Shown one piece after another: positions 1 to 64,000 of a stretch of 64,000 nucleotides of DNA. Within the stretch, counting starts at the first letter, position 1. Each line of letters opens with the position of its first letter. The notes beneath the pieces are model-generated. The model saw only the letters and a list, made by a program, of their open reading frames with translations, was not told where the DNA came from and made no database searches. A program made the position numbers and the translations under genes. The stretch is from Halichondria panicea (lineage: Eukaryota > Porifera > Demospongiae > Suberitida > Halichondriidae), in NCBI RefSeq assembly GCF_963675165.1, contig NC_087383.1:2634979-2698978 (forward strand). The letters are read 5' to 3'.

Positions 1-1478
1 GTAGCTGTTACCTCCCCCTCAATGCTTCCATCATCGTTAATTGCTTCCTTTCTGACAACCACTCCCTCCCAACATCCAACCACGGGATATTCACCACAGT
101 TGTCCAGAGCTCTCTCAAGAGATACCTCAAGGAGAAGTTGGGGAAGACCACTCCAGTGGGAGACATCACATCCCCAGACTCACTGCCCTCGGAAATTAGA
201 ACACAGACCGTACAAATGTGTCAACTTGCATATCATGGGATTGAACAAAATAAAGCGACATTTACTGATGGTGATTTGGCTGCTCTTTGCATTCCGAAGG
301 AGATTTCAAACGTTGGATTATTACAAACTGTTCCCAGTATCATTAGCGATGGTGATCTGGTTTACTACTGCTTTCTCCACCTGTCTATTCAAGAGCTACT
401 GGCAGCAATCCACATCTCTCTCATGCCTCCCAAGCAACAAATTTCTGTATTCCAGAAGCTCTTCGGGAATCCTCGATTCAGTGCAGTCTTCCAGTTTTAT
501 GCTGGTATCACCAAACTGAGAACTAGTAGACCAATCCTCAGCTTGCTACCTCGATTCTTGTGTCCAGTTCCAGCCACTGTTTTTGATCTGGTCAGAAAGG
601 TTGTCAAAAATAAGCCGACGATCTTTTTGTTGTCCCTCATCAATTGTTTGTACGAAGCTGAAGACTCGCGACTGTGTGTGTTTGTGGCTAATCTTCTTAA
701 TCACAATCTAGATCTTGATCGCACTACAATGAATCCTATTGACTGCCTCTCTGTTGGATATTTCGTATCAGCTTGTTCCAACACCAGTAATGGATTCACA
801 CTTAGCCTCAACAATTGCTCTATTGGTGACCAAGGCTGCAAATTTCTGGCCCGAGGACTCTCCAAGTGTCCCAACTCTAATAATTATATTCCTACAGCAG
901 GGATACACATTGCCGAGATTATCGAGAACACTAGTTCAATATCTGAATTGGATTTGTCTAATAATGACATTGGTAACAGTGGACTTTGCACACTCTGTGA
1001 GGCCTTCTCAACGAACATATCATTAAAGCGCCTGGACCTGCGCAATTGCTCACTAACAATATCAGACGACAATGGAGCTGCCCTCTATCAACTTCTGAAT
1101 ACAAACAATTCCCTCGTACGTCTTGATTTGTCATTTAACACAGTGACTAGCTGTCGTCACATTGCTGCTGGACTTGCAGTCAATAAGACTCTGAGAACAT
1201 TGGGCTTGGGTGTCTGTGAACTGACTGATCAGAGTATCGAGGAGCTATCAACTGGACTGATCAACAAGATTGAAACACTGCACATATGGGGTAATTACTC
1301 AATAACAGAAGATGGAATGAAGACGCTTGTCAGGCATCTAACCACCCACTGCTCTGAACTGACACTATTGGAGATACCCGGCCACCTACCATCCAGTATC
1401 AAGACAGTATTCAGGGACGCTAACAAAGAGAGGAAGAGAAATGGACTACCCGAGATTGTTGTGCGTAATCTCAATTAA
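1..1478 (+). CDS. NLR-A, 3' part of a NACHT-LRR receptor gene
   Basis: The gene runs in from the left edge; bases 1-2 complete a glycine codon, and 491 residues follow to the TAA at 1476-1478 with no break. It matches NLR-B from B residue ~399 onward: the winged-helix/NACHT-associated helices, then six or so ribonuclease-inhibitor-type leucine-rich repeats (ISELDLSNNDIG, LKRLDLRNC, LVRLDLSFN, LRTLGLGVC). NLR proteins sense intracellular danger signals through the LRRs and oligomerise through NACHT. The DEATH-like and Walker A parts lie outside the window. Compared with NLR-B and NLR-D the framework is almost unchanged while the exposed LRR beta-strand residues differ. An IQGAP-like last exon starts 452 bp downstream on the other strand. 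It may be functional or 5'-truncated; the window cannot tell. Confidence 0.88.
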   Translation, partial: SCYLPLNASIIVNCFLSDNHSLPTSNHGIFTTVVQSSLKRYLKEKLGKTTPVGDITSPDSLPSEIRTQTVQMCQLAYHGIEQNKATFTDGDLAALCIPKEISNVGLLQTVPSIISDGDLVYYCFLHLSIQELLAAIHISLMPPKQQISVFQKLFGNPRFSAVFQFYAGITKLRTSRPILSLLPRFLCPVPATVFDLVRKVVKNKPTIFLLSLINCLYEAEDSRLCVFVANLLNHNLDLDRTTMNPIDCLSVGYFVSACSNTSNGFTLSLNNCSIGDQGCKFLARGLSKCPNSNNYIPTAGIHIAEIIENTSSISELDLSNNDIGNSGLCTLCEAFSTNISLKRLDLRNCSLTISDDNGAALYQLLNTNNSLVRLDLSFNTVTSCRHIAAGLAVNKTLRTLGLGVCELTDQSIEELSTGLINKIETLHIWGNYSITEDGMKTLVRHLTTHCSELTLLEIPGHLPSSIKTVFRDANKERKRNGLPEIVVRNLN

Positions 1479-1929
1479 TAATTGATTGATTATTAATTGA
1501 GATTGATTGATATTCATACAGTTTTGACAATTGATTTTAATTAATTCTGCCATAATGCATTCAATGCATGACAATTTAAATGCATAGAGAAAAGCAGTGA
1601 AGTATTATATACTAGTATATATAATTATGTTAGACACTATTAAAACAAATGTTGTTAATTAATTACAACTTGTCAATAGCACAGCGATAACAAGGGCTTC
1701 TCCTTGAACAACACACAGACACACACACACACACAGTCAGCTTTACCGTATCCCTCGTGCGGCTACGCCTCGAGGCATAACAAGGGCTTCTCCTGGTAAT
1801 AATGATAAATGCTCACATGCACAGTAAATTGTCAATGAACACATGCAAGCAATTTGCTAGTGAAAATCCAATTTAACGCTCTGATGCCTTTTGTTCATAT
1901 AATTATGAGGAAGATGAGCAAATTAACGT
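1479..1929. other. intergenic spacer 3' of NLR-A
   Basis: AT-rich DNA built from TTAATTGATTGATTATT-type runs, a short (CA)n stretch and one copy of the dispersed motif at 1737-1782. The same spacer follows NLR-B, C1 and C2. No open reading frame or RNA gene is evident. Confidence 0.6.
1737..1782. repeat. dispersed motif following (CA)n
   Basis: A motif containing CCCTCGTGCGGCTACGCC and ending GAGGCATAA sits directly after a CA microsatellite. It recurs near 20108, 20190, 20278, 23128, 27597, 34537 and 46482, usually again after (CA)n, and a diverged form lies near 51400. It looks like the end of a short dispersed repeat; no tRNA-like promoter boxes were recognised. Confidence 0.5.
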
Positions 1930-2850
1930 TCACTTTAGCCCTCCCAAACATCTTCTAAACATCTTCATGATTGCCAGGCCCTCGTATTGCAGCTGAAGGA
2001 GGTCCTGTGTGGGGAGAAGAGAGGGCAGTGAAACACTTCAACTGGTATAAGACAAAGAATGCATGTATTCTACATAACACAAAATCATATTAGTACTCCC
2101 TTTATTGCTCCCCTCACCTGGAAGATCAGCTCCACCTTCTCTATCTGCCTGCCCAGGAAACGACCAGACACCTCAAACTTGCTCACATCCACTGACGTCA
2201 TCTTAAACACAACATTTCTGAACCTGGGGGAGTGTTAACATAGCGCTCAACGTTACACATAGAGGCATAAAATAAGTCAATAGCCTCACACTGAAATAGA
2301 TTAGTAGTAGAATCTGGACAAAGTACGTACAAGAGCAATAATATTAAGAGCAGATGTCGATGATTATCATGTTGTTTGATCATAGTAGAGGGATTCCCAG
2401 AATAGTACATCAATGACAAGAGACATACGAAGCTCTTAACATCAATACCGTGACACACCAATGTACGCAGGAATTGAAAGCATAATTATATTCTATTTAG
2501 TATATAGACAGCCCGTATTAAAGATCTAAGCACACAACACAAGTATGTTAGTATCTGCTATGCACTCTCCAGTACGTATGTGGAGACTTACAGAATGGGT
2601 GGGGCATATCTCCATGGACACTGATGCAGATGATTTGTTTGATCACGTCAGAGTACGCGTCAATACCCAGCTATCTCTCCGGGGAGTCCACTGTCGATGC
2701 CCACAGGAAGAACCCTCTGGGGGGGGAACAGTGAGAGTCATATTATGATTCAGTTCCGGGAATAAATGTCATAGAAAGTCACTAATTGACTCACATTTTT
2801 TCCAGCCGAGGCAAATGGAGCACAGCTATAGGTTACGTCTCTGTGGGGCA
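1930..2850 (-). pseudogene. IQGAP: IQGAP-like 3' end, copy 1
   Basis: Exons read on the minus strand. The last exon (1930-2004) encodes DLLQLQYEGLAIMKMF, the hallmark end of the RasGAP C-terminal (RGCT) domain of IQGAP scaffold proteins, but a short tandem duplication then shifts frame to an early stop. The penultimate exon (2118-2223) is intact with GT-AG borders and reads FRNVVFKMTSVDVSKFEVSG, matching the IQGAP segment before it. The exon at 2592-2716 is the GAP-domain exon (TVDSPER, stop, LGIDAYSDV) and carries an in-frame TAG. A degenerate remnant of the GSIAK exon lies near 2790-2845. IQGAPs bind Cdc42/Rac and actin. As a gene this copy is dead. Confidence 0.7.
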
Positions 2851-3147
2851 TGGAAAAATTGATTTACTGAAATTGTGTATCAGGTTTTAAGCAACTAATA
2901 AGGATTATCACTTATTGAGCGCACAATTCCCCGCCCACACACACCTGGTCAGTAGACAGCTGATTGCCCATCCACAACATTGAAGGATTTTATCGCAGCT
3001 ATGTACTTCATTGTACAGCTGCAAGGGGAGTGACGTGTGATACAGTGTGATTCAATGAAAGTCAGTACAACACAGTTAGTGTATGTTTACCAAAGAGGTA
3101 CATGAGATTGTTCTGACAAATCATTCTTGTACTCTCTAATACACTAA

Positions 3148-3319
3148 CAGGGTTTCATCTAGGATAACAAGTTGGGGGGGGGATTTGGGAGTGCGTAAGC
3201 GCAAGTGTTTGGCTATGCCCACTTAAAAAAAGTTGATTTAATACTAATGTGATGATGTCATTATTTTACAAGATTTGGGGGGGGGGGAAGAACCACCCCC
3301 CCTACTAGATGAAACCCTG
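3148..3319. mobile_element. 172-bp MITE with CAGGG termini
   Basis: Ends are inverted copies of CAGGGTTTCATCTAG; ACTAA flanks both sides (3143-3147 and 3320-3324) as a possible 5-bp target duplication. The interior holds G- and C-runs. A sister copy is at 35948-36117, and damaged copies lacking the right end occur near 21659, 28590 and 43760. No coding capacity. Confidence 0.6.
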
Positions 3320-3494
3320 ACTAACTGATACAGTACCAAAGATGCAACCTTTTACATGGCAAAATTAAAAACGGCCATTGTCAAAGTAATGTAGACGCAA
3401 TCGGCATCATGTATAAATTGTGTATTTGGCCTGGCCTAAGCCATATTCAGTACATACTATATAGCAGGTCATTTTCGTAGGTTATAACATTCGA

Positions 3495-3860
3495 AACAAA
3501 CAACGTCTACACACAGTAAGTGCAGTAGTAGTAGATCTAAGAGGTAGTCTAATGCTCAAGAATGATGGAACATCTTATATACATATAGTAGTCATCTGCA
3601 GAATTGTGTAGAGGAGATGTTTCACCATCTTTGAGCATTAGTTTACCTCTTAGATCTACTACTACTGCACTGCACTATACTGCACTTACTGTGTATATAG
3701 CTAGTAGGTATCTTCAAGACCAGCTAGCTCACTGACAGTTGACAAACTAATGCTCAAAGATGGTGGAACATCTCTACACAATTCTACTACTACTGCATGC
3801 ACTTACTGTGTATATAGTAGGTATCTTCAAGACCAGCTAGCTCACTGATAGTTGACAAAC
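3495..3860. repeat. clustered inverted repeats (AGATCTACTACTAC motif)
   Basis: A ~60-bp sequence around AGTAGTAGTAGATCTAAGAGG at ~3513-3575 returns inverted at ~3630-3690, and a third partial copy follows at ~3740-3860 with CTTCAAGACCAGCTAGCTCACTGA twice in direct orientation. Same arrangement near 36300-36655. No gene; probably a rearranged hairpin element. Confidence 0.5.
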
Positions 3861-3965
3861 ACTCTCTGGGACAAAAACCATTGTGTAGCTCTTACTTCAA
3901 TATTTTACAAACTTCCTTTATTTAGAATAATAGCGCATGCATTGCAGAATGCAGAGGCTGCAAAA

Positions 3966-5436
3966 TATGGTGGGCCGTTTGTTTCAAAATTCAAATGTTA
4001 CATTTTCATTCAAATCACAATACATTCATTCAAGATGTGCAATTTTAATTCAAGAGCATTCAAGATTATTCATTCAAGATTCAAGATTTTGATGGATGCA
4101 TAAACATGCATAATTTCAGATGACTTTAGCCACACTTTGTGGTTTTATTGCATGGTGTAGTTGTTTTAATTAACAGGAAATGGGGTTCACAATAATCAAC
4201 TCCCTCCCTCAGTAGTGGTAAGGTGATTCCCAAACCAGAAACATGACATTGATTGACGAAAATTAACAAGAGGTCAGGGGTTCGTTGCCGACCTTCGAGT
4301 TTTGAGCATTAAGCAAAGGACATCTTATAAATGTTGTGTTTTAATGACTGTATATGCATGCATGGCATGCATATCTTGAATAATTATTGTCGACTTGAAT
4401 GCATTAAAATCTTGAATGACAATTGCATGGTCTTGAATGGTCAGTGGATCTTTGGATCAATTTAAATTTATTTTGGGCAGAATTTCAAATCGATAGAAAT
4501 TTATGTATTTTTTGATTTTGAATATTTTGAAACTGCAAGAGTACATGCAAATGAGTGCATTCTATTTTCAATTCTTGAGGTCCTGAGTTTCGTGCAGAAA
4601 AAAGCAGTTTCATATTTTGCACCCACAGGGGTTAGCTTATAATGACCTTTGTACTCTAAGAAGCTGTGCACTTTATAGTCTGTTATAAAATCAGTATTAT
4701 GTGCACCTAGCTTGTATGCGTACAGGTTATGTTAACAGTTGTATCCCACCCTGATTGACAATGACAATTACACCCCCTGTCTGTATAGGTGTTCCAAGTA
4801 CCATGGCCAATAGATGAGTGTTCCCAGCATACAGACGGTACTATACATATAATCATACAGTTGTTCGATTGCACACACACACACACAATAATATCATAAT
4901 TTAATTGATCCTTCAACATTGAAATGTTTAATAATATTAATTATGTACAGTTAAGGAAGTACATTATTATATTATACATAGCAGAGTCGTGCAGTTGGCT
5001 AGCCTCGAGGAAGTGATTGGGATATCAAGGCTAGCAGTTGGCAAGGTTATATTCTGGCTATATTTAGCATTGCATTGGAGCATGGCTTCTCAAGAGTACA
5101 AAGGTCATTTTAAGCAAACCCTGTGGATGCTATAAGCGCTAGTGATGGTCAAAAATTGAAAATGCTTTTTCTGCACGAAACTCAGGACCAATTCTTCCTC
5201 AAGAAATTAAAAGTAGAATGCACTCATTTGCATGTACTCTTGCAGTTTCAAAATATTCAAAATCAAAAAATATATAAATTTCTATCGATTTGAAATTCTG
5301 CCCAAAACAAATTTAAATTGATCCAAAGATCCACTGACCTTGAATGAATACTGTATATGCATCTTGAATGAATGTATTGTAATCTGAATGAAAATATAAC
5401 ATTAATTTTGAATTTTGAAACAAACGGCCCACCATA
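3966..5436. mobile_element. 1.47-kb fold-back element with long inverted arms
   Basis: The outer ends are inverted copies of TATGGTGGGCCGTTTGTTTC. Further inverted matches follow inward: the attcaagat-rich stretch (3980-4090 against 5351-5420), the GATCAATTTAAATTT block (4453-4607 against 5165-5340) and the CCCACAGGGGTT/AACCCTGTGG region. No transposase is visible. The element recurs at 36764-38243 in the sister flank, so it was there before that duplication. Confidence 0.65.
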
Positions 5437-5736
5437 CACCATAGCAAAAACACATTGATTTTACAATGTAAAAGGGTGGGCCAGCTCAGCACAATTCAAA
5501 TAGCAATCAAAATTCCAGGCTCTTAAACGAATAGGACTATTATAATATCATTCAATGACAATTTAGAGAAAAGTAGCGAAGTACATAGTATGTTAGAACA
5601 TTAGGTCGTTAATTAATCAATTGCAACGTGTCAATAGTACATGCAGATGATATAAATAATTGAAGAATGCTCACATGCAATTGTCAATGAATACATGCAA
5701 TTTGTTAATGAAATACAATTTAACACTCTGAGGATT

Positions 5737-7397
5737 TTAAAAGTTCATGAGGAAGATGAGCAGATTAACATTCACTTTGGCCCTCCCAAACATCTTCATG
5801 ATTGCCAGGCCCTCGTATTGCAGCTGAAGGAGGTCCTGTGTGGGGAGAAGAGAGGGAAGTGAAACACTTCAACTGGTGTATAAGACAAAGAATGCATGTA
5901 TTTGTAAGACAAATGAATACATGTACTTACATACACCGTACAAGCATACCAACACTATACCTGACACAAGGCAGTAAACTTCTTGAACACTTTACGTACC
6001 TACCATCTACCTGTACACACACCCTCACCTGGAGGACCAGCTCCACCTTCTCTATCTGCCTGATGTGATCTCAAACACAACATTTCCGAATCTGAACCTG
6101 GGCGAGTAAGAAATAATGTTCACATAATTATAGCATAACTTTGCATAAGATCAAGGTCGTAGCAAGAGGTCAGGCTGGTCAGATTTTGGCCTAACCACTT
6201 TTTGCAGCTGGGTATAGTAATGGTCGTAAATATTGTAAGTGATAATGCGCATGCTGTTTTGGTGAGGAAAAGTGATGGCCTTTTTCTTAGGTAAAAAATT
6301 CACCACTGGATGCAAAAGTTCCAATAGTACAAAAACAGTTGACCTTTAATTGTAAGTTGGCCTGACCACTTTAAAGTTGCTTGCTATGCCCCTCCATGAA
6401 GATTGGGGCATAAAAATAAGTTAATATGTGACAGGCTCTGGGAAAACCAGACTATTGGAGCAGAATTTAGTATTGAGCTACAGCTAAATTTATGCCTACA
6501 GTATAAAATCTCAAGTTATTGGTGTATAAGTATCTACGGTCCTTCTACTACCTCTCTGTAAAATCTGATGCTCTAAATCCAACTCTTTCCATCGAAACGC
6601 TTTGTCTAAACTTTCGCTATTACCCCTAATTGAGCAATCTTTGAGAGCCGTTTTTCTCGATACATGTACTATATTTACGGCTTCGAGTTTCTAACGCGCA
6701 TAACTCGGGTATGAAACTAGGTATGTGAACACTAAGCATATCATTGTGTAGGCGATGCTCTGCTCTATCATTTGGTACATTAATCACAAAAATTTTAGTC
6801 TGCTCCAATAGTCTGGTTTTCCCAGAGCCTGTCACATATAGCCTCACACTGGAGGAATTGTTAGAGTCTAGATTAGTAGTAGAGTCTGAGCTTCAGTCAA
6901 ACAGTGGACAAAGTACGTACCAGAGCAATTAATGGCACATGTGATGATTATCATGTTGTTTAATAGAAGTATGCTAGTATAACGGCTACTCAAGTATACG
7001 GAGACTCACAGAGTGGGTGGAGCATATCTCCATGAACGCTGATGTATGGATGATTGGCTTGGTCACATCAGAGTACTTGTTGATACCCAGCCTTCTGTCC
7101 AGGGGGTCCACTGTCGATGCTCGCAAGAACTCTCTGTGGGGGGTACAATGAGTGTATGTATATTCATACCCTCTGCATGGCAACGAAAATAGCTAATTTG
7201 CAATTTAGATCATACGATACTTTAGTAGAAGGTAGAAACACACATGACCATCATCACATGACCATCATTCGTACATACACACTTTCAACTATTTGACCAC
7301 AAATTCAGTTCTGGTAATCACATTTCTTACTTGATTTCTTGAAGGCTTCCTGAGTGTACGGGTTCATTACTGACAGGGCAGCACTCTCAGCCTCAAA
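5737..7397 (-). pseudogene. IQGAP: IQGAP-like 3' end, copy 2
   Basis: The last exon (5737-5835) is open to its own stop and reads DLLQLQYEGLAIMKMFGRAK then VNVNLLIFLMNF, very close to the end of IQGAP proteins. The penultimate exon (about 6017-6096) has lost its middle (FGNVVFEITS joined out of frame to QIEKVELVLQ). The GAP-domain exon (7010-7133, 124 nt) is open: REFLRASTVDPLDRRLG, then INKYSDVTKPIIHTSAFMEI, aligning with the EYSDLVTLTKPVIYIS region of IQGAP. The upstream exon 7331-7397 reads FEAESAALSVMNPYTQEAF, the segment known as HLSIINEYL in IQGAPs. Good splice sites remain on three exons, yet the deleted exon makes a functional RGCT domain unlikely. Confidence 0.68.
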
Positions 7398-7627
7398 CTG
7401 TGCAAAGGAACAGGAAAAACACGATAAACTCTTAAACCAACAGATATAACCAGACAATAATCATGGAAAGTTAATAATTTTCTGCTGATTTGGCGTTTTT
7501 TACCAACAAATAATTATCTAGTCCAGTACTAGTTTAATGTACATAGATGCAGTGCATAATGTAGGCCATAATCTGTACAGGTATACTGTACCACTTTTAT
7601 CACCTGTTGTTCGTAGCACTCAAATAT

Positions 7628-9418
7628 CTACCCCATCGGCACACTGCTCTGCTCCAACTCCTCACAGCGATCCAGTGCCTTCTTGAGCTCTTCCTCCATC
7701 ACAAGTCTCTCTTGCACAGCAGACTGGGTAATAGATTGCATGGTGGTCATGTACACACACACAGGTATACAGATACAACCATCACAGCATCGTGGTAGTG
7801 GTACAGTAGTTATATAATTGCAGGTACATGTATTAATGAAAGCACCGCGGGTGCTGATGCCTCGGTGAAGGTGCAAAGCTACATAACATAAAGCTACACA
7901 CATTATCATGATGAATATTTTTGCATTTTTGCTGCATGCAAACTCAAATTGCATGGTGGTCGATCATGTACACACACACACACAGGTAATACAACCACCA
8001 TGTGGTAGTGGTACAGCTGTTTGCTCACTGCATTACCACAAAACAACAAAATACCATACAATGTTGCTATGCAAACAACATGTGGTCCTAAGCAATGATG
8101 GCTTCTAGCACTTGTAGGTACTTTTTGAGAGTTACAAAAATGGCTAATCTGCGAGACCCTCAAAAATTACCCACTATAAGGTGGCATCAATATTAACTGA
8201 TACAGTACCAGAAATGCAACTTTTATATGGGGAAAAAAAAAAGGACAATAGTCTCTAGACACAATCGGCATCATGTATTGTGTATTTTGCCTAAGCCATA
8301 ATCAGTATAGCAGGTCATTTTCGTGGGATAAAAAATCCGAGACAAAAACGTAGGCGTGGTGCAGCAGTGATTTTGTGTGTAAAAATTCCCTTTGCTTCAC
8401 TGCATTGCATGCGTTCCGGTCAACCATGCCTACGTTTTCGTGAGTGATAAATATTCGTCAAGGTTTAGCTTGCCCACGGAAACTCTACCCAGGACGCTAT
8501 ACGTACGGTACGGTATACTGTACCACTGTATCACCTGTTTCAAGTATACTCTTCCTTCTCACGTTACTTTGTAGCACTCGAATATGTCCACCCCGTCCAC
8601 TGCTCTGCTCCAACTCCTTACAGCGATCTAGTGCCTTCTTGAGCTCTTCCTTCATCACAAGTCTCTCTTGCACAGCAGACTGGGTAATAGATTGCATGGT
8701 GGTCATGTACACACACACAGGTATACAGATACAACCATCACAACATCGTGGTAGTGGTACAGTAGTAATAAAGGTACAGTAGACTCTCGCTATTCCGACT
8801 CTCTGAAGTATGGCCTGAAATGTGGCCAACTCGCTATTCTGTATACCTGCTGCCCCAAACTAGTAATTTTATACATAATTATACATTTTGGGTGTGGTTT
8901 AGCAGAAAAACTGTGTGTGGGGGGAGTGGTTGGGGTGTACAATGAGAGGTAGGAAGCGGGATGCTCATGAACACTACAATGAAAGTTATAAAAAGGTAAA
9001 CCGTTTTGTGAGCAAACACAGCTGTGGGATTACATTGTAATAGAGAGGAAATGATTCATTTATTATCCTCGAGACAAAACCGCAAAATCAGTCATTAATA
9101 TTCGAGGTAGGTTGATTTTAAGCCGCGGCTATTTTCTGAAATGCAAACTACCGCGCTCTTCTGGCCAAGTTGCACTGTCCCAAGGGTGGCCGGATTAACG
9201 AGAGTCTACTGTACATGTATTAATTATACAGTATTCACCGAGTGCATACATGTACATGCTAAACTCACATCTGCCTTGCTGTTGGCCAGTTCCAATTCTC
9301 TCACCAGCTCAGCCATGACACCTGGGTCCATGATTTGAGACCTCTCGAGCAGCTTCTCCTCCAACTTCCTCAGCAGGTTATCCTCTAGACATTGAATGGT
9401 CTCACTCTTCTCCTCAAC
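7628..9418 (-). pseudogene. coiled-coil gene exons, copy 1 (unidentified gene)
   Basis: Three minus-strand exons with charged heptad-like sequence. The exon at 9269-9418 is exactly 50 codons, phase 0, with AG and GT borders: VEEKSETIQCLEDNLL, then ERSQIMDPGVMAELVREL. Two related exons end at acceptors after 8679 and 7723 and read SAVQERLVMEEELKKALDRC; they lie on ~951-bp repeats, so this exon is duplicated. The gene was not recognised. The segments are typical of long cytoskeletal or centrosomal coiled-coil proteins, but that is only a guess. No start or full-length frame is present, so these are treated as gene fragments. Confidence 0.5.
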
Positions 9419-9783
9419 CTGACAAGGGAACATCAATAAGTTGCTGCCAGGTGGAGAATACTCGACATACAATAGTGACGTGCATGTACAGTCAACTACT
9501 GAAAATCTGGCAATGAAATTTAACGGTATTCTCCCACTTTGATATAAAGGTCAGCTTAAAGTTGGACTGTAGGTTAGGTATTAAATAGGCATCTGCTATC
9601 AGGGTTGTTGCAATAACTATTATAAAGAGATAGTAGCGTACGTGTAATCACACAGTACACCATCAGATCGGCTATTCAGAGCATAGATCATACAGTATAT
9701 ACATGATCAATTGCTAAATGCTCTGAAATGCAGCTCACTAGCAAAAAAGTAATACCTAGCAAATAGTACATCTATATCCCCCC

Positions 9784-10150
9784 CTCCACTGATAGCATTC
9801 ACTAGTCTGTTGACAGGAGGTGGGGTTATTCACAGCATTGCAATGTTATTATGGGGCGAAATAAGACATCACTAACGTTTATTCATCCATTCAGAGCATG
9901 AACAAAGTAAGGTTGTTCCACCCCCCCCCCCTCCACTGATAGCATTCACTAGTCTGTTGACAGGAGGTGGGGTTATTCACAGCATTGCAATGATATTATG
10001 GGGCGAAATAAGACATCAATAACGTTTATTCATCCATTCAGAGCATGAACAAAGTAAGGTTGTCCACCCCCCCCTCCACTGATAGCATTCACTAGTCTGT
10101 TGACAGGAGGTGGGGTTATTCACAGCATTGCTTATAATTATTATGGGGCG
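9784..10150. repeat. ~145-bp tandem repeat, 3 copies
   Basis: Units starting CTCCACTGATAGCATTCACT begin at 9784, 9931 and 10074 (spacing 147 and 143). Each carries a C-run, GGGCGAAATAAG and a TTTATTCATCCATTCA stretch. The matching flank at 63029 has four units. Confidence 0.85.
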
Positions 10151-10976
10151 AAATAAGAAAAGCCTTTGCTGTGATCCATGACAAATGCCGAGTGCATAAT
10201 GTGCCAAAAGCAAAGAATTGTAGCTACAGAAAGAGTCATATAACACAGATAGGACCAAGAGGAAGAGTACGCTACTCCAATAGACTGTACACAGGAGGCA
10301 AACTCACTATTGCATGTAACCACAGCCACTTGAGATACAACAATAACAATAACAATGCTGATAAGAAAAAGCAATTAGTGGTAATCATCACTAACGTTTT
10401 TATTCATCCATTCATAGCATGAACAAAGTAAGGTTGTTCCACCCCCCTCTCCCCCTCTCCCAAAAAAAAACAAGCGCATGCAGCTGCATGCGAGCTAGAT
10501 AAGTTTAATAGAACAGTGTGCAATTATTCAGTTGCACTAGCTATCTAAAACTAGCTACTCAAAGCTATCTAACTAATCTAATCATCACTAACGGTTATTC
10601 ATCCATTCATGTTTATTCATCCATTTATCGCAGATTAATTTTAACAGTTTATACAACAGCTATGTGGTTGTGATGTAGGTTAGACAGAATGCTTACTACG
10701 GTTAGTGGGAGTTGCATACTCTTCCTAATGAACTTCTCATTATAGTCGTTTTTACGCACAATTTAGTTTGCTAGACTATAATAATGCAAATGAGTTCTTT
10801 TTGTGCTATTATAGAGCAGCATCAATATTCGGGCCCATCAACTATCTCGTATAGAGAGCAGATTGAGAAGTTGTCCTCCACCGACAATACTCGTTGTAAG
10901 GGCTAAACAACAAAGCTTAATACGAAAGTTTAATTAAACTGCGTTGTCCTATATATATCAATAGATCGGTTAGAGT
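10151..10976. other. gene-free AT-rich stretch
   Basis: Contains further ATTCATCCATTCA copies, poly-C/poly-A runs and a short inverted pair near 10730-10800. Small open frames on both strands show no recognisable domain. The first ~350 bases are repeated near 63545-64000. Confidence 0.6.
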
Positions 10977-11717
10977 AATAAAACAGTAATCTTGTACAGC
11001 TAAGGTCCTAGACTTCATCACATAATTGTTCAATGGTTTAGGTATCCTGACCATCCCTTTACATATGTTCACAGTGGCTATAATTCATGATTTACTGGTT
11101 TTTAGGTACACTTTTGGTTAGAGTAATATCTTCTGAAAATATGATAAGCTTAGCTTTAAAAGTTCTCTGGTAAGTTTACAAATAAAAGGGCTACATTTTA
11201 ATACCAAGAACATCCTCTATGCTTATTCCATTGTTCAGATATCACTGAAAAACTACATATTCTACTATTTTCTACCGTTTTGATGACATCACAAGCTGCT
11301 AACCACAAATCGATGACACTCTTATTAACCACATAAGTGGGCGTACAGTAACTGTACGCCCACTCTTAATTAAGTGTGTGGTTGATTAAAGCGGCATTGG
11401 TTTGTGGTTTGCAGCTGCTGATGTCATCAAAACAGTAGTAGCTTATCTCAGCAAATGGAATAAGCATATAGGATGTTCTTGGTATCAAAATGTAGCCTAT
11501 TTATCTGTAAACTTACTACAAAAATTTGAAAGCTAAGCTATTAATTTTTCAGAAGTTATTACTCTAACCAAAAGTGTACCTGAAAACCAGTAAATCATGA
11601 ATTATAAACACTGTGAACATTTGGAAGACCCATAAAGGGATGGTCAGGATACCTAAACCATTGAACAATTATGTGATGAAGTCTAGGACTTTAGCTGTAC
11701 AAGATTACTGTTTTATT
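10977..11717. mobile_element. 741-bp near-perfect palindrome
   Basis: The ends are exact inverted copies of AATAAAACAGTAATCTTGTA. The two arms, each about 350 bp, match in reverse complement through GTTCAATGGTTTAGGTATCC, TTTTGGTTAGAGTAAT and GGCGTACAGT, and meet at ~11350. No coding frame. It resembles a fold-back or long MITE; no target duplication was seen. Confidence 0.75.
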
Positions 11718-13249
11718 TCCATTACCCACTATAACAATTTGTTGTTGTTCTATTAATCACCACAAACCCACCACCTTATGTTTCCATGGAAACATTTTTG
11801 AGTATGTTGTAGCTTGGTAATTCACCTACACAATAGTATCAACACCATTTCTTAGAAATGTTCCAATCGAAAGATATTTACATTTAAGTACAGCTACTCA
11901 CAAATTTGTGGTAATCTACTCTCTATAAGCTGGATGCACTGTATATACAGGCAGATAACTATACTTGAAAGGGAACTATACTTGAGAGGGGCTTTAAGTC
12001 AGATAAGTATGGTATACTGTTGCAATTGTTTTTTTGGGCGAAGCCACTATACCATTAATTAAAACATTGTGGCAATACAGCAGCATAATAATACATACCT
12101 CCAATTGTGTCGATACTTTACAGTCGTCTGGTCATACAAGGGTGTCCAGTATAATGCTCTCTCCAACACATGTCACTTTCAACATCATCCTGCAATTTTT
12201 TTTCACATCAATTCTTACAACAATAATTATAGTACCTTCAAAAAAGTACGACCACCATTTTGAAAGAACTTTAGATGTGAGAGGGAATTAGGCATATTTT
12301 TGCGAATGGCGTGGTTTCCCTCTGGGCAGTTGGTGTCTCACAACTACAATGTACATGTGAAAAGCAGTAGATCTAGTATGTATAATAATTATAAATGTAC
12401 AATGTACAATATAATTTTATATTGAAACATATAGCATCAAGTATGTACAGCATATAGCTAAGTAACTAGTCTAGCTACGATACTCGAGGTGACTAGGATT
12501 GTCTCTTTGTTTGTTTTTTTGCAAAATGTATACTTGCAACGTGCAACGGTAAATTGCAACGCTTTTAATACAGTGTAAACGTACTGGCGTACTACATAAA
12601 CGGAACTTATATTGACCGCTTACTGCATCTATACAATAATAGTGCAACGTACGCTATGACAAGTACAGTCGAAAACGGCAGTGGTTCTTGGTCAGACATG
12701 CATACAATGGAACTAAGCTTTATGTGTTAACGAATAGCTATAGCGCTCCGGACATTCACCGGGACCAGAGTAGTCTCACAGTAAAGAAGCCAGAACTCAA
12801 GCGTGGCTGTATAGTGCGCATTTGATGTATCAAGCTTTAAAATGAAACTGTATTTAGCTAGCTTCAATGCATGTGTGTACAAGGTTTAATTTATACTTCT
12901 TAGCTTTTACCCAACTAAGCTTTTTACCATTTGAAAATCTGTCAAAGCAAATAACTTTTTTTGCTGAGGCTATCTATCCTAGCTAGCTGTAAACGCAGTG
13001 CAATGGCATCCAAGTGAAAATACACATACAAACAAACACACTTACTATACCGTCTTTCTTCTAATTACAGCGCCGTTAAAGATTTTCAGTGGCGCACAAA
13101 TAGAACAAGAAAAAACCATAATTCCAGTTTGGCACTTATAATATTATTTAGAGTGGTGCTTAGCAACGTAGAGTACTATAGTATAGCTGATTCCACGAGG
13201 CTATCAGATAGAGTTACATGTACCTCCAATTAGATGAGACCCTCTAAAT
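11718..13249. other. gene-free stretch
   Basis: AT-rich single-copy-looking sequence. Small open frames near 12034-12291 lack codon or domain signals. No RNA gene or repeat was recognised. Confidence 0.5.
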
Positions 13250-13258
13250 AATGGACAC

Positions 13259-13615
13259 TAGACTCGCTGGCCACTCCCATCATCACTATCTTGAGGATTG
13301 GGACTGGTCAACTGCCAATCTGCGAGTTGTTCTTGTGGAATTTTAATTAGTTGCATGACATCATCTTGTGGTTTGTGCGGTTGACCAAAGTTGCGTAACT
13401 ATCAAGTGAATGTGGGTTATGTCCCGTGGTTTATCTAACACAACATAAGACCCACCCCAACTACAACGAATTACGTGGGCGAAATATGTCACATGACATT
13501 GCTTCTGCACTGTGATTGGTCATTACCGATTTCGGTAATGAGAACAACTCGCAGATTGGCAGTTGACCAGTCCCAATCCTCAAGATAGTGATGATGGGAG
13601 TGGCCAGCGAGTCTA
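13259..13615. mobile_element. 357-bp MITE with 9-bp target duplication
   Basis: Termini begin TAGACTCGCTGGCCACTCCC and are inverted for ~75 bp (13259-13333 against ~13541-13615). AATGGACAC is duplicated at 13250-13258 and 13616-13624. The sister blocks at ~25859-25870 and ~32806-32815 carry the single uninterrupted AATGGACAC with the same flanks, which proves the insertion. A 9-bp duplication suggests a Mutator-like (MULE) origin. Confidence 0.85.
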
Positions 13616-13732
13616 AATGGACACCAGGTCTTCAACATGATTTTCAACCTCCAAAAGAAGCGATCTCTGGCTTCAATAAGTTTTAAAAAGTGCCGCTTTA
13701 ATTAAAGGTCTTACGGTAACCACATTTCTTAC

Positions 13733-13937
13733 TTGAATACGTCGGGTTCATTACTGACAGGGCAGCATTCTCAGCCTCAAACTGTGCAAAGGAACAGAAA
13801 ACATGATCCACGACCTTTAATACAAGGTATTAAACGTAAAACAAGAGATGAACCAGACAATCATCTATGGCTGATAAATTAACTCACCATCTTTCCAGCC
13901 GGAGAATGCTGTAATACTTTAGCAATGGAGCCAGGTT
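13733..13937 (-). pseudogene. IQGAP: IQGAP-like GAP-domain exons upstream of NLR-B
   Basis: On the minus strand an exon beginning at 13937 reads KPGSIAKVLQHSPAGKM and ends at a GTGAG donor at 13883-13887; it matches LGSIAKMLQHAASNKM of IQGAP GAP domains. The next exon (13733-13781) reads FEAENAALSVMNP and is shortened relative to the copy at 7331-7397. The Merlin transposon sits inside the first exon. No downstream GAP exon follows, so this is a fragment lying head to head with NLR-B. Confidence 0.7.
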
Positions 13938-14127
13938 GGATCATGACGGATACACGGCTCCATGGCCGAGACGAAAGGGGGCGTGGTCAAAAGGCACATG
14001 ATGACACGCCCACTTCCTGTACGCATCTTTCGCGCCGATTACAAACGCCCATTTATTTCGCGGGCATTGCCCGGCCACATGTAAATTTCGCACCACTGCA
14101 CTGATAAATTCATGGTAACATTTTAGT

Positions 14128-16352
14128 ATGTCTCTCATTAATGTTGGTACAGCAGCTTTTGGCTCACCAAGTCAAATATTAGTGTATCTAAGAAGTCTTG
14201 GTTTGCTCGCAGATGACATGGATTGTGTTCGGTAAGACAGTATAACTCTAGAAAACATTATTTAACACAAATCATTATAGTTGTGGTGATGACATGGAAG
14301 AGAGATTGAGGAGAGATGTGAAGGATGGGTATAAGTGGTGGTGCAAGGTGTGTAAGACGAGCAAAACTGTAAGGGCGGGCAGTTTCTTTGAGAAATCAAA
14401 GATTCCCCTTCGGACTTGGATCCTCCTGATTCACCTCTGGGCCTACCAACTTCCGGTGTGTACAGTGGCTCAGATGGTGGAGGTGAACAAGGAAACGGCC
14501 ATTAATGTGTTTCAGTGGTTGCGGGAGGTATGCAGCATGAAGCTGGTAAATACCAGCATCATTCTCGGTGGAAGTGGTGTAGTAGTCCAGATAGATGAAT
14601 CACTGTTTCGTCACAAGCCTAAGGTAAATGAAATACTCGCATAATACACATTAATACGTTAATATACCTTTGCTCTTCAGCACCACCGGTAGCCTCGATC
14701 CCAGGCCGAGTTTTCGCTTTTATAACGGTTAGGCGAACAACTGGGCCTGGTACTAGTTGTCTGCGCATGCGTCAAATTTTCATTGTATATTTGTGGTCGG
14801 CAAAAATATTTAATAAATCAATAATAGAAATTTGTACACAGAAAATGCACAGAGTGAGTACACAAAAGATGCACATAGGGAGCTGCTTCACAAAGGCCTG
14901 GGGAGTTGCCAGTTGTGCTGCAGCACAATTACAGTGACCCAGGGCAACTTCAGGATGATTGAATGCCTTCAAATTACGTTTCAAAAAGATTTAGCAGGCT
15001 GCTGGACTTCTCTGATTCTAGGCCCCAACTCGTAACTCATTACTTGAGAAAACGTAGATTCTCTTGATGTCTCTGAGCTACCCAGCAACGCTCGAATGAG
15101 CAGGTCATACTCCAGTCCTGTGTCTGTGAGTATAGGACAATATTAAAAGAAACCAAAGACGGTTAAACCCTTACCTCAAACTGTCCAGTCTCGTCCGTTA
15201 GTATAGCCAAGAGGAGCACTGTTGGGATAGCTGGATATTAGCCATTGCTCCTGTACAGAGAAGTAGACATTTTAAATACGTGTAGATCTATACATATTAA
15301 ATTTCTCGGTTATAGTGTCATTGTCGACGAGCTGATGATGGCAGCACCAAGTTCTCTAGCTCACACTCTTCACTTGATCCACCATATTAATGATGAAACT
15401 ATAGTCTACCTACATTCTTGCCAAACATGAACAAGACTTGATAGCATAGCCTAGCCGGCCATAGGGCCCACACAAAAATATCTGACCTTAACAAGCTTGA
15501 CAAAGCTTTATACCTCTTCCCTTGTTGTTCAGTCTTCAGAATAAGCTTCAGAGAAGAGAGAGGCTTCAGCTAAGAGCCATTCCAATCGATTCCAATAATG
15601 ATAAAACGGGAACTGACTTCTAGTACACGATAGTACACGAATATAAATGTCACCAAAGTGAACGAGAATATCCATTCGTCAGAATCTGACGAACGACTGA
15701 CGCATGCGCAGACAACTAGTACCAGGCCCAGTTGTTCGCCTAACCGTTATAAAAGCGAAAACTCGGCCTGGGATCGAGGCTACACCACCGGGGAAGGGCA
15801 ACCACCACGGAGATGTGGGTATTTGGGATGGTGGACACCTCCACGACTCCATCGTTAGGATATATGGAAATAGTTCAAGACCGACGGGCAGCCACACTCC
15901 TCCCAATAATCAATGCCCATGTTGCAGCAGGGACAACAATTTATTCGGACCAGTGGAGTGCCTATAGCCAGGTTGGCTCTCTCCCCAATGTTGGTAGCCA
16001 CTCAAGTGTGAACCACTCACTCAACTTTGTTGATCCAGCTACGGGAGTTCATACCCAGAACATTGAATCCTACTGGTCATCGGCCAAAAGGAAATTGAAG
16101 GCCATGAAAGGCTGTCATGCCCATCAGCTACCCAGTTACCTGGATGAACATATGTGGAGGGAAAGATATGGATCAGATGGCTGTACAGCTTACAGCAGCA
16201 TCACACAAGACATAAGGCCACTCCAAGTGATACTCTGGTTTCTGGTCCACCGCCCGCATCAGATTTTATTCTTGGATTTCTATCTCATTATTGGATTTCT
16301 ATCTCATTATTTCTACTACGCATGCGCAGATGGTCATGTGGTACAAAAATAG
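14128..16352 (+). pseudogene. Merlin transposase, split by a nested insertion
   Basis: Start ATG at 14128; exon 1 14128-14231, exon 2 14281-14623, exon 3 from 14681, with clean GT-AG introns of 49 and 57 bp. An N-terminal zinc-binding pair (CVRC, WWCKVC) precedes the core. Catalytic motifs of the IS1595/ISXO2 type DDE fold are visible: VQIDES in exon 2, YSDQWSAY and HTQNIESYW in exon 3, the latter open to the stop at 16350-16352. Exon 3 is broken after nine bases by another transposon (14690-15782), so no full protein can be made unless that insert is removed. The two halves otherwise look undamaged, implying a recent break. Confidence 0.9.
14690..15782. mobile_element. 1093-bp long-TIR element inside the Merlin transposase
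   Basis: The 85-bp ends (14690-14774 and 15698-15782) are near-exact inverted copies starting TAGCCTCGATCCCAGGCCGA. CACCACCGG is duplicated at 14681-14689 and 15783-15791, a 9-bp target duplication. Long TIRs plus 9 bp point to a MULE-like element. No transposase is seen; a possible spliced minus-strand segment lies at ~15060-15250. Loose relatives of the terminus occur near 50010-50031 and 58150-58172. Confidence 0.88.
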
Positions 16353-16667
16353 TGTGATAATGATATTCATTTGCAAAATAATAAGATTCATAAGGTGAAA
16401 TTGATAATGACATAATGAGAAAAGCCGCCCGCCCGCATGCAATTAGAAAAACTTCAGGACCAGAAACCAGAGTGTCACTTAAGGCAGCAGTACCCAGTTT
16501 AAACTACTAGTGTCTATAGCTTACATCTCTGCTTGGATCATTAATTTAACCTCACATTTAACCTCACATCATTATTCTCTCCTCATTTACTCACATTTTA
16601 TCCTCAAATCATTCTTGTTACAGTGTCTTTTTGGCTGTTATTCAATGGAATGCTGTTTGTTTTAAGG
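16353..16667. other. 3' untranslated part of the Merlin element
   Basis: Sequence between the transposase stop and the right TIR. It includes CCAGAAACCAGAGTG, an inverted match of the exon end near 16235, and CCTCACAT repeats. No gene. Confidence 0.5.
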
Positions 16668-16852
16668 GGCGCGAAGACCGAACAGAAGTGGGCGTGTCAC
16701 CATGTGCCTTTTGACCACGCCCCCTTTCGTCTCGGCAATGGAGCCGTGTATCCGTCATGATCCGCCAGGTTTTGTCTCTAGCTAGCTCTAGCTCTGTACG
16801 TACTCTGTGGGGTATGTGAAAACAATATGTCTTTGGTGGGTGTGGTGGTAAA

Positions 16853-16909
16853 TGCAAAAAGTGGGTGTATCTCAATCTTAGATATCTGAGATACACCCAC
16901 TTTTTTTGC
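16853..16909 (+). promoter_or_regulatory. conserved hairpin upstream of NLR-B
   Basis: A perfect 19-bp inverted repeat, AAAAAGTGGGTGTATCTCA with its complement, around a 12-bp loop (ATCTTAGATATC), extended by TGCA on both sides with a 2-nt bulge. It ends ~94 bp before the ATG. The same hairpin precedes C1, C2 and NLR-D at 83-93 bp. It could act in the promoter or the 5' UTR; function is unknown. Confidence 0.6.
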
Positions 16910-16998
16910 AAGTCATGCAAAAACAACAACACACCCAATAATATATTTCAGAGAAATCTAGAGCTAGCTAGCTGCAAGGCACAGATTTATTTGCTGGA

Positions 16999-19944
16999 AT
17001 GGCCACTAAAGAGCAGAACCAAGGTATAAAGACTGTCATGTTTACTATAATTTGTATAAAGGATAAACCCAATGATTGCTAAAGCATAAAACCCTCATTG
17101 GTGATTGCTAACCTTGTGTGCTTGCTATCTATTTTCAGAGCTCACAATTGACGATCTGAAGACAGAAATGAAACTGACTGATGAGCAGCTCAATACAGCA
17201 ATACAGGAACCAGATCTACCCGAGTTAGCAGCATGTTTCGACAATGTTCACAAAGGCTATCTTGAAAAACTGGAGCTCTCACCTGGAGAGCAAACTGACG
17301 TGAGGACTAGAGCATATGTAGATGGCACTCTGGCAGGAATGTTGCTGGCTTTGAAATTCTGGATACTGACCAACGGACAAGACGCCACTTTCCAAGCTCT
17401 GCTACTCATCATACTCACCCTGCTCAAAGAAGACGTTGCTGTTCAAGTGTGCAAGTACTGGTCTGACAAATGTGAGTCTGTCATGTGAGAGTGTGGTCAT
17501 TGTGGTACCATACGTTGTGGGAGTGATTGCAACCAAATAAGGGACTGTCAACTTAATTGCTATTGTTACACATACAATTCTGTATTAACTATCCTGGCAC
17601 CAGGAATGGTACTTACCTATTGTGTTTTGTTTCCCCAGACTCCACCACCTCGTGTCCCCCCTCCCAAGAGAGGGTCCTGCTGAACCACAAGCTGTCCTCG
17701 TACAGGGACTACCTACAAAATTGCTACAGAATACAAGTATCCACGTCAGCCACACAATGGCCTCCTGTCTCAACAAAGAAAATTTTTAAACTGGCCATGA
17801 TTCAGAAGGAGGAAATACAGAGAGGAAGAATCGATGATGAATTTGTTAAACTAACAATTACGGGGAAAATTGATGACATTTTACTTTTAAAGACTCCTGT
17901 TAACTTGACTAACATTTTCTCTGAGATTGGGGATAGACGAAACTTTGTATTGATTGAAGGAGCTCCCGGCTGTGGCAAGAGCACCCTTGCTCTACACATT
18001 TGTCAGGAGTGGGCAAAGGGGAAACTGTTCCAAGAGTTCGATATTGCAATCCTCGTGAGACTGAGAAATCCCCTCGTTAGAGAAGCAAAAACAATAGAAG
18101 ATCTTCTCCCTTGTAGGAATTCAACACTGGCATGCCAAATAGGGGCAACAATTTCAGGGACTGATGGCAAAGGTGTACTGTGGGTGCTGGACGGGTGGGA
18201 CGAGCTTCCTTCTGACCTCCCTAGAGACTCAATCATCAACAAACTAATCCGACTAGACATGTCACAAAAAGGAGCCCTACACGAATCAGCTGTGATTGTA
18301 ACATCTCGACCGTCATCTTCGGCTGAGCTCCACCCACTAGTCTCGTCCAGGGTGGAGGTGTTGGGGTTCACTCCACATCAACTAGAACAGTACTTCACCG
18401 AATGTCTAAATGGTGACTCACAAGCTGTGCAGACTCTACTGGAGAGAATTCGAGAGAACCCAGTGGTAGAAGGTAGCTGCTACCTCCCCCTCAATGCTTC
18501 CATTGTCGTTAATTGCTTCCTTTCTGATAACCACTCACTCCCCACATCCAACCACGGGATATTCACATCCGTTGTCCAAAGCTCTCTCAAGAGATACCTC
18601 CAGGAGAAGTTGGGGAAGACCACTCCAGTGGGAGACATCACATCCCCAGACTCACTGCCCTCGGAAATCAGAACACAGACCGTACAAATGTGTCAACTTG
18701 CATATCATGGGATTGAAGCCAACAAAGCGACATTTACTGACAATGATTTGACCACTCTTCGCATTCCGAAGGAGATTTCAAACGTTGGACTATTACAAAC
18801 TGTTCCCAGTATCATTAGCGATGGTCATCTGGTTTACTACTGCTTTCTCCACCTGTCTATTCAAGAGCTACTAGCAGCAATCCACATCTCTCTCATGTCT
18901 CCCAAGCAACAAATTTCTGTATTCCAGAAGCTGTTTGGGAATCCTCGATTCAGTGCAGTATTCCAGTTTTATGCTGGTATCACCAAACTAAGAACTAGTA
19001 GACCAATCCTCAGCTTGCTACCTCGATTCTTGTGTCCAGTTCCAGCCACTGTTTTTGATCTGGTCAGAAAGGTTGTCAAAAATAAGCCGACGATCTTTTT
19101 GTTGTCCCTCATCAATTGTTTGTACGAAGCTGAAGACTCGCGACTGTGTGTGTTTGTGGCTAATCTTCTTAATCACAATCTAAATCTTGATAGCACTACA
19201 ATGAATCCTATCGACTGCCTCTCTGTTGGATATTTTGCATCAGTTTGTTCCAATAGCAGTAATGGATTCACACTTATCCTCAGCAATTGCTCTATTGGTG
19301 ACCAAGGCTGCAAATTTCTGGCCCGAGGACTCTCCAAGTGTCCCAACTCTAATAATGATATTCCTACAGAAGGGATACACATCGCTGAGATTATCGAGAA
19401 CACTAGTTCAATATCTAAATTGGTTTTGTCTAATAATGCCATTGGTAACAGTGGACTTTGCACACTCTGTGAGGCCTTGTCCACTAACACATCATTAAAG
19501 ATCCTGAACCTGACCAATTGCTCACTAACAATATCAGACGACAATGGAGCTGCCCTCTATCAACTTCTGAATACAAACAATTCCCTCGAATATCTTAATT
19601 TGTCTCGTAACACAGTGACTAGCTGTCGTCACATTGCTGCTGAAATTGCAGTCAATAAGACTCTGAGAAGATTGGACTTGAGTAACTGTGAACTGACTGA
19701 TCAGAGTATCGAGGAGCTATCAACTGGACTGATCAACAAGATTGAAATACTGCACATATGGGGTAATTACTCAATAACAGAAGATGGAATGAAGACGCTT
19801 GCCAGACATCTAACCACCCACTGCTCTGAACTGACAATATTGGTGATACCCTCCCGCCTAAGATCCTGTATCAAGACAGTATTCATGGACGCTAACAAAG
19901 AGAGGAAGAGAAATGGACTACCCGAGATTGATGTTTGGTGTTAA
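16999..19944 (+). CDS. NLR-B, complete DEATH-like/NACHT/LRR receptor
   Basis: Three exons: 16999-17023 (MATKEQNQ), 17139-17471 and 17639-19944, with GT-AG introns whose phases fit exactly (2664 nt, 887 aa). Residues ~9-119 form a helical DEATH-like domain (ELTIDDLKTEMKLTDEQL through VCKYWSDK). NACHT follows with Walker A GAPGCGKST (227-235), Walker B GVLWVLDGWDELP (298-310) and VTSRP (340-344). Residues ~660-865 are ribonuclease-inhibitor-type LRRs. Expected role: cytoplasmic sensor that oligomerises and recruits DEATH-domain adaptors. The ATG was chosen because it opens a 25-nt exon conserved in C1, C2 and D. A conserved hairpin lies just upstream and an IQGAP-like last exon 493 bp downstream. 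The ligand cannot be inferred. Confidence 0.9.
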
Positions 19945-20436
19945 TATGTGGTAATTGTTGTTTACCCGAGATTAATTATGTTTATTAATTGATTGATTAT
20001 TAATTGAGATTGATTGTTATTCATAATAATGAACAACACACAGACAATAGCACAGCAATAACAAGGGCTTCTCCTTGGTAATAATGAACACACAGACACA
20101 CACACAGTCAGCTTTACCGTATCCCTCGTGCGGCTAAGCCTCGAGGCATAACAAGGGCTTCTCCTTGGTAATAATGAACACACAGACAGCTTTACCGTAT
20201 CCCTCGTGCGGCTAAGCCTCGAGGCATAACAAGGGCTTCTCCTTGGTAATAATGAACACACAGACACACACACACAGTCAGCTTTACCGTATCCCTCGTG
20301 CGGCTACGCCTCGAGGCATAACAAGGGCTTCTCCTTGGTAATAATGATAAATGCTCACATGCACAGTAAATTGTCAATGAACACATGCAAGCAATTTGCT
20401 AGTGAAAATCCAATTTAACGCTCTGATGCCTTTTGT
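19945..20436. repeat. tandem ~90-bp repeat 3' of NLR-B
   Basis: Four copies of a unit starting ACAAGGGCTTCTCCTTGG (near 20061, 20151, 20229 and 20321), each with a short (CA)n and the CCCTCGTGCGGCT motif. The other NLR flanks carry only one to two units, so the array expanded here. Confidence 0.75.
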
Positions 20437-21352
20437 TCATATAATTATGAGGAAGATGAGCAGATTAACATTCACTTTGGCCCTTCCAACAATCTTCATG
20501 ATTGCCAGGCCCTCGTATTGCAGCTGAAGGAGGTCCTGTGTGGGGAGAAGAGAGGGCAGTAAAACACTTTAACTGGTATAAGACAAAGAATGCATGTATT
20601 CTACATAACACAAAATCATATTAGTACTCCCTTTATTGCTCCCCTCACTTGGAAGACCTTCTCTATCTGCCTGCCCAGGAAACGACCAGACACCTCAAAC
20701 TTGCTCACATCCACTGAAAACACAACATTTCTGAACCTGGGGGAGTGTTAACATAGCGCTCAACGTTACACATAGAGGCATAAAATAAGTCAATAGCCTC
20801 ACACTGAAATAGATTAGTAGTAGAATCTGGACAAAGTATGTACAAGAGCAATAATATTAAGAGCACATGTCGATGATTATCATGTTGTTTGATCATAGTA
20901 GAGGGATTCCCAGAATAGTACATCAATGACAAGAGACATATGAAGCTCTTAACATCAATACCGTGACACACCAATGTATGCAGGAATTGAAAGCATAATT
21001 ATATTCTATTTAGTATAATTATAGACAGCCCGTATTAAAGATCTAAGCACACAACACAAGTATGTTAGTATCTGCTATGCACTCCAGTACGTAGGTGGAG
21101 ACTCACATAGTGGGTGGGGCATATCTCCATGGACACTGATTGGTTTGGTCACGTCAGAGTACGCATCGATACCCAGCTATCTGTCCGGGGAGTCCACTGT
21201 CGATGCTCGCAGGAAGAACCCTTGTGGGGGGGGGGGGGAACAGTGAGAGTCATATTATGATTCAGTTCCGGGAATAAATGTCATAGAAAGTCACTAATTG
21301 ACTCACATTTTTTCCAGCCGAGGTAAATATAGGTTACGTCTCTGTGGGGCAT
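20437..21352 (-). pseudogene. IQGAP: IQGAP-like 3' end, copy 3
   Basis: The last exon (20437-20535) is open and ends VNVNLLIFLIII before a stop. The penultimate exon (20649-20736) has two separate 9-bp deletions, both in frame. The GAP-domain exon (from 21107 to ~21222) has lost its AG acceptor and keeps the TAG stop before LGIDAYSDV. A remnant of the GSIAK exon is near 21300-21352. A fragment without coding future, except that the last two exons are still readable. Confidence 0.62.
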
Positions 21353-23092
21353 GGAAAAATTGATTGACTGAAATTGTGTATCAGGTTTTAAGCAACTAAT
21401 AAGGATTATCACTTATTGAGCGCACAATCCATTCTACCCCCCGCCCACACACACCTGGTCAGTAGACAGCTGATTGCCTATCCACAACATCGAAGGATTT
21501 TATCGCAGCTATGTACTTCATTGTACAGCTGCAAGGGGAGTGACGTGTGATACAGTGTGATTCAATGAAAGTCAGTACAACACAGTTAGTGTATGTTCAC
21601 CAAAGAGGTACATGAGATTGTTCTGACAAATCATTCTTGTACTCTCTAATACACTAACAGGGTTTCATCTAGGATAACAAGTTGGGGGGGGGGGGGGGAG
21701 ATTTGGGAGTGCGTAAGCGCGTCACAAAATGTTTGGCTATATGCCCACTTTTGTTTAAATGATTACATCATGCTTAACTTAATGCTAATGTGATGACATG
21801 TAGTACTAATGTGATGATGTCATTAGTTATTAGATTCGCTAAATAATAACTTAGGTACTTTACTGGATACCCAATTGAAACAAAACTAAAATTCCTCACA
21901 ATTCACCACAACCACAGACAAGTACTATCTATGAATTAGATTATTTTTACACCACAACTGTCAAAGATAAAAATCACAAATGTACATGTACCTAAGTCAT
22001 TTTGAAACATACCTTGTAACTCCCCCCCCCTGTACGAGTTATATGTTTGTGTTAAGCACACTTAACAGTGTACTCTAAAAGCTACATTTTGATAGTAAAA
22101 ACTTGGGTATGATGTAAACACTACTGACGTTTTGGCAGGATTAGTGGAACATATATTTATGGTCCATTCCCCCCTTAAGCCGTGGATATTTTAAACCACC
22201 TCGCTATTCTGGCCAAGCTTCACTGTGCCGGATTAACAAGAGTCTACTGTACATGTATTAACGAGTGCTGCAAGCTGCGCTGTGCTAATGCCTCTCGCCA
22301 TGTTTCGCTTTCTCTCAAACTATGAGAGTGTTAGAGAGGTGAAGAGGTAATTACATAATGTATTACTGTTGACAGAATTGAATTACAAATAGAATAGGAG
22401 AGGAGCTGAATGTAAACAGAAGCCTATCTGATGGCTTGATGAATAATCAATCTTCAAAGATAGAGCATGTTATTTATATGACCTGTAGCCAAACAGTGGG
22501 AGCAAACCTTTGTCAAAGGCACAATCTGTACAGAATAGTAATAGAGAATTTGGATCATGAGGCTTATATTCAGTAGTATTTGCACAAAGTAGAAAAGACT
22601 GGTGTTACATGCATCTATTGTTACCAGACTTGTGTACTCTATTGTTATCTATTCTATAATCATTGTCATGCTTGTGGCTTCTTACCAGAATCCCAAGAAA
22701 AAGTAGATCAGGATCTGGATTATCTCACATGTGGGGATGAGCGTGCATGCGTATTAAATCTACACAAGAATAATGGGTGTCTGCAAAGAGAACAAATGGC
22801 TACTATAGTCTATAGCTAATAACACCTCTTTTCTGGCTCTTAGCTAACAAAAAGCTAGCGCTTTAGTGCAAGGCTAACTTATAAGTTGAATAGAAATTTT
22901 GTGCGAACAGATGATTCTACGAAAGATTCTGAAGAGACTGCAACAGCCTTCAATGTGGGTCAAACTAGTCATAACTCGAGAAAGAAGCCTTAGTTTGCTA
23001 ATCCACGAAACAAAATCCAAGAAAACGTGGCTAGAAGCCATAGAAGCTGTTAGTTTTTGTCGCATTGCAACCGTTGAGCAGTTACAGCTGGA

Positions 23093-23131
<39 letters not shown>

Positions 23132-23219
23132 CAGCTTTACCGTATCCCTCGTGCGGCTACGCCTCAAGGCATAATTATACAGTATTCACCGAGTGCATAC
23201 ATGTACATGCAAAACTCAC
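21353..23219. repeat. block repeated at 43440-45240
   Basis: Non-coding flank with G- and C-runs, TATGTTTGTGTTAAGCACAC and a stretch near 22900-23090 (AACCGTTGAGCAGTTACAGC then CA repeats). It is repeated almost base for base 22.1 kb downstream, and parts recur at 28870-29110 and 51180-51370. Small open frames inside (for example 22580-22819) are not conserved in a coding manner. Confidence 0.55.
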
Positions 23220-24738
23220 ATCTGAGTTGCTGTTAGCCAGTTCCAATTCTCAGCCATGACACCCGGGTCCATGATTTGAGACCTCTCGAGCAGCTTCTCC
23301 TCCAACTCCCTCAGCAGGTCATCCTCTAGACATTGAATGGTCTCACTCTTCTCCTCAACCTGACAGGGGAACATCAATAAGTTGCTGCCAGGTGGAGAAT
23401 ACTCGACATACAACAGTGACGTGCATGTACACTCAACTACTGAAAATCTGGCAATGAAATTTAATGGTATTCTCCCACTTTGAAATAAAGGTCAGCTTAA
23501 AGTTGGACTGTAGTTAGCAAATAGTAGATCGATTTTGATTAAAGTCCAGTGAATATTCTAACCACTGCACATGTGTATCTCTCACCTCTGTGGGTGGTGT
23601 AGGAACGAGGGAGGCCCTCTGATACTGTCTAGAGGACTGGACTTCTTCTCACTGCCAATCTAGGAGGTATGAAAACAAACTAATGCATTTGGTAAAATCT
23701 ACTCTCAAACAACATTGCACATTGACAGGTAAAGGGTTATTAAAGTAAAATATGAAAACATTCCTCCTCTCACCTCCTGCTCATTCAGGAACTTCATGAA
23801 CCTGGTAGGAGTGAAGTGCACTTTGAAGGACTCGTCACATGATCTTGGAGCAAAAGATACGGACTTGGTTGAGGATTTGAGTGATGATAAAGTGAGAGAG
23901 GAGGTTGTGGGGGGAGGGGCCTCAGACCAGGACTGGTGGGACGTAGTGTCACGTGAGAGAAGACTCGGACACATGGTCCTCCGTCTGGACAGCTGCTGTG
24001 AGGAGAATGAGAATTGTAAGGCACTGGAATTGAACTGTGCACAAGCACGAAATACATGCACTATTTTATTCGTACCACATAACTAACTAAAAATGCTCAC
24101 CAATAAAACACCACACACCACTTGGTGTACAACATTTTAACGAATCTAAAAGTATACAAATGAACATCTGCTCCTCTGCTCCTCTAGATAACCTGCCCAA
24201 CCCTCCACATACACACTGGCTGGATCATGCATAAAGAAAATGGCATCTATTTTCACAGCGTTTGACCATCAAACGTATCAGAGAATAATCTCACACCCAT
24301 ATTGCTGATTTGCTTGAAATACCCACCACTACCTTAGCAATGTACCAGCAAGGGGCTTTTGTTGTGAGCATCAATGGTAGGCCATGGCATTCAGTTGCTA
24401 TTGATGAGTCACATGAAATGCAGGTACTCTCTGATAAGAAGATCTTAATTGGACTGTTTGTGTCTGAAATGGGAGGCTTACTACAACTTCATATCAGCTA
24501 AAGCCTACAAGGTGTTAGGGCCTTCTGAAAATATGATTTCTTCTACCAACTCGATCAAAACTATATAAGAAACAATTTTACTTTTCCCTAGTGAGATCTC
24601 AGCTCTCTCAACTCTGGCGACCAATTACTGCTCAAAGACATTTATTCTTAAAGTGATTGAGCTCACCTTTGGTAGCGCTGACTTATCACAGCTGTTGGTC
24701 CAATTCTCCAGAACTCTGAGCTTCCCCTCGAGGTGCAA
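23220..24738 (-). pseudogene. coiled-coil gene exons, copy 2 (unidentified gene)
   Basis: Minus-strand exons in order: 24667-24738 (24 codons, phase 0, LEGKLRVLENWTNSCDKSAL), 23774-23993 (Ser/Thr-rich, ending FKVHFTPTRFMKFLNEQE), about 23589-23639 (SSRQYQRASLVPTPPTE) and 23220-23359 (VEEKSETIQCLEDDLL). The last has a 10-nt deletion relative to the intact 150-nt version and goes out of frame. Together they suggest a protein with a disordered Ser-rich part followed by coiled coil. The gene could not be named. Confidence 0.5.
24239..24501 (+). pseudogene. fragment of a repetitive protein family (WHSVAIDESHEM)
   Basis: An open segment from 24310 contains AFVVSINGRPWHSVAIDESH. Just before it, in another frame, MASIFTAFDHQTYQRII is readable, so a frameshift separates the two. 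I recall similar TAFDH and WHSVAIDE-like motifs in abundant unnamed, probably transposon-borne sponge proteins; this recollection could not be checked. A sister copy is at 31177-31439. Confidence 0.4.
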
Positions 24739-25980
24739 CTGCAAGTGACAGAAGATTTAAGTTGAGGTTGAGAAAAGAGTTTCATACAATAAAGTTAGAA
24801 GACACTGAATAGCAGATTACCAGATAAAGTACAGCATAATTATGTTCTGGACAGGAAATTGTCCGGGTATAATTGGAACAGATTTTTATAGCGCATGCGA
24901 AGTGTCCGGGAATAATTAGCATGCAGCTGCATACGAGTGAGCTAAGTTTAATAGAACAGGGTACGACTGAATAGTTGCACTATTATAGCTATCTAAAACT
25001 AGATACTCAAAGCTATCTAACTGCAGCACTCTAAGTATTACTGGCTGGTTATGACTGTAACTCAACTTTTCAAGGTATTGTCCGGACAAATGTAATATTA
25101 AAGCACAAGAGTGTCCGTTGTATTAGAACAACGAAAATTGGCAGGCAAGAGTGTCAGGGATAATTAGAAGTTTCTGAGGCGATAAATTAGAAGATATACG
25201 GTACCTCAGAAACAGACATGCAAGTTCGTTGTCTAAGGACATAATTATTGCAGTGCTTATAACTATGGCTAATACAAGGGTGCTCAGTTAAAGTCGACCA
25301 TACATACTTGATCCATATTATACATGTACCCTGGGAGCAGTACAATAAGTCAAGAGCTCATAGTAAAAAAGAGAGAGTATCGAACGCATCGCTATCTTGC
25401 ATCAGATATATTCCGAAAGTAACGTGACACCCTGTCTGAAACACGTCATCAATTAAATTGATCAGTTACAAAGCAGGAAGTTACGCTACTTTCCAAATAC
25501 ATCTTATGTTACGTTGGATACTCTCTCTCTCTTATTATGGGACTCTTGTTATTAGCGGCCTCTCAAAAAATTGGCTAAGAATAATTACATGTACACAGCT
25601 GTAGGTACACACTTGCCCAACCCACTCACCAGAGAGGACACCTTCGAGGTTAGGTAAATTTATGACCTCTAAAAGTAGCGACAGCTGCGTTGACAATTAA
25701 TTTTTAATGCCGCGTCCTAAATGGAGGTAAATGTAGGCACACCCTAGTAAAGTAGTAAAGATTCTAACTCACTGGAAAATACGTTTTTAAGTGGCTATAG
25801 AAATCGAGGCAAGTAGACTGAGTAGAGTTACATGTACCTCCAATTAGATGAGACCCTCTAAATAATGGACACCAGGTCTTCAACATGATTTTCAACCTCC
25901 AAAAGAAGCGATCTCTGGCTTCAATAAGTTTTAAAAAGTGTTGCTTTAATTAAAGGTCTTACGGTAATCACATTTCTTAC
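24739..25980. other. gene-free flank, duplicated at 31677-32925
   Basis: Almost identical to the sister stretch. It holds repeated TGTCCGG and GATAATTAGAAG motifs near 24850-25200 and a CTCTCTCTC run. No gene is evident. The uninterrupted target sites of the 357-bp MITE (~25860) and, just beyond, of Merlin (26160-26190) are the informative parts. Confidence 0.55.
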
Positions 25981-26187
25981 TTGAATACGTCGGGTTCATT
26001 ACTGACAGGCAGCATTCTCAGCCTCAAACTGTGCAAAGGAACAGAAAACATGATCCACGACGTACCTTACAAGGTAACATAAACCAAGAGATGAACCAGA
26101 CAATCATCTATGGCTAATAAATTGACTCACCATCTTTCCATTGGGAGAATGCTGTAATACTTTAGCAATGGAGCCAGGTTTTGTCTC
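25981..26187 (-). pseudogene. IQGAP: IQGAP-like GAP-domain exons upstream of NLR-C1
   Basis: Minus-strand exon 26131-~26187 reads KPGSIAKVLQHSPNGKM with a good donor; exon 25981-26028 reads FEAENAA with a one-base loss compared with 13733-13781. Here the first exon is not interrupted, which gives the empty site of the Merlin insertion. Confidence 0.65.
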
Positions 26188-26246
26188 TAGCTCTAGCTAG
26201 CTCTGTGGGTGAAAACAATATGTCTTTGGTGGGTGTGGTGGTGAAT

Positions 26247-26302
26247 GTAAAAAGTGGGTGTATCTCAATCTTAGATATCTGAGATACACCCACTTTTTTT
26301 GC
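26247..26302 (+). promoter_or_regulatory. conserved hairpin upstream of NLR-C1
   Basis: Same inverted repeat as before NLR-B, with GTGGGTGTATCTCA and its complement unchanged; it ends ~92 bp before the exon 1 ATG. Confidence 0.6.
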
Positions 26303-26389
26303 AAGTCATGCAAAAACAACAACACTCAATAATATATTTCAGAGAAATCTAGAGCTAGCTAGCTGCAAGGCACAGATTTATTTACTGGA

Positions 26390-27340
26390 ATGGCCACTAA
26401 AGAGCAGAACCAAGGTATAAAGACTGTCATGTTTCCTATAAAGGATAAACCCAATGATTGCTAAAGCATAAAACCCTCATTGGTGATTGCTAACCTTGTG
26501 TGCTTGCTATCTATTTTCAGAGCTCACAATTGACGATCTGAAGACAGAAATGAAACTGACTGATGAGCAGCTCAATACAGTAATAAAGGAACCAGATCTA
26601 CCCGAGTTAGCAGCATGTTTCGACAATGTTCACAAAGGCTATCTTGAAAAATTGGAGCTCTCACCTGGAGAGCAAACTGACGTGAGGACTAGAGCATATG
26701 TAGATGGCACTCTGGCAGGAATGTTGCTGTCTACTTAATTGCTATTGTTACACATACAATTCTCTATTAACTATCACCAGGAATGGTACTCACCTATTGT
26801 TTTGTTTCCCCAGACTCCACCACCTCGTGTCCTCCCTCCCGAGAGAGGGTCCTGCTGAACCACAAGCTGTCCTCGTACAGGGACTACCTACAAAGTCGCT
26901 ACAGAATGCAAGTATCCACATCAGCCACACAATGGCCTCCCGTCCCAACAAAGACAATTTTCAAACTAGCCATGATTCAGAAGGAGGAAATACAGAGAGG
27001 AAGAATCGACGATGAATTTGTTAGGCTAACAATTACGGGGAAAATTGACGATATTTTACTTCAAAAAACTCCGGTTAACTTAACTAACATTTTCCCTGAG
27101 ATTGAGGATACACGAAACTTTGTGTTGATTGAAGGAGCTCCCGGCTCTGGCAAGAGCACCCTTGCTCTACACATCTGTCAGGAGTGGGCAAAGGGGAAAC
27201 TGTTCCAACAGTTCGATATTGCAATCCTGGTGAGACTGAGAGATCCCCTCGTTAGAGAAGCAAAAACAATAGAAGATCTTCTCCCTTGTAGGAATTCAAC
27301 ACTGGCATGCCAAATAGGGGCAACAATTATAATTAATTGA
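26390..27340 (+). pseudogene. NLR-C1, doubly deleted NLR
   Basis: Exon 1 (26390-26414) and the start of exon 2 (26521 on) match NLR-B. A ~200-bp deletion joins the middle of exon 2 to intron 2, removing the splice donor and giving GTLAGMLLST then stop at 26736-26738. Exon 3 (26814-27340) keeps the linker and Walker A GAPGSGKST but is cut after CRNSTLACQIGAT, where it joins directly to the 3' flank; Walker B, winged-helix and LRR parts are gone. A short DEATH-like peptide could still be translated, but a receptor cannot. Confidence 0.85.
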
Positions 27341-27784
27341 TTGATTATTAATTGAGATTGATTGTTATTCATACAGTTTTGACAATTGATTTTAATTCTG
27401 CCATAATGCATTCAATGACAATTTAAATGCATAGAGAAAAGTAGTGAAGTATTATATACTAGTATATATAATTATGTTAGACACTATAAAAACAAATGTT
27501 GTTAATTAATTACAACTTGTTAATAGCACAGCAATAACAAAGGCTTCTCCTCGGTAACAATAACAGACACACAGACACACGCACACGCACACAGTCAGCT
27601 TTACCGTAGCCCTCGTGCGGCTACGCCTCGAGGCATAACAAGGGCTTCTCCTGGTAATAATGATAAATGCTCACATGCACAGTAAATTGTCAATGAACAC
27701 AAAGCAATTTGCTAGTGAAAATCCAATTTAACGCTCTGATGCCTTTTGTTCATATAATTATGAGGAAGATGAGCAAATTAACGT

Positions 27785-28562
27785 TCACTTTAGCCCTCCC
27801 AAACATCTTCTAAACATCTTCATGATTGCCAGGCCCTCGTATTGCAGCTGAAGGAGGTCCTGTGTGGGGAGAAGAGAGGGCAGTGAAACACTTCAACTGG
27901 TATAAGACAAAGAATGCATGTATTCTACATAACACAAAATCATATTAGTACTCCCTTTATTGCTCCCCTCACCTGGAAGATCAGCTCCACCTTCTCTATC
28001 TGCCTGCCCAGGAAACGACCAGACACCTCAAACTTGCTCACATCCACTGACGTCATCTTAAACACAACATTTCTGAACCTGGGGGAGTGTTAACATAGCG
28101 CTCAACGTTACACATAGAGGCATAAAATAAGTCAATAGCCTCACACTGAAATAGATTAGTAGTAGAATCTGGACAAAGTACGTACAAGAGCAATAATATT
28201 AAGAGCAGATGTCGATGATTATCATGTTGTTTGATCATAGTAGAGGGATTCCCAGAATAGTACATCAATGACAAGAGACATACGAAGCTCTTAACATCAA
28301 TACCGTGACACACCAATGTACGCAGGAATTGAAAGCATAATTATATTCTATTTAGTATATAGACAGCCCGTATTAAAGATCTAAGCACACAACACAAGTA
28401 TGTTAGTATCTGCTATGCACTCTCCAGTACGTAGGTGGAGACTCACAGAGTGGGTGGGGCATATCTCCATGGACACTGATTGGTTTGATCACGTCAGAGT
28501 ATGCGTCGATACCCAGCTATCTGTCCGGGGGGTCCACAGTCGATGCTTGCAGGAAGAACCCT
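27785..28562 (-). pseudogene. IQGAP: IQGAP-like 3' end, copy 4
   Basis: Last exon 27785-27859 has the same frame-shifting short duplication as copy 1. The penultimate exon 27973-28078 is intact (FRNVVFKMTSVDVSKF). The GAP exon 28447-28562 has good splice sites but the TAG stop before LGIDAYSDV. The last exon begins 445 bp beyond NLR-C1 on the opposite strand. Confidence 0.65.
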
Positions 28563-29239
28563 CTGTGGGGGGAGTCATAATTATTATTATTTGGGGGGGG
28601 GGGGGGGGAGATTTGGGAGTGCGTAAGCGCGTAAAATGTTTGGCTACATGCCCACTTATTTTACATGGCAAAATTAAAAACGGCCATTGTCGAAGTAATG
28701 TAGACGCAATCGGCATCATGTATTGTGTACATACTGTATAGCAGGTCATTTTCGTAGGGTATAACATTCGAAACAAAAAACGTAGGCGTGGTGTAGCAGT
28801 GATTTCGTGTGTAAAACTTCCTTTTGCTTCACTTGGATGTGGTTTGGCAGATAAAATAACAACATTATCCTCGAGACAAAACCACAAAATTAGTTATTAG
28901 ATTCGATAAATAATAACTTAGGTACTTTACTGGATACCCAATTGAAACAAAATTAAAATTCCTCACAATTTACCACAACCATAGACAAGTACTACATGTA
29001 TCAGATTATTTTTTACACGACAACTGTCAAAGATAAAAATCACAAATGTACCTAAGTCATTTTGAAACATACCTTGTAACTCCCCCCCCCTTGTACGAGT
29101 TATATGTTTGTGTTAGGCACACTTAACAGTGTGTTTAGCTTGCCCACGGAAACTATACCCAGGACGCTATACGTACGGTACGGTATACTGTACCACTTCA
29201 TCACCTGTTTCAAGTATTCTTCCTTCTCCCGTTACTTTG
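28563..29239. other. spacer with G-run and C-run
   Basis: A chimeric spacer: part matches 3360-3480, part matches 21840-22060. It carries G15 and C9 runs. No gene recognised. Confidence 0.45.
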
Positions 29240-29620
29240 TAGCACTCGAATATATCCACCCCGTCCACTGCAGGCACACCGCTCTGCTTCAACTCCTTAC
29301 AGAGATCCAGTGCCTTCTTGAGCTCTTCCTTCATCACAAGTCTCTCTTGCACAGCAGACTGGGTAATAGATTGCATGGTGGTCATGTACACACACACAGG
29401 TATACAGATACAACCATCACAGCATCGTGGTAGTGGTACAGTAGTTATAATAAAGGTACAGTAGACTCTCGCTATTCCGACTCTCTGAAGTACGGCCTGA
29501 AATGTGGCCAACTCGCTATTCTGTATACTTGATGCCCCAAACTAGTAATTTTATACGTATACATTTTGGGTGTGGTTTAGCAGAAAAACTGTGTGTGGGG
29601 GGAGTGGTTGGGGTGTACAA

Positions 29621-29850
29621 TGAGAGGCATTGTGTGTGTATGTGAGGTGTGTGTGGGGGGAGAGGGGTTGTGTGCATTGTGTGTGTATGTGAGGTGAGGG
29701 GGGGGAGAGGGGTTGTGTGGATTGTGTGTGTATGTGAGGTGTGTGTGGGGGGGAGAGGGGTTGTGTGCATTGTGTGTGTATGTGAGGTGTGTGGGGGGAG
29801 TGGTTGTGTGCATTGTGTGTGTATGTGAGGTGTGTGGGGGGAGTGGTTGG
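29621..29850. repeat. GT-rich minisatellite, ~5 units
   Basis: Units of ~45-55 bp with TGTGCATTGTGTGTGTATG and GGTGTGTGGGGGGAG. The equivalent places near 8930 and 62160 have a single GGGGGGAGTGGTTGGGGTG, so the array expanded only here. Long His/Thr/Pro-rich open frames over it are repeat artefacts. Confidence 0.8.
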
Positions 29851-31176
29851 GGTGTACAATGAGAGGTAGGAAGCCATGAACACTACAATGAAAGTTATAA
29901 AAAAGGTAAACCGTTTTGTGAGCAAACACAGCTGTGGGATTACATTGTAATAGAGAGGAAATGATTCATTATCTTTATTTCTTATCCTCCAGACAAAACC
30001 GCAAAATTAGTCATTAATATTCGAAGTAGGTTGATTTTAAGCCGCGGCTATTTTCTGAAATGCAAACTACCGCGCTCTTCTGGCCAAGTTGCACTGTCCC
30101 AAGGGTGGCCGGATTAACGAGAGTCTACTGTACATGTATTAATTATACAGTATTCACCGAGTGTATACATGTACATGCTAAACTCACATCTGCCTTGCTG
30201 TTGGCCAGTTCCAATTCTCTCACCAGCTCAGCCATGACACCTGGGTCCATGATTTGAGACCTCTCGAGCAGCTTCTCCTCCAACTCCCTCAGCAGGTCAT
30301 CCTCTAGACATTGAATGGTCTCACTCTTCTCCTCAACCTGACAAGGGAACATCAATAAGTTGCTGCCAGGTGGAGAATACTCGACATACAATAGTGACGT
30401 GCATGTACACTCAACTACTGAATCTGGCAATGAAATTTAACGGTATTCTCCCACTTTGAAATAAAGGCCAGCTTAAAGTTGGACTGTAGTTAGCAAATAG
30501 TAGATCGATTTTGATTAAAGGCCAGTGAATATTCTAACCACTGCACATGTGTATCTCTCACCTCTGTGGGTGGTATAGGAACGAGGGAGGCCCTCTGATA
30601 CTGTCTAGAGGACTGGACTTCTTCTCACTGCCAAGGTATAAAAACAAAATATGCATTTGGTAAAATCTACTCTCAAACAACATTGCACATTGACAGGTAA
30701 AGGGTTATTAAAGTAAAATATGAAGTTTGACCAAGCATTCCTCCTCTCACCTCCTGCTCATTCAGGAACTTCATGAACCTTTGAAGGACTCGTCACATGA
30801 TCTTGAAAGATACGGACTTGGTTGAGGATTTGAGTGGGGCTAAAGTGAGAGAGGAGGTTGTGGGAGAGGGGCCTCAGACCAGGGCTGGTGGGACGCAGTG
30901 TCACGTGAGAGAAGACTCGGACACATGATCCTCCGTCTGCGGACAGTTGCTGTGAGGAGAATGAGAATTTTAAGGCACTGGAATTGAACTGTGCACAAGC
31001 ACGAAATACATGCACTATTTTATTCGTACCACATAACTAACTAAAAATGCTCACCAATAAAACACCACACACCACTTGGTGTACAACATTTTAACGAATC
31101 TACAAATGAACTGCTGCTCCTCTAGACAACCTGCCCAACCCTCCACATACACACTGGCTGGATCATGCATAAAGAA

Positions 31177-31439
31177 AATGGCATCTATTTTCACAGCGTT
31201 TGACCATCAAACGTATCAGAGAATAATCTCACGCCCATATTGCTGATTTGCTTGAAATGCCCACCACCATCTTAGCAATGTACCAGCAAGGGGCTTTTGT
31301 TGTGAGCATCAATGGTAGGCCATGGCATTCAGTTGCTATTGATGAGTCACATGAAATGCAGGTACTCTCTGATAAGAAGATCTTAATTGGACTGTTTGTG
31401 TCTGAAATGGGAGGCTTACTACAACTTCATATCAGCTAA
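31177..31439 (+). pseudogene. fragment of a repetitive protein family, copy 2
   Basis: Sister of 24239-24501 with RPWHSVAIDESHEM and the same upstream frame break; three residues differ. It is part of the 6.9-kb duplication. Confidence 0.4.
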
Positions 31440-32925
31440 AGCCTACAAGGTGTTAGGGCCTTCTGAAAATATGATTTCTTCTACCAACTCGATCAAAACT
31501 ATATAAGAAACAATTTTATTTTTCCCTAGTGAGATCTCAGCTCTCTCAACTCTGGCGACCAATTACTGCTCAAATACATTTATTCTTAAAGTGATTGAGC
31601 TCACCTTTGGTAGCGCTGACTTATCACAGCTGTTGGTCCAATTCTCCAGAACTCTGAGCTTCCCCTCGAGGTGCAACTGCAAGTGACAGAAGATTTAAGT
31701 TGAGGTTGAGAAAAGAGTTTCATGCAATAAAGTTAGAAGACACTGAATAAGCAGATTACCAGATAAAGTACAGCATAATTATGTTCTGGACAGGAAATTG
31801 TCCGGGTATAATTGGAACAGATTTTTATAGCGCATGCGAAGTGTCCGGGAATAATTAGCATGCAGCTGCATACGAGTGAGCTAAGTTTAATAGAACAGGG
31901 TACGACTGAATAGTTGCACTATTATAGCTATCTAAAACTAGATACTCAAAGCTATCTAACTGCAGCACTCTAAGTATTACTGGCTGGTTATGACTGTAAC
32001 TCAACTTTTCAAGGTATTGTCCGGACAAATGTAATATTAAAGCACAAGAGTGTCCGTTGTATTAGAACAACGAAAATTGGCAGGCAAGAGTGTCAGGGAT
32101 AATTAGAAGTTTCTGAGGCGATAAATTAGAAGATATACGGTACCTCAGAAACAGACATGCAAGTTCGTTGTCTAAGGACATAATTATTGCAGTGCTTATA
32201 ACTATGGCTAATACAAGGGTGCTCAGTTAAAGTCGACCATACATACTTGATCCATATTATACATGTACCCTGGGAGCAGTACAATAAGTCAAGAGCTCAT
32301 AGTAAAAAAGAGAGAGTATCGAACGCATCGCTATCTTGCATCAGATATATTCCGAAAGTAACGTGACACCCTGTCTGAAACACGTCATCAATTAAATTGA
32401 TCAGTTACAAAGCAGGAAGTTACGCTACTTTCCAAATACATCTTATGTTACGTTGGATACTCTCTCTCTCTTATTATGGGACTCTTGTTATTAGCGGCCT
32501 CTCAAAAAATTGGCTAAGAATAATTACATGTACACAGCTGTAGGTACACACTTGCCCAACCCACTCACCAGAGAGGACACCTTCGAGGTTAGGTAAATTT
32601 ATGACCTCTAAAAGTAGCGACAGCTGCGTTGACAATTAATTTTTAATGCCGCGTCCTAAATGGAGGTAAATGTAGGCACACCCTAGTAAAGTAGTAAAGA
32701 TTCTAACTCACTGGAAAATACGTTTTTAAGTGGCTATAGAAATCGAGGCAAGTAGACTGAGTAGAGTTACATGTACCTCCAATTAGATGAGACCCTCTAA
32801 ATAATGGACACCAGGTCTTCAACATGATTTTCAACCTCCAAAAGAAGCGATCTCTGGCTTCAATAAGTTTTAAAAAGTGTTGCTTTAATTAAAGGTCTTA
32901 CGGTAATCACATTTCTTACTTGAAT

Positions 32926-33135
32926 ACGTCGGGTTCATTACTGACAGGCAGCATTCTCAGCCTCAAACTGTGCAAAGGAACAGAAAACATGATCCACGAC
33001 GTACCTTACAAGGTAACATAAACCAAGAGATGAACCAGACAATCATCTATGGCTAATAAATTGACTCACCATCTTTCCATTCTGAGAATGCTGTAATACT
33101 TTAGCAATGGAGCCAGGTTTTGTCTCTAGCTCTAG
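32926..33135 (-). pseudogene. IQGAP: IQGAP-like GAP-domain exons upstream of NLR-C2
   Basis: Copies of the KPGSIAKVLQHS exon and the FEAENAA exon, 6945 bp from the C1 set. The codon before NGKM differs (TCTGAG against TTGGGA on the plus strand), one of the few changes in the duplication. Confidence 0.65.
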
Positions 33136-33191
33136 CTAGCTCTAGCTCCGTGGGTGAAAACAATATGTCTTTGGTGGGTGTGGTGGTGAAT

Positions 33192-33247
33192 GTAAAAAGT
33201 GGGTGTATCTCAATCTTAGATATCTGAGATACACCCACTTTTTTTGC
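33192..33247 (+). promoter_or_regulatory. conserved hairpin upstream of NLR-C2
   Basis: Identical to the hairpin before C1; ends ~93 bp before the exon 1 ATG. Confidence 0.6.
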
Positions 33248-33334
33248 AAGTCATGCAAAAACAACAACACTCAATAATATATTTCAGAGAAATCTAGAGC
33301 TAGCTAGCTGCAAGGCACAGATTTATTTACTGGA

Positions 33335-34285
33335 ATGGCCACTAAAGAGCAGAACCAAGGTATAAAGACTGTCATGTTTCCTATAAAGGATAAACCCAAT
33401 GATTGCTAAAGCATAAAACCCTCATTGGTGATTGCTAACCTTGTGTGCTTGCTATCTATTTTCAGAGCTCACAATTGACGATCTGAAGACAGAAATGAAA
33501 CTGACTGATGAGCAGCTCAATACAGTAATAAAGGAACCAGATCTACCCGAGTTAGCAGCATGTTTCGACAATGTTCACAAAGGCTATCTTGAAAAATTGG
33601 AGCTCTCACCTGGAGAGCAAACTGACGTGAGGACTAGAGCATATGTAGATGGCACTCTGGCAGGAATGTTGCTGTCTACTTAATTGCTATTGTTACACAT
33701 ACAATTCTCTATTAACTATCACCAGGAATGGTACTCACCTATTGTTTTGTTTCCCCAGACTCCACCACCTCGTGTCCTCCCTCCCGAGAGAGGGTCCTGC
33801 TGAACCACAAGCTGTCCTCGTACAGGGACTACCTACAAAGTCGCTACAGAATGCAAGTATCCACATCAGCCACACAATGGCCTCCCGTCCCAACAAAGAC
33901 AATTTTCAAACTAGCCATGATTCAGAAGGAGGAAATACAGAGAGGAAGAATCGACGATGAATTTGTTAGGCTAACAATTACGGGGAAAATTGACGATATT
34001 TTACTTCAAAAAACTCCGGTTAACTTAACTAACATTTTCCCTGAGATTGAGGATACACGAAACTTTGTGTTGATTGAAGGAGCTCCCGGCTCTGGCAAGA
34101 GCACCCTTGCTCTACACATCTGTCAGGAGTGGGCAAAGGGGAAACTGTTCCAACAGTTCGATATTGCAATCCTGGTGAGACTGAGAGATCCCCTCGTTAG
34201 AGAAGCAAAAACAATAGAAGATCTTCTCCCTTGTAGGAATTCAACACTGGCATGCCAAATAGGGGCAACAATTATAATTAATTGA
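33335..34285 (+). pseudogene. NLR-C2, duplicate of the truncated NLR
   Basis: Exon 1 33335-33359, exon 2 33466-33683 (early stop), exon 3 33759-34285. The predicted peptides are identical to those of C1, and both deletion joints are the same, so the deletions came first and the 6945-bp duplication later. The LRR and most of NACHT are missing. Confidence 0.86.
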
Positions 34286-34729
34286 TTGATTATTAATTGA
34301 GATTGATTGTTATTCATACAGTTTTGACAATTGATTTTAATTCTGCCATAATGCATTCAATGACAATTTAAATGCATAGAGAAAAGTAGTGAAGTATTAT
34401 ATACTAGTATATATAATTATGTTAGACACTATAAAAACAAATGTTGTTAATTAATTACAACTTGTTAATAGCACAGCAATAACAAAGGCTTCTCCTCGGT
34501 AACAATAACAGACACACAGACACACGCACACGCACACAGTCAGCTTTACCGTAGCCCTCGTGCGGCTACGCCTCGAGGCATAACAAGGGCTTCTCCTGGT
34601 AATAATGATAAATGCTCACATGCACAGTAAATTGTCAATGAACACAAAGCAATTTGCTAGTGAAAATCCAATTTAACGCTCTGATGCCTTTTGTTCATAT
34701 AATTATGAGGAAGATGAGCAAATTAACGT

Positions 34730-35650
34730 TCACTTTAGCCCTCCCAAACATCTTCTAAACATCTTCATGATTGCCAGGCCCTCGTATTGCAGCTGAAGGA
34801 GGTCCTGTGTGGGGAGAAGAGAGGGCAGTGAAACACTTCAACTGGTATAAGACAAAGAATGCATGTATTCTACATAACACAAAATCATATTAGTACTCCC
34901 TTTATTGCTCCCCTCACCTGGAAGATCAGCTCCACCTTCTCTATCTGCCTGCCCAGGAAACGACCAGACACCTCAAACTTGCTCACATCCACTGACGTCA
35001 TCTTAAACACAACATTTCTGAACCTGGGGGAGTGTTAACATAGCGCTCAACGTTACACATAGAGGCATAAAATAAGTCAATAGCCTCATACTGAAATAGA
35101 TTAGTAGTAGAATCTGGACAAAGTACGTACAAGAGCAATAATATTAAGAGCAGATGTCGATGATTATCATGTTGTTTGATCATAGTAGAGGGATTCCCAG
35201 AATAGTACATCAATGACAAGAGACATACGAAGCTCTTAACATCAATACCGTGACACACCAATGTACGCAGGAATTGAAAGCATAATTATATTCTATTTAG
35301 TATATAGACAGCCCGTATTAAAGATCTAAGCACACAACACAAGTATGTTAGTATCTGCTATGCACTCTCCAGTACGTAGGTGGAGACTTACAGAATGGGT
35401 GGGGCATATCTCCATGGACACTGTTGTAGATGATTTGTTTGATCACGTCAGAGTACGCGTCAATACCCAGCTATCTCTCCGGGGAGTCCACTGTCGATGC
35501 CCACAGGAAGAACCCTCTGGGGAGGGAACAGTGAGAGTCATATTATGATTCAGTTCCGGGAATAAATGTCATAGAAAGTCACTAATTGACTCACATTTTT
35601 TCCAGCCGAGGCAAATGGAGCACAGCTATAGGTTACGTCTCTGTGGGGCA
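34730..35650 (-). pseudogene. IQGAP: IQGAP-like 3' end, copy 5
   Basis: Last exon 34730-34804 (frame-shifted as in copies 1 and 4), intact penultimate exon 34918-35023, GAP exon 35392-35516 with TAG stop, and a degenerate GSIAK exon near 35590-35645. Up to ~35385 it follows copy 4; from there on it follows copy 1. Confidence 0.65.
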
Positions 35651-35947
35651 TGGAAAAATTGATTGACTGAAATTGTGTATCAGGTTTTAAGCAACTAATA
35701 AGGATTATCACTTATTGAGCGCACAATTCCCCGCCCACACACACCTGGTCAGTAGACAGCTGATTGCCTATCCACAACATTGAAGGATTTTATCGCAGCT
35801 ATGTACTTCATTGTACAGCTGCAAGGGGAGTGACGTGTGATACAGTGTGATTCAATGAAAGTCAGTACAACACAGTTAGTGTATGTTTACCAAAGAGGTA
35901 CATGAGATTGTTCTGACAAATCATTCTTGTACTCTCTAATACACTAA

Positions 35948-36117
35948 CAGGGTTTCATCTAGGATAACAAGTTGGGGGGGGGATTTGGGAGTGCGTAAGC
36001 GCAAGTGTTTGGCTATGCCCACTTAAAAAAAGTTGATTTAATACTAATGTGATGATGTCATTATTCTACAAGATTTGGGGGGGGGAAGAACCACCCCCCC
36101 TACTAGATGAAACCCTG
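35948..36117. mobile_element. MITE with CAGGG termini, copy 2
   Basis: Counterpart of 3148-3319 with the same termini and ACTAA flanks; differs in homopolymer length. Confidence 0.6.
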
Positions 36118-36299
36118 ACTAACTGATACAGTACCAAAGATGCAACCTTTTACATGGCAAAATTAAAAACGGCCATTGTCAAAGTAATGTAGACGCAATC
36201 GGCATCATGTATAAATTGTGTATTTGGCCTGGCCTAAGCCATATTCAGTACATACTATATAGCAGGTCATTTTCGTAGGTTATAACATTCGAAACAAAC

Positions 36300-36655
36300 A
36301 ACGTCTACACACAGTAAGTGCAGTAGTAGTAGATCTAAGAGGTAGTCTAATGCTCAAGAATGATGGAACATCTTATATACATATAGTAGTCATCTGCAGA
36401 ATTGTGTAGAGGAGATGTTTCACCATCTTTGAGCATTAGTTTACCTCTTAGATCTACTACTACTGCACTGCACTATACTGCACTTACTGTGTATATAGCT
36501 AGTAGGTATCTTCAAGACCAGCTAGCTCACTGACAGTTGACAAACTAATGCTCAAAGATGGTGGAACATCTCTACACAATTCTACTACTACTGCATGCAC
36601 TTACTGTGTATATAGTAGGTATCTTCAAGACCAGCTAGCTCACTGATAGTTGACA
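36300..36655. repeat. clustered inverted repeats, copy 2
   Basis: Counterpart of 3495-3860, the AGATCTACTACTAC hairpin cluster, nearly unchanged. Confidence 0.5.
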
Positions 36656-36763
36656 AACACTCTCTGGGACAAAAACCATTGTGTAGCTTTTACTTCAATA
36701 TTTTACAAACTTCCTTTATTTAGAATAATAGCGCATGCATTGCAGAATGCAGAGGCTGCAAAA

Positions 36764-38243
36764 TATGGTGGGCCGTTTGTTTCAAAATTCAAATGTTACA
36801 TTTTCATTCAAATCACAATACATTCATTCAAGATGTGCAATTTTCATTCAAGAGCATTCAAGATTATTCATTCAAGATTCAAGATTTTGATGGATGCATA
36901 AACATGCATAATTTCAGATGACTTTAGCCACACTTTGTGGTTTTATTGCATGGTGTAGTTGTTTTAATTAACAGGAAATGGGGTTCACAATAATCAACTC
37001 CCTCCCTCAGTAGTGGTAAGGTGATTCCCAAACCAGAAACATGACATTGATTGACGAAAATTAACAAGAGGTCAGGGGTTCGTTGCCGACCTTCGAGTTT
37101 TGAGCATTAAGCAAAGGACATCTTATAAATGTTGTGTTTTAATGACTGTATATGCATGCATGGCATGCATATCTTGAATAATTATTGTCGACTTGAATGC
37201 ATTAAAATCTTGAATGACAATTGCATGGTCTTGAATGGTCAGTGGATCTTTGGATCAATTTAAATTTATTTTGGGCAGAATTTCAAATCGATAGAAATTT
37301 ATGTATTTTTTGATTTTGAATATTTTGAAACTGCAAGAGTACATGCAAATGAGTGCATTCTATTTTCAATTCTTGAGGAAGAACTGGTCCTGAGTTTCGT
37401 GCAGAAAAAAGCAGTTTCATATTTTGCACCCACAGGGGTTAGCTTATAATGACCTTTGTACTCTAAGAAGCTGTGCACTTTATAGTCTGTTATAAAATCA
37501 GTATTATGTGCACCTAGCTTGTATGCGTACAGGTTATGTTAACAGTTGTATCCCACCCTGATTGACAATGACAATTACACCCCCTGTCTGTATAGGTGTT
37601 CCAAGTACCATGGCCAATAGATGAGTGTTCCCAGCATACAGACGGTACTATACATATAATCATACAGTTGTTCGATTGCACACACACACACACAATAATA
37701 TCATAATTTAATTGATCCTTCAACATTGAAATGTTTAATAATATTAATTATGTACAGTTAAGGAAGTACATTATTATATTATACATAGCAGAGTCGTGCA
37801 GTTGGCTAGCCTCGAGGAAGTGATTGGGATATCAAGGCTAGCAGTTGGCAAGGTTATATTCTGGCTATATTTAGCATTGCATTGGAGCATGGCTTCTCAA
37901 GAGTACAAATGTCATTTTAAGCAAACCCTGTGGATGCTATAAGCGCTAGTGATGGTCAAAAATTGAAAATGCTTTTTCTGTACGAAACTCAGGACCAATT
38001 CTTCCTCAAGAAATTAAAAGTAGAATGCACTCATTTGCATGTACTCTTGCAGTTTCAAAATATTCAAAATCAAAAAATATATAAATTTCTATCGATTTGA
38101 AATTCTGCCCAAAACAAATTTAAATTGATCCAAAGATCCACTGACCTTGAATGAATACTGTATATGCATCTTGAATGAATGTATTGTAATCTGAATGAAA
38201 ATATAACATTAATTTTGAATTTTGAAACAAACTGCCCACCATA
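36764..38243. mobile_element. fold-back element, copy 2
   Basis: Counterpart of 3966-5436 with the same long inverted arms. It keeps GAAGAACTGGTCC near 37378, missing at ~4587, so the arm here matches its partner better; copy 1 has lost that segment. Confidence 0.65.
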
Positions 38244-39663
38244 CACCATAGCAAAAACACATTGATTTTACAATGTAAAAGGGTGGGCCAGCTCAGCACA
38301 ATTCAAATAGCAATCAAATTCCAGGCTCTTATATCATTCAATGACAATTTAGATGAAAAGTAGCGAAGTACATAGTATGTTAGAACATTAGGTCGTTAAT
38401 TAATCAATTGCAACGTGTCAATAGTACCATAGAGATAGTAAAGGGAAGGGATTGGAAACACAGGGATTTCACGTGGCCCATGCGTGTCGCACCGGAAATT
38501 GACAGGAAGTTAATTTAATGGGAGGAGATTGGGGGAAAAGCTGCTTATTATAGATGCTGATCAACTACTTAGCTACTGTACATGTAGTTGCTCTGGTTGC
38601 TGCTGTACATCTGAATGACTGACATTTTTCTCTTTGCAAATACTTGAGTAGAGATTACACATTCTCAACAAACCTTGAAAATAACAAGGCATGCATTTAC
38701 AAAGAAATTAAATCTAGGAACTCGATAATTATTTATACTTTATGGTACTAGTACTAGGCACTGTTCATTATAATAGACTGCCTCATAACATTATGACTTT
38801 CACACAATCACACAATTTTGATGTTTACATAAAAATGTTTACAAACACAAAACATAATTTTTATGAGCCTGACGCCCTTTTAGGCAATGGTGTATTCTCG
38901 TCATCGGTCACTGTTTAGCTCTTGCAAAAGAATTTACTAATCATAATACATAACAGTGGGGTTATCATGTGTCCCTCCCCTCTGCCGTTGGCATAAAAGG
39001 GTCTTGGCAGATTTTCTGATTTTCTGAGTACCCCTGGGAAAAAATGTATGGGTAAGTTTGAATTAGTATATTTCCAAAACGATAAACGTTAGCAAGGAAA
39101 ATCTTTTCTTACTGCACATCGGGATCATTAAGCAACATGTAGAACTAAACAATAGTGATGTACAATTTATTGTTAACCAGTAGCTCCCCCGCAAAACAAG
39201 TTACTTTTGAATCCTTGTTTTCACACTTAAAAGTAAATATTCAACATTAAACAGCATAATGCTCAACTTGGCTATGCCTACTGCATATTTCAATGCTCCC
39301 TCTACACTCTGATCACTCTCAAGCAACCATGACTACTTCCTAGCTCAAGATATCCCCCCACAAAGTTTCTTACTTACCAATCTTAGCTAAATACATGTAA
39401 AACAGTGTAACATGGAGCTCTGATGATCAAATAAATGAGGTAAATGATGTAAACCATACATTTACTATGGATAATGTACATACAGGATAGCTCTGCCAGT
39501 GCTTACTGCAGTTTTCTTCACTTTCTTCTCTTTTGTCTTTGCATCTGGCTCGCAATCAATCGCAATCAATACTTGCGGAATGCAACACGCATGGTGTCAG
39601 AATTCTCTAGGGCAATACATTGGTCACCTGAGATGTTTCCAATCCCTCCCCTCTACCATAGAT

Positions 39664-40665
39664 CAGAGATACAAAAGAAAGGGGATTGGAAACGAAATTT
39701 TTACGAAATTTTTGCGTGAAGCATTCCGCGTTATAGGGCGTGGCTAAAACTACAAAGGATTATATTTATAGTCAGCATGCTCATTACCAGTCTTGACTGC
39801 TCTACAATGTGCTGTACATAGAAACAGTGAAATTGATCATTTTTAATGTTGATTTTTCTAAAAAGTAAAGAGAATTTAGCTCTAAAAAGTCGACTAAGCC
39901 ATGCAGCCACTATTACTAGACAAATAAATGCTATGCAAGAAGAAATAGCCTTTACTATGAAGTCGTAGGAGGGACAGGCCCGTGGTGTGTCTAAAAGTAC
40001 CGTATAGCGCGAAATTTTCGAGGCACTTATATTTCGTGGATTGGCCTCTAAAAGCCATTTCTTTGCACAATGTTCGCGGAATGACTGCTTACCGGAAGCC
40101 ACGCCTTTAAATATTTGCATGATAGCAGGTAATTCTTATTAACAAACACTTTTCGTGGACTTAATTTTCGTGTAGAATTCCAACCCACGAAATCCGCGAA
40201 AATTAAGCCCCTCGAAAATTTCGCGCTATACGGTATACTAAAGCAGTTTGAAGGACTATACTGCAAACGTTTATGAACAGTACAGCTTATTTATAGCATG
40301 AAGCCATTCTATGTAGCACTTAGATACATAATAACCAAGTCAAGCAATGTCCTTTGCTGTTTTGACTTCACAGGAGGGATAGAGAAAAGTTGACATAGAG
40401 TAATTCAAGCTAAACTCAAAAAAATTGGAAACAGAGTAAAGACAACGGACTTAGAGCTTGTCAGTGGTATAAGCTTACTTCTCTCAAGTATCTCCCAGGC
40501 CCTGAGTGATCTCTAGTGGATAGGAGAGCTAGAAACCAGGGATACAAAACTTTTCCATGTAATTATTTGCGAGCGCAATAATTACACGGAGTGCTTCACC
40601 GGATGTCAGTCCTTTTACATAGGGCGTGGGCGGTCGTTTCCAATCCCCTTTCTTTTGTATCTCTG
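39664..40665. mobile_element. E2: transposon inserted in the left TIR of E3
   Basis: A perfect 31-bp terminal inverted repeat starts CAGAGATACAAAAGAAAGGG and contains GGGATTGGAAAC. CATAGAT is duplicated at 39657-39663 and 40666-40672 (7 bp). 1002 bp, non-autonomous as far as seen. Confidence 0.9.
40000..40233. mobile_element. 234-bp TA-flanked MITE inside E2
   Basis: Ends are inverted copies of CCGTATAGCGCGAAATTTTC, flanked by TA on both sides (39998-39999, 40234-40235). TA flanks are typical of Tc1/mariner-type MITEs. This is the fourth nesting level. Confidence 0.8.
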
Positions 40666-42322
40666 CATAGATGTAGGAGAGAGGGATTGGAAACGGAAGT
40701 AGATTTCAATGTACTTCACATATGACCTCGATAAACATCCGCGCCTCGCTGAGGGCTAATCTATTCCCCAGGAACTTCGCGGGTAACTGAGATTATTGCA
40801 AATCTAGGATTTTATGAGTTGTCACTAGTATTCTGTCAAGTTTTCCAGTATCCAATGCAACTGTGCTTTATATAGATAGTGAATAACCATTATTCAAGCT
40901 CTATTTACCGTTGCAACTATCTTCTTCATTGAATTTAGGTAAGTTTAATCTTGTATTGTACACATTTATCCCTTTTTCTCTGAAATGATTAATGTTTAGG
41001 TCATAATTATACTTCAATATGCTTGTTGGTACATCATGTGGTATCACCCCAAGCCAAAGAAAATTAGTCATACATCAGCTGGTAAAATTTAGTGCTAGAA
41101 AAAAGTTGAATTAAAGAGCACCACTAAAGATCCCTTTTTTGGGAATACGCTAAGTTTTACAGAAATTTTAATTTTAGGCATACATTCCCTTATGATTGGT
41201 GATCACCCCAAAAGCATTAGTTTTGGATCAGGTGGATGTATAGCTTTTGTGTGCATGAATGTGTAGTCACCTATTTTTACCTCATAATTGTTATTGGCCC
41301 GGTAGTTAGATTGTGGTGAAGGGCCTGTAGGCCCGAGATATTTAACTACTACAAATGCTGTTTCATCTATATTTTATATAGCAATACCTCGCAAGCCAAA
41401 ACTTACTGAGTACGCTGAAGAAAAGAAGACAGAAGAATACCCCTCCTCTCTACACCCTACACGTCACCGCCCTCGTAAATGTTATCGGCTGTTCCGGCTA
41501 TATATACACCCTTGTATACCTCACCAGCTTCTCTCCATCTAAGACTGTCTGATTAGAGTGCTAAACTAATCATAATTATAGCTGTAATAATCATTTTTAT
41601 CGTGTAAGTTTTTGTTAATGTTGTTCGGTTTGATCCCACTCGTTTTACACTTAGAAAGCAACTGGCAGTGCTGTGGAGTGTTTTGCTGTCTCCAAGTGTA
41701 TGTAATTATACTTAATGAATTGGAAATTGAAATGTACGCTCACCAGCCTAGTATATATAGAAACTTCGTACAATTGATTCATCACAATTATTAAGAAAGT
41801 TACATGGTGTATTATGTATCTTGTCGTATGAATGATCATGGTTATTGCCTCAAACTAGTGGATCGACTTCTTGATGGTTTTTTTTTTCATTTAATTAAGT
41901 TGGCAGCAAAAGAGAAGCCTCTGACAGTCACAAATACATTCACAATTTCAGGGAACTAAGCATCCTCTGATGATTTTATATCTACTGTGAAACAAGTATC
42001 CAATACCACTAGCTCTGCACATTCTCCTTACTATTACCATGTACCAATGCACTGTTGATTGTACATGTGTCTCTTTCCCTATTCTTTCACCGCTTATGCA
42101 ATGAGTTTTCCTCATTTGAGGCAAGAAAAGAAGACAAGAAAGCGAGGCGCGGATGTTTTCCGAGGCCCTCTTCCGTTTCCAATCCCTCTCTCCTACATCT
42201 ATGCCTCTACTATCTATGATAGTACATGCAGATGATGTAAATAATTGAAGAATGCTCACACGCAATTGTCAATGAATACATGCAATTTGTTAATGGCAAT
42301 CCAATTTAACACTCTGAGGATT

Positions 42323-43470
42323 TTAAAAGTTCATGAGGAAGATGAGCAGATTAACATTCACTTTGGCCCTTCCAAACATCTTCATGATTGCCAGGCCCTC
42401 GTATTGCAGCTGAAGGAGGTCCTGTGTGGGGAGAAGAGAGGGCAGTGAAACACTTCAACGGGTGTATAAGACAAAGAATGCATGTATTTGCAAGACAAAT
42501 GAATACATGTACTTACATACACCGTACAAGCATACCAACACTATACCTGACACAAGGCAGTAAACTTCTTGAACACTTTACGTACCTACCAAATTAATTC
42601 TACCTGTACACACACCCTCACCTGGAGGACCAGCTCCACCTTCTCCATCTGCCTGACGTGATCTCAAACACAACATTTCTGAACCTGAACCTGGACGAGT
42701 AAGAAATAATGTTCACATAATTATAGCATAACGTTGCACATAAGATCAAAGCCGTAGCAAGCGGTCAGGCTGGTCAGGTTTTGGTCTAACCACTTTTTGC
42801 AGCTGGGTAGGTAATGGTCGTAAATATTGTAAGTGATAATGCGCATGCTATTTTGGTGAGGAAAAGGGATGACCTTTTTCTTAGGTAAAAAATTCACCAC
42901 TGTATAAAAGTTCCAATAGTAGAAAAGCAGCTGACCTTTAATTGCAAGTTGGCCTGACCACTTTAAAGTTGCTTGCTACGCCCCTGCATGAAGATTGGGG
43001 CATAAAAATAAGTCAATAGCCTCACACTGGAGGAATTGTTAAGTCTAGATTAGTAGTAGAGTCTGAGCTTCAGTCAAACAGTGGACAAAGTACGTACCAG
43101 AGCAATTAATGGCACATGTGATGATTATCATGTTGTTTAATAGAAGTATGCTAGTATAACGGCTACTCTCACTCAAGTATACGGAGACTTACAGAGTGGG
43201 TGGGGCATATCTCCATGGACGCTGATGTATGGATGATTGGTTTGGTTACGTCAGAGTACGCATCGATACCCAGCTATCTGTCCGGGGGGTCCACAGTCGA
43301 TGCTTGCAGGAAGAACCCTCTGTGGGGGGTACAATGAGAGTCATAATTATTATTATGATTCAGTTCCGGGAATAAATGTCATAGAAAGTCACTAATTGAC
43401 TCACCTTTTTTCCAGCCGAGGTAAATGGAACACAGCTATAGGTTACGTCTCTGTGGGGCATGTAAAAATT
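42323..43470 (-). pseudogene. IQGAP: IQGAP-like 3' end, copy 6
   Basis: Last exon 42323-42421 is open (DLLQLQYEGLAIMKMFGRAK, ending FLMNF stop). The penultimate exon (about 42619-42690) has the same internal deletion as copy 2. The GAP exon 43193-43319 has the TAG stop. A degenerate GSIAK exon is near 43400-43460. The left part follows copy 2; the GAP exon is the stop-bearing kind, so this copy is a recombinant. Confidence 0.62.
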
Positions 43471-45239
43471 GATTGACTGAAATTGTGTATCAGGTTTTAA
43501 GCAACTAATAAGGATTATCACTTATTGAGCGCACAATTCCCCGCCCACACACACCTGGTCAGTAGACAGCTGATTGCCTATCCACAACATCGAAGGATTT
43601 TATCGCAGCCATGTACTTCATTGTATAGCTGCAAGGGGAGTGACGTGTGATACAGTGTGATTCAATGAAAGTCAGTACAACACAGTTAGTGCATGTTTAC
43701 CAAAGAGGTACATGAGATTGTTCTGACAAATCATTCTTGTACTCTCTAATACACTAACAGGGTTTCATCTAGGATAACAAGTTGGGGGGGGGGGGGGAGA
43801 TTTGGGAGTGCGTAAGCACGTCACAAAATGTTTGGCTATATGCCCACTTTTGTTTAAATGATTACATCATGCTTAACTTAATGCTAATGTGATGACATGT
43901 AGTACTAATGTGATGATGTCATTAGTTATTAGATTCGCTAAATAATAACTTAGGTACTTTACTGGATACCCAATTGAAACAAAATTAAAATTCCTCACAA
44001 TTCACCACAACCACAGACAAGTACTATCTATGAATTAGATTATTTTTACACCACAACTGTCAAAGATAAAAATCACAAATGTACATGTACCTAAGTCATT
44101 TTGAAACATACCTTGTAACTCCCCCCCCCCCCCCCTGTACGAGTTATATGTTTGTGTTAAGCACACTTAACAGTGTACTCTAAAAGCTACATTTTGATAG
44201 TAAAAACTTGGGTATGATGTAAACACTACTGACGTTTTGGCAGGATTAGTGGAACATATATTTATGGTCCATTCCCCCCTTAAGCCGTGGCTATTTTAAA
44301 CCACCTCGCTATTCTGGCCAAGCTTCACTGTGCCGGATTAACAAGAGTCTACTGTACGTGTATTAACGAGTGCTGCAAGCTGCGCTGTGCTAATGCCTCT
44401 CGTCATGTTTCGCTTTCTCTCAAACTATGAGAGTGTTAGAGAGGTGAAGAGGTAATTACATAATGTATTACTGTTGACAGAATTGAATTACAAATAGAAT
44501 AGGAGAGGAGCTGAATGTAAACAGAAGCCTATCTGATGGCTTGATGAATAATCAATCTTCAAAGATAGAGCATGTTATTTATATAACCTGTAGCCAAACA
44601 GCGGGAGCAAACCTTTGTCAAAGGCACAATCTGTACAGAATAGTAATAGAGAATTTGGATCATGAGGCTTATATTTAAATACAATTACCGTAGTATTTGC
44701 AAAAAGTAGAAAAGACTGGTGTTACATGCATCTATTGTTACCAGACTTGTGTACTCTATTGTTATCTATTCTATAATCATTGTTGTGCTTGTGGCTTCTT
44801 ACCAGAATCCCAAGAAAAAGTAGATCAGGATCTGGATTATCTCACATGTGGGGATGAGCACGCATGCGCATTAAATCTACATGTACAAGAATAATGGGTG
44901 TCTGCAAAGAAAACAAATGGCTACTATAGTCTATATAGCTAATAAAACCTCTTTTCTGGCTCTTAGCTAACAAAAAGCTCGCGCTTTAGTGCAAGGCTAA
45001 CTTATAAGTTGAATAGAAATTTTGTACGAACAGATGATTCTACGAAAGATTCTGAAGAGACTGCAACAGCCTTCAATGTGGGTCAAACTAGTCATAACTC
45101 AAGAAAGAAGCCTTAGTTTGCTAATCCACGAAACAAAGTCCAAGAAAACGTGGCTAGAAGCCTATAGAAGCTGTTAGTTTTTGTCGCATTGCAACCGTTG
45201 AGCAGTTACAGCTGGAATACACACACACACACACACACA
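43471..45239. repeat. second copy of the 21353-23219 block
   Basis: Non-coding flank nearly identical to 21.4-23.2 kb, with the same C-run, ATGAGAGTGTTAGAGAGG and CA tract. No gene. Confidence 0.55.
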
Positions 45240-46470
45240 GTCTGTTTGAGCCCTTTCTCGGTATAGACAAATAGTTAGCTAAGTGATACTAGACAGGCTA
45301 GAAACAGGTTCTATTCCGCTATATGCAATTGAAATACTGTAGCTAAACTATAGCAAGCATTCATGCACATTGACTTCACTATTGCTGTGCCAACAATTCT
45401 TAGATAGAGAGCAAAGTGAGTACAAAATGGCTGTAGGAGCACAACATACAGTGATGGAGGCCCTGGGTGGGGCTCACATGAACAAAGAGAGGAAATGTTA
45501 ACAATAGTGAGGCTAAATGCTAGAGTCCAAAAGTACAACTTGACAGCAGCAAATTATGGTTTAAATTGTAGTAAATATTACGTAAGTTATAGTTATAACA
45601 CGGGCACGAGGGATGTATGGAATATATTGCACTGAAGCACGAGGGCGCCAGCCCCGAGGGCTGAGTGCAATATATGCCATGCAGCCCGAGTTCACGCGTT
45701 ATAACTAGTTTATATCCCGAGGGCATAGCAACATAACACTGTCCTAGTAACACAATATAAACAGCACAAAAAAAGACAGAGACAACTCTAGACACAGCTC
45801 CATCTCTTCTCTCTTCTAGACGCCAGTATCTGCAGCGTATAAGATTGGCATGACCGACGAATGGCTTGACACAAAATTGTTGGAGTTTCAACTGAAATCT
45901 GCAAAACAGCCCCACCCCACTTCTGGTGCTGCAAAACAGCCCCGCCCCACTTACTGCTGCAAAGAAACAGCCCCACCCCACTACTCAGTGAATACATGGT
46001 ATTAGCTGCTGGTCTACGCTCGGCCTCATAACCAAGCCAAGAAAGCTCGCTTCTACACTGCTGCAAAACAGCTCATGCCCCCAGCAAAAAGAGCCACTTC
46101 TAGTGCTACGGTGAAGCAGAATTGACATGCATCACGATGTCGAGGACTAGGTCGATCTAGGAACACAGAATCTTCAACAAAATGAATCTTGGACAACTTT
46201 AAAACCTGCATGGTTGCAAGAAGAAACTCCAGCAGTGCTGAACATTCATTCCTGCATGGCTGGACATACTTTAAAACTTGTTATTTCTCATGCGTATTAA
46301 TTTAATTTTAATTTAATTGTCTGTCTAATTGCCAGAGGGGCGTTTTGCGGTCAGTGCAATATGACTTTGCGGTCAGTGCAATATGACTTTCAGCAGTGCA
46401 ATATGCTTCATATTGCACTTGGCAACAACGTAGCAACGGGATATAATAAGGTATAACATGTATGCACCAA
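45240..46470. mobile_element. insertion absent from the sister block
   Basis: In the sister block at 23128 the CA tract runs straight into the CCCTCGTGCGGCT motif; here ~1.2 kb intervenes. Its core ~45580-46455 is bounded by inverted-looking TTATATCCCG and CGGGATATAA sequences and rich in AGTGCAATATG repeats near 46355-46410 and CAGCCCCACCCCACT repeats near 45905-45980. No transposase was recognised. Confidence 0.45.
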
Positions 46471-46566
46471 CACAGTCAGCTTTAGCGTATCCCTCGTGCG
46501 GCTACGCCTCAAGGCATAATTATACAGTATTCACCGAGTGCATACATGTACATGCAAAAAACTCAC

Positions 46567-46697
46567 ATCTGAGTTGCTGTCCAATTCTCAGCCATGACAC
46601 CCGGGTCCATGATTTGAGACCTCTCGAGCAGCTTCTCCTCCAGCTCCCTCAGCAGGTCATCCTCTAGACATTGAATGGTCTCACTCTTCTCCTCAAC
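46567..46697 (-). pseudogene. coiled-coil exon remnant
   Basis: A copy of the VEEKSETIQCLEDDLL exon with a 19-nt deletion that destroys the frame after GVMAE. A more decayed remnant lies near 47405-47495 (RSQIMDPGVMAE-like on the minus strand). Around 46985 a scrap of the FEAES exon acceptor is also visible. Confidence 0.5.
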
Positions 46698-48372
46698 CTG
46701 ACAAGGGAACATCAATAAGTTGCTGCCAGGTGGAGAATACTCGACATACAATAGTGACGTGCATGTACAGTCAACTACTGAAAATCTGGCAATGAAATTT
46801 AACGGTATTCTCCCACTTTGAGATAAAGGTCAGCTTAAAGTTGGACTGTAGGTTAGGTATTAAATAGGCATCTGCTATCAGGGTTGTTGCAATAACTATT
46901 ATAAAGAGATAGTACGTACGTGTAATCACACAGTACACCATCAGATCGGCTATTCAGAGCATAGATCATACAGTATATACTGTACAAACTGTGCAAAGGA
47001 ACAGGAAAACATGATAAACCGGCATTACGGTAACTTAAACCAACAGATGATAAATGGACTAAAATCATGAAAACTCACTAATAATAACGAGTGTTGCAAA
47101 CTGCGATGTGCTAATGCATGCCTCTCACTTATAGTTTCGATTAGGGGGGGAGGGGCTAAATGAGGCTCTTTATACTGCTAATCACAGGGGCCCCTCTTTC
47201 CGTATTCCCCCAAAACCTAATCGCAGTCTCGTGACCCCTAACCTCTAGCGTGAGAGATATGAATGGGCACGTACATTTAACATCTGCTTAACCGGTACCT
47301 CGCGGATATGACACAACAAATCTACTGCAACCTGTAAGATTAGTCTGATATACATGTACCACAGAAACAGTGTGCTTGCTTGCATACATGCTAATTTAAA
47401 ACTACTCACATCTGCATAGTTCCAATTTTCACTCCAGCTCAGCCATGACACCCGGGTCCATGATTTGATATCTCTTGAGCAGCTTCTCCTCCATGTCTAG
47501 ATGACTGCACTTCTAGAAGGTAAAAGGAAAACAAAATAATGCATTTGGTAAAGATCTACTCTCATGCAAACAACATTGTAATTAGTATTGAGAGCAAATA
47601 CATGTGATGATCATTACCAAATTTACTGGTAAAGGGTCAAACTGTTAGCAAGAGAGTTCATAATAGACGAACTCTTGCTGTTAGTATGTAAAATTGCCAG
47701 CTATGGACCCCAACTAGTACCTACATGCAAATTTTAGGGGGGGGGGAATTGGAGCTAGGGGGGGATATCCCCCTTCCCCCCCATACACACACACTCACCC
47801 CTCTAGAAAAATGTCCCACCATAGCCTTCGGAGCTGTCTCCCTCCTCTTAGCAATCACTCCATCAATGTGCGTCGTCTTGAGTACCTCATTTCGACTGAT
47901 CTTGGACGCTAGATGCAGCACACCCGCCACTGTAGCACCACTCTGTGATGTGCCTTAAGGCCTTTCTCCTTCACAGCAAGCTCTTGCAGCTGGTGTAGGA
48001 AGACCAGTATATCCGAGAGCCCTTGATAAGAGAATTCCAGTGTCAGGAGAAATACGAGTTGGTAGAAAGCGAGTGTGTTAGCAGGGCTAGTGCAGATAGC
48101 TTTGGCCAGTTCCAGGAGATTGGTGAAGAGAGAGTTGACTGTTTTAGAGAGGAACCTTTTCAAAACCACACCCAGTGAGAGCCCTACAGCCTCCAGACTC
48201 ACCCAATCACTGCACAAGGGGAGGGTATAAATACACGTACATGTAGCTGTAAGCACTGCACATGATTGTATACTGCACATGATTGTATACATACATGTAG
48301 TGAAAGCTAAGACAAAATGGACCTGTATAACTGACAAATAAAATCTAGTACGCCCACTGAACATAGCATGTG

Positions 48373-48761
<389 letters not shown>

Positions 48762-49308
48762 TTGAGAGGAATCTTGTCCTTGTTGGCATGGTGATCTACG
48801 AGTTGGCATGGTGATCTACGAGACGATGCCAGAGTAGGGCCACATCCAGCTGTGTGCTGGGCTCTCGAATGAGGAGCAATTGGACGAGGGAGGCAAACAG
48901 TTGCCCTGGGAACGCCGTCTCCAGCACTAATGAGTGACAAGTGTCAGCCACCGCCCTCAAACACTTGACCAGGGAGGTAGTCAACATGGGGCTGGAATAC
49001 AATTATGGAAGCTTAAACACTTAGTAATGCACGCAGTCTATTGTGCATGGTCACATAATTACAAGCAGGTCATCCTCTATAATATATTCCCCACTTGGGG
49101 TCTGTATCATAGCAACTGGCTGGGGTTTAACTACCATAAACCCCAGCCCTAGCCTGGAGCACATTCCTCATAAACTCCCTTGCCTTGAGGGCGCACTGAT
49201 TTTATACTAGATCTACACAGCCAAAAAGAAGCTAGACACTTGTTGACAAAGGCAGGACAGATGGGTGGGGCTCACTAAACACCAGGAAGGCTGGAGGTAG
49301 CCTCTACA

Positions 49309-49421
49309 CAGGCTCTCCTTTTTCTGTTCTTTATCACAATCGTTCAATAAGATAAAATACGGTATTAATTGGAGGAATAAAGAAAGAAATAGACGTAGAG
49401 TTAGGAAAAAGGAGAGCCTGT
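49309..49421. mobile_element. 113-bp MITE in an EFR3-like intron
   Basis: Ends are inverted copies of ACAGGCTCTCCTTTTT; no coding capacity. No clear target duplication. Confidence 0.55.
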
Positions 49422-49904
49422 ATCGGGAAGTCGTGTGAGGGTAGAAGGGTGAAAATGAGCGTGGGCATGCTGAGCTAGAGATGTTGGACTGCCCACGTAG
49501 AGATCTATGACTAATAAAACTTTGCCTGCAGCAAGCTGGACATGGACTTGGAACTGGAAGTTTGCAAGCACTATAGCTAGCTAAACCTTAGGCTTAGCTA
49601 GATGATCTACTAGTTATATGTTCAGATTCTATCAGACTATCCACCTTTTCTTGTGTCTTTCTATAGTCTACTGATAGTATAGATCAAGAATAGCTTAGTC
49701 ATCATTATCATATAGCAGGTAGCTACTGCCACCAGAGCTGGCCACGCTGGTTCTCTGATCTGACTTGCAGCACAGCTTGGTGGTTGTCTCAGTTCTTATT
49801 AATTAATTAACTCTGAATGCGTGGGAGAATATCTTACGTCACGATTGTGGGCTACATATCGCCCACGTTCATAAAAATCCTTGTGGATCACGCGATTTCC
49901 CGAA

Positions 49905-50019
49905 CCAGGCCTTACTTTTTCTTAACTGTATGCCCATTTCTTTCTTTGCTGCCTCACTATGTCTTTCTTATGATTTATCGATGAACAGTGACAACAGCAA
50001 GAAAAAGTGTAAGGCCTGG
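49905..50019. mobile_element. 115-bp MITE in an EFR3-like intron
   Basis: Inverted ends CCAGGCCTTACTTTTTCTT and AAGAAAAAGTGTAAGGCCTGG (one base different). The right end is followed by GATCGAGGCTA, the terminus motif of the 1093-bp element. Confidence 0.5.
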
Positions 50020-51744
50020 GATCGAGGCTAGGCTGGAGGATGGGTGAGGCTCACTGCTTGGACATTGACAAGTTAGTGCGTAGAGCTAGAAGCTTAGCAC
50101 TGGCTAAAAGCTATACGCACAACCTTTTTGCCTCAATAGTTTTTGAGACTGTTAGCTAGTTGTATCCAAGGTAAGGTAGCTTAGGTAACAAGTACTTTTC
50201 ATTCAAGTGGGTATATAACACTTACTGTCCACTATATTTGAATTTATGGCAAACGTAAACCATCCTTGGCCTCGGAGCTTCACCCTCGTCCTCGGAGGTT
50301 TACTGCCATAAATTCTGATGTACGGACAATAAGTATAACATAATATCATAGTCTACTCAAAGGTTACTGCTATAAACAGGATTCACGAAGGCACCAGAAT
50401 CAGAGAACACGTACATGTACAAACAGTGTTTATGACAGGAAACTAACACATACATGTACACAAACAGCTAAATGAAGCAAAAGCTGTATAATATCATTCT
50501 CACCTGTTTCGAGTGTCCTGAGATGCCAGAGGATGTACAGACAGTCCAGTGGTGGCTCCGCTATCAAGACCCCTTGAGGCCACGGGTACATAAGAGTTGA
50601 TGAGCTCCAGTATATCTGGCTTATGATAGTCGGGAAGGACTCCTGCAAACTCCCCCACAGTGATAGTGATGGATTGCTGAAAGGTTAGAGAGGACGTGAG
50701 GTCAGAGGGGCCTTCTGAAACGGTTTCTATGGAGATACGGAGGTGGCGGACCAGTGTACGAATATATCCAGTACAGACGGACCTGCATGAGTGGACACAA
50801 GCTAAGTAATGTAAATACATGTATGCAGATTTAAAGCGTGGAATTAAACTACACTACGTATAATGAAAGCACCACGGGTGCTGATGCCTCGGTAGAGGTG
50901 CCAGAGCTACATAACATAAAGCTAGCTTTTATACACACATTGATCATGATGAACATTTTTAATTTTGCTGCATGCAGAATCCAGAATCACAGGGAAACTC
51001 GAAGAGTGGGTAATGATCGCCCATGATTGTTTTTAAAAGCGATCGATGCCAAAAGTTCAAGTCAAAAATGAATGGCTGCAAGTCAGCAGAGCTTTGCAGC
51101 TCTCTTCTCACTCTTGCAGCTATAACTAGCATTCTAGTGCAGAGCTAACTACTAAGTACAGTAGCAACACTCGGTGAACAAGTTTTGGTACAGACTCTTC
51201 TGAAAAGGCTGCAATGGCATTTCAAGTAAGCAAAACTAGGCATAACACGAGAACTAAGCATTATTTTGCAAATCCACGAATTGAAATCCAAGAAAACATG
51301 ACTAGAAGCCTATAAAAACTCTTACTTGCACTTGATTCATCCTTGAGCAGCTGTAGCAGCCTACACACACACAGACACAGACACACAAACACACTACCGT
51401 ATACCTCGCTTGCGCATGCGCACCGAGGCATAATTATAGAGATTAAGGATTAAGCCAGTGTCAAAACATACATGTACAGTCATGCAGAAACTTAATAACA
51501 GCTATGAAAGCATCGAAGTACATGTACGAAGAATAAATGCATATAGCCTTGTTTAGAAAATGGCCCAAAAATAGTATGTGCAACCATACAAGTACTTTAC
51601 CATGGAGACTCACCTAGAGAGCTGTCTGCTGCCACGGCAACACACTTAGAGTGTGCCAAGGATCCCTTGTTTGGTCTCCCAGGACTCCTTCACCTTGGCA
51701 TCCACGTGGTCCACCAGCAACTGGACGGCCTTGTACCGATCCTG

Positions 51745-52030
51745 TCTCTGTGGGGGTACATGTACAGTGGATAATGTACACTGGGGGGCTGTAGGGGTAC
51801 GTGTAAGTGGATAATGTTCATTGGGGGCTGTGGGGGGCACATGATAGATACGCACACTGGGGGGGGGGCATGTGCATTGGATAATGTACACTGGGGGGCT
51901 GTGGGGGTACATGTACAGTGGATAATGTACCCTGGGGGGCTGTAGGGGTACAAGTACAGTGGATAATGTACCCTGGGGGGCTGTGGGTGGGGGGGGGGGT
52001 ACATGATAGATACTGTACACTGAGGGGGTA
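51745..52030. repeat. ~41-bp minisatellite in an EFR3-like intron
   Basis: About seven imperfect units of GTACATGTACAGTGGATAAT plus a GGGGGGCTGTGGGG part. Pro/Tyr-rich open frames on the minus strand are repeat artefacts. Confidence 0.85.
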
Positions 52031-53504
52031 CATGTGAGTGGAAAGTACAATACACATGTAGGTACTGTCTTCGTGGGGATACATGTCTACACTGGAGGGA
52101 ACAATTGATCAAGAATAAACAAGGAGTATGTTGGACCTGAAAGCTATCAATGTTACACAACAGAATAAAGCAGAGAGTAACGAAATACTGTTGACAGTCT
52201 GTTATGGACAGTCAAGTCAGAATTCCACAAGAATTTTTATCAAGCGTGATGCACTATACACTATGGTGAGAACACTTGGCCACCAGTACATGTATATACG
52301 TGTACCTGCATGGCTTCCACAACGATGGCGTACACACCAGCTGTGAATTCCTTGTCCGATATCTATAGTTTGTTTAGGTCATAGTGTCTACAAGGGGAGC
52401 AATGGAGTGTTACTATATACACAGGAAATGAGACAATGGTTGTCATGGTACTAGACCTGCTGAGACAACATTGCACAATAGGTCATAGCACTTTACTAAC
52501 ATCAGGAGTTCATTAAGAATCCTAATGAACTCCTGCTGAATGCAGTTCCATTTAAGTTACACCTATTAGAGAAACCACCTTGCCTACAAGTAGCACCGAC
52601 GCACACAAGGCATTGACTGACTTACTGTAGTATTGGCTTGAGGACACTATCGATGGGAGAGAGTCCGGCAAAAGCGATAAGCTCCTGCAGTGAGACTATC
52701 CTGAGAGTACCCCCCCAGACTGTCCCCCTCCTCCACAACAGGCTGGATCTCACCAGACTCTCTGTCAGAGTGGGAGGGAGGTTACTATTGGCACACACTG
52801 TATAATTATCTAAGGCCATCAATAGGTACGTTTGATACAGACTGAGGCTATCAACATTTACTCATTGAAGTATGTGTATGCTCCAGGAGTAGAACTGAAG
52901 CAAATTGTAGTGACTTTCCTAGACAGTATACCTTGACTGGGCGACACTGTGACTGTGCATATTGAAGAGGAAGGGCGGCACTATCTTGTTCATGTGATCT
53001 TTATCACTCCCCTCAGTCCTTGCAACCCAGCCATCCGCGTCCTGTGTGAGGTGTAGTGGGGAGGGGTGGAGTTGGTGATGAAACCAATGTGATCACAAGT
53101 TATGCGTGTGACAGAGCACCCTAAGGGCAGTACAGTTAAAATATGACACCTAACACTTCGACCTGTGGCCACTCAAACTCATTTCATGTACACATACTCG
53201 TGATATTTATCGGTGTCGTCAACATTCTTGGTGAGGCTAAGAGAGGCAAAGCGGTGGATGAGGAAGTCGTACTGTCTGTGGTAGGGGGTGTTCCCTTCCT
53301 CTCGCTCGGCAAACTTCACAAACTGCGTGTGTGCGGAGGAAGGGTCAATGTGTTGTATAAACAAGTTCACTTCACACACTCACTCCTGGCCAATGGCATA
53401 CCCCCTCCACACACCCACACATATACATGCATGTTCACTTTTCACACTCACTACTCACACCCACACACGTTCACTCTCGGCACTATCACAGACACACACT
53501 CTAC

Positions 53505-54533
53505 TCACACAAGAGTGTTGGTATGGACAGTTTGGGAGGTGTGGGCATGTGCCAAAGTTCCAATTGCGGCTGCCGAGTTGACAGCCGCAATAGGTCGTTT
53601 GTGGTAGTTAGTAGGTGCTTTGGGAGGTTCGTAGTCATCGCATTCCGTCGTTGCGTGGTCTAGGCTAAAGAATAATGAACAATGCTCTTTGGTTTTTGCA
53701 TTTACAAAAGCCATAGCATAAAATGTTTGATAGATCTCGCCCCACTTCATGGCTGGGTTAGCTGCAGCTGCTTTTCTAAAGTTTCTATCATACTGTATCC
53801 ACATACTGTATCCACCCGTCTCCAGCGTATTTCCGGGCCGTGTGGACGATTAGTGAGGAATACGCTAAAAGGTCATGCACGCGTGTGGGGTCACGTTGCG
53901 TGACAAATGAGACGTATGCGTTAAAGCATTCAACCCACTGTAATATGTTGGCAACGCTGCGCTTTTTTCTGGGTTTCTCACCCGTATCGTTGAGGTACCC
54001 CCGAACGAGTCGGGTAAGAACTCCGCTAGTTCGATAAATTCCCCTTTTTCCGATTTTTTAGATAGTTTGTCGGGAATGGGGATGGCATTCTGGCCTACAT
54101 TGACCGTATATGGAATAATGCTTGGTATCGTCGGTAATGTGGGGAGGCTCATGCGGGTTTGAGTACGGGGGGCACTAGTGGATACGAGGGGAACATGTGC
54201 TAGTGAGGTACTTGACATACCTGCCGTTCCGGTGCTGACAACAGGGCCTGAGGTGGGACTCCGTGGGGTACCCGAGCCGGAAGCAGAGATGGTTGGGATT
54301 GAGGGTGGGACTGATGGTGAGACTGATGAGGGGATGGCTGTGGGGTGGTGTTGTTGGACTGCTGCCTGAATCCACTGGTCCATTGCGGTGATGATCGTTG
54401 GTAACACCGCGCCGAGGGCTGCCTGGACAGAATTGGCAATCATGGTGTTGAGAGTTGTCGGAGTTGTCGTCGGGTTGGTGGAACTGATCGGCGGTGTTCC
54501 AGTTGAGGATGTGCTCGAGGAGGTAGTGGTCAT
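53505..54533 (-). pseudogene. gag-like retroelement ORF, frameshifted
   Basis: On the minus strand an ATG at 54533 opens a Ser/Thr/Pro-rich N-terminal region (MTTTSSSTSSTGTPP) and a short helix (AMDQWIQAAVQ). A conserved core follows in pieces: LPDSFGG, then in another frame VECFNAYVSF, then WIQYDRNFRKAAA with KWGEIYQTFY and a partial zinc-knuckle-like CDDYE end. The W-x-x-YD-x-x-FR-x-x-AA motif is known from gag-like ORFs of metazoan retroelements. Two lesions separate the frames: one in an A-run near 53970 and a 13-bp tandem duplication at 53789-53814. No reverse transcriptase or integrase is present. It borders the EFR3-like fragment on one side and the NLR-D flank on the other. Confidence 0.6.
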
Positions 54534-54689
54534 CTTCGTATAGAGAATTACAGGATAGATCAGCAAGGGAAATCTTGAGAACTGACTGCCTGACCACGTG
54601 TTCCTTGCGCATGCCAGTACCTAGTCTCATGAATCAGCCGCCGTTCTTTTGGAGGTTTTGTCTCAAATGTCTTTGGGTGTGGTATTAAA

Positions 54690-54746
54690 TGCAAAAAAGT
54701 GGGTGTATCTCAGTCTTAGATATCTGAGATACACCCACTTTTTTTG
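54690..54746 (+). promoter_or_regulatory. conserved hairpin upstream of NLR-D
   Basis: Same arms as the other NLR hairpins; only one loop base (CAGTCTTAG for CAATCTTAG) and one extra A differ. It ends ~80 bp before the ATG, although the sequence further upstream is unrelated because of the retroelement border at ~54650. Confidence 0.6.
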
Positions 54747-54823
54747 CAAGTCATGCAAAAACAACAACACACCCAATATATTTCAGAGAGAGCTAGCTGC
54801 AAGGCACAGATTTATTTGCTGGA

Positions 54824-57771
54824 ATGGCCACTAAAGAGCAGAACCAAGGTATAAAGACTGTCATGTTTCCTATAAAGGATAAACCCAATGATTGCTAAAG
54901 CATAAAACCCTCATTGGTGATTGCTAACCTTGTGTGCTTGCTATCTATTTCAGAGCTCACAATTGACGATCTGAAGACAGAAATGAAACTGACTGATGAG
55001 CAGCTCAATACAGCAATAAAGGAACCAGATCTACCCGAGTTAGCAGCATGTTTCGACAATGTTCACAAAGGCTATCTTGAAAAATTGGAGCTCTCACCTG
55101 GAGAGCAAACTGACGTGAGGACTAGAGCATATGTAGATGGCACTCTGGCAGGAATGTTGCTGGCTTTGAAATTCTGGATTCTGACCAACGGACAAGACGC
55201 CACTTTCCAAGCTCTGCTACTCATCATACTCTCCCTGCTCAAAGAAGACGTTGCTGTTCGAGTGTGCAAGTACTTGTCTGACAAATGTGAGTCTGTCATG
55301 TGAGAGTGCATGTGGTCATTGTGGTACCATACGTTGTGGGAGTGATTGCAACCAAATAAGGGACTTTCAACTTAATTGCTATTGTTACACATACAATTCT
55401 CTATTAACTATCACCAGGAATGGTACTCACCTATTGTTTTGTTTCCCCAGACTCCACCACCTCGTGTCCCCCCTCCCGAGAGAGGGTCCTGCTGAACCAC
55501 AAGCTGTCCTCGTACAGGGACTACCTACAAAGTCGCTACAGAGCACGAGTATCCACATCAGCCACACAATGGCCTCCTGTTCCAACAAACAAAGTCTTCA
55601 AACTGGCCATGATTCAGAAGGAGAAAATACAGAGAGGAAGAATCGACGATGAATTTGTTAGGCTATCAATCACAGGAAAAATTGACGATATTTTACTTCA
55701 AAAAACTCCAGTTAACTTGACTAACATTTTCTCTGAGATTGGAAATAGACGAAACTTTGTGTTGATTGAAGGAGCTCCCGGCTCTGGCAAGAGCACCCTT
55801 GCTCTACACATCTGTCAGGAGTGGGCAGAGGGAAAACTGTTCCAAGAATTCGATATTGCAATCCTCGTGAAACTGAGAGATCCCCTCGTTAGAGAAGCTA
55901 TTACAATTTCTGACTTACTTCCCTGCACAAACAAAGCGATGGCTAATGAAACAGAAACTGCAATTATGTCACTGTACGGCAAAGGTGTATTGTGGGTGCT
56001 GGACGGATGGGACGAACTTCCTTCTGACCTCCCTAGAGACTCAATCATCAACAAACTAATTCGACCAGACATGTCACGAGAAAGTCCGCTACACGAATCA
56101 GCTGTAATTGTAACATCTCGCCCGTCGTCTTCAGCTAAGCTCCACCCACGTGTATCGTCCAGGGTGGAGGTGTTGGGGTTCACTCCACATGAACTAGAAC
56201 AGTATTTTACCGAGTGTCTGAATGGTGACTCACAAGCTGTGCAGACTCTACTGGAGAGAATTCGAGAGAACCCAGTGGTAGAAAGTAGCTGCTACCTCCC
56301 CCTCAATGCTTCCATTGTCGTTAATTGCTTCCTTTCTGATAACCACTCACTCCCCACATCCAACCACGGGATATTCACATCAGTAGTCCAAAGCTCTCTC
56401 AAGAGATACCTCCAGGATAGGTTGGGGAAGACCACTCCTGTGGGAGACATCACATCCCCAGACTCACTGCCCTCGGAAATCAGAACAGAGACCGTACAAA
56501 TGTGTCAACTTGCATATCATGGGATCGAAAACAACAAAGCAACATTTACTGACAATGATTTGGCCGCTCTTCGCATTACGAAGGAAATTTCAAACGTTGG
56601 ACTATTACAAACTGTTCCCAGTATCATTAGCGATGGTCATCTGGTTTACTACTGCTTTCTCCACCTGTCTATTCAAGAGCTACTAGCAGCAATCCACATC
56701 TCTCTCATGTCTCCCAAGCAACAAATTTCTGTATTCCAGATGCTGTTTGGTAATCCTCGATTCAGTGCAGTCTTCCAGTTTTACGCTGGTATCACCAAAC
56801 TGAGAACTAGTAGACCAATCCTCAGCTTGCTACCTCGATTCTTGTGTCCAGTTCCAGCCACTGTTTTTGATCTGGTCAGAAAGGTTGTCAAAAATACGAC
56901 GATCTTTTTGTTGTCCCTCATCAATTGTTTGTACGAAGCTGAAGACTCGCGACTGTGTGTGTTTGTGGCTAATCTTCTTAATCACAATCTAAATCTTGAT
57001 AGCACTACAATGAATCCTATTGACTGCCTCTCTGTTGGATATTTCGTATCAGCTTGTTCCAACACCAGTAATGGATTCACACTTAGCCTCAGCAATTGCT
57101 CTATTGATGACCAAGGCTGCAAATTTCTGGCCCGAGGACTCTCCAAGTGTCCCAACTCTAATAATGATATTCCTACAGCAGGGATGCACATCGCTGAGAT
57201 TATCGAGAACACTATTTCAATATCTAAATTGGATTTGTCTAATAATGCCATTGGTAACAGTGGACTTTGCGAACTCTGTGCGGCCTTGTCCACTAACACA
57301 TCATTAAAGAGCCTGGACCTGCTCAGGTGCTCACTAACAATATCAGACGACAATGGAGCTGCCCTCTATCAACTTCTGAATACAAACAATTCCCTCGAAT
57401 ATCTTGATTTGTCTCATAACACAGTGACTAGCTGTCGTCACATTGCTGCTGGACTTGCAGTCAATAAGACTCTGAGAACATTGAGATTGCGTTCCTGTGA
57501 ACTGACTGATCAGAGTATCGAGGAGCTATCAACTGGACTGATCAACAAGATTGAAACACTGCAAATATTTTGTAATGACTCAATAACAGAAGATGGAATG
57601 AAGACGCTTGCCAGACATCTAACCACCCACTGCTCTGAACTGACACGATTGTGGATACCCTACCGCCTAGAGTCCTGTATCGAGACAGTATTCATGGACA
57701 CTAACGAAGAGAGGAAGAGAAATGGACTACCCGAGATTAATGTGTGTTATGATGTGCGTTATGTGTACTAA
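54824..57771 (+). CDS. NLR-D, complete DEATH-like/NACHT/LRR receptor
   Basis: Exons 54824-54848, 54954-55286 and 55451-57771; phases fit (2679 nt, 892 aa). Exons 1 and 2 encode the same DEATH-like domain as NLR-B with few changes. NACHT has Walker A GAPGSGKST, Walker B GVLWVLDGWDELP and VTSRP. Between them the stretch after DLLPC (TNKAMANETETAIMSLY) is quite unlike that of B and C. LRR strands also differ (LKSLDLLRC, LRTLRLRSC, LQIFCNDS, LTRLWIPYRL). Compared with B there is a one-codon loss (VVKNTTIF) and a longer C-terminus. It is expected to act as B does, with a different recognition face. Confidence 0.9.
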
Positions 57772-58390
57772 TTTTTTAATTTAATGTTATTTATTAATTG
57801 ATTATTAATTTATAATTAATTGATTGATTATTATTAATATAATTAATGTTTATAATTAATGATGTTTAGTAAATTATAATTATGTTTAGTTATAATTATA
57901 ATTATGATTATTGTTGTTATTAATTAATTAATAAATGTTAATTAATTTGTTGTGTTATGCATCTAATCTCTATCATTGGTCAATATAATTATAGCACATG
58001 TACAGATGGTGACGAGTGAATTCAATGCTTCCTACTGACACGGAGAGCACGTCATGCACTAGCTGTATGTATGTAACTGAATACACTATTGTAATAATGC
58101 TATAATCTCCACCTAGCTAGCCTCCTTCACAGGCTTTCAAGAGAAGTGCGGCCTGGGCCGGGATCGAGGCTAATCTCGACATGATTTACTTTTGACAATA
58201 ATTATATTACTAGGACAATTTACAAAACAGTTAGTGTACAGAAGACTAGAAATATGTCGGCACATTACATAACAATTACCTAAAAACAAATCAGTTGGAA
58301 TTGGTCAATATAGCACAGTAATAATGATGGTTTAAATTCAATGCTCCCTACAGTGTCACAGAGAGCACATGCACTGTACGTATAAAACTG
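57772..58390. other. AT-rich spacer 3' of NLR-D
   Basis: TTAATTGATTATT-type repeats expanded compared with the other NLRs, an AATAAA at ~57929 that could serve polyadenylation, and GGGATCGAGGCTA near 58160. No gene. Confidence 0.5.
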
Positions 58391-59686
58391 TCAATGAATG
58401 TAGTGGAAATCCAATTTAACGCTCTGTCGATTTTTGTTCATGAGGAAGATGAGCAGATTAACGTTTACTTTGGCCCTTACAAACATCTTCATGATTGCTA
58501 GGCCCTCGTATTGCAGCTGAAGGAGGTCCTGTGTGGGGAGAAGAGAGGGCAGTGAACACTTCAACTGGTGTAAGACAAAGAATGCATGTATTTGTAAGAC
58601 AAATAAATACATGTACTTACATACACCGTACAAGCATACCAACACTATACCTGACACAAGGCAGTAAACTTCTTAAACACTTTACGTACCTACCAAATTA
58701 ATTCTACCTGTACACACACCCTCACCTGGAGGACCAGCTCCACCTTCTCTATCTGCTTGACGTGATCTCAAACACAATACTTTCGAACCTGAACCTGGGC
58801 GAGTAAGAAATAATGTTCACATAATTATAGCATAACGTTGCACATAAGATCAAGGCCGTAGCAAGCGGTCAGGATTGTCAGGTTTTGGCCTAACCACTTT
58901 TTGCAGCTGGGTAGGTAATAGCGTAAATATTGTAAGTGATAATGCGCATGCTGTTTTGGTGAGAAAAAGTGATGACCTTTTCCTAGGTAAAAAATTCACC
59001 ACTGTATGCAAAGTTCCAATAGTAGAAAAACAGTTGACCTTTAATTGTTAGTTGGCCTGACCACTTTAAAGTTGCTTGCTACGCCCCTGCATGAAGATTG
59101 GGGCATAAAAATAAGTTAATAGCCTCACACTGGAGGAATTGTTAAATTCTAGATTAGTAGTAGAGTCTGAGCTTCAGTCAAACAGTGGACAAAGTACGTA
59201 CCAGAGCAATTAATGGCACATGTGATGATTATCATGTTGTTTAATAGAAGTATGCTAGTATAACGGCTATACTCTCACTCAAGTATACGGAGACTCACAG
59301 AGTGGGTGGAGCATATCTCCATGGACGCTGATGTATGGATGATTGGCTTGGTCACGTCAGAGTACTTGTTGATACCCAGCCTTCTGTCCAGGGGGTCCAC
59401 TGTCGATGCTCGCAAGAACTCTCTGTGGGGGGTACAATGAGTGTATGTATATTCATACCCTCTGCATGGCAACCAAATAGTTAATGTGCAATTTAGATCA
59501 TACGATACTTTAGTAGAAGGTAGAAACACACATGGCATAATCACATGACCATCATTCGTATATACACACTTTCAACTATTTGACTACAAATTCAGTTTTG
59601 GTTATCATATTTCTTATACCTAAACTTCTTGAAGGCGTCCGAGTGTACTGGTTCATTACTGACAGGGCAGCACTCTCAGCCTCAAA
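58391..59686 (-). pseudogene. IQGAP: IQGAP-like 3' end, copy 7
   Basis: The best preserved copy. Last exon 58391-58528 is open: DLLQLQYEGLAIMKMF, VRAKVNVNLLIFLMNK, then an extended tail. The penultimate exon (about 58727-58800) has the internal deletion of copy 2 and a stop. GAP exon 59299-59422 is open (REFLRASTVDPLDRR, YSDVTKPIIHTSASMEIC). The exon ~59620-59686 encodes FEAESAALSVMNPYT; its donor is changed. Because of the damaged penultimate exon, a full RGCT domain is unlikely. Confidence 0.68.
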
Positions 59687-59910
59687 CTGTGCAAAGGAAC
59701 AGGAAAAACACGATAAACTCTTAAATCAACAGATATAACCAGACAATAATCATGGAAAGTTAACGATGCTGATTTGGCGTTTTTCACCAACAAATAATAT
59801 CTAGTCCAGTACTAATTTAATGTACATAGATGCAGTGCATAATGTAGGCCATAATCTGTGCAGGTATACTGTACCACTTTTATCACCTGTTGTTTGTAGC
59901 ACTCAAATAT

Positions 59911-62663
59911 CTACCCCATCGGCACACTGCTCTGCTCCAACTCCTTACAGCGATCCAGTGCCTTCTTGAGCTCTTCCTCCATCACAAGTCTCTCTTGCAC
60001 AGCAGACTGGGTAATAGATTGCATGGTGGTCATGTACACACACACAGGTATACAGATACAACCATCACAGCATCGTGGTAGTGGTACAGTAGTTATATAA
60101 TTGCAGGTACATGTATTAATGAAAGCACCGCGGGTGCTGATGCCTCGGTGGAGGTGCAAAGCTACATAACATAAAGCTACACACATTATCATGATGAATA
60201 TTTTTGCATTTTTGCTGCATGCAAACTCAAATTGCATGGTGGTCGATCATGTACACACACACACACAGGTAATACAACCACCATGTGGTAGTGGTACAGC
60301 TGTTTGCTCACTGCATTACCACAAAACAACAAATACCATACAATGTTGCTATGCAAACAACATGTGGTCCTAAGCAATGATGGCTTCTAGCACTTGTAGG
60401 TACTTTTTGAGAGTTACAAATATGGCTAATCTGCGAGACCCTCAAAAATTACCCACTATAAGGTGGCATCAATATTAACTGATACAGTACCAGAAATGCA
60501 ACTTTTATATGGGGAAAAAAAAAGGACAATAGTCTCTAGACACAATCGGCATCATGTATTGTGTATTTTGCCTAAGCCTTAATCAGTACATACTGTATAG
60601 CAGGTAATTTTCGTGGGATAAAAAATCCGAGACAAAAACGTAGTCGTGGTGCAGCAGTGATTTTGTGTGTAAAAATTCCCTTTGCTTCACTGCATTGCAT
60701 GCGTTCCGGTCAACCATGCCTACGTTTTCGTGAGTGATAAATATTCGTCAAGGTTTAGCTTGCCCACGGAAACTCTACCCAGGACGCTATACGTACGGTA
60801 CGGTATACTGTACCACTGTATCACCTGTTTCAAGTACTCTTCCTTCTCACGTTACTTTGTAGCACTCGAATATGTCCACCCCGTCCACTGCTCTGCTCCA
60901 ACTCCTTACAGCGATCTAGTGCCTTCTTGAGCTCTTCCTCCATCACAAATCTCTCTTGCACAGCAGACTGGGTAATAGATTGCATGGTGGTCATGTACAC
61001 ACACACAGGTATACAGATACAACCATCACAGCATCGTGGTAGTGGTACAGTAGTTATATAATTGCAGGTACATGTATTAATGAAAGCACCGCGGGTGCTG
61101 ATGCCTCGGTGGAGGTGCAAAGCTACATAACATAAAGCTACACACATTATCATGATGAATATTTTTGCATTTTTGCTGCATGCAAACTCAAATTGCATGG
61201 TGGTCGATCATGTACACACACACACACAGGTAATACAACCACCATGTGGTAGTGGTACAGCTGTTTGCTCACTGCATTACCACAAAACAACAAATACCAT
61301 ACAATGTTGCTATGCAAACAACATGTGGTCCTAAGCAATGATGGCTTCTAGCACTTGTAGGTACTTTTTGAGAGTTACAAAAATGGCTAATCTGCGAGAC
61401 CCTCAAAAATTACCCACTATAAGGTGGCATCAATATTAACTGATACAGTACCAGAAATGCAACTTTTATATGGGGAAAAAAAAAGGACAATAGTCTCTAG
61501 ACACAATCGGCATCATGTATTGTGTATTTTGCCTAAGCCTTAATCAGTACATACTGTATAGCAGGTCATTTTCGTGGGATAAAAAATCCGAGACAAAAAC
61601 GTAGGCGTGGTGCAGCAGTGATTTTGTGTGTAAAAATTCCCTTTGCTTCACTGCATTGCATGCGTTCCGGTCAACCATGCCTACGTTTTCGTGAGTGATA
61701 AATATTCGTCAAGGTTTAGCTTGCCCACGGAAACTCTACCCAGGACGCTATACGTACGGTACGGTATACTGTACCACTGTATCACCTGTTTCAAGTACTC
61801 TTCCTTCTCACGTTACTTTGTAGCACTCGAATATGTCCACCCCGTCCACTGCTCTGCTCCAACTCCTTACAGCGATCTAGTGCCTTCTTGAGCTCTTCCT
61901 CCATCACAAGTCTCTCTTGCACAGCAGACTGGGTAATAGATTGCATGGTGGTCATGTACACACACACAGGTATACAGATACAACCATCACAACATCGTGG
62001 TAGTGGTACAGTAGTAATAAAGGTACAGTAGACTCTCGCTATTCCGACTCTCTGAAGTACGGCCTGAAATGTGGCCAACTCGCTATTCTGTATACTTGCT
62101 GCCCCAAACTAGTAATTTTATACGTATACATTTTGGGTGTGGTTTAGCAGAAAAACTGTGTGTGGGGGGAGTGGTTGGGGTGTACAATGAGAGGTAGGAA
62201 GCGGGATGCTCATGAACACTACAATGAAAGTTATAAAAAGGTAAACCGTTTTGTGAGCAAACACAGCTGTGGGATTACATTGTAATAGAGAGGAAATGAT
62301 TCATTTATTATCCTCGAGACAAAACCGCAAAATCAGTCATTAATATTCGAGGTAGGTTGATTTTAAGCCGCGGCTATTTTCTGAAATGCAAACTACCGCG
62401 CTCTTCTGGCCAAGTTGCACTGTCCCAAGGGTAGCCGGATTAACGAGAGTCTACTGTACATGTATTAATTATACAGTATTCACCGAGTGTATACATGTAC
62501 ATGCTAAACTCACATCTGCCTTGCTGTTGGCCAGTTCCAATTCTCTCACCAGCTCAGCCATGACACCTGGGTCCATGATTTGAGACCTCTCGAGCAGCTT
62601 CTCCTCCAACTCCCTCAGCAGGTTATCCTCTAGACATTGAATGGTCTCACTCTTCTCCTCAAC
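59911..62663 (-). pseudogene. coiled-coil gene exons, copy 4, one exon triplicated
   Basis: The intact 50-codon exon 62514-62663 (VEEKSETIQCLEDNLLRELE) is followed on the minus strand by three copies of the SAVQERLVMEEELKK exon, with acceptors after 61928, 60967 and 60006, spaced exactly 961 bp. The first two units include identical intron sequence. All three exons remain open through LDRCKELEQSS. Whether a transcript uses them in series is unknown; the exon phase was not fixed. Confidence 0.52.
60124..60190. repeat. dispersed repeat (GCACCGCGGGTGCTGATGCC)
   Basis: A sequence starting ATGAAAGCACCGCGGGTGC and continuing to CTGCATGC recurs at ~7838, 60118, 61079 and, diverged, at ~50865. It lies in introns of the coiled-coil and EFR3-like fragments. 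Likely a short interspersed element. Confidence 0.5.
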
Positions 62664-63028
62664 CTGACAAGGGAACATCAATAAGTTGCTGCCAGGTGGA
62701 GAATACTCGACATACAATAGTGACGTGCATGTACAGTCAACTACTGAAAATCTGGCAATGAAATTTAACGGTATTCTCCCACTTTGAGATAAAGGTCAGC
62801 TTAAAGTTGGACTGTAGGTTAGGTATTAAATAGGCATCTGCTATCAGGGTTGTTGCAATAACTATTATAAAGAGATAGTAGCGTACGTGTAATCACACAG
62901 TACACCATCAGATCGGCTATTCAGAGCATAGATCATACAGTATATACATGATCAATTGCTAAATGCTCTGAAATGCAGCTCACTAGCAAAAAAGTAATAC
63001 CTAGCAAATAGTACATCTATATCCCCCC

Positions 63029-63545
63029 CTCCACTGATAGCATTCACTAGTCTGTTGACAGGAGGTGGGGTTATTCACAGCATTGCAATGTTATTATGGG
63101 GCGAAATAAGACATCACTAACGTTTATTCATCCATTCAGAGCATGAACAAAGTAAGGTTGTTCCACCCCCCCCCCCTCCACTGATAGCATTCACTAGTCT
63201 GTTGACAGGAGGTGGGGTTATTCACAGCATTGCAATGATATTATGGGGCGAAATAAGACATCAATAACGTTTATTCATCCATTCAGAGCATGAACAAAGT
63301 AAGGTTGTCCACCCCCCCCCCCTCCACTGATAGCATTCACTAGTCTGTTGACAGGAGGTGGGGTTATTCACAGCATTGCAATGTTATTATGGGGCGAAAT
63401 AAGACATCACTAACGTTTTTATTCATCCATTCATAGCATGAACAAAGTAAGGTTGTCCACCCCCCCCTCCACTGATAGCATTCACTAGTCTGTTGACAGG
63501 AGGTGGGGTTATTCACAGCATTGCTTATAATTATTATGGGGAGAA
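63029..63545. repeat. ~145-bp tandem repeat, 4 copies
   Basis: Units beginning CTCCACTGATAGCATTCACT at 63029, 63176, 63322 and 63467; the same array has three units at 9784. Confidence 0.85.
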
Positions 63546-64000
63546 ATAAGAAAAGCCTTTGCTGTGATCCATGACAAATGCCGAGTGCATAATGAGCCAA
63601 AAGCAAAGAATTGTAGCTACAGAAAGAGTCATATAACACAGATAGGGCCAAGAGGAAGAGTACGCTACTCCAATAGACTGTACACAGGAGGCAAACTCAC
63701 TATTGCATGTAACCACAGCCACTTGAGATACAACAATAACAATAACAATGCTGATAAGAAAAAGCAATTAGTGGTAATCATCACTAACGTTTTTATTCAT
63801 CCATTCATAGCATGAACAAAGTAAGGTTGTTCCACCCCCCTCTCCCCCTCTCCCAAAAAAAAACAAGCGCATGCAGCTGCATGCGAGCTAGCTACGTTTA
63901 ATAAAACAGTGTGCAATTATTCAGTTGCACTAGCTATCTAAAACTAGCTACTCAAAGCTATCTAACTAATCTAATCATCACTAACGGTTATTCATCCATT
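63546..64000. other. gene-free stretch at the right edge
   Basis: Near copy of 10151-10600, including CAATAACAATAACAATG and ATTCATCCATTCA. No gene recognised. Confidence 0.55.

Follow-up and report, generated by a model that had tools for sequence, protein, structure and literature searches.

A nest of three related transposons in the sponge Halichondria panicea and their probable place in the P superfamily

The stretch of DNA analyzed here (the window) comprises 64,000 nucleotides of the genome of the sponge Halichondria panicea. At positions 38421-42225, three elements with inverted ends, designated E1, E2 and E3, lie nested one in another, and each is flanked by an exact 7-bp duplication. 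The window as a whole (1-64000) contains many segmental duplications of 92-99% identity. The features of the nest and of its empty site are as follows, none with an assigned strand.

38421-38427, left target duplication of E1 (ATAGTAC), an exact pair with 42219-42225 and a single copy in the empty site at 5634-5640
38428-42218, E1 including what is nested in it; 1237 bp on its own; by its sequence matches an internally deleted P element
39650-39656, left target duplication of E3 (CCTCTAC), within the right terminal repeat of E1
39657-42203, E3 including what is nested in it; 1538 bp on its own, with perfect terminal repeats of 34 bp
39657-39663, left target duplication of E2 (CATAGAT), which is the first 7 bases of E3
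39664-40665, E2; 1002 bp, with CAGAGA-form ends and perfect terminal repeats of 32 bp
39998-40235, a fourth element, within E2; inverted repeat starting CCGTATAGCGCG, with apparent TA flanks
40666-40672, right target duplication of E2 (CATAGAT), an exact pair with 39657-39663
42204-42210, right target duplication of E3 (CCTCTAC), an exact pair with 39650-39656
42219-42225, right target duplication of E1 (ATAGTAC), an exact pair with 38421-38427
5634-5640, unoccupied counterpart of the E1 target (ATAGTAC), in the sister segment; the flanking segments share 98.0% and 94.5% identity

The anatomy described in the original prediction was recovered in full: E3 occupies the right terminal repeat of E1, E2 the left tip of E3, all three targets (ATAGTAC, CCTCTAC and CATAGAT) are duplicated exactly over 7 bp, and the empty ATAGTAC is present in the sister segment. 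The three are, as also proposed there, related elements with common ends and 7-bp duplications. Terminal repeats of E1 are imperfect (28 bp at 93%, about 30 bp). Among the matches listed, E3 had at least 31 others of more than 1 kb, and E2 end pairs spanned 738-776 bp in 31 of 36. The E2 of the window is longer than usual (1002 bp) because an inverted-repeat element of about 240 bp sits inside it at 39998-40235. This fourth element, absent from the earlier three-element account, has 45-nt inverted arms that are 89% complementary and a 244-bp match at another place, and the same end adjoins another E2 at 11.5 Mb on contig C1 (L106). Judged by its apparent TA flanks only, it may be Tc1/mariner-like.

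Copies elsewhere on the same contig were informative about the order of insertion. At three other places (L044, L045 and L046), E1 and E3 are present with identical junctions and E2 is absent; L044 has one changed base and L046 reaches only the first part of E3. L045 and L046 therefore show the empty CATAGAT site of E2, and the three nests without E2 give the order E1, then E3, then E2. An assembly artefact might be suspected, since the window lies in a segmentally duplicated region with many self-matches of 92-99%. However, the duplications are exact at three levels, empty sites exist for both E1 and E2, and the junctions of E1 and E3 recur in the three further places, which makes an artefact extremely improbable.

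The 131-Mb genome was searched for the ends of the family. The pattern CATAGAN{8,30}GGGATTGGAAAC matched 594 + 588 ends and the CAGAGA form matched 107 + 116, at least two of which were also in the CATAGA set; reversed control patterns of both forms gave 0 matches genome-wide. The borders of the nest thus recur, with about 1,400 exact ends in the genome (1403 as used in the expectation below). Bare core sites numbered 939 + 903 (1842), compared with 5 + 3 for the control. The idea that TATG-ended elements generally insert at CATAGAT tips was rejected, as TATGCATAGAT followed by the core occurred 7 times against about 5 expected by chance (a hand estimate). Two loci considered as autonomous members were also rejected, both being family elements with foreign sequence inside. 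In L041 (6 kb), a stop-free frame of 1332 residues lies inside a family element at 548-6538; by recognition only, we take it to be of gypsy type. In L042 (4 kb), an ORF for a DUF3504/phage-integrase-type tyrosine recombinase lies at 2634-3281 inside an E3-type copy and is presumably Crypton-like.

Perfect 7-bp duplications with the consensus GTNNNAC flanked 39 of 43 insertions read at both ends, a set that includes E1-E3, four nested-looking rows that were chosen and many best matches of a similarity search, and is therefore not a random sample. The other four (L009, L013, L033 and L054) had unmatched 7-bp flanks, and no other clear duplication length was seen, so that the length observed in the nest held across the set. 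L033 is one base off and may have decayed, and L009, L013 (L013/L014) and L054 may be recombinants between copies. With strands pooled, the target read G 55%, T 78%, N N N, A 78%, C 55%. Columns 1, 2, 6 and 7 deviated from an assumed background of 60% A+T at p<1e-5, and columns 3, 4 and 5 showed no deviation from it at 0.05. Omitted from the set were the sister nests L044-L046 (same events), identical-flank copies of one event, L057 and the long copies on C4 and C9 (one end unread), single-end loci, the outer E2 of L104 (interrupted on its right flank by another element) and the C12 event described below.

Within the first 100 ends of the listing, two pairs (L039 and L040) lay 4.66 kb apart. 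These two elements are 99.9% identical, have the family ends and are flanked by exact duplications, ATGCAGC and GTTTTAC. In L040, three consecutive open frames matched the Pfam families PF21787 (5.2e-25), PF21788 (5.1e-13) and PF21789 (2.5e-8), all above curated cut-offs, which we take to be the P transposase core. The P-type transposase parts of the 4.66-kb element are RNase H N, the GTP-binding insertion and RNase H C. The P-element HTH family PF12017 was below the cut-off in L040 (E 0.033), and the best solved structure by phmmer, as a sequence match, was the Drosophila P transposase (6p5a, 3e-6).

Genome-wide, PF21787 gave 46 matches, eight of which share one score, L039 and L040 included; these copies are 98.4-100% identical to the L039 element over the stretch read. 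L066 is internally deleted, and the first 154 bases of L067 have no match to the L039 element. Exact 7-bp duplications flank all six long copies read at both ends (L039, L040, C1:14.87 Mb, C2, C3 and C12); in the long copies on C4 and C9 the left end was not found at the expected place and the right end only was seen. On C1 from 0 to 9.54 Mb, six of eight transposase matches had a listed family end no more than 3 kb away, but one of these ends seems to be part of a separate short element, and five of eight therefore remain. A long member with a transposase, which the original prediction had proposed looking for, is thus represented by the 4.66-kb elements. Its statement that no superfamily could be assigned was superseded by that transposase, which points to the P superfamily, where 7-bp duplications are documented (in Galileo). 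With the superfamily defined here by its catalytic core and not by THAP, the family belongs to it as judged from sequence, the transposase being that of the long element and not of E1-E3 themselves. The 7-bp duplications (39 of the 43 selected insertions, E1-E3 included), ends of about 30-34 bp and a deleted derivative (E1) agree with this placement.

An N-terminal THAP domain is stated for the P superfamily (PMC4168063), and no detectable match to it accompanies the sponge transposase. THAP (PF05485) had 15 matches genome-wide at E<=0.01, and the smallest distance between one of them and any of the 46 PF21787 matches was 13.3 kb. Neither a C2CH signature within a single frame of the transposase strand in 13 loci (the complete elements among them being L039 and L040) nor a THAP domain in four long first ORFs was found by these searches, which an intron-split or strongly diverged THAP would escape.

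The long element also carries a conserved gene, ORF2 (516-1646 of L039), convergent with the P transposase. By tblastn (E<0.01), 14 of 22 other P loci have ORF2 alongside, a count from short flanks under which the other 8 may still carry it. It lay downstream on the opposite strand in 14 of 14, although near copies among these (L070/L084, L072/L087 and L109/L112) mean that independent lineages are fewer; at L077 and L078 it was detected via the extra flanks L109 and L112. Eight C-terminal pieces aligned to ORF2 at 38-61%, with invariant W...LL...W..RGFS, and the N-terminal part of ORF2 in L040 is split across two frames. ORF2 had no Pfam match above the cut-off (DUF7836, E 0.09), and searches of NCBIfam and PDB likewise yielded no match. 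It could be a DNA-binding or end-recognition partner. A bolder and rather doubtful proposal is that these are two-gene P elements in which THAP was lost or never present, the transposase beginning instead, as we read the frames, with a short basic N-terminus, and ORF2 (W..RGFS...W.E.YK) does or shares end recognition; the DNA-targeting module would then have been swapped, and landing in own ends and duplications would result from doubled targets. The titles and abstract openings of the literature searched made no mention of a two-gene or THAP-less P element.

The ancestry of E1 could be traced through its interior. Positions 200-264 of E1 match a piece of the second gene (73% identity, E 2e-4), pieces of the 3' part of the transposase gene lie within 423-572, and 616-1234 match the 5' flank of that gene; the transposase core is missing. 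The interior resembles the regions flanking the core in L077/L078, and against L110 an identity of 88% extends as far as the terminal repeat. Positions 791-1234 are 88% identical to the end of a P element on C14, which contains 28 of 28 bases of the E1 left terminal repeat and has a degraded tip. As the interior follows the P element in order without its core, E1 is, on these alignments, an internally deleted P element whose middle was removed.

E2 had no interior match to 32 transposase loci, mostly read +/-1.5 kb around the match, and E3 had, besides its end matches, only a weak 38-bp match to one of them (L076, E 0.001). Neither tblastx against the 32 P loci nor Pfam on two window ORFs revealed any coding remnant in E2 or E3. 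It is by their ends and duplication length only that we would link E2 and E3 to the P family. Dada-like elements make duplications of 6-7 bp, and an unseen non-P transposase, such as a Dada-like one, that makes a 7-bp stagger might have moved E2 and E3, their P-like ends having arisen by chance or capture; interiors almost devoid of homology to the transposase loci would suit such an origin. However, the 30-bp end pattern and the core are common to E1, the long P element and E2/E3, the duplication length (7 bp) and target motif are the same, and the part of the genome read showed no further autonomous element bearing these ends. We consider a transposase of another superfamily very unlikely and favor mobilization of E2 and E3 by the P-type enzyme.

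The ends of the Drosophila P element begin CAT, and we know of no second gene in that element. It is described as having 31-bp terminal repeats, 8-bp duplications, THAP and internally deleted copies (PMC7776569). On that description, the sponge family resembles it in its short terminal repeats, deleted copies and transposase sequence, but differs in having 7-bp duplications and no THAP match. Zebrafish THAP9 / Pdre2 P-like elements share with the sponge family ends starting CATA and internally deleted copies (PMC10983969, PMC7776569); their 13-bp ends, 8-bp duplications and THAP-bearing transposase all set them apart from the sponge family. Galileo, a member of the P superfamily in Drosophila, has documented 7-bp duplications (PMC4168063, PMC2775673), a palindromic target preference, GTANTAC (PMC4168063), and chimeric copies with unmatched 7-bp flanks (PMC3573991). 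The likeness covers a P-type transposase, 7-bp duplications, a palindromic consensus, non-autonomous copies and copies with unmatched flanks. Between GTANTAC and the GTNNNAC found here, the 7-bp length and outer bases agree, but the inner TA is unmarked in the sponge. Galileo is further described as having long terminal repeats and a THAP domain (PMC4168063, PMC3573991, PMC2775673, PMC3688188), whereas E2 and E3 have repeats of 32-34 bp and THAP was not found.

The original prediction proposed that the family prefers its own termini. A search for oppositely oriented cores lying 1-31 bp beyond an end gave 18 pattern matches at 13 places. Places with identical junctions look like copies of one event, and raw counts therefore overstate events; merging strand duplicates, identical-junction places and sister nests left about 8, the identical-junction places being assumed to be segmental copies from their junctions, without flank comparison. 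Uniform insertion would predict 0.30 (1403 ends, 921 cores per orientation), giving P(8 or more) of 1.4e-9. A control interval 101-131 bp outside the ends contained 1 match, and a same-orientation core within 31 bp outside an end was seen once. Three of the events are E3 in E1 (C7), E2 in E3 (the window) and E3 in an E1-type repeat (C12). Four are back-to-back pairs with tips exactly 7 bp apart (C1:11.12 Mb, C1:15.20 Mb, where the outer tip is shortened, C7:6.73 Mb and C9), and a pair on C14 has 9 bp between tips. In these four of the eight, which abut at exactly 7 bp, the neighboring duplication, and not the terminal repeat, seems to have been the target used. The back-to-back pairs would share one duplication, their far ends lying outside the stretch read. 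The proposed preference thus holds as an enrichment, but not as a strong one: such events make up about 8 of some 700 insertions (about 1%), and in none of 28 distinct flanks sampled from C1 0-5 Mb did a family core lie in the 60 bp outside the end.

Individual sites were used repeatedly. In the C12 event, GTAGAGG lies on both sides of E3 in a left-end repeat of E1 type; with the nest in a right repeat, E3 therefore used the same 7-mer twice. E2 is inserted in E2 at GTGAAGC at two places with the same flank (C1:2.6 Mb), and an E2 copy at 2584427 with that outer flank has the usual 766 bp and lacks the inner E2. E2 in E2 at GGTGAAG occurs at two places with differing outer flanks (C1:11.5 Mb and C8), which could be one composite that moved; at least two E2-in-E2 events are therefore evident, using one 8-bp stretch at least twice with a 1-bp offset. 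E2 also lies in the interior of E1 at C1:7249204, with GTAAAAT on either side (E1 match recognized by eye).

Local hopping or duplicated segments, instead of target choice, could also place elements in family ends. Junctions are identical at C7:6730489/6823734, at three places on C9 and in the C7 sister nests, and local hopping is described for Drosophila P (PMC7776569). Nevertheless, the events left after collapsing, about 8 against 0.3 expected, fall on five contigs. The same 7-mer of E1-type repeats was taken twice by E3, in a right and in a left repeat, and E2 struck the 8-bp stretch at least twice at the offset noted; local hopping alone would not explain the single match in the control interval. 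We thus regard hopping or duplication as an unlikely source of the excess, though one deserving some weight. The excess would come instead from target-motif matches in or beside the ends, since each insertion presumably duplicates a used target and so adds motif matches.

Taken together, E1, E2 and E3 are very probably non-autonomous cut-and-paste members of the P superfamily, moved in trans by the P-type transposases of longer elements that have the same ends. The transposase would bind ends of the form CAKAGA...GGGATTGGAAAC, excise the element and attach it to the two strands of the target at points 7 bp apart, with palindromic GTNNNAC sites preferred, and gap filling after joining would produce the 7-bp duplication. 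E1 entered an ordinary site, E3 later a 7-mer of the E1 terminal repeat, and E2 then the tip of E3. We infer both the mobilization in trans, above all of E2 and E3, and the 7-bp staggered joining.

Most of this is ordinary transposon biology in a well-populated family; what may be new is the layout of two genes without THAP, together with the excess of own-end insertions measured here. A family whose core sites number about 1,800 in the 131-Mb genome is now tied to the P superfamily. Its nests form a natural record of target choice, with empty sites, repeated use of one 7-mer and a Galileo-like palindromic motif. If confirmed, a transposase without THAP and with a conserved partner gene would make the role of THAP in P transposition testable by natural comparison.
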